Shown here piece by piece: positions 1 through 64,000 of a stretch of DNA of 64,000 nt. The translations under genes were made by a program, and so were the position numbers. The DNA is from Phycisphaera mikurensis NBRC 102666 (GTDB lineage: Bacteria; Planctomycetota; Phycisphaerae; Phycisphaerales; SM1A02). The notes beneath the pieces were generated by a model, which saw only the letters and a program-made list of their open reading frames with translations, was not told the DNA's origin and did not search any database. Location: positions 1 to 64,000 of the forward strand of contig CAMDUB010000010.1 of the NCBI GenBank assembly GCA_945878575.1. The letters are read 5' to 3'. Position 1 is the first letter of the stretch; each line of letters opens with the position of its first letter.

Positions 1-1579
1 TGCCATCGCCCCAAGTACTGCCGTCATGCAGCCTGGAGTGCTCGTACCTGGATTCGTTGATGCGCATGTGCACGTTGAAAGCAGCATGCTGCCACCATGG
101 GAGTTTGCGCGCGTGGCCATGCGACATGGCACGGTTGCCTCAGTGTGTGACCCACACGAGTTTGCCAATGTCTTGGGTGAGCCAGGCATTCGCTTCATGA
201 TTGAGGACATTGCCGGTTCGCCATTCACGTGTTGGTTTGGTTGCCCATCGTGCGTACCAGCCACTTCCTTTGAGACCGCTGGTGCAACGATTGATGCCGA
301 TGTATGCGCACGCCTCTTGGATGATCCAAACATTCACTACCTCAGCGAGATGATGAACTGGCCGGGCGCGATCGGTGCTGATCCGCAGGTCATGTCAAAG
401 ATCGCCGCCGCCCAGGCACGTGGCAAGCGCGTTGACGGGCATGCGCCTGGTCTCCGTGGGGAGCAAGCGCGCGCATACTTTGCACGCGGCATTGAGACGG
501 ATCATGAGTGCTTCACTCTTGATGAAGCGCGTGACAAGGCTGCGCTTGGCGTGAAGATTCTCATCCGAGATGGCAGCGCCGCTCGGAATTTTGAAGCACT
601 GTGGCCGATGCTTGCCGAACATCCCGAGCTGTGCATGTTCTGCACAGACGACGCTCACCCAGACGATTTGCTGGTTGGGCACATTGACCGCCTGCTGGCC
701 CGCGCCGTGGCGAAGGGAATCGATCCATTCGTTGCTCTGCGTGCCGCCACAGTGAATCCCGTTCGCCACTATGGACTGCCGTGCGGCCTGCTGCGTGAAG
801 GCGATCGGGCTGACATGGTGCTGGTGGAAGATCTCGTGTCTTTCAAGCCTGTTCGGACGTTGATTGCTGGTGAATTGGTAGCGGACGGCGGGCGCTCGTG
901 TATTGCACCGCGACCATCGCGGACGCCGAACGCGTTCCGCACCGGTACGTTCGTTGCGAGTGACTTTCGTGTGGTGCCTCCGGTGCGCGGCGCAGGAAGT
1001 GACGCAAGTAACGCCCCAGTGACTGCCCATGCGATACTCGCGGAGGATGGACAGTTAGTCACCGGATCCATCGATGCACCGATGCACGTCACCAATGGAG
1101 TGATTGAGCCAGATCCATCACAGGACATCCTTTTGATTGCAGTGGTGAATCGCTATTCCGCCGCCCCACTAGCGATGGCATTCATCCGTGGATTTGGTCT
1201 GACGCACGGCGCCATCGCCTCAAGCGTTGCACATGATTGCCACAACGTTGTTGCTGTGGGCGCCTCACGTGAAGCAGTGGCTCATGCAGTGAACGCCGTC
1301 TTTGCAGAGCGCGGAGGTCTCGCCGTTTCTGATGGAAGCGCCGCCGGAACGCAAACATTGGCGCTGCCGATTGCGGGCTTGATGAGTGACCGTCCGGCGG
1401 AAGAAGTGGGGGCGGCCTATGCGCAACTCAGTCGAACTGCCAAGCTCTTGGGTTCACCCCTGCGCGCGCCGTACATGACCGCTGGGTTCATGGCGCTGTT
1501 GGTCATCCCGGCGCTCAAACTCAGTGATCGCGGACTATTTGATGGAAGCAAGTTTGCGTTCACGCCCGCGGTGATCTGA
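1..1579 (+). CDS. ade: Adenine deaminase (5' truncated by window edge)
   Basis: Frame is open from base 2; VPGFVDAHVHVESSM metal-binding motif, CDPHEFANVLG, DGHAPGL, C-terminal adenine deaminase domain (SSVAHDCHNVVAVG). Confidence 0.9.
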   Translation, partial: AIAPSTAVMQPGVLVPGFVDAHVHVESSMLPPWEFARVAMRHGTVASVCDPHEFANVLGEPGIRFMIEDIAGSPFTCWFGCPSCVPATSFETAGATIDADVCARLLDDPNIHYLSEMMNWPGAIGADPQVMSKIAAAQARGKRVDGHAPGLRGEQARAYFARGIETDHECFTLDEARDKAALGVKILIRDGSAARNFEALWPMLAEHPELCMFCTDDAHPDDLLVGHIDRLLARAVAKGIDPFVALRAATVNPVRHYGLPCGLLREGDRADMVLVEDLVSFKPVRTLIAGELVADGGRSCIAPRPSRTPNAFRTGTFVASDFRVVPPVRGAGSDASNAPVTAHAILAEDGQLVTGSIDAPMHVTNGVIEPDPSQDILLIAVVNRYSAAPLAMAFIRGFGLTHGAIASSVAHDCHNVVAVGASREAVAHAVNAVFAERGGLAVSDGSAAGTQTLALPIAGLMSDRPAEEVGAAYAQLSRTAKLLGSPLRAPYMTAGFMALLVIPALKLSDRGLFDGSKFAFTPAVI

Positions 1580-2672
1580 GCACCGCCGTAGCGATATCGC
1601 GGGTGAGTTCGGCAACCAGTTTCGCCAGCATTTCGGTCGGCCATGCTCCATTTCCTGGAGCACCTTCAGCGATGTGCGCCGCTTGAAGTTGAACAGTGTT
1701 GGCCAACATGGTTGCCATGGAGCGGAACTCTGCGCCACTGAAGCCGCTGGCTGCGGCTGCGCTTGCCGGAGCTTGCGCCACTGCATCAAGGTCCAGTTCC
1801 AATGTTGCTTTACTACCAGCCAGGTGCGCCGCCGCTAGTTCAGCCATGCGCAGCGGCGTTACTCCGCCACGAAGCATGGATTCAAAGGTGAATGCCGCAG
1901 TGCGTGCATCGCTTTCAATGGCGGTGATGATTGACTGGGTCGCCCACGCTTCACTCATGCCAACCACCGCGTATCGATCCAGGTGACCATCAGCGCGCGC
2001 GTAGGTGAACGCGTTTCCGGAATGTCGGCCTTCGCATGGTCGGAGGTCGGCGTGCAGATCAATATTGACGCAGCCAACTGAATGTCCCGATGCGCGTGCA
2101 CATCCTGCAAGAATGCCGTATGCATTGTTGTGACCACCGCCAATCACAATCGGTACCACTCCTGAGCGGCGCAACGTCTCGATGACACTTGCCACGCGGC
2201 GATCAATCTCGCTCACCATTTCACGCAGGGTCAGCAGGGCATCGGCGCGGGCCCGTGGCCCACCAATCGTGGCGTCAATACCCTTGGCGGCTTTGTTCAG
2301 GTCGCGTAAATCAATGCATCCAGCGACTGCCACCGCGGCACCATCCAAGAATGTGTTGGACTGCATGTTCAGGAAGCGCGGCAGAAACGCCCGCCACATA
2401 CGGCGCGTGCCGCCGCGGCCGAGATTGGCACGAACACCGATGTCTTCCGGGATTCCGACAAGCACAACCCGTGTTCCTGCCGGAATTTGCCCATCGGCCC
2501 CAACGATGCCGACCCGTTGCCCAAGACGCACCTCGCCGTCACGGAGGGTGGTCATCGTGCGGATTTCATCCGGGGTTGGTGTTCGCAGGTGTTCCACGCG
2601 CACAAGTGTACGAACCACCGAATGCCCGCGAGCCCTCAACCAGTCTGCCGGACGCCTGTATACGAAGGACAT
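1560..2672 (-). CDS. Arginase/agmatinase/formimidoylglutamase (ureohydrolase) family protein
   Basis: GGGHNNAYGIL, NIDLHADLR, ELDLDAVAQAP motifs of the ureohydrolase fold; start chosen at MSFVYRRPADW (ATG at 2672), because the longer ORF upstream is antisense to the phosphatase. Confidence 0.8.
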   Translation of the reverse strand: MSFVYRRPADWLRARGHSVVRTLVRVEHLRTPTPDEIRTMTTLRDGEVRLGQRVGIVGADGQIPAGTRVVLVGIPEDIGVRANLGRGGTRRMWRAFLPRFLNMQSNTFLDGAAVAVAGCIDLRDLNKAAKGIDATIGGPRARADALLTLREMVSEIDRRVASVIETLRRSGVVPIVIGGGHNNAYGILAGCARASGHSVGCVNIDLHADLRPCEGRHSGNAFTYARADGHLDRYAVVGMSEAWATQSIITAIESDARTAAFTFESMLRGGVTPLRMAELAAAHLAGSKATLELDLDAVAQAPASAAAASGFSGAEFRSMATMLANTVQLQAAHIAEGAPGNGAWPTEMLAKLVAELTRDIATAVLRSPRA

Positions 2673-3753
2673 GGAACAGCCATCAGCCGCCGCATCAGAA
2701 CCCACGCACGCGCCCGTGACCAGTGCCGTCCCCACGGTCACAGCCGGTCGCCGTGACTTTCTTCGCAATGCCATCATCGGTGGCAGCGCACTCATCGCGA
2801 TGCGTGCCGCGTTTGCTGGACATGCGCTACCGATTGTGCAGTCCACAACCGCTGCACCAAGTGCAGGGGCGGCAGCCTCTTCGGGCAGCGTGGTGCCCGG
2901 CACCATCCGTCTCGCACATCTCACCGATATCCATGTGCAGCCGGAGCTCGGTGCCGAGGAAGGCATGGCCAGCGCCTTCAATCACGCGCAGTCCATGAAG
3001 CCAGACTTGATCATCACGGGCGGCGACGCGGTGATGGATGTATTCGAAGCGAAGCGCGCCCGGGCGGAGCAGTTGCGCGCCATATTCCAAGGCACGCTGA
3101 AGCGTGAATGCGGGGTGCCCGTGCACCACGTCACTGGAAATCACGACATCCTCGGTTGGAATCGCAAGAAGAGCGAATCCACCGGTACGGAGGCAGACTG
3201 GGGCAAGCGCTTCGCGTGTGACCTCTTTGGCGTCGCTCGTAACTACTACACGTTTGATCATGGCCCATGGCGATTCATTTGCCTCGACAGCGTGCAACCG
3301 AAGGGCGATGGCTACACGGCGTACCTTGATGATGCGCAGTACGAATGGTTACAGCAAACGCTGGCTGCCACGCCCAAATCTATGCCGATAGCGGTGGTTT
3401 CGCACATTCCAATTCTTTCGCTGACTGCACTCACCTACGGCGCGCCGCGCTCGCGCGAGCACGTTGGCACCGATACCGTTATTTATCACGGCGAAATGCA
3501 CACTGACGCCACGCTGCTTCACGATCTCTTCAAACAGGCCGGCAATGTCAAGGTGTGCCTGAGCGGGCATGTGCATCTCCTTGATCACTGCATGATTGAC
3601 GGAATCTCCTACATCTGCGACGGCGCGGTCTGTGGATCATGGTGGAAGGGGTCAGTTGAAGGCATTCCGGAGGGATACGGGGTCCTTGATCTCCGCCCAG
3701 ACGGCACCTTCACGCACCGCTATGAGCGCTACGGATGGCAAGCGCGTAAGTGA
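2671..3753 (+). CDS. Tat-exported metallophosphoesterase
   Basis: N-terminal twin-arginine signal (GRRDFLRNAIIGGSALIAM), HLTDIHVQ, GGDAVMD, VTGNHDI, LSGHVHLLD calcineurin-like phosphoesterase motifs. Confidence 0.88.
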   Translation: MEQPSAAASEPTHAPVTSAVPTVTAGRRDFLRNAIIGGSALIAMRAAFAGHALPIVQSTTAAPSAGAAASSGSVVPGTIRLAHLTDIHVQPELGAEEGMASAFNHAQSMKPDLIITGGDAVMDVFEAKRARAEQLRAIFQGTLKRECGVPVHHVTGNHDILGWNRKKSESTGTEADWGKRFACDLFGVARNYYTFDHGPWRFICLDSVQPKGDGYTAYLDDAQYEWLQQTLAATPKSMPIAVVSHIPILSLTALTYGAPRSREHVGTDTVIYHGEMHTDATLLHDLFKQAGNVKVCLSGHVHLLDHCMIDGISYICDGAVCGSWWKGSVEGIPEGYGVLDLRPDGTFTHRYERYGWQARK

Positions 3754-3795
3754 GACAACCTGCCGTAATTGGCTTAGGATGCAACGGTCGACTCC

Positions 3796-5061
3796 ATGGA
3801 CGGTGAAGACCACATTTTCCGCGAACGCGCCGTTGACTCCGCATCGAGTCCGGAGAGCATCAACCGTGTAGCTCCGATAGTGTCGGCACGCCTGTGGTTG
3901 TTGCTCGCGGGTGCCGGCGCGGTGGTTGCAACGTTTACCGTTTGGGGATTCTTCGGGTCGATTTCGTTGACTGTCCGCGGTACCGGAATCTTGATCGAAG
4001 GCTCAATGGTCATGGCGGCGGAAGCGCCTGCCGATGGCCGCATCGGTGATTTCTTAGTGAAGCCCGGCGACCGTGTTGTGCAAGGGCAAGTGCTGGCGGT
4101 GGTTGCGAATCCACTTTTGGAAGCACAGCGGATCGACGCCGAAAATGCCGCGGCACGATTACGCGAGCAAGATGCCAACCTGACCGCGGCAGAAGATGTG
4201 GCCACTGCTGCGTTCACTGCATCAATGGATATCCGCGAAAGTGAATGTCACCACCGCATTGATCGTGCCGCAGCCATCGCTTTTGAATTCAATCAGGCTG
4301 TTGACGCAAAGCGAGATCGAGTACGCCAAGGATTGCTACCAGAGTCTGAATTGCTGACGATTGCCAACGCAACACTGGAGATCGAACGGTCACTTTCTGA
4401 AGCACGGAGCGAATTCCTCCGCATTCAGGCCGATCGTACGGAAGCCAGCATTCGTCGCCAGCAAGATCGGCAGCGTCGCGAGAATGTCATTTCCGATGCA
4501 GATGCCTTGATTGGTCAACTGGCAGCGCGTATGTCAGCCGAACAAGATGTCATTGCGCCGCGCGCAGGCAAGTTGGTACAGCTCACTGTCAGTCCGGGCG
4601 ATGTAGTTCACAAAGGCAATACCGCAGCAATCATTTCTGATGCTGGCGATAGCCGCCTGCGCTGCTACGCATTCTTTCCGCTTACGGAAGGCAAGCGTGT
4701 TCAAAGGGACATGCGCGTGCACGTTGAACCATCGATTGCGGATCGCGAACGATTTGGAGTGATCAGTGCTGTCGTGCGTGACGTTGATCCAGTGGTTGGA
4801 ACGCGGGAGAGTTTCCTTCGCATTATCAATAGTCCAGAATTCGCCCAAGACATGGAGCAACGCGACGATGGAACTGTGTCGGCGGTCATTGACCTCACAT
4901 TGGACCCCGCTGCCCCAACCGGATTGCGTTGGACAGGTGGAATTGGTTACCCCAAGCAACTCACGCCCGGCACGCTCTGTGACGTTGATGTTGTGACTGC
5001 AGACGTGGCGCCGATTTCTCTCCTCATTCCATGGCTCAAGCAGGCTTTCGGTGGTCGATGA
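3796..5061 (+). CDS. HlyD-family membrane fusion protein, NHLM bacteriocin-system secretion protein type
   Basis: Single N-terminal TM, biotinyl-lipoyl-like segments (EAPADGRIGDFLVKPGDRVVQGQVLAVV and APRAGKLVQLTVSPGDVVHKG) separated by a coiled coil; first gene of a three-gene exporter cassette. Confidence 0.82.
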   Translation: MDGEDHIFRERAVDSASSPESINRVAPIVSARLWLLLAGAGAVVATFTVWGFFGSISLTVRGTGILIEGSMVMAAEAPADGRIGDFLVKPGDRVVQGQVLAVVANPLLEAQRIDAENAAARLREQDANLTAAEDVATAAFTASMDIRESECHHRIDRAAAIAFEFNQAVDAKRDRVRQGLLPESELLTIANATLEIERSLSEARSEFLRIQADRTEASIRRQQDRQRRENVISDADALIGQLAARMSAEQDVIAPRAGKLVQLTVSPGDVVHKGNTAAIISDAGDSRLRCYAFFPLTEGKRVQRDMRVHVEPSIADRERFGVISAVVRDVDPVVGTRESFLRIINSPEFAQDMEQRDDGTVSAVIDLTLDPAAPTGLRWTGGIGYPKQLTPGTLCDVDVVTADVAPISLLIPWLKQAFGGR

Positions 5062-7366
5062 ACCCACTCGAAGCATCCCTTCGCCTGGCGGAGGTACCAC
5101 TGCAGTGACGGACGCAGCGCCGAAATCTCCAGTACTTCAGACTCCTCGCGCTGTGGCGTTTCGACCCTCAGGACTGCGGGTCGTGACTGCACCAACCATC
5201 GTGCAGATGGATGCGGTGGAGTGTGGAGCTGCATGCTTGGTGTCCATTCTTGCATTTCACGGACGGCACATTGCCATTGAGGAAGCGCGGCGCGTGTGCG
5301 GCGTCAGCCGTGATGGCAGCAGCGCGTTGCAGCTCACCGCTGCAGCGAGCAACTACGGACTGAAGTGCGAGGGTTACGGTGTTGACAGCGCTGAACTGCG
5401 AGATTTGCAACTCCCCGGGATTCTTTATTGGGGGTTTGACCACTTTGTGGTGCTCGAAGGATGGAGCCGCGGTCGGTGGCGGATCATGGATCCATCCATC
5501 GGCCATCGTTGGGTCAGCGCCGCGGAGTTCGATGAGAAGTTCACTGGCGTTGTGCTGGAATTATCACCAACTGCGGACTTCCGCCGTGGCGGACGGACCC
5601 GCGGGGTTCGCGAAGCATTAGTGGAGCGGATGCGTGGTTCCTGGCGCGTAGTAGCGGCCACCGCGGCGTGCGGAGTCTTGCTGGCGATTCCTGCCTTTAC
5701 GCTTCCCGCGCTCGGCGCTGTGTATGTCGACCGCGTCCTTCTGGAAGGAGCGAACGGTTGGATCTTGCCCATGGTCCTGCTGGCCCTTGCGGCCATGGTG
5801 GTGAGCGCAGTGCTTGCGTATGTTCAACAGCAGCTACTCGCCAAGCTTGAACAGCGTCTGGCTGTTACCGGTGCGGCTCGATTCTTTGATCACTTACTTC
5901 GGCTTCCAGTTGATTTCTATTCGCATCGTTACACCGGCGATATTGTGCAGCGCCTGGATGCTGTTGAACTATTGGCAGAGGCATTTGCATCAAAGATTGC
6001 CCCTGCGCTCGTCGGGCTGCTCACGTCGACGCTGTTCATCATTGCACTGTTTGTCATTGATAAGCACCTCGCCCTGATAGCAACGGGCATCATTGCTGCC
6101 GTCATTCTGATTGTGATTCGATCGGGGCGCGCACTGGTCGATCGCACGCGGACGCTGGAAAAAGACATCGGTCTTGGTGCTGGAACACTCTCTGCTGGCC
6201 TTACTGCTATTGAAACTGTGAAATCCGCGGGGCGCGAGAATGATCTCTTTGCACGCATCGCGGACGCCAATGCGCGCACCGCAACATCCGCGCAGGCGCT
6301 CGAAGGCTTATCAACGAAACTCACTGCAGCGCCAGAATTCTTAGTTTCTCTCCTGGTTTCTGCCATTGTTCTGGCCTTTGGCGGCTGGCAGGTCATGCAG
6401 GGACACATCACTATTGGTTCGTTGCTGGCATTCCAGGCCATCTTGGTTGTTGCCATGGGACCGGTGTTGGAACTTGCTTCGCTTGGACAGGAAATTCAAA
6501 CACTGAACGCCACTATGGCGCGCATTGACGATGTCCTCCGTCATCCGCGCGATCCATTGGCGTTGCCAGTCGAGCCAGTCGAGCCAGTCGAGCCAGCTCA
6601 CGGTGCAGAAGTATCCGTGCCACACCAAGAGGCTGCGCCGGCCGCTGGCGCCTTGGAATTCCGCAATGTTGTGTTTGGCTACAGCGAAGCGGATGAACCG
6701 CTGATCCGCGATTTCACTTTGCGGATTGCACCTGGTCATCGGGTTGCCATTGTGGGCGCTACTGGTTCCGGCAAGAGCACGGCCGCCAAGCTTGCATCTG
6801 GCCTCTATCTGCCATGGTCTGGTGAGGTACTCATTGATGGTCGCCCACTCGCTTCGATTCCGCGCCATGAGCGTGCCACAGCCATCGCAGTGGTCGGGCA
6901 AACGCCAATTCTCTTTGCCGCCAGCCTGCGCGACAATCTGTCCATGTGGGACCCGCTCATTCCCGATTTATGGATGCGAGAAGCAACCGACGATGCCGGC
7001 TTAGCTGGATTGATTGAGGCGCGTGGTGGTCTGGGCATGATGATTGCCGAAGGTGGCATCAACCTCTCGGGCGGCGAAGCGCAGCGCGTAGAAATTGCTC
7101 GGGCACTTTCGCGTCGCCCCTCCATCTTGATTCTTGATGAGGCCACATCGTCCCTTGATGCAACCACCGAATCGCAGATCGACCGCGCGCTTCGTCGGCG
7201 CGGCTGCGCGTGCTTGGTCATTGCCCATCGACTGAGCACCATTCGCGATGCAGACGAGATTGTGGTGCTTGACCGTGGAACAATCGTTGAGCGCGGTTCG
7301 CATGCTGAACTCATGGCGCTGAACGGTGCATATGTTGCCTTTGTTCGTGGTGGAGGGCAGGGCTAA
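5051..7366 (+). CDS. ABC transporter with N-terminal C39 (double-glycine) peptidase domain, NHLM-system ABC1 type
   Basis: C39 motifs QMDAVECGAACLVSILAFHG (catalytic Cys), DHFVVLEGW (His), IMDPSIG (Asp); TM domain; Walker A GATGSGKST; signature LSGGEAQRVEIARAL. GTG start overlapping the previous gene by 11 bp. Confidence 0.92.
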   Translation: MVDEPTRSIPSPGGGTTAVTDAAPKSPVLQTPRAVAFRPSGLRVVTAPTIVQMDAVECGAACLVSILAFHGRHIAIEEARRVCGVSRDGSSALQLTAAASNYGLKCEGYGVDSAELRDLQLPGILYWGFDHFVVLEGWSRGRWRIMDPSIGHRWVSAAEFDEKFTGVVLELSPTADFRRGGRTRGVREALVERMRGSWRVVAATAACGVLLAIPAFTLPALGAVYVDRVLLEGANGWILPMVLLALAAMVVSAVLAYVQQQLLAKLEQRLAVTGAARFFDHLLRLPVDFYSHRYTGDIVQRLDAVELLAEAFASKIAPALVGLLTSTLFIIALFVIDKHLALIATGIIAAVILIVIRSGRALVDRTRTLEKDIGLGAGTLSAGLTAIETVKSAGRENDLFARIADANARTATSAQALEGLSTKLTAAPEFLVSLLVSAIVLAFGGWQVMQGHITIGSLLAFQAILVVAMGPVLELASLGQEIQTLNATMARIDDVLRHPRDPLALPVEPVEPVEPAHGAEVSVPHQEAAPAAGALEFRNVVFGYSEADEPLIRDFTLRIAPGHRVAIVGATGSGKSTAAKLASGLYLPWSGEVLIDGRPLASIPRHERATAIAVVGQTPILFAASLRDNLSMWDPLIPDLWMREATDDAGLAGLIEARGGLGMMIAEGGINLSGGEAQRVEIARALSRRPSILILDEATSSLDATTESQIDRALRRRGCACLVIAHRLSTIRDADEIVVLDRGTIVERGSHAELMALNGAYVAFVRGGGQG

Positions 7367-10023
7367 TGCTCCACAGTGCGGCAACGATCTTTGTTGAATT
7401 GGGAAGCAAGCAGCGGGACGTTGACGGCCGCGACCACATGGATTTGGGCTCCGAACCGCGCGCGCTCGCTGTCGCCGCGGGCATGGTGAGCGTGTTTGTT
7501 GCTCGCCGAACGCCTGATGGAACGCCGGGGCGCCGTGTCTATCTTGGAACCGTGGCGCCTGGTGGAGTGCTTCCATCACTGCTGACGCATTTGCAGGGAG
7601 CGGACACCACGCTTGTTGCTGTGCCCGATGGCCGCGCCAAAGTAGTCACGGCGCCGACCCGTGGTCCGGGCGTTGAAGAGGCAATAGCCGACGGCACCGA
7701 TGCATTTGCTCGGGTCATGCTGCCGATTGATGCGCGCTTCACCGCTGAATTCGAAAGTGATCCACTGCGAAGATTGCTTGAGTATGCCAACAGGCTTGCG
7801 GCCACGGATGCCGCCGCCATGGCTGACGCTGCCCGCGGCAGATCGCATCAATCAGCCGCACTACGCGATCGCTACGCGCGCATGCTCGAATCGGTCTTCA
7901 GTGATCACAACGAAGTCCTGAGTATTGATCCCCATGTCGACCCGCTGCTCCGTGCGTGCCGTCACGTTGCCGTTGCGGCTGGTGTTCCGCTGGCAAGTAT
8001 CCCGCGCCGCATTCCGGACGATTCCATGCTGGCGTCAGCGGAGTCGTTTGCACAGGCGGCGCGTATTGGATGTCGCCACGTGCGACTCTCGGATGAGTGG
8101 TGGAAGGGCAACTTCGGACCGCTTCTGGTGACCGCGCTCGATGGAACGCCGGTAGCGCTGGTACCCGGTCGTTGGAGCGGCTATCGCGCGGTTATGTATC
8201 TGCCCGACCAGGCTCCGCGACTTTGCAAGGTCGACGCAAAGCAGGCCGCGTTGCTGCATCGAACCGCGGTGGTATTTGCGCCGCCATTGCCAGTCGGAAC
8301 AGTCACGCTGCGCGCCTTGTTTGCCTTTTTGCTGCGCGGCTCAGCGCATGATCTTTGGCTAGCTGCACTGGTTTCGCTTGCGGCCAGCGTGCTAAATCTG
8401 TTGATTCCATTCGCTACTGGACTCTTGGTGAGTCGGGTCATTCCGGGTAGCGATCCAGTCTCACTTCTACACCTTGGACTGGTGCTTGCTTCCGTGCTAT
8501 TTGCCGTCGCCGCTTGCGAACTGGTGACGCGCTTCCTTCTGCTCCGCACCGAGACCCGCGCCATGATGCGTGGTTCATCTTCGATCATTCTGCGCGCACT
8601 GCAATTGCCACTTTCGTTCTTCCAGAAGTATTCAGTTGGAGATCTTGCACAGCGGCTGAGTGTCATTGAGGAAGTACAACGTCGCGTTACCGGAACGATG
8701 GTGGTCTCAGTGGTGAGCGGGGTATTCTCGCTGACGTATTTGCTACTCATGGCAGCCATTGATCCGCTGGCTGCCGCCGTATCGGCACTGCTGTTCCTGG
8801 TGGTCTTTACTGTCACCGCCGTTGTTGCAGGTCGTCAAGCGCGGTTCGCCGCTGATGCCGCGGAACGGAGTGGAAAGCTCAGTGGTTTCTCGCTGCAATT
8901 GCTCGACGGCATTGATCGAATCCGTACCACCGGGACTGAAGAGTACGCCTTGCTGCAGTGGTTGCATCGCTACCGCCCCGAGCGCCGTGCCATGTACGGC
9001 GCCGCCATTGTGGGTGCGCAATTGCGCGTGCTTGCGGTCGCTGTGCCATTTGCTGCCGCCGCGTTCTTATGGTGGCGCTTCGGTGCCATCGCTGGCGGTA
9101 AAGAAGTGCAAGTTCCGGCATTCATTGCGTTCAATGCCGCATTCCTCGCAGCACTTGCTGCGATCACTTCATTTGGTTACGCCATCGGCGACATTTCTCA
9201 AATTGCGCCTTTGATGGGTCGATTGTTGCCGATTCTTGAAGAACGTTCCGAGTCCGATCCCCGAGCAGAAAGCGCCGGGCCACTCTCTGGCGGCTTATCA
9301 ATTCAAGGCATTCGATTTGCCCATTCGGGTTCCGCAGACGAGGTACTCCGAGGCGTTTCCATTGAAGTTGCCGCTGGTGATTTCATCGCCATCGTCGGTG
9401 CATCGGGAAGCGGAAAGTCCACGCTTGCACAGTTGCTACTGGGTTTACGACGACCGACTGCCGGCAAGATTCTCTTTGACGGCAAGGACCTGGCGAAGTT
9501 GGATCTAGTCTCGGTGCGTCGACAAATCGGCGTAGTGGGGCAGCACGCACGCGTCATTCCGGGAACGGTATTGGAGAATATTGTGGGGGCCGCGCTTCTT
9601 TCCAAAGAGGAAGCGTGGGCTGCAGCGGAGGCTGCTGGATTTGCGGAAGACATCCGCGAAATGCCCATGCAGATGAGCACCTTCGTCAATGAGCACACGC
9701 TGTCTGGCGGGCAACTGCAGAAGCTGTTGATTGCGCGCGCACTGGTCACTCAGCCGCGCATCCTCTTGCTTGATGAGGCCACCAGCGCGCTCGACGAAGT
9801 TTCACAAGCATGTGTCTCGCGCAGTTTGGAAGAGCGCAAGGTCACTCGCATTGTGATTGCCCATCGCCTGAGCACCGTGCGCGCTGCCGATTGCATCTAT
9901 GTGCTCTCGGCCGGGGAGGTGGTTCAGGCCGGACGCTTTGATGACCTGGCGTCCGCCGAGGGACCGTTCCGCGAATTGGTGCGGCGACAACTGCTTGAGG
10001 CAGAGTGCCCCTCAGTGGTCTAA
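7366..10023 (+). CDS. ABC transporter permease/ATPase with divergent N-terminal domain, NHLM-system ABC2 type
   Basis: About 300-aa divergent N-terminal domain, TM domain, Walker A GASGSGKST, signature LSGGQLQKLLIARAL, LLLDEATSALD; TAATG junction with the preceding C39-ABC. Confidence 0.88.
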   Translation: MLHSAATIFVELGSKQRDVDGRDHMDLGSEPRALAVAAGMVSVFVARRTPDGTPGRRVYLGTVAPGGVLPSLLTHLQGADTTLVAVPDGRAKVVTAPTRGPGVEEAIADGTDAFARVMLPIDARFTAEFESDPLRRLLEYANRLAATDAAAMADAARGRSHQSAALRDRYARMLESVFSDHNEVLSIDPHVDPLLRACRHVAVAAGVPLASIPRRIPDDSMLASAESFAQAARIGCRHVRLSDEWWKGNFGPLLVTALDGTPVALVPGRWSGYRAVMYLPDQAPRLCKVDAKQAALLHRTAVVFAPPLPVGTVTLRALFAFLLRGSAHDLWLAALVSLAASVLNLLIPFATGLLVSRVIPGSDPVSLLHLGLVLASVLFAVAACELVTRFLLLRTETRAMMRGSSSIILRALQLPLSFFQKYSVGDLAQRLSVIEEVQRRVTGTMVVSVVSGVFSLTYLLLMAAIDPLAAAVSALLFLVVFTVTAVVAGRQARFAADAAERSGKLSGFSLQLLDGIDRIRTTGTEEYALLQWLHRYRPERRAMYGAAIVGAQLRVLAVAVPFAAAAFLWWRFGAIAGGKEVQVPAFIAFNAAFLAALAAITSFGYAIGDISQIAPLMGRLLPILEERSESDPRAESAGPLSGGLSIQGIRFAHSGSADEVLRGVSIEVAAGDFIAIVGASGSGKSTLAQLLLGLRRPTAGKILFDGKDLAKLDLVSVRRQIGVVGQHARVIPGTVLENIVGAALLSKEEAWAAAEAAGFAEDIREMPMQMSTFVNEHTLSGGQLQKLLIARALVTQPRILLLDEATSALDEVSQACVSRSLEERKVTRIVIAHRLSTVRAADCIYVLSAGEVVQAGRFDDLASAEGPFRELVRRQLLEAECPSVV

Positions 10024-10032
10024 ACGCATTGG

Positions 10033-10057
10033 GGCGCACCCCAAACAGCGGTGCGCC
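10033..10057 (-). terminator. Perfect 8-bp hairpin downstream of the GG-leader ORF
   Basis: GGCGCACC-9 nt-GGTGCGCC; 32 nt past the stop of the minus-strand peptide ORF; no strong U-tract, so only a possible terminator. Confidence 0.4.
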
Positions 10058-10088
10058 ACCTTTGCCTTCAGTGTGTCAGTGGCACCTG

Positions 10089-10238
10089 TCAGCGCTTCTT
10101 CGCACCCAAATTGACCGCCTTGGGGTTCACTCGACCGCTACTTGCCTTGGCTAAGCCCGATGGCTTTGCACCTGGCTTGGCTCCACCGCCCTGCACAGAG
10201 GCGAGGTCATTTGCTTGGAGTTTCTTGTTATCCGTCAT
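10089..10238 (-). CDS. Putative double-glycine-leader secreted peptide (49 aa), candidate substrate of the adjacent C39 exporter
   Basis: Translated by hand on the minus strand: MTDNKKLQANDLASVQGGGAKPGAKPSGLAKASSGRVNPKAVNLGAKKR*. Leader LQANDLASVQGG matches L(-12)...[E/D](-8)L(-7)..[I/V](-4).GG. SD-like AAGGGA upstream; an in-frame ATG at 10256 would add MKGKNQ. Absent from the ORF track, whose shortest entries are 60 aa. Confidence 0.75.
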   Translation of the reverse strand: MTDNKKLQANDLASVQGGGAKPGAKPSGLAKASSGRVNPKAVNLGAKKR

Positions 10239-10302
10239 TTGGTTCTTTCCCTTCATACGAGCCGCGGCGCACTGGGGTACCTGCCCAATGGAACGCCTGT
10301 CA

Positions 10303-10320
10303 CCCGATCATCGGATCGGG
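10303..10320. promoter_or_regulatory. 7-bp inverted repeat upstream of the peptide ORF
   Basis: CCCGATC-atcg-GATCGGG, centred about 73 bp upstream of the peptide ATG. Confidence 0.3.
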
Positions 10321-10370
10321 CGGGGGCCAACACAATCGCCATTTGTGGAATTTGCCCTTAAAAAGAACAA

Positions 10371-10407
10371 CCCCCCGGAGGCGTGTAACTCCAGGGGGCG
10401 TTTGTTT
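10371..10407. terminator. Bidirectional intrinsic terminator-like hairpin
   Basis: CCCCCGGAG-gcgtgtaa-CTCCaGGGGG, followed by CGTTTGTTT on + and by TTGTTCTTTTT on -. Confidence 0.6.
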
Positions 10408-10703
10408 CTCCGCGCAACCCTGCCGGGCGCACGAAGGGAGTGGTTTGCAGAGCGCGATGGCGGGCACCTTTCGGCGGTGCATCGTTGCTCCTCTTCTATC
10501 AACGCAAGTTGGAGGCTCCACCCATCACTGAATGTGCCAAAGTGAAGAAATTCTTCCAATTTGGAGCAGTACCAGTGATTCGGTACGCGCCCCATTCGCG
10601 CCTATGAAGGTGTCCGAAGGGTTTGCTGATAACGGACTTCATATTGCCCCTTTTCTCCGATTCTGCTGCAGCCACTCTTACGAGCGGATCGCGCAAGATC
10701 GGT

Positions 10704-10748
10704 CCCGGCCCCGCGCTTCATCGCTTGGGGCCGGGGATTTTTTTGCAC
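10704..10748 (+). terminator. Strong rho-independent terminator
   Basis: CCCGGCCCC...GGGGCCGGG stem followed by ATTTTTTT. Confidence 0.75.
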
Positions 10749-10991
10749 AGAAGCCCTTTGTTTGCAAGTTATTGCGCATCCACAAGCGGGAATGATCAGT
10801 CGGTGTCCCTTCACACGGATTCTTTCGCGGATCGGGGCATGCACTTCCTTGACTTGTTCCAGAAGCGGGGCATCATCACCAAGTGCTGGTTGCGCGGCAC
10901 CGATTGACAGGAGAGTAGGAACAGGGATTTAGTGGTTTCGTCCGAACGCGTGTATCGGACGGTATTGCTGTTGTTCTCTGGAGTGCCTGCC

Positions 10992-11600
10992 ATGTCATCT
11001 ATGCCGCTTCCGTCCGCTTCGGATGGACCAAGTCTCTCTGAGTTGTTCGAGACTATCTACGTCAGGCTCAAAGAGCTGTCGACGTTGTTCATGCGCGCTC
11101 AGCCGGCAGGACACACTCTCCAGTCCACTGCGATTGTGCATGAGGCATTCCTCAAACTCGCCGATCGTGAATCAACAGAATTTGAAAGCGAAGAACACTT
11201 CTTTGCTACGGCTGCCACCGTGCTCCGCAGCGTTCTGGTGGACCACGCTCGACAGCGCAAGAGCAAGAAGCGCGGCGCTGGCAAGCGGGGTGCCTCGGTT
11301 GAACTCTTCGACCCCGAGGATGGCTCGGGTAATGCAGTGGGAGTGATTGAGCTGGAAGACGCCATGCAATCATTGGCCCTCGTCGATGCACGTGCTGCTC
11401 GCGTTGCCGAATTGCGAATCTTCGGCGGTATGTCGATGGACCACGTGGCTCGGTTGCTGAGTACCAGTGTGCCCACCGCCGAGCGCGATTGGCGCTTCGC
11501 AAGAGTGTTCCTTGAAAGGCAGTACGGCCGGACTTCCGAGTCGACCAAATTGACATCGGTCATCGCTACTGATGTACAGACGGATCGAGGTGCTTTATGA
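10992..11600 (+). CDS. ECF sigma factor (planctomycete Ser/Thr-kinase-associated type, TIGR02999-like)
   Basis: LVHEAFLKLAD-like region 2 (TAIVHEAFLKLADRE), LRSVLVDHARQRKSKKRG, region 4 AELRIFGGMSMDHVARLLSTSVPTAERDWRFAR; a GTG start at 10932 is also possible. Confidence 0.85.
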   Translation: MSSMPLPSASDGPSLSELFETIYVRLKELSTLFMRAQPAGHTLQSTAIVHEAFLKLADRESTEFESEEHFFATAATVLRSVLVDHARQRKSKKRGAGKRGASVELFDPEDGSGNAVGVIELEDAMQSLALVDARAARVAELRIFGGMSMDHVARLLSTSVPTAERDWRFARVFLERQYGRTSESTKLTSVIATDVQTDRGAL

Positions 11601-12658
11601 GCCTCGCCCCCTCAAGCCGCTGGAGCACCGTTCGCCGACTCTTTGAGACAGCGATCGACATGCCAACCATCGAACGCGGTGTCTATCTCCAACTGGAGTG
11701 CGCCGATGACTCAGACACTCGCCAAGAAGTGTTGGCACTGCTTGCCGCAGACGAAGTGCCCTTTGCCATGCCGGTGGATCGTGATCCCGACGGTCGCGGC
11801 CACACGGATGCGACAGAGAATTTCCCGGAAGTACTTGGATTCAAGATCGCCAAGCGCATTGGCGCCGGCGGTTCAAGCCGCGTCTTTGAGGCAATCTGCC
11901 TTGAAAATGGCGTTCGCGTGGCTCTGAAGGTCATGAATTCCGGATCCAATGGTCAGTCACTGCTTCGGTTCCGCCAAGAGAGCCGAGTCTTGTCACGCCT
12001 TTCACACCCAGGCATCGTTCGTCTTCATGAAACGGGCCAGACCCAGGACGGACAGATTTACTTGGCGATGGACTTCATTGAAGGCCAGCGCATCGATGAG
12101 TGGTGCACAAGTCACGCACTCTCTGCGCAGGAGCGCGTTGCCGCAGTCTTGCAAGTATTGGACGCGTTAGAACATGCACACGCCGCTGGCGTGATTCACC
12201 GTGACATCAAGCCGCACAACATCTTGGTGAACACTACCGGCCAAGTTCATTTGGTGGACTTTGGGGTTGCGCGCTTGACGCGTGAAGATGGCAACCGTAC
12301 CGGCTTCCACACAGAAACCGGCAACATTGTGGGCACTGTCGCTTACATGAGCCCGGAGCAAGCAGACGGCAAGGCCAGCCGGATTGGGCCTGCCACGGAT
12401 GTCTATCAATCAGCGCTGGTGTTGTTCCTGCTTCTGACTGGTCGTCTGCCCTATGAGGTTGAGGACCGCGGAGCCATGGCACTCTTGAAGGCTGTGCTGT
12501 TTGAACGACGCATGCTGCTTTCTGAAGTGGTCCCAGAGCTGAGCGGTGCGATCGAAGAAGTCATCAATTCCGCACTGAATGCAGATCCTGTGCAACGGCC
12601 GCAGACTGTCCAGCTCTTCGCTGCGCAGCTCCAGGTAGCCCTGGCGCAGATGGACTGA
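11597..12658 (+). CDS. Serine/threonine protein kinase (soluble, no evident TM segment)
   Basis: IGAGGSSRVFEA (P-loop), VALKVM, HRDIKPHNILV, DFGVARL, GTVAYMSPEQ; ATGA overlap with the ECF sigma gene. Confidence 0.93.
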   Translation: MSLAPSSRWSTVRRLFETAIDMPTIERGVYLQLECADDSDTRQEVLALLAADEVPFAMPVDRDPDGRGHTDATENFPEVLGFKIAKRIGAGGSSRVFEAICLENGVRVALKVMNSGSNGQSLLRFRQESRVLSRLSHPGIVRLHETGQTQDGQIYLAMDFIEGQRIDEWCTSHALSAQERVAAVLQVLDALEHAHAAGVIHRDIKPHNILVNTTGQVHLVDFGVARLTREDGNRTGFHTETGNIVGTVAYMSPEQADGKASRIGPATDVYQSALVLFLLLTGRLPYEVEDRGAMALLKAVLFERRMLLSEVVPELSGAIEEVINSALNADPVQRPQTVQLFAAQLQVALAQMD

Positions 12659-12807
12659 TTGGTGAGATGCATGACCGCGGGGTGAGCGAGTGAATGACTC
12701 TCAATGACTCTCGTGGGGTGAGTCAGTCATCGGCACCCGCGGCGTGAGCCGGTGGAGACCGCACCCAGGTTTCACCCCGAGGTAACGTCATACTTAGTCA
12801 TAGTGAG

Positions 12808-13341
12808 TCACACCGCAGCGCGCATCGGTACGCAGCTTGTTGACTGCCCAACGCGCAAGACCAGCGGACCATTAAAGGTCTCGGCACGAAGCAAGAATCG
12901 GCCAGTGGTGAAGACCATCGGGTGCATGACTGGATCGCGTGCGGTCAGGTCCGGGATCACCAGCTGTCCAAAAGCGTCAAGAATCGACACCTGCGAAGAC
13001 TGGCGACCACATATGGCCCAGGCATCAAGCGCAATGGCGCCGCCTTCCGTGACGATCCACTCCACCTCAAGGGTGGCACGATCGTGGCCGGAAAGCGTGG
13101 CATGCATGAGTCCGGGTGCAAGGTCAAGGCACACGCTTCCAGGGGTGCCGTACGGCCGCAATTCAAAGCGGCGGTCCCCATCATTGATGCGAAGTAGTTC
13201 CCGTCGAACCAGCGATTCACCACCCACCATGATCGAAGCCTCGGCCGCGAGAAACATCATTCTCATGGATTGGGCAGAACCGGGGATTGGAATGGTGTGG
13301 GGATGCACTACATACTTAAACACGAGATTCAGAGACGCCAA
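12808..13341 (-). CDS. Hypothetical protein
   Basis: 177-aa ORF filling an otherwise empty interval with protein-like composition; no family recognised. Confidence 0.4.
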   Translation of the reverse strand: MASLNLVFKYVVHPHTIPIPGSAQSMRMMFLAAEASIMVGGESLVRRELLRINDGDRRFELRPYGTPGSVCLDLAPGLMHATLSGHDRATLEVEWIVTEGGAIALDAWAICGRQSSQVSILDAFGQLVIPDLTARDPVMHPMVFTTGRFLLRAETFNGPLVLRVGQSTSCVPMRAAV

Positions 13342-13429
13342 CCATCACGCAGTCGTCCAATTCCGTCATGGTTTGGCACATTGTTCCTTAATAATTGAAC
13401 CCCGACACTCTGGCGCGAGTTTATTTCAC

Positions 13430-13526
13430 CATTCCTGAGATTCCATGATGGGTGCGGGGACTGATTTACGTTTCTGTCTGTAGAGGCGTTCGCCGCCGTT
13501 TATTTGGTGGCAAGCCTTGCCCCGAT
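13430..13526 (+). ncRNA. Possible structured leader/attenuator RNA upstream of serC
   Basis: Pairing potential CGGGG...CCCCG enclosing GGCGttCGCC; directly followed by an intrinsic terminator about 50 bp before the serC start. Confidence 0.3.
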
Positions 13527-13566
13527 GCCCCAGCACGTCCGAGTGCTCTGGGGCTTTTCTCTTTTT
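13527..13566 (+). terminator. Intrinsic terminator upstream of serC
   Basis: GCCCCAGCAC-gtccga-GTGCTCTGGGGC followed by TTTTCTCTTTTT. Confidence 0.75.
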
Positions 13567-13617
13567 ACCAGTGAATCCCCCCTGTCGGCGCCGGCAGCGC
13601 TCGCCGTACGATCTCAC

Positions 13618-14781
13618 ATGAATCCTATGACCACAGCAGCCACCGCCATGCGTCATCCAGAACCGCCCACTACTCCCGGCCTTGGCCGTGTCTACAACTT
13701 CTCTGCCGGTCCGGCGTGCATGCCAGAGACCGTCTTGGCGCAACTCCGTGACGAGATCACCGACTTTGACGGCAGCGGCATGGGCCTTCTGGAGTTGAGC
13801 CACCGCGGTCCGGCCTACGACCGAATCTTGGCGGATGCATTTGCAAGTGTTCGCGCATGCGCCGGCGTTGGTGCCGACTGGGAAGTGTTGTTCCTCCCGG
13901 GGGGATCGATGCAACACTTCTCATTGATCGCCATGAACTTTGTGCCCACAGCGAAAGCTGGCGCGGAACAACCGTGGGTTGCCTTTGCGGACACGGGGCT
14001 TTGGTCGCACAAGGGTGAAAAGGAAACAGCGTGTGTTCGTCCGACCAAGAAAGTATTCGATGGCGCAACGTGCCGATTCGACCACGTTCCATCCGATGCT
14101 GAAATTGCAGACTGCACCGGTGCTGCGTACTTTGCCTATTGCTCGAACAACACGGTTGAAGGCACGCAGTTTGGGCGTCCGCCGCACGTGGCTGCGCCGC
14201 TGGTGTGTGACGCAACCAGCGACATCTTCTCGCGACCGTTTGACCTCAATGCGCATGCATTGCTCTTTGCAAGTGGCCAGAAGAATCTGGGCGCCAGTGG
14301 CATCACTATGGTGCTTGTAAAGAAGTCATTCTTGGAGCGCGCTGATACTTCGCTGCCACCGATGCTCAGCTATGCAAACTTTGCCAAGACTGAGTCACGC
14401 CCGAACACGCCCCCGACGTTTGGCGTCCGGGTGATTGGTCTCATGGCACAATGGACCCATGAATTTGGTGGACCGGCGGCATTTGGCCCGCGCAATGCGG
14501 CCAAAGCGGCACACATTTACAAGGCGATCGATGGCAGTGGCGGCTTCTACCGTCCTTCCATGCGCGCGGATTGTCGCAGCGACATGTCCATTAGTTTCCA
14601 ACTGCCCAGCGACGCGCATGTGGACCGATTCGTAGCGGAAGCAGAGAGCGAAGGACTGTGCGGGCTGCGCGGACATCGCGAGTGGGGCGGCATCCGTGCC
14701 TGCGTTTACAACGCGTTCCCGGCGAAGGGCTGCGAAGTGTTGGCAGACTTCATGGGCGCGTTTGCTAAACGGAACGGCTGA
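13618..14781 (+). CDS. serC: Phosphoserine aminotransferase
   Basis: YNFSAGPACMPETVL, GLLELSHRGPAYDRI, FLPGGSMQHFSLIAMN, ASGQKNLGASGITMVLVKK, FNAFP-like C-terminus. Confidence 0.95.
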   Translation: MNPMTTAATAMRHPEPPTTPGLGRVYNFSAGPACMPETVLAQLRDEITDFDGSGMGLLELSHRGPAYDRILADAFASVRACAGVGADWEVLFLPGGSMQHFSLIAMNFVPTAKAGAEQPWVAFADTGLWSHKGEKETACVRPTKKVFDGATCRFDHVPSDAEIADCTGAAYFAYCSNNTVEGTQFGRPPHVAAPLVCDATSDIFSRPFDLNAHALLFASGQKNLGASGITMVLVKKSFLERADTSLPPMLSYANFAKTESRPNTPPTFGVRVIGLMAQWTHEFGGPAAFGPRNAAKAAHIYKAIDGSGGFYRPSMRADCRSDMSISFQLPSDAHVDRFVAEAESEGLCGLRGHREWGGIRACVYNAFPAKGCEVLADFMGAFAKRNG

Positions 14782-16343
14782 TGGCAGCAGTAGTGGAAAA
14801 GTTGCCAGTGCGGAATGCGCGCGCCGTTGTTGTTCTATGGGTTGCCGCATTGCTCGTGGGTGCATTCATCATTCTGTGGCCAGTGTGGGCCGGGATCGTT
14901 GCAACCAACGATGACATCAAGTTTCTGCGCGAGCCGTCGTGCGCACTGCCAGTGTGGGATCGGGTGTGCGATGCGTGGGCGCACTCAGCGAGCTTTCGAC
15001 CGCTAGAGATTATTGTGAGCGCTTCCTGTGATGCCACAACACTGGCATGCGGGTGGGTTATGCCGGTGCAGGCGCTCGCGTTGGTGGTGTTGGCGTGGGC
15101 AGTAGTGGGCTTGGCAGATCGCGTGGCGCCTGGAAACCGGGCGGTGGCGCCGATCGCACTGCTTTGGATTGGACTTTCACCGCCCACCACCACCGCCGCA
15201 TGGCAGATGGATGCGGCATCGCAAGCGTGGAGCGCTGCACTCGGTGCATGGGGAATGCTGTTCGCGTGGCGAGCATTTGCTGCGGCACGCATGGGGCGCA
15301 ACGCCTGGTCCGCGCTCATCTGGTTGGGAGTGGTCTTTGCGATTGGCGTGAATGTCAAGGAAACCATGTACGGTTGGAGCGCCGCTATCGGAACCGCCAC
15401 CATCGTGGCCGTCGTGTGGTGCGCCCTGCGCGAACGAAGTTCCATGTGGCGCACATCGCTGATACTGTTGCCAACCGTTGTGCTGCCAGTGGCGCACATG
15501 GCGGCTCGCGTTGCGACGGGTGCGCTTGGCAGTGCGGCAAAGGCTGATCCTGGGGCGCGCTATCAGGCTGAACTCGGATTGAATGTTCTGGTGAATTCAG
15601 CAATGACGATTGCTGGATGCCTTGGTAATGGTCCCTTTCATGTGCTCACCGACACCGATGCGCCGATTGTCTTGCGCGTGTTGCCGCTATTGGCGATTGG
15701 ACTTGTGGCCGGCGTGTTGATGACAGCGATTGGTTTCGCATTGTTTCATCGGCGTGTGCACGGACCGTCAATCTTGCTGACTGCGGTACTCCTTGCCCTG
15801 GTGGCATTCGCTAGCACCGCCGCCACAATTCCGATGGGGAGTGTTTCCGAGTTGTATTGCATGGGCGCCAATGTGGGCACGGCAATTCTGTTTGCCGCTG
15901 CTGTGGTAGCGCTCTGGAATCCGGTTGCGGCTGATGAGCGCATGCTCTGCCGAACGGTGGCCGTCGTCGCCGCGGCGGCACTGGCTGGAATTGGTGCCTT
16001 TGGCCTAGCGGGGCGGGCGTATCAGTCGGAAATCACTTGGAAATGCACGCGGATTGCCAATGAGTCCATTCTCGCATTTCAGAAATCGGTTGCCCCGCGT
16101 ACCGAAGGCAAAGCATGCGCCGGGGTCGTTTTCTTCCCAGCAAGTTGTGTCTTGGACCGGACCTACGGGCAGTACGTACTTCCGCCCGCACAGACCATTC
16201 TGATTGAATGCACCGAACCCTGGTTAGCGCGGCGGGATCCTGCACGAACGCTGTTCTTCTCGTTCAGTCAGCCACCGGGGATTACTGAGCCGACCGACTT
16301 AGTGTTGGACTGCACCGTGATGCCTGCGCGTGGGCATTGGTAA
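14781..16343 (+). CDS. Multi-pass membrane protein of unknown function
   Basis: About 10 hydrophobic segments; TGATG overlap with serC stop. Confidence 0.75.
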   Translation: MAAVVEKLPVRNARAVVVLWVAALLVGAFIILWPVWAGIVATNDDIKFLREPSCALPVWDRVCDAWAHSASFRPLEIIVSASCDATTLACGWVMPVQALALVVLAWAVVGLADRVAPGNRAVAPIALLWIGLSPPTTTAAWQMDAASQAWSAALGAWGMLFAWRAFAAARMGRNAWSALIWLGVVFAIGVNVKETMYGWSAAIGTATIVAVVWCALRERSSMWRTSLILLPTVVLPVAHMAARVATGALGSAAKADPGARYQAELGLNVLVNSAMTIAGCLGNGPFHVLTDTDAPIVLRVLPLLAIGLVAGVLMTAIGFALFHRRVHGPSILLTAVLLALVAFASTAATIPMGSVSELYCMGANVGTAILFAAAVVALWNPVAADERMLCRTVAVVAAAALAGIGAFGLAGRAYQSEITWKCTRIANESILAFQKSVAPRTEGKACAGVVFFPASCVLDRTYGQYVLPPAQTILIECTEPWLARRDPARTLFFSFSQPPGITEPTDLVLDCTVMPARGHW

Positions 16344-16368
16344 ACGCAGGATGCAACTTACGCAGCGC

Positions 16369-16944
16369 TCATTCGTCGCTGGTTCCTTGCCCGGTCCAGC
16401 GGCGTACCACTTTGACATCAATTCCAAACAGGTCGAGCGCTCTGCCGACTGATTGATTCACGATGTCATCAATTGACTTGGGTCGGTGATAGAACGCCGG
16501 CACCGGCGGCATGACGATGGCTCCATTGAGGGTCGCGCGTTCCATGATGGCAATATGCCCTGCATGCAATGGCGTCTCGCGGAACATCAGTACCACACGG
16601 CGTCGTTCCTTCAGCTGCACATCCGCGGCTCGCACAATGAGTTCATCATCGAAGCAGTGCGCAATTCCGGCGAGGGTCTTGACTGAGCACGGTGCAACCA
16701 GCATGCCGTCCACTTGAAACGATCCACTTGCGATCGATGCACCAATGTCTTTGAAGCCATGCACCACGGTGGCAAGACTCTTGACCTGCTCGATGGTGAA
16801 GTCAGTTTCCTCAGTGATGGTCCGCCCCGCTGATGGCGAAAGCACCAAGTGTGTCTCCACTCCTACAGCTCGCAGGAGTTCCAGGGCACGGATGCCGTAG
16901 ATCGCGCCCGAGGCGCCGGTGATACCGATGATGATTCGTTGCAT
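16369..16944 (-). CDS. ubiX: UbiX-family flavin prenyltransferase
   Basis: MQRIIIGITGASGAIYGIRALELL, LVLSPSAGRTI, VDGMLVAPCSVKTLAGIAH, LMFRETPLHAGHI, PPVPAFYHRP. Confidence 0.93.
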   Translation of the reverse strand: MQRIIIGITGASGAIYGIRALELLRAVGVETHLVLSPSAGRTITEETDFTIEQVKSLATVVHGFKDIGASIASGSFQVDGMLVAPCSVKTLAGIAHCFDDELIVRAADVQLKERRRVVLMFRETPLHAGHIAIMERATLNGAIVMPPVPAFYHRPKSIDDIVNQSVGRALDLFGIDVKVVRRWTGQGTSDE

Positions 16945-16956
16945 ACGTCGCGCCGT

Positions 16957-17478
16957 TCAGGTGATATGCCGAAGCCAAGAGATCTGCGCGGCCCACCGCG
17001 CCAGCACCTCGTTGGGTGAGTGCAGACGATAGGAGACTCCCGTAGTTACCTCGGCATATTTTGCCCGATGTTCTCTCGTAGATTCCACAGTGGCTCGAAA
17101 AAACGCCAGTTGCGGCTCATCTGCGTGGTCGCCCGGCGTCATGGCGGTTGCGGCCGAGCATTGTTGCGGGGCTGCGACTGGCGTGGCGAGTAGTTGGATC
17201 TGAAAGGCGCCCCCGTCGAGCACCAACGAAAGGGTGGCGCGTCCATCACGCACCATATTGCGGCATGTACCGGAGTGCGCCCACAGGCAGATGTTCAAAT
17301 GGTGCGCATCGGTGGCCAGCACTTCACCGATCGATAAGTGCGCGCTGTGCGGCCAACCTGCCTCATCAACCGTTGAAAGTTGAAAGGCTTGTCCCGCTCG
17401 CCCGAGCAGATCGGCGCCATCAAGGTAGCGCGCAACCTGCTCGGGGAGCGATGGAATTGATGAAGGACCCGCGATCAT
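16957..17478 (-). CDS. Pyridoxamine 5'-phosphate oxidase-like FMN-binding protein
   Basis: GRAGQAFQLSTVDEAGWPHSAHLSIGEVLA...GRATLSLVLDGG, split-barrel flavin fold pattern. Confidence 0.6.
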   Translation of the reverse strand: MIAGPSSIPSLPEQVARYLDGADLLGRAGQAFQLSTVDEAGWPHSAHLSIGEVLATDAHHLNICLWAHSGTCRNMVRDGRATLSLVLDGGAFQIQLLATPVAAPQQCSAATAMTPGDHADEPQLAFFRATVESTREHRAKYAEVTTGVSYRLHSPNEVLARWAAQISWLRHIT

Positions 17479-17512
17479 GTGGTCATGCTTGCGCGAACGT
17501 CATCACTGACGA

Positions 17513-18106
17513 TTACTTCTTGATAATGAGTTCGTGGAACGCCTCAGCCCATTCCGTGCAGGCTTTCTCGGCGGTACCCAGCGCGGAGAGTTTCTCGGTG
17601 CCGAAGCGGTCGGTGTCATGCGTCTGCATGAGTGCGGCGACTACTGGTCCGTTTGCACCATCCATCGCATAGAGCTCGGCGCCGGCATAGCCGTAGCCGC
17701 CCTTGAGAATCTGCGTTTGCGGGGCGATGTTGCGTAGCGGCTGGTTGGGCTTCACGCCAGTAATTGCCGCGCGAATCACCAGCGTACGGTCGCCAGTTCC
17801 GACACCAGTTCCGAATGACTTTGCCAACGCTTCCTGCAGCAGCGTTCGCAGGTTTTGCAATTGATCAGCAGTCAGGTCGCCGTAGGCATTGCCATCGGGC
17901 GTGACCACCGGGTCGATGACTACCTTGCCAAAGCGGGTCGTGTCGAGGTCCTTCAATCGGAAATCCTTGCGCTGATCGCCATCCGATTTCAGTGCCACGG
18001 TTTTTGGGATATATCCGGTGTAGTCAACGGTCTTGCTGCAACCAGTGAGTGCGCTTGCGGCGAGAAGTGATGCCAGAGCAGTTGGAATGATCGTGGTGAA
18101 TTTCAT
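17513..18106 (-). CDS. DUF3313-like lipoprotein
   Basis: Lipobox LAASALTGC; DYTGYIPKTVALK; start chosen at MKFTTIIPTALASL. Confidence 0.65.
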   Translation of the reverse strand: MKFTTIIPTALASLLAASALTGCSKTVDYTGYIPKTVALKSDGDQRKDFRLKDLDTTRFGKVVIDPVVTPDGNAYGDLTADQLQNLRTLLQEALAKSFGTGVGTGDRTLVIRAAITGVKPNQPLRNIAPQTQILKGGYGYAGAELYAMDGANGPVVAALMQTHDTDRFGTEKLSALGTAEKACTEWAEAFHELIIKK

Positions 18107-18176
18107 GGGTGATTCCTGTAGAAAGTGGACTGGAAAGCACGGACGATAGTGGAATGACTTGCGCTTCGGTGAATGC

Positions 18177-18210
18177 AAACGCCGCCGCGAGTGACTCGCG
18201 GCGGCGTTTG
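18177..18210. terminator. Long perfect inverted repeat (bidirectional terminator-like)
   Basis: AAACGCCGCCGCGAG-tga-CTCGCGGCGGCGTTT between two minus-strand genes. Confidence 0.65.
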
Positions 18211-18246
18211 ATATTGAGGTGATTGAGACTCTTTCAGTCAGCGTGC

Positions 18247-18711
18247 TCAGGCCTTTGGAGGAGCGGGAGGTGCTGGTGGAGCTGGAGGAGCTGGAGGAGC
18301 ATCGCCGCCCTTGCCGCCCGGAGGAGGACCGCCTGGTCCGCCTTGCCCGCCCGGTCCGCGGCCACCTTCGCCGCGACCTCGGCCCTTGGCACCCTGACGC
18401 AGTTCCTCATCGGAGATCTTGCCGTCGCCGTTTTTGTCAGCGCCCTTCATGCGTTCCCACGCCTTGGCCGGAACTTCATCCTCAGTGATGAAGCCGTCGC
18501 CATTCTTGTCGAGCGTCTTAAAGTCTGGACGCTTGCGACCTTCACCACCTTCGCCACCGGGACCTTGTCCGGGACCGCCTGGTCCACCTGGTCCCTTGGG
18601 CGGTGGTGGGGGCTGGTCGCCGCCCGCTGGGGGCTCAATTGCCACCGCAGTGGCTGCGAGTGAAAGTGCGAGGAATGCGGGTGCGATACATGTGAATGTC
18701 TTTGTGTTCAT
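18247..18711 (-). CDS. Secreted Gly/Pro-rich EF-hand protein
   Basis: Signal peptide; two EF-hand loops DKNGDGFITEDE and DKNGDGKISDEE flanked by GGPGGPG and PPAPPAPPAPPAPP low-complexity tracts. Confidence 0.8.
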   Translation of the reverse strand: MNTKTFTCIAPAFLALSLAATAVAIEPPAGGDQPPPPPKGPGGPGGPGQGPGGEGGEGRKRPDFKTLDKNGDGFITEDEVPAKAWERMKGADKNGDGKISDEELRQGAKGRGRGEGGRGPGGQGGPGGPPPGGKGGDAPPAPPAPPAPPAPPKA

Positions 18712-18932
18712 ATCAGTATGTTCCTTTCGGTAACTGGGATTTGCCTGAAGTGTGTCGGAGGGGACAGGGATTCGTCGGCAGGGATTGCGTTTGTGACGGC
18801 CTCAAACCATGTGCGGCAGTGAAACGCACCCCGCCTGTGACGGATTTCATGGAATTGCCGCGATTGTGATGAAGTGCAGCAACTGGTTTGTTGTCATGTC
18901 AAACGTCGTACGCACTCGCGCGCGCAGCTTGA

Positions 18933-19367
18933 TTACCTGCCTGCACCGCCTGGCCTTCCAGCCCCGCCTGCACCTGCTGGTCGACCGGGCTTGCCTGCAC
19001 CGCCGGGGCCACGTGGGCCACCGGGTTCACCGGCGCCACCAGGACCAGCGGGACCAACCCCACCAGGACCAACCGGCTTTCCAGGCTTACCAGCATCACC
19101 AGGACCAGCGGGACCAACCCCACCAGGACCAACGGGCTTTCCAGGCTTACCAGCATCACCAGGACCAGCGGGGCCAACCCCACCAGGACCAACGGGCTTG
19201 CCAGGCTTACCAGCGTCGCCAGGACCAACCGGGCCGCCCGGCTCGCCAGCGCCAGCTGGGTTCTTCGGGGCAACTTGACCAGTCCCAGCTTGCGACGCAA
19301 ATGCCACACTCGTGCCGGCGAACACGCAGGCAAGAAGGGTTGGAGCAACGCGAATGAATGAAGCCAT
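18933..19367 (-). CDS. Secreted collagen-like Gly-X-Y repeat protein
   Basis: Signal peptide MASFIRVAPTLLACVFAGTSVAFA followed by uninterrupted GXY triplets (GDAGKPGKPVGPGGVGPAGP repeated). Confidence 0.75.
   Translation of the reverse strand: MASFIRVAPTLLACVFAGTSVAFASQAGTGQVAPKNPAGAGEPGGPVGPGDAGKPGKPVGPGGVGPAGPGDAGKPGKPVGPGGVGPAGPGDAGKPGKPVGPGGVGPAGPGGAGEPGGPRGPGGAGKPGRPAGAGGAGRPGGAGR
19036..19226. repeat. 60-bp tandem repeat array within the collagen-like gene
   Basis: Near-identical 60-bp units at 19081-19140 and 19141-19200, with partial/diverged copies on both sides. Confidence 0.9.
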
Positions 19368-19467
19368 GAGATCGAAGTTCCTTTCAGGGGTGCGATTCAG
19401 GATGTGCATGAACAATACCAACGATAGTTGCTTTCATCGACTTTCGGGGGACAGAGCCAAAACGAGC

Positions 19468-19502
19468 AATCGGTGGCTCCCGAGTCCGGGAAGCCACCGA
19501 TT
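19468..19502. terminator. Terminator-like inverted repeat after the outer-membrane protein gene
   Basis: AATCGGTGGCT-cccgagtccggga-AGCCACCGATT. Confidence 0.55.
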
Positions 19503-19546
19503 GCGCATCAAGCGGTTGGGGGCGCGTGTGCAACCCACTGTATTGG

Positions 19547-20749
19547 TCAGTTCCAGAGGGGGAAGTACTCGAGCGCATTGATTGGGAAACTCACTTGGAC
19601 ACCCACTTGGTTGTCGATTTTCCCATCCTGCACCTGGTACGCGTAGCCAAACTCGACGAGCGACTGTGGCCCGAAGAAGTTGTAACCAAGGCTCGCGGAC
19701 GCCAAGAAGTTGTCGTACGAGGGTGTGCCCGATGTCGCTGAAGTGTTGTTCCAAGTCAGCGCAACATCCGACTGCCAGTTGCCAGCGTTTCCGATGATTC
19801 CGAGTGTGTAGAAGTCGCTCGAAGCATCCTGAACGCCGTCGACATTCCAGAACTTTACGTACTCAAACAGCGGCCCGACACTGACATAGCCAGCATCAAG
19901 CGTTTCTCTGACGTCACCATTGATGATGTATTGCCAGTTGAACCCAGCGGCGAGTCCCTTCTGATTGGCATCCGCTCCGATGCCTGTCCCGAAGTCGATG
20001 TACGACACAGCAACCTGCAAGGTTGGGAAGATGAGCGGAATATTGACACCGTCGTATGCCAGGCAGAAACTGTCGACGCCGCCGCCCGTTCCAGGACCCG
20101 TGGGGCTTGGAGTGGAGACGATGTAACTCTGCGACATGAACGTTGTGTCGATACCAAATCCCGCAACGCTGAACGAGTGAATACCGCCACCTTCGTCACC
20201 CGTGGAGAGTGTGCCCATGGTTCCCATGAGCCCACCGAAGTTGTACGCACCCACCGAGTTCAGGTCGAACAAACCCGGTAGCAACAATGGCGCAATTCCA
20301 AACGGCGCGGTGAATCGTCCCGCCAAGATGCCGGTTCGCTGATCGCTCCATTGCACCCAGATGTCACCGGCATTGATGCCTTCGCCGTTGAAGAACCATT
20401 GGTCTTCATTCTTCGGCGCATCAATTTGCTCAAGGCTGAGATTGATGTTGACGTTGATTTCCGGGGTCACCCAGATGTAGCTACCCCAAGCGATGGAACC
20501 GTTGAAATTGTTCTTGTTTCCAGGGGTATCGGAGTAGGTGTACTGAACCTGCGGCTGGTACGCCATGTTGACGATCGGCCCGTGCCACTCGCCGAAGGTG
20601 TCGAACATGTCGCGGAACAGTGCGAATGGGCGTGGATCCGGGGTGGCGCCGCCGCCCTGCGCAAAGCAGTTACTCGGCACCGCGAATGTGGCGATGGCAA
20701 GGAGTGCTGCGCCTAGTGCTCGGAGTTGGTGGGAGATTCGGATGTTCAC
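19547..20749 (-). CDS. Predicted outer-membrane beta-barrel protein of unknown function
   Basis: Signal peptide (ATFAVPSNCFA), alternating aromatic/hydrophobic strands, ATGA overlap with upstream multicopper oxidase gene. Confidence 0.65.
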   Translation of the reverse strand: MNIRISHQLRALGAALLAIATFAVPSNCFAQGGGATPDPRPFALFRDMFDTFGEWHGPIVNMAYQPQVQYTYSDTPGNKNNFNGSIAWGSYIWVTPEINVNINLSLEQIDAPKNEDQWFFNGEGINAGDIWVQWSDQRTGILAGRFTAPFGIAPLLLPGLFDLNSVGAYNFGGLMGTMGTLSTGDEGGGIHSFSVAGFGIDTTFMSQSYIVSTPSPTGPGTGGGVDSFCLAYDGVNIPLIFPTLQVAVSYIDFGTGIGADANQKGLAAGFNWQYIINGDVRETLDAGYVSVGPLFEYVKFWNVDGVQDASSDFYTLGIIGNAGNWQSDVALTWNNTSATSGTPSYDNFLASASLGYNFFGPQSLVEFGYAYQVQDGKIDNQVGVQVSFPINALEYFPLWN

Positions 20750-22890
20750 TTGGAACCTCCTTCAGTGCTGGTGCTGGCGTTCGCAACGGCCTTACGCGGC
20801 ACGCGCATGGCAAACTCGTTGACGGCTGCGGCGATGACCTTTGGATCAGCTCCAAGTTCAAAGCGCTTGAAGATTCGGCCGCCAGGGCCAACCAGGCACG
20901 TGTCGGTGGAGTGTCGAACCGTGTACGAACCATCAGCACGCTTTGGTTGTGGCTCATACGCGGCGCCGAATGTGCGCGAGGTACGCACGATGGTCTCTGG
21001 ATCACCAGTGAGCGCAATCAATGGAACTGGTGCCTTGGATGCGTACTCCTTCAGCTTGGCGCCCTCATCGCGTGAGGGATCAACGCTGACAAAGACGTAA
21101 CGCAATTCCGGGGGATTGGCCTCAGTCTTGAGAATGTCAGCAACCTCCGCATAGGTGGCCATGTTGCGAGGGCAAGCACCGGTGCAGTCGGTGTAACCGA
21201 AGCACAGGAGTGCCAGTCCGTCTGAAAGTTGGTCGTCGGTGAACTCTGCGCCCTGCGCATCGCGCAACTCAAAGGGGCCACCAACGGCGTTGGCATCAGC
21301 AGCTTTCAGCGGTAAATGCGCATCTTCAGGCTCCGGCCCGTAGCCATCGCCAGGACGAACCGGAGGCATCGGCTTGCTTGGGTCGTAGACGCGGATCTTC
21401 TGCATCATTCCACCGTCTTCATGGCAGAGGATGTGGCAGTGGAACACGAAGTCACCAACAACGCACGGCCGCGTGAATGGAATCATGATCTCCACTTCGC
21501 CGCGGACCGGCATGGAGAAGGTATCTCTGTGCATGTTGAAAGGCTGCGGAACCCCGTTGATCTTCAGGATCTGGAAGTCAAGTTGATGAATGTGGAAGAC
21601 ATGCAGTTCATCAGAGGAGTTGCGAACGATCCACTTCTCATTGTCGCCGTAACGGACTAACTGATCGATACGCGTTCCGTCGAAATAGCGATTGTTGATA
21701 CGGAAGTCGTTAGGAGTCTCACTGAAGACGATGGTGCGAGTCACGTCCGGCGTCACTTTGCTCAGGTCATCAAGTGGGCATGGACCAATGGGCGTCTGGG
21801 GCAGGGCAATTGGATTTGCAACCGGATCGCCCATGCACACCATGGTCAGGAGATTCTCAGCGGAGTACCCGTCACCGTTCGGTCCGGTACGAATCTCTGA
21901 GGTGTGCAACTTGTAGCGTCCTGGCTCGTCGAAACGCACCATGATTTCTACTCGGGCACCGGCGGCCAGTGGCCAACGCGTCGCCTCGGTCATCTGCACG
22001 GTGGGGTTGCCATCCACACCAACCACCCAGAATTTTTTACCTCCGAAGTCAAGGTTGTAGTAAATGTTGGTTGACTCATTGGCAATGCGCAGGAACTGCA
22101 CTTCGCCTGGCTTGATCTCAATATCAGGGAATTTCTGGTCGTTCACCAAGCGGTAGGTTGGCCAGGAAATCTGAATTCCCAGGACCACTTCGCCACTGAG
22201 GCCCTTCTGATAGTCGTGCAGCACAACGATGTGCTCCTTGACATCTTTGAGCGCTGGGTACCGGTCGAGCGCCCCTTCCACAATGATGGTTCCGGTGACG
22301 CCTTGCATGACTTGGCGCTGGCTGGTCTGGTGGGAATGCGCGTGGTACCAGTAAATGCCCGGCTGTTGGTACTCCGGAATCTTGATGCGGTAGGTGTACT
22401 CATGTCCCATCGGAATGATGGTGAACACACTGTCGCCGTAATCGTCGGGTGACACCTGCATCCCGTGAAAGTGGATGTTGGTGTTGTATTCGCCATCATT
22501 GATGACATTCAGCTCCAGCGTGTCGCCAGCACGGAAGCGCAGCGTTGGTCCGGTGTAGCGACCGTTGAAGCAGGAGGTATTGAGTGTTTGGTCGCCGGCT
22601 TGCACTTCTTGCTTACGAATGTGCACCGTTGCTTTGCATACGCCGTTCTCGCTGCGCACTTCTGCTGGCGCCTGCAACAACGGGCGGGGATTCTCTGGGT
22701 CCGAGCCAAACCACGAAAGGCCGAACATCTGCTTGTCCTTGGCAGTGACGGTGGTGTCGTCAGCATCGGCCTCTGCAGCCTGTGCGGTTTCTGCCGCAGA
22801 TGGTTTGTCGTAGAGCTGCGCCCAGACCGTGCTCGCAAGGGTAGATGTGAGAGCCAAGGCAATAGCAGTGAGAGCGTTGCGGTGTTTCAT
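20746..22890 (-). CDS. Multicopper oxidase with C-terminal SCO1/SenC domain (fusion)
   Basis: MCO copper motifs NIHFHGM, YWYHAHSH, HVFHIHQLD, FHCHILCHEDGGMM, followed by SCO1/SenC motifs FGYTDCTGACPRNM (CxxxCP) and VRHSTDTCLVGPGGRIFK. Confidence 0.9.
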   Translation of the reverse strand: MKHRNALTAIALALTSTLASTVWAQLYDKPSAAETAQAAEADADDTTVTAKDKQMFGLSWFGSDPENPRPLLQAPAEVRSENGVCKATVHIRKQEVQAGDQTLNTSCFNGRYTGPTLRFRAGDTLELNVINDGEYNTNIHFHGMQVSPDDYGDSVFTIIPMGHEYTYRIKIPEYQQPGIYWYHAHSHQTSQRQVMQGVTGTIIVEGALDRYPALKDVKEHIVVLHDYQKGLSGEVVLGIQISWPTYRLVNDQKFPDIEIKPGEVQFLRIANESTNIYYNLDFGGKKFWVVGVDGNPTVQMTEATRWPLAAGARVEIMVRFDEPGRYKLHTSEIRTGPNGDGYSAENLLTMVCMGDPVANPIALPQTPIGPCPLDDLSKVTPDVTRTIVFSETPNDFRINNRYFDGTRIDQLVRYGDNEKWIVRNSSDELHVFHIHQLDFQILKINGVPQPFNMHRDTFSMPVRGEVEIMIPFTRPCVVGDFVFHCHILCHEDGGMMQKIRVYDPSKPMPPVRPGDGYGPEPEDAHLPLKAADANAVGGPFELRDAQGAEFTDDQLSDGLALLCFGYTDCTGACPRNMATYAEVADILKTEANPPELRYVFVSVDPSRDEGAKLKEYASKAPVPLIALTGDPETIVRTSRTFGAAYEPQPKRADGSYTVRHSTDTCLVGPGGRIFKRFELGADPKVIAAAVNEFAMRVPRKAVANASTSTEGGSK

Positions 22891-23044
22891 AGTGATGCTC
22901 GAAGTTGGTGATGAGTGAGCGGTTGCTGGTAAGAGAGCACGCGGTTTCTTGCGAACCGGGGCTCGCGGGGAGGGTACCCGGAATGAATTGGTTTTTTCTG
23001 AGTTCGACCCCGGCAGCGCGTGGCGCACAATTAGACTTGGCGCC

Positions 23045-24337
23045 ATGCCTGACCGCCCGTCTCAATCGCCCACAACAGCTCTGAGGGCGTCAGAAATTTC
23101 CCCCATTATTGACCCGGGATCCAAGTTGCCGCGCGCCACCGTGCTGGCTGTGTTGGTGGCCGCTCTTGGCTACTTCGTTGACCTGTTTGATCTGGTGCTG
23201 TTCTCCATCGTTCGAATCCCCAGCCTCAAGGCACTGGGGATCACCGACCCGGAACAGCTGACCCTGGTGGGCAAGCGCTTGCTAGACATTCAATTGGTGG
23301 GAATGCTTCTTGGTGGCATTGCATTTGGAATGCTTGGTGACCGCCTCGGCCGCATCAAGGTGTTGTTTGGGTCAATTCTGCTTTACTCGACGGCCAACAT
23401 TCTGAACGCATTCGTAACGGATGTGTGGCAGTACGAAGTGCTCCGGTTCGTGGCAGGGTTCGGACTGGCCGGTGAACTTGGCGCGGGGATCACGTTGGTT
23501 GCCGAATTGCTGCCCACTGCCAAGCGCGGTATTGGCACCACCATCGTTGCGGCGGTGGGGCTCTCCGGCGCGGTGGCTGCGGGTATTGTCGGAACGTACA
23601 TCGAGTGGAAGTGGTGTTACCTGATTGGCGGAATCATGGGCCTTGCGTTGCTCGCGCTGCGGGTAGGCGTTGTAGAGAGCGGGCTGTTTCGCAGCACGGA
23701 AACACAGGATGTGCCGCGCGGAAATCCACTGCAATTGCTCTGGCCACCGCGTCGCTTTATGCGATTTGCGGCAGTGGTTCTCTGCGCGATGCCCATCTGG
23801 TTTGTGGGCGGCGTGATGTTCATCTTTGGGCCTGAGATTGGTAAGGCAATGGGCATCGTGGAACCGATCATGCCGGCCAAGGTGATTTTCTGGGCATATG
23901 TTGGAGTGGTGGTCGGCGATGTCGCCAGCGGCGTCATTTCGCAGTGGCTACAGAGTCGCACACGAACCATCCTCTTGTTCTTGGCATTCCTCGCAGCGTC
24001 CATCGCTCTGTTCTTTGCAGTCGCGCCGCGCAGCGAGCAGGCCTTCTATTGGATGATGTGCTTAGTGGGCGCCTCCACTGGGTACTGGGCGATCTTTGTA
24101 ACTACTGCCAGTGAACAATTTGGGACCAACCTGCGGGCAACCGCGGCTACCAGTGCGCCCAACTTTGTCCGAGCCATGGCGGTTCCGATCACCTCCATTT
24201 GGTTGGCAATGAAGCCGGGGATGGGGGTTGTGCAGGCCACCCTCACTCTGGGAATCTGTTGTGTGGCCATGGGAATAGTCGCCGCGCTTGCGCTCGATGA
24301 GACATTTCATCGCGATCTTGACTACTTAGAGAAATAG
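23045..24337 (+). CDS. Major facilitator superfamily transporter
   Basis: 12-TM pattern, FGMLGDRLGRIKVLFGSILLYS signature. Confidence 0.88.
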   Translation: MPDRPSQSPTTALRASEISPIIDPGSKLPRATVLAVLVAALGYFVDLFDLVLFSIVRIPSLKALGITDPEQLTLVGKRLLDIQLVGMLLGGIAFGMLGDRLGRIKVLFGSILLYSTANILNAFVTDVWQYEVLRFVAGFGLAGELGAGITLVAELLPTAKRGIGTTIVAAVGLSGAVAAGIVGTYIEWKWCYLIGGIMGLALLALRVGVVESGLFRSTETQDVPRGNPLQLLWPPRRFMRFAAVVLCAMPIWFVGGVMFIFGPEIGKAMGIVEPIMPAKVIFWAYVGVVVGDVASGVISQWLQSRTRTILLFLAFLAASIALFFAVAPRSEQAFYWMMCLVGASTGYWAIFVTTASEQFGTNLRATAATSAPNFVRAMAVPITSIWLAMKPGMGVVQATLTLGICCVAMGIVAALALDETFHRDLDYLEK

Positions 24338-24366
24338 GTGGGAGTGGCGGGGCTAAAGTCATCAAC

Positions 24367-26121
24367 ATGTCGCCCCACTTTGTTGATCGAATCCTCCTTC
24401 AGAATCGCTTGTTCGCGGAGCTCTCCCGGATGTTCGGCATTGAGGTGCCGCTCTATGACCGCGCGCTGTTGGTGAATCGTGCCACCAATGAAGCAGTGTG
24501 TGAAGTGCTTTGCAAATTGCACCGCGGCTTCCATATCACCGCGCAGCAACTTGAGCGGACCAGCGGCGAACGGCACGGTGCCATCCGCATCGGTCGCCCT
24601 GATGAGTATCGATGGGTGTCACGCTATTTCGGTGTGTTCGGCATGGAGCCGCACAACTTCTATGGCATGACGGCGCTGGGGCCAAAGAGCCAGCCGATCA
24701 TCGCCACAGCGTTTCGCTCAGTGATGCGCCCTGAGCATCGGGTGTTCACATCGCTGTTGATGACCGACTGCTTCGACGACACCATGCGCGCGCGCCTTGA
24801 TGCGCTTCTCGCGCAGCGCACGGTGTTCTCTGAGCGAGCCAAGGAATTGGTTGAACGCTGCGAGCAACAGGGCGGGCTTTCTACCGATGACGGAGAAGCA
24901 CTCGTTCGCGAGGGTGTCGAGCGGATCTTCAAGTGGACCGGTGCTGCGCGGGACATTGGGCTGTACAAGGAACTGTGCGACGCTGGTTTCAAGATCGCTG
25001 CAGACATTGCGTGTTTCCAAGACCACCACCTGAATCACCTGACGCCCAACACGCTTCTCATGGATCTCTACACCGCTTCCATGAAGCATTGCGTTGGTGA
25101 GCTGGACGAGGCCGCATTCCGTACCCGTGCCACCACCGCGCTCACGCGGGTTGCCGCAGTTGCTGATCGTGATTGGCTATGCCTGCACTTCAGTCACTTG
25201 AGCCACGCGGAGATTGATTCCTATCAACCTGGAACCGTCACCGCCGCGGACATTGCCGCGCTTGTGAATGGGCTGGTGACTACTTTCCGTGGCGAAACTT
25301 TCCAGTTGCACAAGCTGAGTCACGCTGGCTTCAAGGATTACACCGAAGGTCCTTCTCAAGACACGCCGATCCTGCTCCGCCAAGATGCATACCGGGCGCT
25401 GACTGAGCCAGTGGTATTTACCGAAGAGGACGGCAGCACGGTGGCGGCAACGCACACTGCACGCTTTGGCGAGATTGAAGAGCGCTTCTACGCATGCACC
25501 GCAAAGGGTCGGGAAATGTACGACCAGTGCCTCGCGCAGGCGGATGCGGTGCGCGAGCGTGATCCAAAGTTGCCGCAGCGGGATTTCGCCGCGTACGAAG
25601 CGCTCTATGCAGCGCCATTTGCGAAGTTCCCGAAGACGCTTCCAGAACTGATCGCCGCTGACCTTGTGTTTGCGCGCTTTGCGCCCACTACAGCAGGAAT
25701 CGCTGCCGCCAAGGTGGGCGCGGTGACAGCAACCGACATGACTGAACTGATTCGGCAGGGTTTCGTGCAATGCGAGGGATTGCGCTACGAGGACTTCCTT
25801 CCAGTCAGCGCTGCTGGCATCTTTGCTTCCAATCTCAATCAGTACGGCACGAAGAGCACCGCGGCGATCCAGCCCACCTATAAGCAAAGGCACCTTGAAG
25901 AAATCATCGGGCGTCCGATCATCGATGCAACCGCGGTGTACGCCGGCATCGACGCGGCATCTCGCGTGGATACCTACAAGAAGCTTGGATTGCTGGAGCG
26001 GCTACCGGCTGGGGAAAGTGCGCGCATGTTGGGCGCGGTAGCACTCGCGGAGCGCACTGTGGAATCGCTCCGCATACCTGCGGGAATCCATGAGCGGCGA
26101 GGCGAGCAGGCGGGCGCGTGA
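24367..26121 (+). CDS. DUF1338/YdcJ family, 2-oxoadipate dioxygenase/decarboxylase-like (HglS)
   Basis: IACFQDHHLNHLTPNTL, HKLSHAGFKDYTEGPSQDTPILLRQDAYRAL..., YEDFLPVSAAGIFASNL characteristic of this family. Confidence 0.8.
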   Translation: MSPHFVDRILLQNRLFAELSRMFGIEVPLYDRALLVNRATNEAVCEVLCKLHRGFHITAQQLERTSGERHGAIRIGRPDEYRWVSRYFGVFGMEPHNFYGMTALGPKSQPIIATAFRSVMRPEHRVFTSLLMTDCFDDTMRARLDALLAQRTVFSERAKELVERCEQQGGLSTDDGEALVREGVERIFKWTGAARDIGLYKELCDAGFKIAADIACFQDHHLNHLTPNTLLMDLYTASMKHCVGELDEAAFRTRATTALTRVAAVADRDWLCLHFSHLSHAEIDSYQPGTVTAADIAALVNGLVTTFRGETFQLHKLSHAGFKDYTEGPSQDTPILLRQDAYRALTEPVVFTEEDGSTVAATHTARFGEIEERFYACTAKGREMYDQCLAQADAVRERDPKLPQRDFAAYEALYAAPFAKFPKTLPELIAADLVFARFAPTTAGIAAAKVGAVTATDMTELIRQGFVQCEGLRYEDFLPVSAAGIFASNLNQYGTKSTAAIQPTYKQRHLEEIIGRPIIDATAVYAGIDAASRVDTYKKLGLLERLPAGESARMLGAVALAERTVESLRIPAGIHERRGEQAGA

Positions 26122-27759
26122 TTCGGATCGCAATGCAGTGAGTTGCGCGCGGTCATGCGCAAGTTTCACTGCAATGTCTACGAACTCATCTGCTGTGCTT
26201 CCAAGCAGGTGTTCGCAACCGGTCGCTCGCAGCAGACTGGCGCCGACGCGGGCCGCGTGGCGGTCGCCCTCTACGCACACCACCGGAACGCCCATCCACA
26301 GTGCTTCGCAGGTGGTGGTGGTGCCGTTGTAGGGCATGGTGTCGAGTGCCACATGGACGCGCGCGTAGAGCCGGAGGTGTTCGTCGACGGTCTTCGTATA
26401 GGCGATCGAATCAATGCGCGACGGGTCGATGCCGCCGGCCTGCATCCGCGCCTGCAGGCGTCCAAGCGTCGTTGGGTCTGCAATCGATTTCGATTTGAGA
26501 AGTAGCCGTGAACATGGAACTGCAGCGAGCACACGCGCCCACACAGCGATCGTTTCGTCGCGGATCTTGGAGGTGAGGTTGAACGACCCAAATGTAACGG
26601 GCTGCTCGGCGGGCGGCATTTCCGGAATCGGCGCGTTGGCGGGCGGCGTGTAGCAGAGGAAGCACGGATCAATCCGCGCGAGCCGCTCGGTGCAAAGTGC
26701 TTCCGCCCCTGCGGGATCCGTGACGGAATCGACAATTCGCCAGTCAATGCAGGGATGCCCGGTAGTGTTTGGATATCCAATTGCAGAGACGATCACCGGT
26801 GCTGGCTTGCGGTCGAGCGCTGTCAGTCGACCGCCGGATGTATGACCACTGAGTTCCACAAGTACGTCGATTCGGTGCTCGCGAATGGCGGCGTCGAGTG
26901 CCGCATCATTCAGCGGACTTGCGTCGATCCATGCATTGCACATCGCGCGGAATCGCATGGTCATGGCATCGTTACCACGATCAGCGGTGGTGGAGAAGGC
27001 AACCAAGGTCCACCCAGCCGGCATGTTTCGCATGAATGCTTCCGCGAAATAGCCCACGGAATGCGTCCTCAAATCACCAGAGAGCACGCCGATTCGGAGT
27101 GGTCGATCTGGATCCTCGTCAGTAATCACCGCCGCCGTGGGCGCCGCTACGCCGAGCGCATACTTGCGGTGCTCGGCGAAGATATCTGCGGCGGGTTGCG
27201 AAGTGGAGTTCAGCGCGTAAAGCATGGTCCCGCGTAGTGCTTGGTCATTGGGCCGCTCCTTTAGCACGCGCATCATGCTGGCAATCGCTTCGTCGATGCG
27301 ATCGGCGCTTGCAAGAGCCGCTGATCGATTCATTTGCATCTGGGGCCAATGTGGATTGAGCATCAACCCACGATCAGCGATAGCAATGGCGCCTTCTGCG
27401 TCATTCAGCGCGATGCGCACCCCGGTGAGCCCTAACAGGGCTTGACGATGGTTTGGATCAATCGCCAACGCTCGTTCAAAGTGCTTGGCGGCCTCCGTGT
27501 TTCGCTGCAATGAGTGCAACGCGTTGGCGAGGTTGTTGTGTGCTGCTGCCGAATTTGGTTCGCTCGCTGCAGCCTGCGCGAGGTGATGAACCGCCTGCTC
27601 GGCCTGCCCGTTCTGCACGAGCAACATGCCAAGGAGGCTAATCACATCTTGCTGCCTACGATTGATCCGGATGAAGAGCCGCAGCGACGCGATCGCTTGT
27701 TCGATGCATCCACTTCGCGCATCCTCAAGTGCCTTGGTGATGATGCGCTGATTGTTCAT
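26002..27759 (-). CDS. TPR-repeat protein with O-GlcNAc-transferase-like (SPINDLY/GT41) C-terminal domain
   Basis: N-terminal TPRs; RIGVLSGDLRTHSVGYF, VLVELSGHTSGGRL, IGYPNTTGHPCIDWRIVD, LDTMPYNGTTTTCEALWMGVPVVCVEG. Confidence 0.85.
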   Translation of the reverse strand: MNNQRIITKALEDARSGCIEQAIASLRLFIRINRRQQDVISLLGMLLVQNGQAEQAVHHLAQAAASEPNSAAAHNNLANALHSLQRNTEAAKHFERALAIDPNHRQALLGLTGVRIALNDAEGAIAIADRGLMLNPHWPQMQMNRSAALASADRIDEAIASMMRVLKERPNDQALRGTMLYALNSTSQPAADIFAEHRKYALGVAAPTAAVITDEDPDRPLRIGVLSGDLRTHSVGYFAEAFMRNMPAGWTLVAFSTTADRGNDAMTMRFRAMCNAWIDASPLNDAALDAAIREHRIDVLVELSGHTSGGRLTALDRKPAPVIVSAIGYPNTTGHPCIDWRIVDSVTDPAGAEALCTERLARIDPCFLCYTPPANAPIPEMPPAEQPVTFGSFNLTSKIRDETIAVWARVLAAVPCSRLLLKSKSIADPTTLGRLQARMQAGGIDPSRIDSIAYTKTVDEHLRLYARVHVALDTMPYNGTTTTCEALWMGVPVVCVEGDRHAARVGASLLRATGCEHLLGSTADEFVDIAVKLAHDRAQLTALRSESRARLLASPLMDSRRYAERFHSALRECYRAQHARTFPSR

Positions 27760-27836
27760 GGATGTTCGATCAGGGCAGGGTAGCGCGGATCAACGGCGAG
27801 CCATCATGGTGGCACGCCGCGGCGATTGGAGTTGCA

Positions 27837-29102
27837 TCAGAACATCACTTGCAGTTGGACTATCAAACTGGCATTGTTTCCGGAATCCGCCAGTCCAAGA
27901 CCGCCTGCGAGCTTTCGGGTGCCATTGATTTCACCAGAACCAAAGGGGACGATGACTCGTGTGGTGAGTTTCACTTCGCGATCGCTGAAGTAGAAGTTCA
28001 TGCCGCACTGTGCGATCCATGGCACATCAGCGCCGTCCATCCATGAGCCTTCGCCGAACACCTGGAAGTTGTCAGTGAGGAAAGTGCTGCCCTGCATGTT
28101 GACGCCGGAGGCCCAGGCAAGTTGTGGCAGTCCGGCGGGATCGCGCAGCAACGCAAACTGTGCGATGAGTGTGGTCCCTGAAAGCGTTGCCCGAACATCC
28201 GTGGTGAATCCTTGTGCGGACGGAGTGGGTGGCGATTCTGGATTTTGTGCGCGGCCACTTGACCACACCGTTCCAAATCCAAACACGGCGCCCGGAGTGG
28301 AATTTGGCAGACTTGATTGCCATTCAAGTTGTGACCATTCTGCACCTAGCTTTGCTTCTGCGCGCATCGCTACGGCGTAGGAAAGATTGCTGGTGGAATC
28401 CCAACTCTCAGTGCTCTCATTCAGTTGGCTAAACGTCCCGGCGGTGGCGCGCCACCAGTCGCACTGGTACTTGGCAGAAATGCCGGTTTCTTTTCCTGCG
28501 CCGAAGCGATAATTGAAGATGGAATATTCGCCCGCCGTGATTCGGCTGCTGCCGAAAAATTCACTTTCAATGTCCCACGGAACATTCTGTAGTCCAACCG
28601 TACCAGTGAGCCCGTTTCCAAAGTCTTTCCTGACCCACGCGTAGAGGGGGCGGAGTTCATTGGGCACGGTAATGAATCGGTCAGCTTGTGAGTTGTAAGC
28701 ACCGAGCAGCATCCAACTGATCGAAGGGTCCACTAGGGTTCCGGAGAATGTGATGTTGATGCGGTGGGTTTCCATTCCCCACTTGTTGTCGTCGCCCACT
28801 TGATTACTTGCAGAATTGAACACGAACCGAGTTTGGTCCATGATGCCGATTTTGAATGTCCAGCAACCATCACTGCTGCGGATGAATGCGCCGTGGTCGT
28901 AGCCACACTGCGCACCGTCGGTGCGGAACGACTCTCTGGTTGCGCTGTCTGCAAGAACATCCTGCACGACGGCGCGAATCTGCGTGGCGCGTTCTTGAGT
29001 GACCCATGAATCTTGCTGCGCTGCGCGAATCGACGCAAGCTCTGCACGCATGGCAGCTAACTCGCTTTGGATGGTGATGGATTCCGGTGCGCCAAAGAAC
29101 AT
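27837..29102 (-). CDS. Predicted porin / outer-membrane protein without recognisable signal peptide
   Basis: N-terminal coiled coil (ELAAMRAELASIRAAQQ), beta-barrel-like body, terminal Phe; in-frame stop (TAG) four codons upstream of the ATG. Confidence 0.65.
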   Translation of the reverse strand: MFFGAPESITIQSELAAMRAELASIRAAQQDSWVTQERATQIRAVVQDVLADSATRESFRTDGAQCGYDHGAFIRSSDGCWTFKIGIMDQTRFVFNSASNQVGDDNKWGMETHRINITFSGTLVDPSISWMLLGAYNSQADRFITVPNELRPLYAWVRKDFGNGLTGTVGLQNVPWDIESEFFGSSRITAGEYSIFNYRFGAGKETGISAKYQCDWWRATAGTFSQLNESTESWDSTSNLSYAVAMRAEAKLGAEWSQLEWQSSLPNSTPGAVFGFGTVWSSGRAQNPESPPTPSAQGFTTDVRATLSGTTLIAQFALLRDPAGLPQLAWASGVNMQGSTFLTDNFQVFGEGSWMDGADVPWIAQCGMNFYFSDREVKLTTRVIVPFGSGEINGTRKLAGGLGLADSGNNASLIVQLQVMF

Positions 29103-29239
29103 GCGGATGGCAGACTAGATTGAATACTGGGTGTTGGTAGACCATAGCGGCCGGCGTTTGGAGTTCGTAAACTCACTCAGTGCAACGTATGCCTATGAAT
29201 CTCGCCCACTTCTGCGGATGCGCGCAGGTCTCGTAAATC

Positions 29240-30028
29240 ATGAATCGTGCCGTTGCCGCCATCACCTGTGCCTGCGCCGTAGCACTCACGTTTCTTGGTG
29301 CCCCGCGCGCCGCTACTGACAGTGCCGCCACGATGCTGGTTCCCATCTTGATGTACCACCATGTGGGTAACTGGGGCCCTTCGCGCCCAGATTGGGCGCC
29401 ATGGGTAGTGTTGCCTGAAGACTTTCGGGCGCAAATGGACTGGCTGGTGCAGCACGGATACCGCTCCATCAGCTTTCGTGAATTGATTGAGTGTTCATCA
29501 CGTGGTGTGGCTCCGGTAGGCAAGCCTGTCATCATTTCCTTTGATGACGGGTGGGCTTCGCAATGTGCGGTGGCTCGTGATGAATTGATACCGCGCGGAT
29601 TGCGTGCCACCTTCTTCGTCTACACGGCCGCAGTGGGGCCAGCGCCGAACGGGTCTGGATATGTTTCGTGGCCAGAACTGCGCGAATTGGAAGCGGCCGG
29701 ACATGAAGTGCAGTCGCACACGGTTTCCCATGCACGCTTGACAGAGGCATTGCCCGAACAGTTGCAACGTGAAATGCAGGAAAGCCGCCGCAAGATCGAG
29801 GCGGAAATGCATCACCCGGTACAGGCGCTTGCCTATCCCTTTGGATTGCATGATGGCGCGGTCATGCAAGCGGCGCGGATAGCGGGGTACCAGTGTGCGG
29901 TGCGTGCCGATGCGGATCCGTCAATCGGCGAACCGCTGCTCTATCGCATGCCCCGTCTGCGCATGGGTTACGGCGATGACCTGGCGCTGTTTGCGGAATG
30001 CATGGAAGCGTCAGCGCGTAGCCGCTGA
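29240..30028 (+). CDS. Polysaccharide deacetylase family protein
   Basis: ILMYHHVG, KPVIISFDDGW, ATFFVYTAAVG, GHEVQSHTVSHARLT NodB motifs; signal peptide. Confidence 0.9.
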   Translation: MNRAVAAITCACAVALTFLGAPRAATDSAATMLVPILMYHHVGNWGPSRPDWAPWVVLPEDFRAQMDWLVQHGYRSISFRELIECSSRGVAPVGKPVIISFDDGWASQCAVARDELIPRGLRATFFVYTAAVGPAPNGSGYVSWPELRELEAAGHEVQSHTVSHARLTEALPEQLQREMQESRRKIEAEMHHPVQALAYPFGLHDGAVMQAARIAGYQCAVRADADPSIGEPLLYRMPRLRMGYGDDLALFAECMEASARSR

Positions 30029-30062
30029 AACTGCACGTGCGCGCCCGATGCGGCCACGTTCA

Positions 30063-30917
30063 CTACGCAGCCCCGGTTTGTCCGAGCGCCATCGCCAACT
30101 GAGCACGCCGATTGATTCCAAGTTTTCGATACACACGGCGCGTCAATTCAGCAACCGTATGTTGTGAGATGCCGCATTGGCTCGCTACCTCACGTTTGGT
30201 GGATCCCTTCACCAGCAATTGCGCAATTTCGATTTCGCGCTCAGATAGGTCTGACGCTACTGCTGTAACGACGCTTTTCGGTAAATCCTTACCGGCATGG
30301 CGTCCCAGGATTTGCAAGGTTGGTAGCGGTAGTACACCCGGTAGCAAACTTTCGACATCCACCGTCACGTGGTAGTTACATGCCTGGGGCTCTTCTGGAT
30401 TGGTGATGTTCTGCCGCTGGTTACATCGGTACAAGAATGCTTCCAGTTGCTGGAGCAGTCCGTACAACTCACGAACATCATCTTTGTTGAAGTTTCCCGC
30501 GTGGAGACTGTTCCAATAGAAATCAGTCTCGGTCTTGGCTGAGCGAGGCTTGATGAATCGGAGGATCTCTCGGCGTCGCTCTTCACAAAAGAGGGGCGCC
30601 ATGGATGCGAGCGCCGCTTCGTCGGCGGCATCGCCAATTTCATAGGTGGCAACGATGGCTTGGCGGGTCACCACCCATGTGGGCAGCCGCCTTCCGCGCC
30701 CAGCTCGAAGCATCGACGTGAGCCCAACGGCCTCGAGGGCATCCATGGCCGACTGAATTTCCTTCTGCGACCGTTGTGCGCTCAACGCCACTTCCGCGAT
30801 GGTGGCAGGGCGCCCAAAGCGCCGCAGAATCTCAAATGCACACAGGTGGTTGACGTTCACCAGGGCCTCTCGGAGGCCTGGGGTACGAATATCGATGGGT
30901 GATGATTGTTCAGCCAT
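30063..30917 (-). CDS. LuxR-type HTH transcriptional regulator
   Basis: C-terminal LSEREIEIAQLLVKGSTKREVASQCGISQHTVAELTRRVYRKLGINRRAQL; N-terminal winged-helix-like segment. Confidence 0.85.
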   Translation of the reverse strand: MAEQSSPIDIRTPGLREALVNVNHLCAFEILRRFGRPATIAEVALSAQRSQKEIQSAMDALEAVGLTSMLRAGRGRRLPTWVVTRQAIVATYEIGDAADEAALASMAPLFCEERRREILRFIKPRSAKTETDFYWNSLHAGNFNKDDVRELYGLLQQLEAFLYRCNQRQNITNPEEPQACNYHVTVDVESLLPGVLPLPTLQILGRHAGKDLPKSVVTAVASDLSEREIEIAQLLVKGSTKREVASQCGISQHTVAELTRRVYRKLGINRRAQLAMALGQTGAA

Positions 30918-31109
30918 CAGGTCACTTTGGGAGCGCGAAAGTTGTACGGATTACTGCACCATAACTGTACCGCTGAGCAGTCGTCATGTAGTTCGATCGA
31001 GCCATGTCGGAGTTCAAAGTGAGGCTTCAGTTGCCCATTCGTGGATTTGAGTGAGTCAGATTCGACTTTCATTCGAATAAATGAGGTAGTTTCGCTCTGT
31101 TCGTGGCGT

Positions 31110-31218
31110 ACACAACCAAAAAGGATTTCGATCCCTGCTCTGATTAATCAGGGCTAGGTTGTTGTGCGTCTACTGGCGAGCGGGGCCGATGTAAGTCACT
31201 TTATTACTAAAAAGTGAC
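31110..31218. promoter_or_regulatory. Palindrome-rich intergenic control region between LuxR-type regulator and NCS1 transporter
   Basis: CTGATTAATCAG perfect palindrome (31140-31151) nested between CACAACC and GGTTGTTGTG; GTCACTTT-8 nt-AAAGTGAC (31195-31218). Confidence 0.45.
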
Positions 31219-31318
31219 GATATACTTCTGCTGGCGCCCTTGTCGCAATCGCCACCTTTCCCGCGGCGTTTCATGGCTAACTCACGGCATCGCCGAGTGA
31301 CAGTAGGAGGCACTGACC

Positions 31319-32875
31319 ATTCACGACCCACTTCTGACCCGCGAAGCCCTTGCCGAGCTCCCGCCGGACATCGCGCACAGCCCGTTGTTCAATGGTGACC
31401 TCGCCCCGACACCAACCGGTCGTCGCACCTGGACCACATACAACTTTGCCGCGTTGTGGATTGCCATGGCGCACTGCATTCCGACGTATCTGTTGGCTGG
31501 CGGCCTGATCGCCGTGGGCATGAACTGGTGGCAAGCACTGTTGACCATCGGATTGGGCAATCTGATCGTGCTGATTCCGATCCTCCTGAATGCACATCCG
31601 GGAACGAAGTACGGCATTCCATTCCCGGTGCTCGCGCGGAGCAGCTTTGGAACAGTCGGCGCAAACGTACCCGCGCTCCTGCGCGCAGTGGTGGCATGCG
31701 GTTGGTTTGGCATTCAGACGTACATCGGCGGCGAGGCCGTGCGCACCTTTTTAGTAGCAGCCTGGCCTGCGTTCGACCAAGTTGGCGGCGGCGCCATGAT
31801 CTTGGGATTAGGAATCCCATCCGCAATTACCTTCATGATTTTCTGGTCGATCAACATCTTGATTGTCTTGGTCGGTATGAACGCGGTGCGCGTCTTTGAG
31901 AATTGGTCCGCGCCGCTCATCTTGCTGATGGGCGTGTGGCTTCTCATCTGGATGGTGAGCCGCGCCGGCGGCTTGGGGCCGATGTTTGACCGCCCATCAT
32001 CATTTGCCACCAACGCTGACTTTTGGAAAGTCTTTGTGCCGTCACTCACCGGGATGATCGGTTTCTGGGCAACGCTGAGCCTGAATATCCCTGATTTCAC
32101 GCGCTTTGGCCGCGGGCAGCGTGAGCAAATGCTCGGTCAAGTATTGGGACTTCCCACCACCATGATCGCCTTCAGCATGATGGCGGTGATCATCACCAGC
32201 GCTGCAGAAACCATTCTGAAAGGTAGCGATCCGAAGACGCTGTGGGATCCGGTAGTGGTGCTTGCGCAGATCACCAGTTCCAAGGCGCCCGCTGGTCTTG
32301 ATGCGCCGCTCTTGGCGAGTGAGGGGACACGCATTGTCGTGGCGGTACTCAGCCTGTTTGGCGTGGCAGTAGCGACCATCAGTACCAACATTGCGGCGAA
32401 TGTCATCAGTCCTGCCAATGACATTGCCAACTTGGCACCCCGGCATATCTCATTCAAGATGGGTGGAGTGATCACTGGCGTCGTTGGCATTGTCATCATG
32501 CCGTGGAAGCTGCTGGCAAGTGCTGACACGTATATCTTTGATTGGCTGGTTGGATACTCAGCGCTGCTGGGGCCGATCGCTGGAATCATGATTGCCGACT
32601 ATTGGATTCTGCGCCGCAAAGAACTTGATGTCCCGGATCTCTATCGCACCACGGGTCGATACGCCGGAACCAACTGGGTGGCAATCGTTGCGTTGCTGGC
32701 GGGCATCGCGCCGAATGTGCCGGGATTCCTTCATTCCGTGCATGTGCTCGGCGGCGAGCCAGGCATCTTCACCGACATCTATCCCTATGCGTGGTTCACC
32801 GGCGTGGCGATCGCTGCCACGGTGTATGTGATTGGGATGCGTATTCGCCCTGGCTTTGGCGTACCGGCGCGATGA
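31319..32875 (+). CDS. NCS1-family nucleobase:cation symporter
   Basis: PLFNGDLAPTPTGRRTWTTYNFAALWIAMAHCIPTYLLAGGL typical of NCS1; N-terminus probably begins upstream of the listed TTG (31385), candidate ATT start at 31319 after AGGAGG. Confidence 0.85.
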   Translation: MHDPLLTREALAELPPDIAHSPLFNGDLAPTPTGRRTWTTYNFAALWIAMAHCIPTYLLAGGLIAVGMNWWQALLTIGLGNLIVLIPILLNAHPGTKYGIPFPVLARSSFGTVGANVPALLRAVVACGWFGIQTYIGGEAVRTFLVAAWPAFDQVGGGAMILGLGIPSAITFMIFWSINILIVLVGMNAVRVFENWSAPLILLMGVWLLIWMVSRAGGLGPMFDRPSSFATNADFWKVFVPSLTGMIGFWATLSLNIPDFTRFGRGQREQMLGQVLGLPTTMIAFSMMAVIITSAAETILKGSDPKTLWDPVVVLAQITSSKAPAGLDAPLLASEGTRIVVAVLSLFGVAVATISTNIAANVISPANDIANLAPRHISFKMGGVITGVVGIVIMPWKLLASADTYIFDWLVGYSALLGPIAGIMIADYWILRRKELDVPDLYRTTGRYAGTNWVAIVALLAGIAPNVPGFLHSVHVLGGEPGIFTDIYPYAWFTGVAIAATVYVIGMRIRPGFGVPAR

Positions 32876-32893
32876 GGTGAAACGTGTGCGGTC

Positions 32894-33676
32894 TTAAGCG
32901 GTGAGCGTCTTGGCTGCCACCGCAAGTAATACCATCGCCAATACCAAACGCAACCATTTCGGTGAGCACCAACCTGCTGCGATACTGCCCGCGATCACTG
33001 CGGGAACCGATCCCAGCAGCAGGCTGAGAAGCATGGCGCCATCCACTAAACCTGCAAACAAGTAGCCGGTACCGGCAACCATCGCAAGTGGAATGGCGTG
33101 TGCAATGTCGGTGGCAACCAATCGGTGCGGCGTCATTCGCAGTGGATAGATGGCCACCAGCATCACGGTTCCCAGCGCCCCCGCGCCCACCGAGGTGAGC
33201 GCCACCAATAATCCGAGCACACTGCCTGCGAAGATAGTGAGTCCGCCTTGCCGCTCTTTGAAGCGCGCGGGTGCCGCAATGCGCCGATTACGAGCGATGG
33301 CCTGCAGCCACGGCGCCAACATCAGACCGACCGCGGTCACGGCTACCACTACGCCGATCGCCTTGGTGAGCCACTCAATGCGTTCCAGCCGCATGCCGAT
33401 CGCCATCAGCACCACGACAGCGATCGCGACTGGAATGCTGCCCATCCACAGTCGGCGCACCACTTGCCAGTCGACATTGCCGCCGCGTTGATGGATTGCT
33501 ACTGCAGCCAATTTGGTGAGCGGCGCAAACCACAGGTCGGTCGCTACGGCAGTTGCGGGTGCAATGCCAAAAAACAAGATGAGAATGGGAGTCATCAGCG
33601 CGCCGCCGCCGACACCAGTGAGTCCGACGACGCACCCAGTGACCGCACCTGCGATGACGAACGATCCGTCAATCAT
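32894..33676 (-). CDS. TauE/SafE family sulfite/anion exporter
   Basis: GLTGVGGGALMTPILILFFGI and TSVGAGALGTVMLVAIYP paired motifs, 8 TM pattern. Confidence 0.88.
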   Translation of the reverse strand: MIDGSFVIAGAVTGCVVGLTGVGGGALMTPILILFFGIAPATAVATDLWFAPLTKLAAVAIHQRGGNVDWQVVRRLWMGSIPVAIAVVVLMAIGMRLERIEWLTKAIGVVVAVTAVGLMLAPWLQAIARNRRIAAPARFKERQGGLTIFAGSVLGLLVALTSVGAGALGTVMLVAIYPLRMTPHRLVATDIAHAIPLAMVAGTGYLFAGLVDGAMLLSLLLGSVPAVIAGSIAAGWCSPKWLRLVLAMVLLAVAAKTLTA

Positions 33677-35058
33677 CCTTCGAACACCTCGTCGACGAGA
33701 TCCAGTCCGCGATCGATGATGTCAAACGATTCAGCCATCTGCTGTTCAGTGATGCATAGCGGCGGATTGCACATCACCAAGTTCCACTGCAGCACAGTGA
33801 AGAGGCCGTTGTCGCGATAGAAGGTTCCAAGTTTGCCCATCACTGGGTGACTACCGGCGTACGGGACCAACCGTTCACCGGCAGCATTCTTCTGCAGTTC
33901 AATAGTTCCAAAGAGTCCGATGTTGCGATGCTCTTTGATGCAGCGGTGCTTCTTGGCAAGGCGCTCCATGTGGCCGCGCATCACCGTACCCATGTGGGCC
34001 GAATGTTCAACCATGCCCTCTTCAACGATCACATTGATCGCAGCGAGTGCGCATGCCAGGCACAGTGGATGTGCGTTGTAAGTCAGACCGCCCCAGAACA
34101 CGTTCTCTTGGAAATGCGCGGCGATACGGTCGCTTACGGCCATGACACCGAGCGGCAGATAGCTACTCGTCAGCCCCTTTGCCATCGTGCAAATGTCCGG
34201 AACAATGTCGCCGTGCTCAAACGCAAAGAGTTTGCCGGTGCGTCCCCAGCCGCTCATCACTTCGTCGCAGACAAGCAGGATGCCGTACTTCTCCAGCAGT
34301 GTCTTCAGTCCCTTGAGGTAGCCCTTTGGTGGCGGCAGGATGCCGTTGGTGCCGGTGACGGTCTCAATGAACATCGCCGCAATGTTCTTCGGACCCTCGT
34401 ATTGGATCACTTCTTCCAGATATTTCAGGTTGTTGGTGACGATTTCTTCGTCGGTGGTTCCGAAGCTGAATTCATAAGGCCTCGGATCCATGACGCGCAC
34501 CACGCCGGGCATGCCCGGCTCCGTCGGCCAGCGCCGTGGGTCGCCGGTGAGGCTTATGGCGCCGTTGGTCGCACCGTGGTAACTGCGATAGCGCACCAGG
34601 ATCTTGTTGCGCCCCGTGAACATGCGCACGGCTTTGATAGCGTTCTCGTTCGCTTCCGCACCACCGAGGGTGTAGAAGAATGTGTTCAGATCACCGGGAA
34701 GTAACTCCGCCAAGCGCAGTGAGAGTTTCGCGCGAATCTCGGTTGCCATGCCCGGGTAGGCATACGCCAGTGTGGCGGCTTGATCTTGAATCGCTTTGAT
34801 CACCTTGGGATGACCGTGTCCGATGTTCACGCTCATCAACTGGCTGTTGAAGTCGATCCATCGTTGCCCTTCGGGTCCGTACAGGTAGATGCCCTCGGCG
34901 CGTGCAATCGGCAGTGGATCCACTTTGCCAGTCGCGCTCCAAGAGAACAGGCTGTACTTCTTGCACGTGTCGATGATTTCGCGCGAACTCATGTGCCCAG
35001 CGGATACGTGGGGAGCATGGGGAGCATTGGATGCGTCGGTGTGCGTGGTGGTGTTCAT
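33673..35058 (-). CDS. Class III aminotransferase (beta-alanine:pyruvate type by context)
   Basis: GGAEANENAIKAVRMFTGRNKILVRYRSYHGATNGA, LLVCDEVMSGWGRTGKLFAFEH, AKGLTSSYLPLG (PLP Lys). Confidence 0.88.
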   Translation of the reverse strand: MNTTTHTDASNAPHAPHVSAGHMSSREIIDTCKKYSLFSWSATGKVDPLPIARAEGIYLYGPEGQRWIDFNSQLMSVNIGHGHPKVIKAIQDQAATLAYAYPGMATEIRAKLSLRLAELLPGDLNTFFYTLGGAEANENAIKAVRMFTGRNKILVRYRSYHGATNGAISLTGDPRRWPTEPGMPGVVRVMDPRPYEFSFGTTDEEIVTNNLKYLEEVIQYEGPKNIAAMFIETVTGTNGILPPPKGYLKGLKTLLEKYGILLVCDEVMSGWGRTGKLFAFEHGDIVPDICTMAKGLTSSYLPLGVMAVSDRIAAHFQENVFWGGLTYNAHPLCLACALAAINVIVEEGMVEHSAHMGTVMRGHMERLAKKHRCIKEHRNIGLFGTIELQKNAAGERLVPYAGSHPVMGKLGTFYRDNGLFTVLQWNLVMCNPPLCITEQQMAESFDIIDRGLDLVDEVFEG

Positions 35059-35074
35059 GGTGTTTGCAGCTTTC

Positions 35075-36598
35075 TCAGCTCATCCAATTCTGATCGCGTT
35101 GCAGTGCCCACTTGCTGGTGAGCTTTCGTTGCCGCGTCCAGAAGCGGTATCCATCCCAGCCGGTGATATTGCCGTGGCCAAAGCAAGAGTCATTCCAGCC
35201 GCCAAATCCAAACGGCTCGCGCGGCACGGGCACACCGATGTTCACGCCGCACATGCCAGCCTCCACGCGGTCGATCACGCGCCGCGCCAAGTCACCACTG
35301 GAGGTGTAGATACTGCTGGCATTGCCGTAGGGACTGGCATTTTCTATCTCGATCGCCTTATCTAGGTTAGGCACGCGGATCACGCTGAGCACTGGGCCAA
35401 AGATCTCCTCGCGTGCGGCGGCCATTTCTGGAGTGACTCCTTCGATAATCGTTGGACCAACCCAATAGCCGCCGGCATCATTTGCGCCCGCGCCAGACGT
35501 TCGGCCATCAAGGGTGACCTTGGCGCCAGCCTTCTCAGCTTGGTCGATGTATCGGTTGATGCGCTCACGTGCGGCCGCCGTCGTAACGGGTCCAAGATCT
35601 TTACCGACGGTGATCTTGGCAGCGCGGTCGCGCACTGCTGCAAGGATGTGATCAACATCGCCGACGGCAAGCAGCACACTGGCTGCCATGCAGCGCTGGC
35701 CAGCGCATCCCGTGAAAGATGCGACGATATTTTCCGCCGTGACTTGCAGGTCCGCGTCGGGCACCACAATCAGGTGATTCTTGGCACCACCGAGGCAGAG
35801 TGCGCGCATTCCGTTGGCACTCGCGCGTCCGTAAACGGCCTTGGCAACCTTGGTACTGCCCACGAAACCCAGCGCCTTGATGTCCGGGTGATCACAAAGT
35901 GCTTCCACGACTTCACGCCCGCCTTGCACCATGTTGAAGACGCCCGCAGGGAGTCCCGCCTGCGCGAGCAATTCCGCCAGTCGAAGCGTCGAGAGCGGCA
36001 CACGCTCGCTCGGCTTGAGCACGAAGGAATTGCCGCCGACCAATGCTTGCGGCAGCATCCACAATGGAACCATCATCGGGAAGTTAAACGGGGTAACGCC
36101 AGCCACCACCCCGAGCGGAACATAGGCAAGTTCACATGCCACGCCACGGCTCACTTCAAGCTGGTTACCTGCAGCCAGGTTCGGCAGCGAGCAGCCGTAC
36201 TCCACGCATTCGATACCTTTTTCTACTTCCGCTTTCGCTTCGCCGAACACTTTGCCGTTCTCGTGCGAGAGAAGCCAGGCCAGTTCGTCCAGATTCTTCA
36301 GCATCAATTCGCGCAGTCGGTACAAGACATGCGCGCGGTCACGAATCGGCCACTGTCCCCAGTCGCGCGCTGCCGCCGCACCTGCCTGCACAGCGGCATC
36401 AACATCATCCGCTGCGCCCATCTTTACTTGGGCAATGACTTTGCCAAAGCGCGGGTTGATCACATCTTGCACGGCGGTGTTTGAGATCGGGTCCCGCCAG
36501 TGGCCGCCGATCCAGTGCCGTGCGGTGGTATAGGTGACGAAATCGTCACTGCTGGCGGAGAACGGCTTGATTGCGGGAGCGAATGGTGTTGCTGTCAT
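35075..36598 (-). CDS. mmsA: CoA-acylating (methyl)malonate-semialdehyde dehydrogenase
   Basis: HWIGGHWRDP, VTPFNFPMMVPLWMLPQAL, FVGSTKVAKAVYGRA, GCAGQRCMAASVLL, PVPREPFGFGGWNDSCFGHGNITGWDGYRFWTRQRKLTSKW. Confidence 0.93.
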   Translation of the reverse strand: MTATPFAPAIKPFSASSDDFVTYTTARHWIGGHWRDPISNTAVQDVINPRFGKVIAQVKMGAADDVDAAVQAGAAAARDWGQWPIRDRAHVLYRLRELMLKNLDELAWLLSHENGKVFGEAKAEVEKGIECVEYGCSLPNLAAGNQLEVSRGVACELAYVPLGVVAGVTPFNFPMMVPLWMLPQALVGGNSFVLKPSERVPLSTLRLAELLAQAGLPAGVFNMVQGGREVVEALCDHPDIKALGFVGSTKVAKAVYGRASANGMRALCLGGAKNHLIVVPDADLQVTAENIVASFTGCAGQRCMAASVLLAVGDVDHILAAVRDRAAKITVGKDLGPVTTAAARERINRYIDQAEKAGAKVTLDGRTSGAGANDAGGYWVGPTIIEGVTPEMAAAREEIFGPVLSVIRVPNLDKAIEIENASPYGNASSIYTSSGDLARRVIDRVEAGMCGVNIGVPVPREPFGFGGWNDSCFGHGNITGWDGYRFWTRQRKLTSKWALQRDQNWMS

Positions 36599-36608
36599 GA
36601 TTGATGTC

Positions 36609-38054
36609 TCAGGCCCGCTTGACGGCGGTTGGCTGTGCAAGCTTGTTGCGCACGGCGAGTGATTGCGTGAAATCAGCGAAGGCAGGGCGGGGTACATACT
36701 TGCCCCAACCTGCTGTTGCGTGGAGCTTCCCGTCTTGCCACAGAACCGCACCGCGGGAAAGGGTGACCGCGGCATTGCCAGTGACTGTCATTCCTTCAAA
36801 GACGTTGAAGTCGCCGTTCTGGTGGTGCGTGCGTGCGGAGATGATGCGCGTTGCTGCGGGGTCCCACACAACGATGTCGGCGTCGCTACCAACGGCGATG
36901 GTTCCCTTGCGTGGGTAGCAGTTATAAATGCGCGCGGCGTTGCTACTGGTCAGAGCGACAAACTCACTTGGGGTGATGCGCCCGCTGCCGACGCCGTGGT
37001 GCCACAGGACGCTCATGCGGTCTTCAATGCCGCCGGTACCGTTGGGGATCTTGCGGAAGTCGCCACGTCCTGCTCGCTTCTGTGCAGTGTCAAAGACGCA
37101 GTGGTCCGTACCGATGACTTGAATGGCACCGGATTGGATGCCGTGCCACAGCGCGGCTTGGTGTTCGCGCGGTCGGAACGGCGGGCTCATGACGTAGTGC
37201 GCAGCTTGATCCCAGTCTTCGTTTCGATAGACCTCTTCGCTGATGATCAAGTGCTGAATGAGCGCCTCGCCGAAGGCGCATTGGCCCTCGCCGCGCGCGC
37301 GAGCGATCGGATCCAGTGCATCGCTGCAACTGGTGTGCACCACGTACAGCGGTACCCCAATGACTTCAGCAATGCGCAGTGCGCGATTGCTCGCTTCGCC
37401 TTCAACTTCCGCGGGGCGCGACAGTGGATGGCCTTCTGGGCCAGTGATACCGCGCGCAAATATCTCGTTTTGGAAGTGTGCAACCAGTTCACCGTTTTCA
37501 GCGTGCACCAGGCAGATTCCGCCCAGGTCGCGCACGCGGATGAAACTCTTTACCAGTACCGAGTCATCCACCATGATGGCGCCCTTGTACGCCATGAAGT
37601 GCTTGAAGCTATTGATACCGCGGCGTGTGACCTCGGCCATTTCTGTATGCGTGCGATCACTCCATCCAGTGATCGCCATGTGGAATGAATAATCGGCAGC
37701 TGCTTTCGCGGCGCGTCCATTCCAGATGTCCAATGCCTCCAGGAGGCTTTGCTCCGGACCCGGAATCACAAAGTCAATGATCATGGTGGTTCCGCCGGCT
37801 GCTGCTGCGGCGGTTCCCGTGAAGAAATCATCTTTGGAGACCGTCCCCATGAACGGCAACTCCATATGCGTGTGCGGGTCGATACCCCCCGGCATGACAA
37901 ACGCGCCGCCCGCTTCAATCACGCGCGCTCCAACCGGAGCCTGCAGACTCTCGGCAACCGCGGCCACCTTCTGGCCAGCAATCAGAACATCCGCGCGCCA
38001 TTGCCGGTCAGCGGTAACGACCGTTCCGCCACGAATCAAAGTGGTGTCGCTCAT
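36609..38054 (-). CDS. hydA: Dihydropyrimidinase
   Basis: GGIDPHTHMELPFMGTVSKDDFFTGTAAAAAGGTTMIIDF, FKHFMAYKGAIMVDD, GTDHCVFDTAQK. Confidence 0.94.
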   Translation of the reverse strand: MSDTTLIRGGTVVTADRQWRADVLIAGQKVAAVAESLQAPVGARVIEAGGAFVMPGGIDPHTHMELPFMGTVSKDDFFTGTAAAAAGGTTMIIDFVIPGPEQSLLEALDIWNGRAAKAAADYSFHMAITGWSDRTHTEMAEVTRRGINSFKHFMAYKGAIMVDDSVLVKSFIRVRDLGGICLVHAENGELVAHFQNEIFARGITGPEGHPLSRPAEVEGEASNRALRIAEVIGVPLYVVHTSCSDALDPIARARGEGQCAFGEALIQHLIISEEVYRNEDWDQAAHYVMSPPFRPREHQAALWHGIQSGAIQVIGTDHCVFDTAQKRAGRGDFRKIPNGTGGIEDRMSVLWHHGVGSGRITPSEFVALTSSNAARIYNCYPRKGTIAVGSDADIVVWDPAATRIISARTHHQNGDFNVFEGMTVTGNAAVTLSRGAVLWQDGKLHATAGWGKYVPRPAFADFTQSLAVRNKLAQPTAVKRA

Positions 38055-38061
38055 AAAGACC

Positions 38062-38940
38062 TCATTGACGAGTGATTTCTGGATATGCCTCGGGGCGTCG
38101 GTCGCGATAGAACTGCCAGACGCTACGCACTTGATCGATCACGCCAAGATCAAGGTCTGCCACCAGCAGTTCATCGTTGTCCTCGCTGGCCTGCGCGACG
38201 GTCTCGCCGCGCGGGTTCACAAAGTAGCTAGTTCCGTAGAACTTTCCAATGTTCCACGGCGCCTCCGTACCCACGCGATTGATGCAGCCCATGTAGTAGC
38301 CGTTCGCCACCGCATGTGCGGGCTGCTCAATCTTCCATAGATATTGCGAGAGTCCTGCTACGGTGGCTGACGGGTTGAAGACGATCTCCGCGCCGTTCAG
38401 GCCCAAGCATCGCGCGCCCTCTGGGAAGTGACGGTCGTAGCAGATGTACACGCCGATGGTGGCGTAGCGCGTCTTGAAGACTGGGTAGCCGCCGTTTCCT
38501 GGCTTGAAGAAGAACTTCTCGAAGAAGCCCGGGTTCACTTGCGGAATGTGTTGCTTGCGGTACTTGCCAAGGTAAGTGCCATCAGCGTCGTAGACGGCAG
38601 CGGTGTTGTAGAAGACGCCGCTCATCTCGCGTTCATACACCGGAACGATCACCACCATGGCATGCTTCTTGGCAGCAGCGGCAATCAGGTTGGTGGTGGG
38701 ACCGGGGACTTCTTCGGCAGCCTCGTACCAGCGCGGATCTTGGCTGGGGCAGAAGTAAGGGCCGTTGAAGATCTCTTGGAGGCACAGAATCTGTACGCCC
38801 TTCTTGCCAGCGTCTTCGATCATGGCAAGGTGTTTGTCCACCATCGCCTTCTGAATTTCTTTGACGGGGCGCTTCTCATCGTTCAGCGGGTTGCTACATT
38901 GGATGAGGCCGCAGCGGACGATCTTGCTCTTGGTAGTCAT
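38062..38940 (-). CDS. Nitrilase-superfamily N-carbamoyl-beta-alanine amidohydrolase (beta-ureidopropionase)
   Basis: LCLQEIFNGPYFCP (Glu), KYRKQHIPQVNPGF (Lys), IGVYICYDRHFPEGAR (Cys); located between hydA and preA. Confidence 0.9.
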   Translation of the reverse strand: MTTKSKIVRCGLIQCSNPLNDEKRPVKEIQKAMVDKHLAMIEDAGKKGVQILCLQEIFNGPYFCPSQDPRWYEAAEEVPGPTTNLIAAAAKKHAMVVIVPVYEREMSGVFYNTAAVYDADGTYLGKYRKQHIPQVNPGFFEKFFFKPGNGGYPVFKTRYATIGVYICYDRHFPEGARCLGLNGAEIVFNPSATVAGLSQYLWKIEQPAHAVANGYYMGCINRVGTEAPWNIGKFYGTSYFVNPRGETVAQASEDNDELLVADLDLGVIDQVRSVWQFYRDRRPEAYPEITRQ

Positions 38941-38963
38941 GTGGTGTCCCTTATCTCTGGTGC

Positions 38964-40241
38964 TCAGTGAGCGCCTTTTTTCGGTCGAAGCGGCTTGCCT
39001 TCGTGGGAAAATTCGTTCCAACTTGCGGGGGAGTGTCCGTTATCCACGGGCGCCATGGTGATGCACTCTGGCACTGGGCAGACGATTTGGCAGAGATTGC
39101 AGCCAACGCATTCTGCCTCGTCAACGTGGGGAACGCGCGTGTCTTGTTGCGGGTGGATGCACTGGTGCGCGCCGTCGTGACATGCGGCGACGCACAGTTG
39201 GCAACCGATGCACTTGTCGGCGTCGATCTTTGCCACCGTCTCGTAGTTCATGTCCAAGTCGCCCCACTCCGTGTACGCAGGAATGGCTTTGCCAACCATT
39301 TGATCAATCCGATCGAAACCATGCGTGCGCATGTACTCCTGCAACCCATCGGTCATGTCTTCCACAATGTTGTAGCCGCGCAACATCACTTCAGTGGCAA
39401 CCTGCACCGTGCTGGATCCAAGCAAGATGAATTCAACCGCATCACGCCAGTTACTGATTCCGCCGATGCCGCTGATCGGCAGTCCAAACTGCTTCTCGCG
39501 GGCAAGGGCTGCCACCATATGCAGAGCGATTGGCTTGACTGCCGCGCCACAGTAGCCACCGTTGGTGCTCATGTTGCCAACCCGGGGCAACGGGATGAAT
39601 CGATCAATATCAACACCAACGATGCTCTTAATGGTGTTGATCAGCGACACGCCGTGCGCGCCGCCGCGTCGGGCTGCCAAACCATGCGGCACGATGTTGC
39701 CAACATTCGGAGTCAGTTTGACCAGTACCGGCACGGTGCTGTACTTGACGGCCCAACCAGTGATGCGTTCATTGATGGCAGGCTCTTGGCCCACCGCGCT
39801 ACCCATGCCGCGTTCGCACATTCCGTGCGGGCAACCGAAATTCAGTTCCAGTCCGTCCGCGCCCGCATCAATGGATTTCTTGATGATTTCCCGCCATTCC
39901 ACCTCGGTTTCCACCATGAGGGAGACAATGATCGGGTTCTTTGGAAAGAGCTTCTTGGTCTCAGTAATTTCCCGTAAGTTTGTTTCCAAGGGGCGATCGG
40001 TAATGAGTTCAATATTGCTGAAGCCCGCCGCCTGCACGCCGCGGATGGTGTGTCCAGCGAAGCGGCTGGAAACATTCTGAATCGGTACGCCAAGGGTCTT
40101 CCACACCGCGCCGCCCCAACCGGCTTCGAACGCGCGTTGAATCTGTCGGCCACTGTTCGCTGGCGGTGCGCTTGCAAGCCAGAATGGATTTGGTGATTGA
40201 ATTCCGCCGGTATTCGTGCTGAGGTCAGGCATGTGATGCAC
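38964..40241 (-). CDS. preA: NAD-dependent dihydropyrimidine dehydrogenase subunit PreA
   Basis: DHOD-like FMN barrel, ELNFGCPHGMCERGMGSAVGQ, C-terminal 2[4Fe-4S] ferredoxin domain CIGCQLCVAACHDGAHQC...CVGCNLCQIVCPVPEC. Confidence 0.95.
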   Translation of the reverse strand: MHHMPDLSTNTGGIQSPNPFWLASAPPANSGRQIQRAFEAGWGGAVWKTLGVPIQNVSSRFAGHTIRGVQAAGFSNIELITDRPLETNLREITETKKLFPKNPIIVSLMVETEVEWREIIKKSIDAGADGLELNFGCPHGMCERGMGSAVGQEPAINERITGWAVKYSTVPVLVKLTPNVGNIVPHGLAARRGGAHGVSLINTIKSIVGVDIDRFIPLPRVGNMSTNGGYCGAAVKPIALHMVAALAREKQFGLPISGIGGISNWRDAVEFILLGSSTVQVATEVMLRGYNIVEDMTDGLQEYMRTHGFDRIDQMVGKAIPAYTEWGDLDMNYETVAKIDADKCIGCQLCVAACHDGAHQCIHPQQDTRVPHVDEAECVGCNLCQIVCPVPECITMAPVDNGHSPASWNEFSHEGKPLRPKKGAH

Positions 40242-41598
40242 CTCCAGTGCGGTCGTTCTTGCTGGCTGCAGTTCTGTTGTCGTTCATGCGTCCCATGTCT
40301 CCCATGACGGCGGCATCGATGGCATGTGCTGCAATCTTTCCTTCCGCCGCGGCATTCACCACTTCTTTACCACCGTTCGTGCAGTCGCCACCGGCGTACC
40401 AACCTGGTCGTCCGGTGTAGCCGTTGGCATCCACCATGATTCGGCCGCGATCCACACGGATGCCAGGCATCGCCTCAAGCATGCGCCCCAGCTTTGCTTG
40501 GCCGATGGCCATGAGAACCAAGTCGGCTGGAAGCGTGAACTCTGTTCCAGCGACAGGATTCTTGTTGGTATCAACGCGCACGCACTGAACATGCTGCACA
40601 TGACCGGTGCCGGTGCATGCCGTTGCGACGGCTTGCCACTGCGCGGTCGCGCCCTTACTGAATGCAGCAGACCATTCGTGGGCGTATCCACTCATGTTGT
40701 CTTGCACGCCTCGGTACAGCATGGTGACTGAGTGAACCCCCAGGCCACGCAACTCTCGTGATGCGTCAACCGCTGTGTTTCCGCCACCAATCACCACTGC
40801 GTGGCGCACCTTGGAAAGATCGATCGTCCCAAGTTTCATAGCCTCAATCCACGACACCGCTCCATGCACGCCAGCGAGGTCTTCACCAGGAATTCCCAAG
40901 GCGCTGTCAGCACCGAGTCCGGCGCCAACAAATACGGCGTCGAAATCTTGTTCAAGCGAGGCAAGCGAAACCTGTTCACCGACAGTGACGCCGGTACGCA
41001 CTTCAATGCCGCCGATGGAGAGCACCCAGTCGGCCTCTACCAGTGCGCGCTCAGCCTTCATCTTGTACGGGGCAACGCCGCTGGCATTGAGTCCACCGAT
41101 AGTTTCCTTACGTTCAAAGATGGTGCAGGCGTGCCCAAGGCGGCGCAATTCGTGCGCGGCGGCCAAGCAGGCTGGACCCGCGCCAATCAATGCCACGCGC
41201 TTGCCAGTGTCCTTGCCGGCTTCGAAGAATTTCCATCCTTCAGCAAATGCAATGTCAGTCGCGTAGCGCTGCAACTTGCCGATGGCGATCGGAGGTTGCT
41301 CGAGTTCGTTGTAGACACAGGCGCCAACGCACAACACCTCTACCGGACAAACCCGCGCGCAACTCATGCCCAGGATGTTGGACTCAAAGATGGTCTTGGC
41401 AGATCCGTGCACATTATCCGTGGAAATCTTGCGGATGAATTGCGGAATGTCGATGTGCGTTGGGCAGGCGTTGATACATGGCGCGTCGCTACAGAAGAGG
41501 CACCGGTTGGCTTCAACCATCGCGGCATCGCGCAGGAGCGGAAGTTTGAAGTCCTCGAATGCGGTTTCGGCGCGATTGGTAGGGAGGTGCTGATTCAT
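40225..41598 (-). CDS. preT: NAD-dependent dihydropyrimidine dehydrogenase subunit PreT
   Basis: CLFCSDAPCINACPTHIDIPQFIRKI, VALIGAGPACLAAAHELRRLGH, VIGGGNTAVDASRELRGLG, 17-bp overlap with preA. Confidence 0.94.
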   Translation of the reverse strand: MNQHLPTNRAETAFEDFKLPLLRDAAMVEANRCLFCSDAPCINACPTHIDIPQFIRKISTDNVHGSAKTIFESNILGMSCARVCPVEVLCVGACVYNELEQPPIAIGKLQRYATDIAFAEGWKFFEAGKDTGKRVALIGAGPACLAAAHELRRLGHACTIFERKETIGGLNASGVAPYKMKAERALVEADWVLSIGGIEVRTGVTVGEQVSLASLEQDFDAVFVGAGLGADSALGIPGEDLAGVHGAVSWIEAMKLGTIDLSKVRHAVVIGGGNTAVDASRELRGLGVHSVTMLYRGVQDNMSGYAHEWSAAFSKGATAQWQAVATACTGTGHVQHVQCVRVDTNKNPVAGTEFTLPADLVLMAIGQAKLGRMLEAMPGIRVDRGRIMVDANGYTGRPGWYAGGDCTNGGKEVVNAAAEGKIAAHAIDAAVMGDMGRMNDNRTAASKNDRTGGASHA

Positions 41599-41698
41599 GG
41601 TGATATGAGACACGCGGCCGGAGACATCCGACCGCGTGTCTGCGGCGCGTAGTTTACCTGTATCGGGCGTTTTACCGCCCAAGCGATTGGAGTAATGC

Positions 41699-42724
41699 TC
41701 AGTACACGCTGGTTGGGAAGTAGTACTTCGCCGCGTTCTCCGGGGTCACCAAGTCAACGTCAATCATCAAGTGCTGGGGCATGTAGCGCATCTTTTCTTC
41801 GCGCTTGCCGCCAATCAACACTCCGGCGGCCAGTTCCATTCCCGTAGCGATCATCGACGGCGGATAGGTGATATTGCCCGGGAACATCGGGTCCTTGTTC
41901 ATGACGCGCTTGATGATGTCCTTCATTCCAGCGCCGCCCAGGATCCAGACACCGTCGACGCCCTTCTCGATGAGCGCTTGCTCGGCGCCGAGCGCCATGT
42001 CATCGTCGGAGGCCCAGATGGCGGTCACCTTCCCGGCCTTCTGCAGCAGGGTTTCGGTGACTTCCAGTGCTTTCTGCCGATTCCAGTTAGCAGCCTGTTG
42101 GCCAACAATCTTGATGCCCGGCTCAGCCTTGAAGACTTCCAATGCCGCAGTCACGCGATCGGTGTTCACCGTGCAAGGGATTCCCTCAAGCACAATGATG
42201 TTGCCAGTGGCCTTGCCTTTGCCACCAAGCTTGCTCACCATGAACTCAGCACTCTTTCTGCCAAACGCCTTGTTGTCGCCTTCGATGAAGATGTCGGCAA
42301 CGGGCTTCAAGAAGCCGCGGTCAACGTTCACCACCAGAATGCCGCGATTGTGTGCTTCTTCGGCCACGGGGGTAATCGGCGCAGACTCGGTTGCCAAGAT
42401 CACCAGCGCATCCACCTTCTTGGCCATCAGTGTTTCGATGTCAGAGACTTGCTTCTCAGGAGTTTCTGCGGTGGCGATGGTCCACTCAATTTCCGGGTGC
42501 AGTTTGGCGCATTCCTTGGCCCACCACACGACGCCAGCGGTCCAGCCGTGATCGGCGGCAGGAATGGATACGCCGATTTTCACTGTTGCAGTCACCGCTG
42601 CAGCGGCTGGTACGGCTTTCGTGGCGGGTTGCGCAACGATTGGCTCAGTGGCTGCAATGGCAAACAGTGCTGATGCGGACAGGATGACTGCGCTGGAGAT
42701 TTTCAGAATGCTTGAAGGATTCAT
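41699..42724 (-). CDS. Periplasmic sugar/nucleoside-type ABC substrate-binding protein (RbsB family)
   Basis: Signal peptide; Peripla_BP_4 features KIGVSIPAADHGWTAGVVWWAKE, ILATESAPITPVAEEAHNRGILVVNVDRG. Confidence 0.88.
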   Translation of the reverse strand: MNPSSILKISSAVILSASALFAIAATEPIVAQPATKAVPAAAAVTATVKIGVSIPAADHGWTAGVVWWAKECAKLHPEIEWTIATAETPEKQVSDIETLMAKKVDALVILATESAPITPVAEEAHNRGILVVNVDRGFLKPVADIFIEGDNKAFGRKSAEFMVSKLGGKGKATGNIIVLEGIPCTVNTDRVTAALEVFKAEPGIKIVGQQAANWNRQKALEVTETLLQKAGKVTAIWASDDDMALGAEQALIEKGVDGVWILGGAGMKDIIKRVMNKDPMFPGNITYPPSMIATGMELAAGVLIGGKREEKMRYMPQHLMIDVDLVTPENAAKYYFPTSVY

Positions 42725-42751
42725 TGTGCGCGCAAAGGTACCGCCTTCCGC

Positions 42752-43774
42752 TTACGCACGCGAGCCGCGTTGCACCAACACTGCGAGCACGATCACTGCG
42801 CCCTTGACTGCACCCTGCCAATAGGGGCTTACGCCGGAGATAGTCAGGATGTTGGTGATCATTCCGAGGATCAGCACGCCCGCAACGGTGCCCCAAATGC
42901 GCCCAAATCCGCCGCGCAGGCTAGTTCCGCCGATCACCACAGCGGCAATGGCATCGAGTTCGCTACCGAGGCCTAACTGCGCTGTTGATACGGAGTTCAT
43001 GCGCGAACTTTGCACCAACCCAGCAACGCCGGCAAGCGCTCCCATCAATGCGTAAACCCGAAAGCGGATCCACGCAACCGGGACGCCGGCATACCGCGCC
43101 GCGGTTTCGTTGGCGCCCACTGCAACAAGTTGGCGCCCAAAGCGAGCGCGAGAAAGAAACCATTGCGCGGCAATCGCCACCGCGAAGAAGATCACCGTAC
43201 TCCAGGAAATGGTCAGCGCCTTGCCTGCGCTGTTCTCTGCAAATGGAAGCGGAATGCCACCGCGCCCAAGTGCGCTGAACATGGTGGGGCTTTGCGATCG
43301 AATTTCTCCAGCCTCCGCGATGGCCAGCGCAATGGAACGGAATGCAGCAAGTCCACCAAGCGTGGCGATGAACGGCGCGATCCGGCCGAAGACAATCAGT
43401 GCGCCGTTCAGTGCGCCAGCGGCAGTGCCGGCAAGGATCGTGACCAATGCTCCGGAAACAACTGCGCTTGGTTCGCTCCAACCCGCTTCGATAAGCGCGT
43501 TCATGGCAGTAGTGCCAACAGCAGCAGCCAGCACCACCATGCTGCCAACTGAGAGATCAATTCCCGCGGAAACAATGACCAGCGTCATGCCAACCGCAAG
43601 GATGCCAACCGCAGCATTCTGATTGAGCAGGTTGCGAAAGTTCTCAATGCTGAGGAAGTCGCCGCCTTGTTTGAATGCGCTCACTGCAAAGAGCAGCACA
43701 AACGCCACCAGCACTCCCCAGTGTTCAAGAAAGCGTTGCATGCGCACGGCCATTCCGGTGTGTGATTTACTCAT
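42752..43774 (-). CDS. ABC transporter permease (RbsC family)
   Basis: AVGILAVGMTLVIVSAGIDLSVGSMV, IGGTSLRGGFGRIWGTVAGVLILGMI. Confidence 0.92.
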   Translation of the reverse strand: MSKSHTGMAVRMQRFLEHWGVLVAFVLLFAVSAFKQGGDFLSIENFRNLLNQNAAVGILAVGMTLVIVSAGIDLSVGSMVVLAAAVGTTAMNALIEAGWSEPSAVVSGALVTILAGTAAGALNGALIVFGRIAPFIATLGGLAAFRSIALAIAEAGEIRSQSPTMFSALGRGGIPLPFAENSAGKALTISWSTVIFFAVAIAAQWFLSRARFGRQLVAVGANETAARYAGVPVAWIRFRVYALMGALAGVAGLVQSSRMNSVSTAQLGLGSELDAIAAVVIGGTSLRGGFGRIWGTVAGVLILGMITNILTISGVSPYWQGAVKGAVIVLAVLVQRGSRA

Positions 43775-45380
43775 GAGTTTCCTGTCTTTCCGCGCGCAAT
43801 CCTGAAGCAATTCGAACGATGCGCTCCTCACAGCCGGCCTCTGCCAGTTGCTCTCGAGTGACCTCACCAGCCACACTTCCATTGCGCATCACCAGGACGC
43901 GATGCGCCAGTCCAATCAGCTCCGGTAGTTCGGAACTGATGACAATGCACGCCAATCCCTCTTGTGCGAGCGCCGCAATGATTCGGTAAATCTCCGCCTT
44001 GGCGCCGATGTCGACGCCGCGGGTTGGCTCATCAATGATCAGTACGTTGGGGCGAGTTTCCAACCAACGCGCCAGCGCAAACTTCTGTTGGTTTCCACCG
44101 GAAAGCGAGGAGATGGGCAGACCCGGACGTGCGCAGCGGATGGCAAGTTCATTGATCCATCGCGCCGTCACGGAACGCTCCGCGACCGCATCAATGCGCG
44201 CGCCGCCGAATTGTGAAAACGCATCCAGCGATGGCAGCGTCATATTGGCAATACTTGAGAGCGAGACATGGAGCCCACGACCCTTGCGGTCTTCGCTGAC
44301 GTAGGTCACGCCGTGACGCATGGCGGCACGCGGATCTTTGAATGTGCGCTCAGCACCAGCCACGCGGATCTTTCCGACCGGGCGGCGCAGGCCAACGATC
44401 GCTTCCGCCGTTTCGGTGCGCCCGCTGCCCACCAGGCCAGCGATGCCGACGATTTCACCAGGGAACACACGCACTGATACGTCGCGCGATCGATCTGCTG
44501 CACCAAACTCAATCAGCTCAATGGCTGGAGTTTCGCCCGGTTTCGCGCCTCCCTTGGGTGGATAGATCGACCCAAGCTCGCGACCAACCATTGCCTGTGC
44601 CATCGCATCTTCGGTGGCCACGGTGCCATCTTCCGATTGCAACACTCCTACAGCATTGCGCTGGAATCGTGCCACCAGTCGCCCATCGCGAAGAACGCTC
44701 ACGCGGTCCGCCACATCCACTACTTCATCAAGATGATGAGAGATGAATAGCACCGCACGACCCTCGTCACGCAAGCGACGCAACAGTTGCAGGAGCTTGC
44801 TCGCCTCGTGTTCGCCAAGGACAGCGGTTGGCTCATCAAGAATCAAGACTTGCGCTTCACTAGCAAGACACTTGGCAATCTCCACATACTGGCAGTCGGC
44901 GATGGAGAGTTCACTCACGGCGCGGTCCAGGTCCATTTCTGCGCCGAGCATCGCCAGCAGCGCTCGGGCGCGCTCGCGTTGTTGCGGCCGATCCACAGCA
45001 ATTCCTGCAAGAAATGTTGGTTCGCGTCCCAGCAACACATTCTCCGCAACGCTCAGTGTTGCAACCAGATTGAGTTCTTGATGCACCATGGAGATGCCCG
45101 CGCGAATTGCGGCGCGTGGACCGCGGAGTATGGTTGGCTCGCCGTTACGGAGTACTTCGCCTGCATTCGGCGCCAGCGCTCCGGAGAGCACCTTCATCAG
45201 CGTGCTCTTGCCCGCGCCATTTTCTCCAACAACTGCATGGATTTCGCCCGCCATGAAATCCACGGTGACCTCATCAAGGGCGCGCACGCCGGGATACTCC
45301 ACGGTGACACCGCGCACCCCCATGCGCGGCAGTGTGGCGTGTGCCGCCGCACCGACCTGCTTGACGCCTGCGAAATCCAT
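43767..45380 (-). CDS. Sugar/nucleoside-type ABC transporter ATPase, two nucleotide-binding domains (RbsA family)
   Basis: Walker A GENGAGKSTLMKVLSGA; ELSIADCQYVEIAKCLA; second NBD GLVGSGRTETAEAI, LSGGNQQKFALARWL, DEPTRGVDIGAKAEIY. Confidence 0.93.
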   Translation of the reverse strand: MDFAGVKQVGAAAHATLPRMGVRGVTVEYPGVRALDEVTVDFMAGEIHAVVGENGAGKSTLMKVLSGALAPNAGEVLRNGEPTILRGPRAAIRAGISMVHQELNLVATLSVAENVLLGREPTFLAGIAVDRPQQRERARALLAMLGAEMDLDRAVSELSIADCQYVEIAKCLASEAQVLILDEPTAVLGEHEASKLLQLLRRLRDEGRAVLFISHHLDEVVDVADRVSVLRDGRLVARFQRNAVGVLQSEDGTVATEDAMAQAMVGRELGSIYPPKGGAKPGETPAIELIEFGAADRSRDVSVRVFPGEIVGIAGLVGSGRTETAEAIVGLRRPVGKIRVAGAERTFKDPRAAMRHGVTYVSEDRKGRGLHVSLSSIANMTLPSLDAFSQFGGARIDAVAERSVTARWINELAIRCARPGLPISSLSGGNQQKFALARWLETRPNVLIIDEPTRGVDIGAKAEIYRIIAALAQEGLACIVISSELPELIGLAHRVLVMRNGSVAGEVTREQLAEAGCEERIVRIASGLRAERQETHE

Positions 45381-45454
45381 CACGCCTTCTTGAGGAAGCA
45401 CGTCTTCAGAACAAAGGTTCCCTTGCCATCGCGCACTTCTACTTCTTCGGTCAT
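45380..45454 (-). CDS. Candidate 24-aa leader ORF translationally coupled to the ABC ATPase
   Basis: MTEEVEVRDGKGTFVLKTCFLKKA*, stop/start TGATG overlap with the RbsA-like ATG at 45380. Confidence 0.35.
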   Translation of the reverse strand: MTEEVEVRDGKGTFVLKTCFLKKA

Positions 45455-45503
45455 GGTGTTGGGGTCCTGGTTCTCAATGGTGCGGTGCGGTGCGCTACTA
45501 CAG

Positions 45504-46172
45504 TCAGAATGTGTATCCAAACGCTTCAATTTCGCGGGCATGCCACTTGGCAACCAGCGCTTGGCTCTGCGGCGAATACAGGGCGCGGTAGTCCCCGCCA
45601 TCCTTGCGGTCGCTGGAGTTGCGGTGCGCCAACTGCACCTTGCCTTGGGCACCAATTCGATTGAGGACTTCTTCAAATCCCTGAGAAAGCGCCTCGTATT
45701 TGATCATGTAGTCAAAGCACGGCTTGCCATCAATGGAGTAAATGCCCCAATTATCCAGGCGCGAGTGATGCATGGCGCGCCACAGCGGGGAGCACATATC
45801 GCGGTCGAAATTGCTGAGATCCTTCACGCCGCGCTTCTTGTGTCGATGCGAGTACAGCGAAATCTGTCGGTCCCACGGATTGCGTTCGATGGAGAACTTG
45901 AAGTAGTCGCGGAACTTCTCGTCACCGAGCACGGAACGAACTTGGCGCGCATTGGCATGGAACCACAAACCAAACACGTTTGGAAAGTATCGACGCAAGG
46001 TGCCGCGGTGGCCGCGCACAACATCGTCACGCTCTGGCGCGCCAGCCGTCAATTCCGCCACGCTGATACCGCACAATTCGCGCAAGGCATGCAACACCGA
46101 TGTACTACCGGTTTTCTCCGTGCGTAGAAATATAAATCGATACTTGTGGGAGATCAGCATGGCGCGCAGCAA
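45504..46172 (-). CDS. Sulfotransferase-family protein
   Basis: YRFIFLRTEKTGSTSVLHALREL (PAPS-binding 5' loop), FSIERNPWDRQISLYSH (3' PAPS motif). Confidence 0.8.
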   Translation of the reverse strand: MLRAMLISHKYRFIFLRTEKTGSTSVLHALRELCGISVAELTAGAPERDDVVRGHRGTLRRYFPNVFGLWFHANARQVRSVLGDEKFRDYFKFSIERNPWDRQISLYSHRHKKRGVKDLSNFDRDMCSPLWRAMHHSRLDNWGIYSIDGKPCFDYMIKYEALSQGFEEVLNRIGAQGKVQLAHRNSSDRKDGGDYRALYSPQSQALVAKWHAREIEAFGYTF

Positions 46173-46209
46173 GAATACCGCAATGCGTGCAAGTCACTAC
46201 GCGTTGGGC

Positions 46210-47367
46210 TCACTTCGCGCGACTTGCTCGACCCGTGTTGGTTGGCGCTCCGGTTGGCCTTCCATTGGCATCAGCGGGGGTTCCAGGCTTCCACGAGCGC
46301 ACTTCATAATCAGCGCCCAGGGTATGGAGTTCGTCGCACCATCCGTTCGCCCAATGAATCCGCAGGAATCCATCAGCAATCCACCAGCAACCCACTTTCA
46401 CTTCATCGATGGATTTCCACGCGACATGGCTCGATTGAATGGCAATGGCAAACTTCTCGCCAGTGGTCGATTGCGCTACCGGCAGCTCGTACACCCCGAT
46501 CCACGAGGCGTAACTCGCTGGGGTGCGAACCGCCTGTCCAAAGTTGCTGGGTGCCGCATCTCGCGCAACGCCAGGTCCCCAAGAGCGCTTCGCCAGTTCA
46601 CCGGTGGGCTTGCGCAAGATCACATCACGCCATCCATCGACGTAATCAATGACGATGCACCCATCAGCCATCACCCAGTGCCCGGATTCGCCGCGCGCTC
46701 CGTGCGGACCCTTCGACCAGTTGCTCACTGCGCCTCCGTCGGCCGCCAAGACAACATCGAACGTCACATTCTCATCATCAACGAGCGTCCACGAACCGGC
46801 AGCGTCCGCTGCGGCGATTGGCGCGCCGAGCACATCACTGCTGCCGGTTGGCGCAACGCCTTTTTCCTTCAGCTCAAAGTCCGCCGTGAGGATGCCCATG
46901 AACCGTCCATCCTTGGTCACTGGCACCGAGAAAGTCATCATTTCTACATCGCCGCCGCCAGCATCAAAGTACGGCTCGGACCACATCGCTTTGCCAGATT
47001 TCCGCGGCAGGGCGAACCACGCCAGCATTGGATAGTCGTAGCCATCAACAGCAAGTGTCCGATGCGCAATGGTCCCCTTGCGGCGGTACGCGTACGGAGC
47101 CAATTGTTTCCCGGCATAGGCAGGGTCAAGTGCAAACGTGGTCCCGTACGCGTCAGGGTGCTTGGCTAGGAAGCTATCAAGTACTGGATAGATGGACTCT
47201 TCAGTGAGTTGCACCGTTGCCAACGCCGATAGCTCCGCTTTGATGGAAGTCTCCAGCGCGGTTCGTTCTGTTTCAGTAGGTACCACCCACTCCGGAGTCT
47301 TGCAGCCAGCAAGCGCAAGGATCGGCAACAACGCAAACACGACGAGAGTGCATGTGGAGCGGTTCAT
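46210..47367 (-). CDS. Lipoprotein with Cache-like sensor domain
   Basis: Lipobox ILALAGC; WSEPYFDAGGGDVEMMTFSVPVTKDGRFMGILTADFELKE resembles dCache domains. Confidence 0.6.
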   Translation of the reverse strand: MNRSTCTLVVFALLPILALAGCKTPEWVVPTETERTALETSIKAELSALATVQLTEESIYPVLDSFLAKHPDAYGTTFALDPAYAGKQLAPYAYRRKGTIAHRTLAVDGYDYPMLAWFALPRKSGKAMWSEPYFDAGGGDVEMMTFSVPVTKDGRFMGILTADFELKEKGVAPTGSSDVLGAPIAAADAAGSWTLVDDENVTFDVVLAADGGAVSNWSKGPHGARGESGHWVMADGCIVIDYVDGWRDVILRKPTGELAKRSWGPGVARDAAPSNFGQAVRTPASYASWIGVYELPVAQSTTGEKFAIAIQSSHVAWKSIDEVKVGCWWIADGFLRIHWANGWCDELHTLGADYEVRSWKPGTPADANGRPTGAPTNTGRASRAK

Positions 47368-47408
47368 ATACGCCCAACTGTATCCGGCGCCAAGTTGTCA
47401 TGCGACTG

Positions 47409-49055
47409 TCACGAAGCAGTGGTCATGCTGAGCGCCACTGCCTCAGCCACTTTGATGCCATCGATACCCGCGGAAAGAATCCCCCCCGCGTAGCCCGCGC
47501 CTTCACCCGCTGGAAATAATCCCAGTGTGTTGAGGCTTTGGAAGTCATCAGCATCGCGCGTGATCCGAATGGGCGATGAGGTGCGCGACTCCACGGCGGT
47601 GAGTACGGCGTCGTGCAGGTCAAAGCCCTTGATTTGCTTGGCAAATGCAGGAATCGCCTCGCGAATCGCAGTAATTGCGTAGTCGGGCAGTGCCGTGGCA
47701 AGGTCGCAGAGATGTACCCCGGGCGTGTATGAAGGAGTCACCGTGCCCAGCACAGTGGATGGGCGCTTTGCCAAGAAGTCACCGACGAGTTGACCAGGCG
47801 CTTCATAGTTGCGGCCGCCAAGTTCATACGCTCGTGATTCCCAGAAGCGCTGGAATGCAAGGCCGGCAAGCGGATCGCCCGGGTAGTCCTCTTCCGGAGT
47901 GATACCCACCACGATGCCCGCGTTTGCATTGCGCTCGCTGCGCGAATACTGACTCATACCGTTGGTGACCACGCGGCCTTCTTCTGATGTTGCCGCCACC
48001 ACCGTACCGCCTGGGCACATGCAGAATGTGTAGACGGACCGACCGTTACGCGCGTGATGCACCATCTTGTAATCAGCAGCGCCCAAGAGCGGGTTGTCGG
48101 CGTTGCTCCCATACCTGCACTTATTGATGAGTGACTGCGGATGTTCAATGCGGAATCCGATGGAGAACGGCTTGGCCTCAATGTGCACGTGGTGGCGATG
48201 CAGCATCGCAAATGTATCGCGCGCGCTGTGTCCAATAGACAACACCAGATGATTGGTTGCGATGCGCTCGCCATTGGCGAGCACCACGCCGCATACGCGC
48301 TGTGATCGAGCACCACCATTCGCGGCTGCAATGTGTTCGAATTCAATGTCGTCGACGCGGCTTTCGAAACGAATTTCACCGCCCAGTTCAATGATCTTGG
48401 CGCGCATCCGCTCCACCATTGCCACAAGCCGAAATGTGCCGATGTGCGGTCTGCTGACAAAGAGGATTTCCTCGGGCGCGCCCGACGTAACAAACTCCCG
48501 CAGCACCTTGCGTCCGTAGTGCTTTGGATCTTTCACTTGGCTATACAGCTTGCCATCGGAGAATGTGCCGGCGCCGCCTTCACCAAACTGCGTGTTTGAT
48601 TCCGTATCCAAGATGCCTTGCCGCCACATCTTGAACGTGTCCTTGGTACGTTCGCGCACGGCCTTACCGCGTTCCAAGATCAACGGGCGAAAGCCGGACT
48701 GCGCCAGAATCAGTCCCGCGAACAGTCCTGTTGGCCCCATGCCAATCACGATTGGTCGAGGCGACTTTGCAGAAGTTGCGGTGGCGCGCGCAACAAACTT
48801 GTAATCCGTATCAGGCGTGATACCCAGCTTTGCGTTGCGCTTGGCACGCGCCAGTACGGCGTCTGGGTCACGCACTTCAACATCCACCGTATAGACAAAC
48901 AGAATGGCGTACGGCTTGCGCGCGTCAATGCCCCGTTTGTAAATTTCAAATCGCAGCAGATCTGCTGACGGGATACCAAGGCGCGCCAGAATCGCCGGAC
49001 GGAGTGCGTCGGCAGGGTGCTCAAGCGGAAGGGCCAGTTCGTTCAGTCGCAGCAT
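47409..49055 (-). CDS. NAD(P)/FAD-dependent dehydrogenase (COG2509-like)
   Basis: IVIGMGPTGLFAGLILAQSG, LILERGKAVRERTKD, QFGEGGAGTFSDGKLYSQVKDP, C-terminal LFPAGEGAGYAGGILSAGIDGIKVAEAV. Confidence 0.88.
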   Translation of the reverse strand: MLRLNELALPLEHPADALRPAILARLGIPSADLLRFEIYKRGIDARKPYAILFVYTVDVEVRDPDAVLARAKRNAKLGITPDTDYKFVARATATSAKSPRPIVIGMGPTGLFAGLILAQSGFRPLILERGKAVRERTKDTFKMWRQGILDTESNTQFGEGGAGTFSDGKLYSQVKDPKHYGRKVLREFVTSGAPEEILFVSRPHIGTFRLVAMVERMRAKIIELGGEIRFESRVDDIEFEHIAAANGGARSQRVCGVVLANGERIATNHLVLSIGHSARDTFAMLHRHHVHIEAKPFSIGFRIEHPQSLINKCRYGSNADNPLLGAADYKMVHHARNGRSVYTFCMCPGGTVVAATSEEGRVVTNGMSQYSRSERNANAGIVVGITPEEDYPGDPLAGLAFQRFWESRAYELGGRNYEAPGQLVGDFLAKRPSTVLGTVTPSYTPGVHLCDLATALPDYAITAIREAIPAFAKQIKGFDLHDAVLTAVESRTSSPIRITRDADDFQSLNTLGLFPAGEGAGYAGGILSAGIDGIKVAEAVALSMTTAS

Positions 49056-49080
49056 CGATTCGTCAGCGGGTTCGCCACGC

Positions 49081-50340
49081 TCACTCTATCGTCGCAGGAC
49101 CTGCCGGGAGATGCAGCGAAATGACGAATTGGAATCCAAAGACCGGATACGCCATCCGCACCCGATACAGTTGCAGTGCGTCCAGATCTTGCCGCATCTC
49201 CCCGGCGACGCGCGTCAGCATGCGGCGATAGTTCGGTATTTCAGGCATTTCGAACGACTCTTCGCCCGGCTTGTAAATCTCCACCGTCTCAGGAACCGAG
49301 GCTCGATCGATGTCGCGCCATGCATCATTTGGGTTCGCCGCGCCGCGCATGCTTGGGGCATAGACACTCAGCAGGGGCGATTCTTCGGTGAAAGTACCTG
49401 CTGGCGCCAGCAGATCAAAGACCAGCAATTTCACCGGCGCAGTGGGCTGTGCGAACGGTCCCACCAGCGGCCGCTCCGGTCGCGCAAATCGCGATCGCCA
49501 TTCCGGCACACGCACCATGGCCAACATGTCCGTGAGTGCATGCTTGCCGAGCCCGGACTGCCGCAGGCGATACATCATTTTTCCACCGACGTTGTCTACA
49601 TCAAGAACCGCGGGCTTGTTGGTATAGAGATCCTCAAGCGACAGCGTGCTTGAAGGGACATCCACTGCGTCGGTGTGCGCATTCGCCACCGCGCCGATGG
49701 CGTCAAATGCAAAGTTCACCGGAATATCGTTTCGCAGGCGTCGCAGTGCAATGAATCCTTGCAGTACGGTGGCCGACAGCATGTCGGGGTTGTCATGACT
49801 ACGCGTCACGAACGTGGTGGAGAGCCACGTGGCGGCCTCCACGCCGCGCAGCTCACGCATCCCTTTGAAGACGCGGTAGCGGCTATCAAGTTCGAGGCGC
49901 CGCTGCATGTCCGGCTGATTGGCACAAATCGCCGCGTTGAGCGCAGCGCGCGTGCCGAATGAATCGCGGATGATCCGGCTGAACTGTTCGATCGCATCTA
50001 TCGCCGCATCCGCCGTCGTTTGCGGCGCACCCTTGGTCACCGCTGCCTCAACGATGCCGCGCAGGGTCTCAGGCCCTGGCACGCGCTGCAGCATGTCCAA
50101 CGGATTGGGGAGCGCAATGGCACCCAGGGTCCTGCTGATCAGTACTCGGCTGACGCCCAGGTGCGTGGCCAGCGCCGACGGCCTCCGCGGCGCATCCGGT
50201 ATCTCAGCGAACATCCGCCGAAGGGAGGAGGCTAACTCAGCGGCGATGCCTACTTCTGGACGGTCCGAAGCAACGCCAGTGAGCGTGGCCTCAGGGCTTG
50301 CTTTTTTGGCATTTGGGTTGATTTTTGCTGCGGATTTCAA
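49081..50340 (-). CDS. HTH-containing protein of unknown function
   Basis: N-terminal RRPSALATHLGVSRVLISRTLGAIALPNPLDMLQRVPGP; large uncharacterised C-terminal domain. Confidence 0.65.
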   Translation of the reverse strand: MKSAAKINPNAKKASPEATLTGVASDRPEVGIAAELASSLRRMFAEIPDAPRRPSALATHLGVSRVLISRTLGAIALPNPLDMLQRVPGPETLRGIVEAAVTKGAPQTTADAAIDAIEQFSRIIRDSFGTRAALNAAICANQPDMQRRLELDSRYRVFKGMRELRGVEAATWLSTTFVTRSHDNPDMLSATVLQGFIALRRLRNDIPVNFAFDAIGAVANAHTDAVDVPSSTLSLEDLYTNKPAVLDVDNVGGKMMYRLRQSGLGKHALTDMLAMVRVPEWRSRFARPERPLVGPFAQPTAPVKLLVFDLLAPAGTFTEESPLLSVYAPSMRGAANPNDAWRDIDRASVPETVEIYKPGEESFEMPEIPNYRRMLTRVAGEMRQDLDALQLYRVRMAYPVFGFQFVISLHLPAGPATIE

Positions 50341-50477
50341 GAATCTCTTACCTCGGTTTCATGGCCGTCATCTGTGCAGTCTGCAATTGGATTGACCGGC
50401 TTGCAAGTGAAAATATTTACAACAATGGAACTTCGGTGCTTGCTCATGCCTGCTCACGGAGGCATGATTGGTCCACC

Positions 50478-52103
50478 ATGCGCTCTAGCCCCACATCTAT
50501 CGTTTTCGCGATGGCCTTCTTGGCCCTCACGCCACTCGCGTCCGCTCAATACTCCTCGGATCCCGCCACCCCGGACGCTCTTGTTACCACCGCTAATGAT
50601 GACGTGCAGACCAAGATGGCAACCGCGCCGAACGGCGACCAGTACATCTCGTACTTCTCAGGCGTTGGCTACGACGTTTACGTGATGCGCGTTGATTCGA
50701 CTGGTCAAATCGTCTGGACAACACAGGCTGAGGATCGTCCAGCTGCCCTCACTTCCACCACTGACTACGGCATGTCGAGCGATTCGTCCGGCAATGTCTA
50801 CGTTTGCTACAACTCGCTTGATCCCGTGTCGGGCTTGGCGCAGTTTCGGATGACCTCAGTCAACGCAAGCGGCGCAATCCGCTGGGCGACTCCGCTCTAC
50901 ACCGCCGCCGACACCAACTATGGCAACCTCGGCAACGGTCGATGCGTGGTCGCTTCCGATGGCTTTGTCTGGGCTGCTCACGGAGTGGGCTTTGATAGCT
51001 CGGTCACCCGCGTCAATCCAACGACCGGTGCGGTGGTCTCCACCATTTACGTCAACGAAGTCGGTGCCAAGCAGATGACTGCCGGCATGCAGCCATCCAC
51101 GGACGGCGCCGTACTGCTCTCAACCGTGCGCTACACCACCAACTTTAGTAACAAGATTCTGCGTGTTCGCAAGTTCAACGCCGACGGCACCTATGCGTGG
51201 GGCAGCGCCGCGGGATTTGCAGCAGCCAGCCAGTTCAATATCCAAACCGGTAACTTCCCCGACTTCATCTCCGACGGCGTGGGCGGTGGTTACCTGGCGT
51301 GGTACACGACCGGCTCGCTCAACTGCCGCATGCAGCATGTTGATGGCAGCACCGGCGCCATGACGTTCGGCGTTGACGGCGTATTGGTGGCTACCTCCAC
51401 CACGGCCAGTTTCGGTGGTACCACCGCCACGGTCAATCGCACCAACCCAGTGATCGTCCTTGGCGCTGACAACCGCGTGTATGCCTACTACAAGGCCGCG
51501 TCGTCTGCGATCGCCGGCATCGTCTGGTACGGCATCGGCGCGCAGTGCTTTGACTCAGCGGGAGTGGCGCAATGGGACGCCGCCAACGGCGTGATGGTTG
51601 AGGACTACTCGCCGGCATCCGCAGGCGTGGTCTACGACCGTAGTCCTGGTGCAGCGATGAAGCTCGGTACCGGCGTGGGCGTTGCCTACGTGAACTATGC
51701 GTCCGCGATGGTCGGCAACGGCATCGCTGCCCGCATGAACACGGACGGCACCGTTGCATGGAAGTCAAGCTTCGCATCGGACGCCACGCAGAAGTATCGC
51801 TTCTCCGCAAGTCCATGCGCCACTGGCAGCATCTTGGCATGGCAGGCGAACGCTGGCGGACCCAGTGACATCTTTGCGGCGCGCATCAATAGTGATGGCA
51901 CCGTTGGCAATCCTGCAGCACCAGCATGCATCGCCGACCTCAATAACGACGGCGTGGTCAACGGCGCTGACTTGGGCATCGAACTTGCAGCGTGGGGCAT
52001 CTGCTCCGGCACCCCGTGCATTGGTGACCTGAACAACGACGGCGTTGTCAACGGCGCCGATCTAGGCATCATGCTCGCCGCTTGGGGCAACTGCCCAGTC
52101 TGA
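50478..52103 (+). CDS. Secreted protein with two C-terminal dockerin-like calcium-binding repeats
   Basis: Signal peptide (FAMAFLALTPLASA); repeated beta-strand domain; DLNNDGVVNGADLGIELAAWG and DLNNDGVVNGADLGIMLAAWG. Confidence 0.85.
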   Translation: MRSSPTSIVFAMAFLALTPLASAQYSSDPATPDALVTTANDDVQTKMATAPNGDQYISYFSGVGYDVYVMRVDSTGQIVWTTQAEDRPAALTSTTDYGMSSDSSGNVYVCYNSLDPVSGLAQFRMTSVNASGAIRWATPLYTAADTNYGNLGNGRCVVASDGFVWAAHGVGFDSSVTRVNPTTGAVVSTIYVNEVGAKQMTAGMQPSTDGAVLLSTVRYTTNFSNKILRVRKFNADGTYAWGSAAGFAAASQFNIQTGNFPDFISDGVGGGYLAWYTTGSLNCRMQHVDGSTGAMTFGVDGVLVATSTTASFGGTTATVNRTNPVIVLGADNRVYAYYKAASSAIAGIVWYGIGAQCFDSAGVAQWDAANGVMVEDYSPASAGVVYDRSPGAAMKLGTGVGVAYVNYASAMVGNGIAARMNTDGTVAWKSSFASDATQKYRFSASPCATGSILAWQANAGGPSDIFAARINSDGTVGNPAAPACIADLNNDGVVNGADLGIELAAWGICSGTPCIGDLNNDGVVNGADLGIMLAAWGNCPV

Positions 52104-52143
52104 TGTCAGCGGAGCAGTTGGCTCCAATGACCGTTGCATGAAC

Positions 52144-52176
52144 TTTCACAGCGCCCTGGCTACTGGCTAGGGCGCT
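52144..52176 (+). terminator. Intrinsic terminator-like hairpin after the dockerin protein gene
   Basis: CAGCGCCCT-ggctactggct-AGGGCGCTG followed by TTGT. Confidence 0.5.
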
Positions 52177-52217
52177 GTTGTATGCAGCCCTCACTGATTG
52201 TCGTAGCATCACCCGCT

Positions 52218-52769
52218 ATGAAATTACCTATCCGCTCGATCACTCTGTTCGCTTGTTCAATCCTCGCTGCAACCCTGTTCACCGGTTGCGCCGCTCGCAT
52301 GGTCCACAAGCTCGCCACCTCTGGCGACAAGACTGACGAGAAGACCACCCCTGAGCAAGCTTTGCGCGCTGCCAACAGCGAGCTGTATTTGGCCATCAAT
52401 ATGGTGCTCGCTGGTAATGCCGACATGATTGACAATGTCTGGTCGCAGAAGCCGGATGTCAGTGACTTTGGACCCTCGGCAGAACGGATCGTTGGATGGA
52501 AGGCTGTTGAGGCGCAGTTCAAGAAGGAAGCAGCCATGAAGATGGGCGGCACGCTCGTCTGCGAGGATCTGACCGTTACGGTCGGTGCGGACATGGGCTT
52601 CACTACCTGCATGGAAGTGGGAAGCAATCAGGTCATCGACGGCAAGCCCGTCAATCTACGATTCCGAGCCACGAATGTCTTCCGGCTCGAGAAGGGTGAG
52701 TGGAAGTTGGTGCACCACCACACGGATCCAGCGCCCGCTTTGCAGGCCAAGCCAGCAATGAAGAACTGA
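52218..52769 (+). CDS. SnoaL/NTF2-like lipoprotein
   Basis: Lipobox ATLFTGC; MVLAGNADMIDNVWSQKPDVSDFGPSAERIVGWKAVEAQF...VFRLEKGEWKLVHHHTDP. Confidence 0.8.
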   Translation: MKLPIRSITLFACSILAATLFTGCAARMVHKLATSGDKTDEKTTPEQALRAANSELYLAINMVLAGNADMIDNVWSQKPDVSDFGPSAERIVGWKAVEAQFKKEAAMKMGGTLVCEDLTVTVGADMGFTTCMEVGSNQVIDGKPVNLRFRATNVFRLEKGEWKLVHHHTDPAPALQAKPAMKN

Positions 52770-52795
52770 GAGCCAGCTCAGTGACAAATGAAATA

Positions 52796-52839
52796 ACGCG
52801 GGGATCGGCACGCCGCCGATCCCCGCGTTGTCTTTTTTC
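52796..52839. terminator. Intrinsic terminator between converging genes
   Basis: GCGGGGATCGG-cacg-CCGATCCCCGC followed by TTGTCTTTTTT. Confidence 0.75.
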
Positions 52840-52865
52840 AGATGTCGCGCGTGGTGCGCGCGAAC

Positions 52866-53300
52866 TTAGTCCTGCACTTCGATCGAAACGATCTTGTCAC
52901 CGGCCTTGATCTTGTCCACTACTTCAACTCCCTTGGTCACCTTGCCGAAGCAGGTGTGCGCACGGTCAAGGTGCGCGGTGCCTTCACGGCTGTGACACAC
53001 GAAGAACTGCGATCCGCCGGTGTCCTTGCCCGCGTGAGCCATGGAAAGCACGCCGCGATCGTGGCGCTGGTTGCCACCGGAGGTTTCGCACTTGATGGTC
53101 CAACCAGGACCGCCGGTGCCGGTGCCCTTGGGGCAGCCGCCTTGAATGACGAAGTTGGGGAGCACACGGTGGAAGGTGAGCCCGTCATAGAAGCCGCTCT
53201 TGGCGAGCTTGCAGAAGTTTGCGACGGTGAGTGGGGCGTCGGTGTCGAAGAATTCGACGGTCATATCGCCCTTGGCGGTCTTAATGGTTGCTGTTGACAT
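52866..53300 (-). CDS. Cyclophilin-type peptidyl-prolyl cis-trans isomerase
   Basis: [79 protein letters not shown]. Confidence 0.95.
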
Positions 53301-53351
53301 GGGGCGGGATGATAGTCGAGGCAAGTGCAGCGGATGCACAGCACGCGGCAA

Positions 53352-54602
53352 CTACTTCACCGCCAGACCCAATTGACTGGCAAGGCGGACGCAAGCGGAT
53401 TTCGTCTGCTCGCTGCCGCGCCGGTTCGGCACGCCGGGTTCGATCCAGACTCGGTCAACGCGCAGGACGCCCGCAGCGCGATCGCTGGCCAGGTCCACGC
53501 GGGCGATGAGTGCATCACCCACCAGTACCGGCATGGTGTAGTAGCCATGCACGCGCTTCGCCTTCGGTACAAACGCTTCAAAGCGATAGTCAAAGTTGAA
53601 CAACGCTTTCAGCCGGGCTCGGTCTCGTACCAACGGATCGAACGGCGTGAGAAGTCGCGGCGTCGTATCTAAGTCGACGCGTGCCGCGGCGGTCTGCCAA
53701 TGGCGCCGCGCGAACCCCGGAACGTCGCGACGGGTTTCGCGTTCAAGTAGTACCGGCACCACCGTGCCCGCCTCGGCCTGCTCTTTGCACCACGCATTTG
53801 CTTCAGCAACGGTCACGGCATTCATGAACTGGGAAACTTCGCGTGCGGTGGCTGCACCGAGCCGTATCAGTGCTTCGTTGCACGCCCACGCCACCATGTC
53901 GGCGCGCGTGGATATAAGTGATGGCGTTCCGTAGACGCGCTCACTCAGGTCATACACTTTTTCAAAACCCTTCCGTGAGTGGATCGCCAATTCACCGGCG
54001 CGCCACAATAATTCCAGCGCAGATTTGTGTGGTGACCAGTCCCACCATCCTTCGCCCGCGCGTGGGGGGCGCGGAAAGTCGCGCGTTGCCAGCGCGCCGC
54101 GTTCGGTGATGGCTTTCTTCACGGCAGCAAGTGTGGCGCGCCAATTTTTGCCAAGTCGTTCGCGCATCCATTCATCGCGAAGCATGCGTTCCTTGCTGCC
54201 TGCAAATCGATGTGCCCACCATGGCAGCCATTCGTGGCGAATGATGCTGGCATCGTGCGTCCAATGCTCAAAGGCGGTGCGCGAAACCTCAGTGTGATGC
54301 GCGAGCAATGCCGGGACATAGCCATCTAGCCTGGCGTGCATAATCAGGTGATGAGCCCGTTCCACTGAACTAATGCTGTCCACCTGCACAAATCCCAGTT
54401 GCCGAATGACTCGCAGCACTGACGCGCGAGTTGCTTTGGCGGGCGCTTGGTCCAGGCCGCAGCCGGCAATCAGCAGGCGGCGCGCAGCTTGCTGATCCAC
54501 CACCGGAGTGGTGCTCGCTCGCCGCGCAGCCTTCCGGGCACGATCGTTCGGATCACTTGCCAAGTCCGATGTCCTTGGGCGGATACTTTCTGAACGTAGC
54601 AC
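53352..54602 (-). CDS. Winged-helix DNA-binding/YcaQ-like crosslink-repair family protein
   Basis: LGFVQVDSISSVERAHHLIMHARLDGYVPALL, EHWTHDASIIRHEWLPWW, FDPLVRDRARLKALFNFDYRFEAFVPKAKRVHGYYTMPVLVGDALIARVDL. Confidence 0.88.
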   Translation of the reverse strand: MLRSESIRPRTSDLASDPNDRARKAARRASTTPVVDQQAARRLLIAGCGLDQAPAKATRASVLRVIRQLGFVQVDSISSVERAHHLIMHARLDGYVPALLAHHTEVSRTAFEHWTHDASIIRHEWLPWWAHRFAGSKERMLRDEWMRERLGKNWRATLAAVKKAITERGALATRDFPRPPRAGEGWWDWSPHKSALELLWRAGELAIHSRKGFEKVYDLSERVYGTPSLISTRADMVAWACNEALIRLGAATAREVSQFMNAVTVAEANAWCKEQAEAGTVVPVLLERETRRDVPGFARRHWQTAAARVDLDTTPRLLTPFDPLVRDRARLKALFNFDYRFEAFVPKAKRVHGYYTMPVLVGDALIARVDLASDRAAGVLRVDRVWIEPGVPNRRGSEQTKSACVRLASQLGLAVK

Positions 54603-56208
54603 CGTGCGCCTTCATTTCGGCGCCCATTGATGCCAGCCAAGCGTTCATTCGATGCCCCACAGCGCACTCCTCTTTGGGGTCGATGTACAGATTGAAGAGC
54701 CATGGCGAGATTCCAACCTGGCGTTCGGTAGACATGTCAATGGCAAGCCATTGCGATTCCGCTTCAGTGACGCGCAAATGCATTTTGTACTCGTACATGC
54801 GCATGGCCATGAGTGTCCCCTCGCTCCACATGTACACCTTTTCTCGGTGCGAAAGGCCAGCGTCGGCAAGTAGAAATGAAGTCTGATCAATGCCGTCGAT
54901 GTACCGATCGGTTGGGATGCGGTCGGTTGCACCAGCAAGTGCAAGCGATGTATTGAACAAGTCCATCAAGTCGAACAGGTCATCACTCTGGCGACCGGGC
55001 GTGATCATGCCCTTCCATGATGCAATGCCAGGCACACGCACGCCGCCTTCCCACGTGGTTGCTTTGCCGCCACGGAATGGGGTGTAGCCAGTATCTGGCC
55101 AGGAGTCGAGTTGCGGACCATTATCAGATGTCAGGAAGATAAAGGTGTTCTCCAGGACTCCCGCCTTATCAAGTGCCGCCACAATCTCGCCGACGTACGC
55201 GTCCACTTCAACCACCGCATCCTTGTAGGCGTACTTACTTGCGCTCTTACCCTCAAAGGCCTTGGACGGAAAGTTATCTGCGTGCACCTTCGCGAATGCA
55301 TGTTCAAGAAAGAACGGCTGGCCGCTCTTGGCAAGTTCAGCAATCTTGGCAACGGTGAAATCCTTGAGCATGCGATCGCCTTCGGCAACATTCTCAATGC
55401 AATCAATGTGCATCACTTCAGTAGTGGCGCCGCCCTTGAACCCGTGCATCAGTCCTTCGCTTGCGCCGGTCTTGTGCAGCATTGCCAAGCGCTCGGGGTT
55501 CAGCACCAGATCTGGATAACGTCGCTTATCTACGCCCTGTGAAAGTTCTTTCTGCGCTGGATAGAAGCCGTAGAACTCATCGAATCCAACATCCTGCGGA
55601 CGCATGCCTTCCGTTTCACCAACATGCCACTTGCCGGAGAGCACTGTCTTGTAGCCAACAGTTCCAAGAATCGCGGGCAAGGACAATTCGTCTGCCCACG
55701 GATTTTTGGTGAGCTTGTCGCCAGCAAGAATCGGGCGCGTGAGTCCGGTACGAACCGGAAGTCGTCCGGTCAGGATGGCGGAGCGTGTCGGCGTGCACGT
55801 TGGCTGTGAATAGCACGCGGTGAGTTTCAGACCGCTCTGCGCGAGCGCATCAATGTTGGGCGTGGCTGCGCCAATGGCGGCACCACCGCCGAAACAACCT
55901 GGATCTCCGTAGCCCATGTCATCAACGATCATCCACACGATGTTCGGCTTCTTGCCAGTAGTACTTTGCCATGCAGCCAAGCGTGCGGCTACAGACTTGT
56001 CCTGTTCTGCATGCGGAACGGCGGGCTCCATGTTCGCGGAAGTTCGCACTGCCTTGCTGAGTACCGACGCTGGTCCCGGAAGAGCCGCCGACAGTGCGAC
56101 TGGGGCCGCGCCTGATTGCGGCGCAGAAGCTTGGCCAAGCGCGTGTGATTGAATGAGTGTCGCGCTGATTAGCGAAGCAATGAAACGGAATGTGAGGCAG
56201 TTCATCAT
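54553..56208 (-). CDS. Sulfatase (arylsulfatase family)
   Basis: PNIVWMIVDDMGYGDPGCFGG, CYSQPTCTPTRSAILTGRLPVRTGL (C-x-P-x-R formylglycine motif), LSGKWHVG; signal peptide. Confidence 0.94.
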   Translation of the reverse strand: MMNCLTFRFIASLISATLIQSHALGQASAPQSGAAPVALSAALPGPASVLSKAVRTSANMEPAVPHAEQDKSVAARLAAWQSTTGKKPNIVWMIVDDMGYGDPGCFGGGAAIGAATPNIDALAQSGLKLTACYSQPTCTPTRSAILTGRLPVRTGLTRPILAGDKLTKNPWADELSLPAILGTVGYKTVLSGKWHVGETEGMRPQDVGFDEFYGFYPAQKELSQGVDKRRYPDLVLNPERLAMLHKTGASEGLMHGFKGGATTEVMHIDCIENVAEGDRMLKDFTVAKIAELAKSGQPFFLEHAFAKVHADNFPSKAFEGKSASKYAYKDAVVEVDAYVGEIVAALDKAGVLENTFIFLTSDNGPQLDSWPDTGYTPFRGGKATTWEGGVRVPGIASWKGMITPGRQSDDLFDLMDLFNTSLALAGATDRIPTDRYIDGIDQTSFLLADAGLSHREKVYMWSEGTLMAMRMYEYKMHLRVTEAESQWLAIDMSTERQVGISPWLFNLYIDPKEECAVGHRMNAWLASMGAEMKAHGATFRKYPPKDIGLGK

Positions 56209-56319
56209 CTGGAAATCCTTGTCGCGCAGGCGCATGAGGTAGTTGTTGTTATGAAACGGCAAACGCGTGATTCACTGACTCCGCGAGCGCGTGTCCAGCA
56301 GACGCTAGCAGATTGCCGC

Positions 56320-56931
56320 TCAGCTTCCCGGGGTATTCAGTGAATCATTGATCACCACGAAGTGCGCAGCGCGCCGATAGCCATCCGCATGCAGCGCAAA
56401 CGTTGGCTCTGCCACCGTATGAAAAAACTTCTCTAGATATTCAATCGGCCACGGCCGATCGCCGGCCTGCTCCCGCGCTACTGCGCGCTGCCACCGGGTT
56501 GGTTGTGGAGCGTCAACAAAAACAGCAATATCAATATGCTGGCGCGGAAGCGCATGGAGTGCATGCAGCCCTTCAACCACCACCACATCTGCAGTTTCCA
56601 CGCGTTGCTCGCCAATGCGCCGATGTTCCGCGAACGTCCACAGCGGAATATTGGTGCCGCAGCCACTTCGCAGTGCCGCAAGGTCTCGTGCCAGTCTTTC
56701 CAGATCAGAAGACTCTGGAAGGTCACGCAGATGTTCCGCCGTCGCGTGGTAGTCGGGCAGATAGTTGTCGGTACTGACCACGCACTCCGAGAGGGTGCGT
56801 GCAAGGGTTGACTTTCCAGCAGCCACCGCGCCGGTTACACCGATCACCGTTCGCTGGCCGCGGGCGCGCACCAAAGCCAGAATCGCTTCGGCGGCATCTG
56901 CAAAATTGACGGTGCGCGGAGTAGGAGTCAC
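56320..56931 (-). CDS. Uridine kinase-like P-loop kinase
   Basis: TVIGVTGAVAAGKSTLARTL, VVSTDNYLPDYH, VVVVEGLHALHALPRQHIDIAVFVDAP. Confidence 0.75.
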   Translation of the reverse strand: MTPTPRTVNFADAAEAILALVRARGQRTVIGVTGAVAAGKSTLARTLSECVVSTDNYLPDYHATAEHLRDLPESSDLERLARDLAALRSGCGTNIPLWTFAEHRRIGEQRVETADVVVVEGLHALHALPRQHIDIAVFVDAPQPTRWQRAVAREQAGDRPWPIEYLEKFFHTVAEPTFALHADGYRRAAHFVVINDSLNTPGS

Positions 56932-57019
56932 AGTGGCAGGATAGGGCGGCTGTGGGTGTGCTATCCGTATGCTGCACCCGCACCCGCCGTGGCGGGCGCA
57001 CAGGTCCGCCGGAGCACAC

Positions 57020-58315
57020 ATGCAGCAATACATTGGAATTCTTGGTGTCGTCGCCATTCTTTTCATCGGCTGGCTGTGTTCCACCAATCGCCGCGCCATT
57101 AATCGCCGCACCATTATTGTGGGCGTAACGCTTCAGTTTGTGATCGCATTTCTCTTGCTTCGCTTTCCACCGATCGCTGCGCTGTTCACGCTCTTTGCAA
57201 GAGCAGTGACGCGGGTGATCTCCTTCGCAGATGAAGGAACTCGTTTCATTTTTGGAAACGCAGCTGATGCTTCGGGCGCGTGGGGATTCATCTTCGTAGT
57301 GCAAGTGTTGCCGGTGATCATCTTCTTTGCATCGCTGATGGCGGTCCTCTATCACTTGGGAGTGATGCAGCGCGTCGTTGCAGTGTTGGCGTCAATCATT
57401 CAGCGTGCGCTCGGCATCACTGGCTCAGAGGCACTTTCGGCCGCCGCGAATATATTCCTCGGGCAGACTGAAGCGCCGCTCACCGTGAAGCCGTTCATCG
57501 CCGGTATGACGCGATCACAGATCATGTGCGTCATGGTGGGCGGGTTCGCAACTATCGCCGGAAGCGTGATGGCCGCCTACATCGTGCTGATTGGCGGACA
57601 AGATGAAGGCGCGCGCGTCGTTGTTGCCACGCACTTCATGACGGCCAGCGTCATGTCTGCATTTGCGGGCATTGTGATGGCCAAGCTGATGCTGCCAGAG
57701 ACAGAAATCCCGCGCAAGGAGTCCATTGCGGATCTGCATACCCTGCCGCGCACCACCGCCAATGTCATGGATGCTGCAGCAGAAGGCGCGACCGATGGCT
57801 TGAAGTTAGCACTCAATGTTGCGGCCATGCTGGTGGCCTTTGTCGCGCTGATTGCACTGCTCAACTGGCCGCTGGCTGCTCTGAGCGAAGTCAATGTCGA
57901 CTGGCTGCCGATAGCGCAATGGCGGCAATCGCTGGGCATTCCCGTGCTTTCATTCCAGAACATCTTGGGGGTGGTGCTGCAGCCGCTCGCGTGGCTGATG
58001 GGCGCTGGTGCGGAGGCGCGTACGGTTGGTTCGCTCATGGGCCAGCAAGTGATCGCCACTGAGTTTGTTGCCTATGTTGACCTTGCCAATCAAGTGAAGG
58101 CACACACCATCTCGCCGCGCGCGGAGACCATTGCCACCTACGCGCTGTGCGGGTTCGCCAATCTTCCATCGATCGCCATTCAGATTGGTGGCCTGAGCGC
58201 CATGGCTCCCAGTCGGCGCGCTGACTTTGCGCAGATCGCTCCGCGCGCCATGGTTGCCGGAGCGTTGGCCTGTTGGATGACTGGCGCGATCGCTGGTGTC
58301 TTGGTGCCGCTGTGA
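57020..58315 (+). CDS. Concentrative nucleoside transporter (NupC/CNT family)
   Basis: RAINRRTIIVGVTLQFVIAFLLLR, QTEAPLTVKPFIAGMTRSQIMCVMVGGFATIAGSVMAAYI, CGFANLPSIAIQIGGLSAMAPSRR. Confidence 0.95.
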   Translation: MQQYIGILGVVAILFIGWLCSTNRRAINRRTIIVGVTLQFVIAFLLLRFPPIAALFTLFARAVTRVISFADEGTRFIFGNAADASGAWGFIFVVQVLPVIIFFASLMAVLYHLGVMQRVVAVLASIIQRALGITGSEALSAAANIFLGQTEAPLTVKPFIAGMTRSQIMCVMVGGFATIAGSVMAAYIVLIGGQDEGARVVVATHFMTASVMSAFAGIVMAKLMLPETEIPRKESIADLHTLPRTTANVMDAAAEGATDGLKLALNVAAMLVAFVALIALLNWPLAALSEVNVDWLPIAQWRQSLGIPVLSFQNILGVVLQPLAWLMGAGAEARTVGSLMGQQVIATEFVAYVDLANQVKAHTISPRAETIATYALCGFANLPSIAIQIGGLSAMAPSRRADFAQIAPRAMVAGALACWMTGAIAGVLVPL

Positions 58316-58541
58316 GTCAATAATCACCTTGAATTGCCCGTGCGGGCCACAAAGCACGAGGTTACAGGACACAAGCGCTGTATTTTGAGGACATCCCGTG
58401 ATGGGTTGGGGGGGCAGATTCCGTTTACTAAGGTGTTGCCCGAGTTTCTGTGGAGAAGTTGGAGTTCTTCACAGAAGCCTTGAGTAACGGAGGATAAGAC
58501 GCGCAGCATTCGTTCCTGCGCGGGGATATGGGCCGCTCGCC

Positions 58542-58606
58542 GACGGGTTCGGCTGTGTGTTGACGTGTGCCAAGGAGCCGAGTGTTCCTGCCACCCGTCA
58601 AAGGAG
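58542..58606 (+). promoter_or_regulatory. Structured 5' leader abutting the SD of the PEP-CTERM-like gene
   Basis: GACGGG(58542)...CCCGTC(58599) enclosing TCGGCT(58549)...AGCCGA(58581), directly followed by AAAGGAG SD. Confidence 0.4.
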
Positions 58607-58615
58607 TTGATTCAT

Positions 58616-59419
58616 ATGTTTACCTCTTCTTTTGTTTCGCGGCTCGCTGCACCCCTCGCCATTGGACTGATCGCCGGATCGGCAAGTGCTGACTTCCTGG
58701 GATGGACCGCCAACGTGCGTTCGGCCACTAACGGTGGCTACCTAGTCAACGTCTTCGCCGTCACCAGTAGCGCGACCGACCGGCTCTTCAACGTTTACGG
58801 CTCAAACGCAAGTTCGCCGAACGCTGGCTACATCCAAACCACTTCCACGGGTGGATTCCTTCAGGGAACTGGTACCCAAAGCGTCTTCGCCGCCGAGGAG
58901 TTCCAGAACTGGACTTCCTCCGACAGCTTCCTGACGATCAGTTCGATACTCGATGGTGGCGATTGGCTCGCGAACAGCGCGACCATCGGTGATCCGACTT
59001 GGAACGTGACCTACACAACCCTCGCCGGCCTGTCTAAAACCGCCAACAGTTTCAGTGTCCGCTCAGGTTCTTTCACCAATAGTGAATTCGTCAATCCGAA
59101 CACGCACTCGGTGCCAGCGACTGCAGGGTTCTACTTGGCGGGATCCGCAGCAGAGGCCGTCAGCATTGCATCGCTGACAAACCGGGTAGCCAGTTCAACG
59201 CCGGACGCTGCTGCAGGAACATTGGGCATCATGGTGGCACAGCTACACATGAGCGAACTCAATCTGGACTGGAGGATGGGCGCGACTATCGGTCGAGGCA
59301 ACGGCACGGCTGACCAGAAGACATTCTCCTTGCAGATTGTCCCCGCGCCAGGAGCAATCGCGCTTCTTGCGATCTCTGGTCTGCTGTCAGGAGCGCATCG
59401 TCGCAGATCCGTTTGTTGA
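58616..59419 (+). CDS. Secreted protein with PEP-CTERM-like sorting tail
   Basis: Signal peptide (IGLIAGSASA); C-terminal VPAPGAIALLAISGLLSGAHRRRSVC. Confidence 0.7.
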   Translation: MFTSSFVSRLAAPLAIGLIAGSASADFLGWTANVRSATNGGYLVNVFAVTSSATDRLFNVYGSNASSPNAGYIQTTSTGGFLQGTGTQSVFAAEEFQNWTSSDSFLTISSILDGGDWLANSATIGDPTWNVTYTTLAGLSKTANSFSVRSGSFTNSEFVNPNTHSVPATAGFYLAGSAAEAVSIASLTNRVASSTPDAAAGTLGIMVAQLHMSELNLDWRMGATIGRGNGTADQKTFSLQIVPAPGAIALLAISGLLSGAHRRRSVC

Positions 59420-59481
59420 TCATTGTTTACCTGCCTACAGTTCTTCTGTTGTTCGTTACCCTTATAGATTGGATTTAGCTC

Positions 59482-61998
59482 ATGTTGTTCAAGCAATTCG
59501 TTCTTCCGGGCGCTATCAGTGCCGTGGTTCTCGCTCTCGCAGCGAGAACCACGGTTGCGCAAGATTTCGACTATCCACCGAGTTTGCGCGGTCTGGCGGT
59601 TCCTGAGCCTCCAACGATCCTGCAGTATGTCCGCAGCCGATCGGCAGCGATTGCGCTTGGAAAGTCACTCTTCTGGGATACAAACCTTGGTAGTGACGGT
59701 CAGACTGCCTGTGCTTCGTGCCACGGCGCTGCGGGCGTCGACCCCCGACGTACAAACGCAGTGAATCCGGGTGCCAACGGAACATTTGATGCGGGCATCC
59801 TGCCTGGGCAGACCAAGGGGGTTGACTTTTTCCCCACCGTGTTGTTTGAGGATCCACGCTCGCGATTCAGCCCACGGCTTCGTGATATCGACGACATCGT
59901 TGGTTCGCAGGGCGTACTCAAGCGTGCGTACCGCGAGCTTGTATCGGGCACCCTTGTTGAGCTCTGCGACGATACGACCGACCCGGTGTTCCACGATGCC
60001 CAAGGGAACGTGCGTCAGGTCACTGGTCGCAATTCGCCATCAGTCATTAATGCTGTGCTCAATGTGCGCAATTTTTGGGACGGTCGAGCTAATGCGCAGT
60101 TCAATGGTGTGAATGGGCGCGGACCAATTGATCCGACCGCGCGGGTATGGCGCCAGATCAACGGAACGAACGTTCTTGAACCGGTGTCGGTGCTACTCGA
60201 GATGGGATCGCTCGCCTCGCAGGCGGTCGGCCCCGTACTCAGTTCGGTGGAGATGAGTTGTTCGGGCAAGGCGATGTCGACGCTCGCGCACCGGTTGCTG
60301 GACCGACGCGCTCTGGCATCACAGCGCGTGTCGAATTCTGACTCGGTTCTTGGTGCGTTGGCAATGCATGATGGTGTGGGGCTGTCCAACACCTACCGTG
60401 AACTGATCGACGCGGCATTCTTACCCGAGTGGCGTACGACCCTTCCGACCCCCGATGGCATTCCGCAGGTGGAGGCGAACTTCAGCCTGTTCTTTGGCCT
60501 AGCTATTCAGATGTATGAGGCAACGCTTGTCTCTGATGACTCGCGTTATGACCGTTGGGCGGCTGCTGGCGGTCCCGTGGGTGGCGATGCGGCAGGTCTG
60601 CTTACGCCGCAAGAGCGACGTGGTTTAGACATATTTGTTAACGAAGGGACGGGGACTGGCGTTCCTGCTGCTGGCTGCATCAACTGCCATGCGAGTTCCG
60701 CATTTTCGAGCGCAACTTGGACATACCTCGCCCAAGATCCCGATGCCAAAGTTGTTGAGCTGATGCCATCAGCGGCTGGGGCGCAGGCTACGCAAGTGGT
60801 CTTCGCGGATCACCCCCTTGAGGAGGCTCCTACCGCGCGGACATTGGATTTCCCCCTTGATAACGCGAACATTGAACTGTTCCACACTGTGCCGCCAGAG
60901 GGCGTTGAGGGTGCCGAATCGATCCTAATGTCAAGTGTGACGCTCCCGGACTTGGCACCACTGGGCTGTCCGACTGATGTCGCTCGCATGGGGGTCGTTT
61001 CAGCTAAGAACCCTGAGGCCCTCTTCTCGACGACCGTGCGCCGTCGAGTGTTGTCGAACGGCCTTTGCGGTACAGCGATGTTCGTCCGCATCATGGGATT
61101 CCCAGAGGGTTTTTATGAAGTCAGGGTGAACGGCATCGTCCGTGCCACGACTGAGGTGCACGCCTCGGGAGCCTATGATCTTGGCTTCTACAACATCGGG
61201 GTTCGACCAACCGCGGAGGATCTTGGGGTTGGCGGCTTGCAGGCTGGTGGAGTTCCACTGTCCTTCACGCGACGGATACAACAAGGCTTTCCGATTCCTG
61301 ATGCGCCAACAGAGGTGCCACATGTTCCAGCGGATGTCCACGCCATAGTCGATGGGGCATTCAAGACACCATCGCTACGCAATGTCGAATTGACTGGACC
61401 GTACTTTCATAATGGTGGTCAATCCACGCTGCGGCAGGTGATGGAGTTCTACAATCGCGGTGGCGACTTCCACGAGGCAAACCTTGTTAACCTCAGCCCC
61501 GAGATGCGCGCGCTAGACCTTTCGGAGCCGGACATTGACGCCGTCGTCGCGTTCATGAAGACGCTGACGGATGAACGTGTCCGTGACGAAAGCGCGCCAT
61601 TTGATCATCCAGAACTGCCGCAACCGAATGGTCCCACGCTGACGGCGATAGGTGCCGGAGGTCGAATCGCTGACTGCCAGATGCAACTTCAGCCCTTCGA
61701 TGCGGCCTTCACAGTCGTCAGTGCGCCTCCGGATTGCGACGGCGATGGGCGGATTGACTCATGCGCGATTGCAGCGGATCCATCCCTCGACATGGACCAC
61801 GATGGCATCCCTGATACGTGCCGGTGCGTGGGTGACATCGTGGTGGACGGCTTTATCGACGGTACTGACCTCGGCATCCTATTGATGCAGTGGGGTCAAG
61901 TCGGCAGCGGCCTTGCAGGAGATGTGAACCGCGACGGCGCCGTCGATGGAATGGATCTTGGGCTCGTCCTGATGGGCTGGGGTGCGTGCGGCCGTTGA
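59482..61998 (+). CDS. Di-heme cytochrome c peroxidase-family protein with C-terminal dockerin-like domain
   Basis: CASCHGAAG and CINCHASS heme sites, FKTPSLRNVELTGPYFHNGG, C-terminal DCDGDGRIDSC...DLGILLMQWG...DVNRDGAVDGMDLGLVLMGWGACGR. Confidence 0.9.
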   Translation: MLFKQFVLPGAISAVVLALAARTTVAQDFDYPPSLRGLAVPEPPTILQYVRSRSAAIALGKSLFWDTNLGSDGQTACASCHGAAGVDPRRTNAVNPGANGTFDAGILPGQTKGVDFFPTVLFEDPRSRFSPRLRDIDDIVGSQGVLKRAYRELVSGTLVELCDDTTDPVFHDAQGNVRQVTGRNSPSVINAVLNVRNFWDGRANAQFNGVNGRGPIDPTARVWRQINGTNVLEPVSVLLEMGSLASQAVGPVLSSVEMSCSGKAMSTLAHRLLDRRALASQRVSNSDSVLGALAMHDGVGLSNTYRELIDAAFLPEWRTTLPTPDGIPQVEANFSLFFGLAIQMYEATLVSDDSRYDRWAAAGGPVGGDAAGLLTPQERRGLDIFVNEGTGTGVPAAGCINCHASSAFSSATWTYLAQDPDAKVVELMPSAAGAQATQVVFADHPLEEAPTARTLDFPLDNANIELFHTVPPEGVEGAESILMSSVTLPDLAPLGCPTDVARMGVVSAKNPEALFSTTVRRRVLSNGLCGTAMFVRIMGFPEGFYEVRVNGIVRATTEVHASGAYDLGFYNIGVRPTAEDLGVGGLQAGGVPLSFTRRIQQGFPIPDAPTEVPHVPADVHAIVDGAFKTPSLRNVELTGPYFHNGGQSTLRQVMEFYNRGGDFHEANLVNLSPEMRALDLSEPDIDAVVAFMKTLTDERVRDESAPFDHPELPQPNGPTLTAIGAGGRIADCQMQLQPFDAAFTVVSAPPDCDGDGRIDSCAIAADPSLDMDHDGIPDTCRCVGDIVVDGFIDGTDLGILLMQWGQVGSGLAGDVNRDGAVDGMDLGLVLMGWGACGR

Positions 61999-62027
61999 AG
62001 GCAGATCGATAACTTTGGATCGTGACC

Positions 62028-62075
62028 AATAGGGGATATCGATGCTGAATGAAATCAGCGTCGATATTCCCTATT
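62028..62075. terminator. 21-bp stem hairpin downstream of the peroxidase-dockerin gene
   Basis: AATAGGGGATATCGATGCTGA-atgaaa-TCAGCGTCGATATTCCCTATT, 21 pairs with two G:U wobbles; no U-tract. Confidence 0.5.
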
Positions 62076-62331
62076 GATTGCTGCGTGATTGAGTTGGCGA
62101 AAATCGTGACGGTGGGCAAGGTCTGTTCTGTGCAGAAGTGCAATGACCAACGCCATTGTCGTTCGTCCTCGATAACGCACTTGTAACGCTCAACAAAGAT
62201 CCGCTAATCAAAACAAGGATTATCGGGATTGCGCCAACGCAGTAAGTAGCTCAAACGAATTACCTCCGGGCGATTTATAAGCCTTTCAAAGCGAGCCATT
62301 TGATGAACTGAAAGACAACAAACATTTTCGC

Positions 62332-62359
62332 TTGACCTTGTAGATTCACCGCCTATGGT
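62332..62359 (+). promoter_or_regulatory. Possible sigma70-like promoter
   Basis: TTGACC-16 nt-TATGGT, 54 bp upstream of the multicopper oxidase ATG. Confidence 0.35.
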
Positions 62360-62412
62360 TGGGTCGTCGTTATTCGTCCATCAATTTCCTTTCCTCTCTC
62401 ACGGTGTTCCGT

Positions 62413-64000
62413 ATGTTGCGCAAAAAAAATGATTCGCCCGTCGTTTCCAGGCGTCGGTTCCTTGGTGGCACTGCAGCAGCGGCCGGAAGTCTTTCCGTCC
62501 TCTCCAAGCAGGCCAGCGCCCAAGTCCCGGTCCCAGTACAAGTCGACTTCGGAAGCCCGGCCACCACGCCGTGGGTGTGGCCTCTCGCGTTTGCGCGACA
62601 TGCAGTGCCGCTGGCAGCCTGGGAGACTCTGGATCCACCAGTGATTCCGGCCAATCATCAGCGTTACGACGAGTTCGCACCCGTCAAGTTTTATGACATG
62701 AGCGTGACCGAGATCTTGTCGCGTCCGCATCCGCAGCTTGCGGAGAGTCGCGTCATGGCGTACGAGGGGTCCGTGCCGGGTGTCACGTTTATCAATCACT
62801 ACGGCGAGCCAGTGTTATGCCGTATTCGGAACAACCTGCCGCTGGAACTCACTGGTGTTGGTAGTCCCGACATCATTACCCATGTTCACAATGGTCATCA
62901 CGCCTCGGAGTCTGATGGCTACCCGGGGTACTGGTTCAGCCCTGGTTCATTCCGGGATCATCACTGGCCACATATCTATGCCGGCGGCGACTGGCGTGAG
63001 GCCAAGGGCACGCTTTGGTACCACGATCATCGGATGGATTACACGGCTCAGAACACCTACCGCGGGTTGGCCGGCTTCTTCCTGATGTTCGACCACCTTG
63101 ATAGCGGCGACGAGAATGATCCGAACCACGAGGCGTTCCGCTTGCCGAGCGGTGTGCCGGACGGCTCGCGCTGGCGCGGGTGCTACGACATCCCATTGAT
63201 TTTCACCGACCGCCGATACGACGCGAACGGCGTTCTAGTGATGGACGTGATGAACATGGACGGGCATCTTGGTGACAAATACCTAGTGAACGGTCGCATC
63301 CAGCCCTACTTCGAGGTCGAGCGTCGCAAGTACCGGTTCCGTCTGCTTGATGGTGGACCGTCCCGGTTCTACAGCTTCTGGATGTCCAATGGCATGACGT
63401 TCCAGCACATCGCGAACGATGGCAATATGTTGCCGCAGCCAATCGAGACTGACCACGTTAATTTGGGCGTTTCGGAACGTGCGGACATTGTTGTTGACTT
63501 TAGTCAAGTACCTGAGGGCGTCAACGAGCTTTACTTTGTCAACCGTGAGATGCAAATCGACGGTAAGAAGCCAGAGGGTGTTCTGTTGTCGTACGCCGAC
63601 AGCAATCAACTGATTAAGTTCATCATTAGTCCTGAGAGGAATGTTGTCGACCACAGTCGGGTTCCTTCGCACTTCCGGCCGTTGCCGGAGATGAATACCC
63701 CAGTGGTGCGCACTCGCAATATCGCGTTCGACCGCAAGAACGGCATGTGGACGGTGAACGGCAGGATCTTTGACAACGATCGAGCGGATATCACTTTCAA
63801 GCGAGGTACTGCCGAGATTTGGAACATCAGTTCTTCTGGCGGATGGGCGCACCCCGTGCACATCCACATGGAAGAGAACCGAATCCTTGAGTACAACGGC
63901 AAGCCCGTTGACAGTGGCATTCTTCACTGCAGGAAAGACGTGTTCACGTTGTATCCCGGAGATGAGATGAGACTGTACGTCCGGTTCCGTGACTGGACTG
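62413..64000 (+). CDS. Tat-exported multicopper oxidase (CotA/bilirubin-oxidase-like), truncated at window end
   Basis: Hand translation from ATG at 62413: MLRKKNDSPVVSRRRFLGGTAAAAGSLSVLSKQASA; copper ligands HVHNGHH, WYHDHRMD, HPVHIHMEEN. Open to base 64000, so absent from the ORF track. Confidence 0.93.
   Translation, partial: MLRKKNDSPVVSRRRFLGGTAAAAGSLSVLSKQASAQVPVPVQVDFGSPATTPWVWPLAFARHAVPLAAWETLDPPVIPANHQRYDEFAPVKFYDMSVTEILSRPHPQLAESRVMAYEGSVPGVTFINHYGEPVLCRIRNNLPLELTGVGSPDIITHVHNGHHASESDGYPGYWFSPGSFRDHHWPHIYAGGDWREAKGTLWYHDHRMDYTAQNTYRGLAGFFLMFDHLDSGDENDPNHEAFRLPSGVPDGSRWRGCYDIPLIFTDRRYDANGVLVMDVMNMDGHLGDKYLVNGRIQPYFEVERRKYRFRLLDGGPSRFYSFWMSNGMTFQHIANDGNMLPQPIETDHVNLGVSERADIVVDFSQVPEGVNELYFVNREMQIDGKKPEGVLLSYADSNQLIKFIISPERNVVDHSRVPSHFRPLPEMNTPVVRTRNIAFDRKNGMWTVNGRIFDNDRADITFKRGTAEIWNISSSGGWAHPVHIHMEENRILEYNGKPVDSGILHCRKDVFTLYPGDEMRLYVRFRDWT

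Follow-up and report, generated by a model that had tools for sequence, protein, structure and literature searches.

A conserved planctomycete polycation with a double-glycine leader, very probably the dedicated cargo of an adjacent NHLP-type exporter

Introduction

Peptidase-containing exporters of the NHLP type usually serve RiPP precursors, and the exporter locus considered here faces a minus-strand frame of only 49 codons, short enough for annotation to miss. The question raised by this locus is whether that frame is a gene, whether its product is what the exporter carries, and what a peptide of such composition might do once released. An earlier note on the window (the whole stretch of DNA analysed, 64,000 nucleotides) had proposed a C39-processed, exported cationic peptide and had offered three functions for it: antimicrobial, DNA- or polyanion-binding, and signalling. 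A definite cargo for an otherwise orphan NHLP-type exporter would be of interest in itself, as would the retention of such an exporter across genera for one short unmodified polycation. The peptide is moreover easily synthesised, which makes its cleavage and binding directly testable. The features of the locus are collected in Table 1.

Table 1. Features of the peptide locus in the window
Feature	Position	Strand	Basis or remark
HlyD-type adaptor (NHLM_micro_HlyD)	3796-5061	+	TIGR03794, 211.3 bits, above cut-off 156.2
C39 peptidase-ABC subunit (NHLP ABC1)	5051-7366	+	TIGR03796, 798.5 bits, E 4.9e-240, below cut-off 853.3
C39 peptidase domain	5192-5575	+	PF03412, E 2.1e-33; Q52, C58, H131, D147
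Second ABC subunit (NHLP ABC2)	7366-10023	+	TIGR03797, 671.3 bits, below cut-off 709.4; convergent with peptide gene
Precursor peptide gene	10089-10238	-	49 aa plus stop; translation, homologs, substitution pattern, synteny
Predicted mature polycation	10092-10184	-	31 aa; translation, composition count
Double-glycine leader	10185-10238	-	18 aa; alignment of homologs
Shine-Dalgarno-like AAGGGA	10248-10253	-	about 9 nt before the ATG; purine-rich counterparts in relatives
Conserved RNA element	10362-10443	-	11-bp hairpin, 11-bp terminator-like hairpin, T-rich tail; upstream of peptide gene
Promoter-like motif GTGATGG-N15-TGCGTT	10501-10528	-	reads towards RNA element and peptide gene

Results

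The precursor gene and its product

Translation of the minus-strand frame gives exactly MTDNKKLQANDLASVQGG followed by GAKPGAKPSGLAKASSGRVNPKAVNLGAKKR and a stop codon, in full agreement with the 49-residue double-glycine precursor that the earlier note had described: L-12, D-8, L-7, V-4, G-2 and G-1 are all present, and a recount of the 31-residue core returns six Lys and two Arg (charge +8), with no Asp, Glu or Cys and no aromatic residue. The start was placed at 10238 by comparison with relatives, although an in-frame ATG occurs at 10256. No other small ORF in the window has a strict double-glycine leader. In order-1 random sequence of the window's length and composition such ORFs average 0.28 per 64 kb; in 60 trials not one combined a net charge of at least +6 with the lack of acidic residues. 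Five independent pairs of relatives show 49.0 synonymous changes over 181.8 sites against 32.0 nonsynonymous changes over 550.2 sites, that is, nonsynonymous changes are more than 4-fold rarer per site, and dN/dS lies between 0.03 and 0.2 in most pairs. The reading frame is thus under purifying selection, the coding pattern that the earlier note had named as a check, and on these comparative grounds positions 10089-10238 are a real gene.

Conservation of the leader, another check named there, was followed through 16 aligned homologs. Gly-Gly is kept in 16 of 16 and L-12 and L-7 are nearly invariant, while position -8 is Asp or Glu in most and Ala or Ser in a few, and position -4, Val in the window peptide, is Ala in one related genus (g10). 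The window leader carries the complete pattern of a PCAT (C39) substrate (L-12, D/E-8, L-7, V/I-4, Gly-Gly), and in the structure of LahT150 with a leader the side chains at -12, -7 and -4 occupy the C39-domain groove (PMC6363468). The cores diverge strongly in sequence between homologs while their polycationic composition stays constant: all those examined are 20-43 residues long with a net charge of +6 to +9 and no Asp, Glu or Cys, almost without aromatic residues, with 4-13% large hydrophobic residues and with a low maximum hydrophobic moment (0.23-0.37, where magainin 2 and buforin II, taken as yardsticks, lie at 0.63-0.65). Such composition suggests a disordered polycation, with no membrane-active helix. 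Searches of the peptide against Pfam and NCBIfam gave no match at cut-off, the sole hit being a sub-threshold one to TIGR03949 (17.3 bits against a cut-off of 21.5, E 0.0031) that covers the leader region only.

The exporter facing the peptide gene

HlyD, ABC1 and ABC2 together make up an exporter trio of the NHLP type, a point absent from the earlier note. TIGR03796 and TIGR03797 are the best-matching models for ABC1 and ABC2 and match over their full length, and ABC1 can be aligned along its whole length with PCAT1 (4ry2) and ComA (8hf4). The Cys/His/Asp triad that had been claimed for the transporter is indeed kept, C58, H131 and D147 being invariant, together with Q52, across 11 exporters. 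The claim that the peptide gene adjoins the exporter holds for the locus and fails for the C39 subunit itself, which ends 2.7 kb away; the direct neighbour is ABC2. In seven relatives ABC2 is followed by a TolC-like outer-membrane gene some 600 codons long (loci cited: L034, L036, L037, L052-L054), so the type I secretion route is complete there; no outer-membrane channel gene occurs at the peptide locus in the window's own sub-lineage (G000, G303, G247).

Distribution and linkage

A protein search (tblastn) of 301 genomes of the order returned clear homologs in the window's genus only, where 12 of 14 genomes carry the peptide, 11 found directly and the twelfth (G302) by reading the sequence. 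The two remaining genomes are incomplete, one contig ending inside ABC2 and the other assembly showing no exporter. Matches of this first search outside the genus (E 0.01-1) were set aside as chance low-complexity matches. Synteny recognises family members where sequence search fails: in genera g10, g14 and g17 (exporter identity to that of the window 44-51%) the place after ABC2 is again taken by a small convergent ORF of the double-glycine kind whose core is basic, and these homologs were then confirmed by profile. A profile built from 16 sequences and run against 181 genomes of the family (E up to 0.01) finds the peptide in 39, always as one copy, confined to four genera (12, 18, 7 and 2 genomes) and with nothing outside them at that threshold. 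Within this clade the single-copy peptide is near-universal; its carriers are planctomycetes, several labelled Phycisphaerales and many of them lake MAGs.

Linkage to C39-ABC genes, for which the earlier note had called, is seen in 30 of 30 fetched loci across the four genera: in each, the peptide gene is convergent with ABC2 alone or with ABC2 followed by the outer-membrane gene, and this arrangement persists although other flanking genes differ between loci. Within the window's genus a block of ECF sigma factor, kinase and a gene of unknown function is inverted in three genomes (G138, G307 and G302; loci L037, L054, L055), with the peptide staying beside the exporter. The peptide-bearing exporters form one clade (support 100/99), and none of 13 loci with more distant exporters carries such a peptide. 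Among eight genomes, no Nif11-leader precursors (TIGR03798) were found at E up to 0.1; for NHLP-leader precursors (TIGR03793) the count was zero of eight in a search that matched nowhere, controls included.

The upstream region

Between the promoter-like motif and the peptide gene lies an RNA element of about 80 nt that is restricted to the window's genus, with one full match, at the peptide locus, in each of 12 of the 14 genomes. The copies are 87-100% identical, and none of the 22 base pairs is broken in any of the 12 sequences. Rfam gave nothing near threshold, and the element was not taken for a short ORF, since what is conserved is its DNA and pairing. An attenuator is one candidate role for it, a small RNA another. 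With its terminator-like hairpin placed between motif and peptide gene, transcription from the motif may make only a small RNA or an attenuated leader.

Each of the 12 genus loci compared has the motif in this position, with minor variation. Allowing up to one mismatch, a genome holds 12-24 copies, where a reversed control gives 0-2. At 13 of 31 sites examined a secreted protein with an exosortase-type tail is encoded within 260 nt downstream, as against none in the reversed test, and four of the 31 sites precede the peptide. The tails of these signal-peptide proteins (C-terminal VPAPGALALLG...RRRR) score at or below the TIGR02595 cut-off, and each of five genomes searched encodes one exosortase above the TIGR02602 cut-off. 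When a promoter matrix was trained on 14 protein-gene promoters, with the peptide promoters left out, the peptide promoter was the top or second match in nearly every locus. In the window's genus the peptide gene has the shared upstream motif of a PEP-CTERM/exosortase regulon; the motif may mark an ECF-type regulon, with the linked ECF sigma factor as a plausible regulator. Further sites in the window lie at 58398-58425 (+), 13321-13348 (-) and 13445-13472 (+), and others at loci L249-L278; one in the window precedes an exosortase-type secreted-protein gene at 58565-59419. An ancestral origin of the shared promoter was examined in g10, where the peptide promoter differs and has no second site in the genome; this uniqueness leaves ancestral co-regulation with surface proteins unsupported.

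Neighbouring genes

The peptide locus of the window's genus is adjoined by genes for an ECF sigma factor and a Ser/Thr kinase, neither of which was seen at the loci in g10, g14 and g17. The kinase matches LanL/LanKC and TOMM kinase models in its kinase domain only and far below cut-off. Among the neighbours scanned there is no RiPP maturase and no histidine kinase or other recognised receptor; non-exporter neighbours differ across genera, and no conserved candidate immunity gene is found beside the peptide. One neighbour, a conserved gene of unknown function at 12808-13341 (-) whose long ORF is overlapped at its start by the motif, was considered as an immunity protein and set aside, not being found at the loci of other genera; its product gives an all-beta AlphaFold2 model (pLDDT 81.5) with only weak PDB matches, several of them to carbohydrate-active proteins. 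Two small ORFs further along, at 18933-19421 (-) and 18247-18711 (-), encode one a signal-like start followed by collagen-like GPG/GKP repeats and the other EF-hand-like DKNGDG motifs with a G/P-rich tail.

Discussion

The adjacent NHLP-type exporter is very probably dedicated to this peptide as its sole cargo, a reading that rests on the unbroken linkage, the well-supported exporter clade, the single copy, and the lack, among the genomes and neighbours scanned, of a Nif11 leader, a maturase or a conserved immunity gene. The peptide is almost certainly trimmed by the C39 peptidase and secreted, as judged from the comparative evidence, and the released form is probably unmodified. The C39 domain of ABC1 would bind the leader helix through L-12, L-7 and V-4 and cut after Gly-Gly, whereupon ABC1/ABC2, HlyD and an outer-membrane channel would carry the peptide out. 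The freed 31-mer, an unmodified and disordered polycation, would most likely stay in the envelope or extracellular matrix and there bind acidic polymers, be it exopolysaccharide, glycosylated surface proteins or DNA. A charge that is constant while the sequence drifts is best explained by a polycation of this kind, and the promoter motif that the peptide gene has in common with exosortase-type proteins points, in the window's genus, to the extracellular matrix; PEP-CTERM-like proteins have been tied to exopolysaccharide in other bacteria (PMC1569441), and overexpression of one such protein restores floc formation in an Aquincola mutant (PMC9850573). We assign the role of matrix polycation tentatively, and consider the account as a whole, from dedicated cargo through C39 cleavage and export in unmodified form to binding of envelope or matrix polyanions, about evenly poised between right and wrong. 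More speculative is its extension to the clade, in which exported short polycations would be structural or adhesive parts of the matrix, neither weapons nor RiPPs, delivered by an NHLP-type exporter of their own, and in which one genus would have placed them, by way of a conserved RNA leader or attenuator, under the control of exosortase-sorted surface proteins.

Where an exported double-glycine peptide belongs to the core of its species, it is often a signal, and a secreted pheromone or regulator of biofilm, comparable to ComC, BriC and VP1 and sensed by an unlinked receptor, is an unlikely but serious alternative. The near-universal, single-copy occurrence of the peptide agrees with it, as do the sigma factor and kinase next door in the window's genus; neither of these turned up at the loci of the other three genera, however, no recognised receptor or histidine kinase adjoins the peptide, and a composition that holds while the sequence drifts is unlike that of receptor-matched pheromones. 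In pneumococcus BriC and VP1 promote biofilm; core genes there encode the signalling peptides CSP, BriC and BIP, and accessory ones the bacteriocins BlpM and BlpN (PMC7595303), a division that keeps signalling the main rival. An unmodified antimicrobial, akin to class II microcins or bacteriocins and perhaps directed at nucleic acids, we hold somewhat less likely still. Leader, peptidase-ABC, HlyD and (in relatives) outer-membrane channel do make up a class II microcin export architecture, the peptide is cationic and its leader weakly resembles those of class IIb bacteriocins; yet that resemblance stays below cut-off, and a conserved single-copy core gene under purifying selection, showing no patchy spread, with no immunity gene travelling beside it (an unlinked or unrecognised one is conceivable) and with a core devoid of amphipathicity, disfavours a bacteriocin.

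A RiPP precursor with its maturase encoded elsewhere would suit an exporter of this type and a core rich in Ser, Thr and Lys, and is nonetheless improbable given a core without Cys, a leader far shorter than NHLP or Nif11 leaders, and scanned neighbours that include no maturase and a kinase far below the relevant cut-offs. That the product is a ribosome- or DNA-binding protein retained in the cell, with Gly-Gly arising by chance, is hardly credible: its composition resembles basic ribosomal or histone-like tails, but the invariant Gly-Gly, the conserved residues at -12 and -7 and the constant exporter linkage all speak against it. The proposal of a C39-processed, exported and apparently unmodified cationic peptide thus gains support from leader conservation, coding pattern and linkage, and of the three functions put forward at the outset polyanion binding is strengthened by composition and, in the window's genus, promoter context, the antimicrobial role is weakened and signalling stands. 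If the matrix role is true, double-glycine export would be a route to bacterial surface building, beyond signals and weapons.

Comparison with known systems

Exporter and leader are of known kinds, while for the cargo family neither NCBIfam nor Pfam gives a match at cut-off, and a literature search found no description of this family, of its planctomycete clade or of its composition. Like NHLP/NHLM systems (TIGR03794, TIGR03796, TIGR03797), the locus has a three-gene HlyD-ABC1(C39)-ABC2 exporter with full-length model matches; unlike them, it has an ABC1 and an ABC2 that score slightly below the equivalog cut-offs, with HlyD above its own, and the peptide carries a short classical double-glycine leader where those systems have the NHLP or Nif11 type, with no adjacent maturase and one precursor per genome. 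With class II microcins and the class IIb cerein 7B family (TIGR03949) it shares an unmodified double-glycine precursor, peptidase-ABC export and a weak likeness of leader, but its core is far more basic and poor in large hydrophobic residues, and it is a core gene under purifying selection, unaccompanied by a conserved immunity gene. Pneumococcal CSP, BriC and VP1 are likewise short, core, PCAT-exported peptides, some of them acting on biofilms (PMC7595303), whereas the present peptide has no recognised linked receptor, a Gram-negative-type exporter and a polycationic low-complexity core. Finally, although the peptide bears neither the signal peptide nor the C-terminal sorting signal of PEP-CTERM/exosortase proteins, and although GTGATGG-N15-TGCGTT is not of the sigma-54 type that characterises the motif of proteobacterial PEP-CTERM genes (PMC1569441), its gene in the window's genus lies downstream of the same promoter motif as the members of that regulon.
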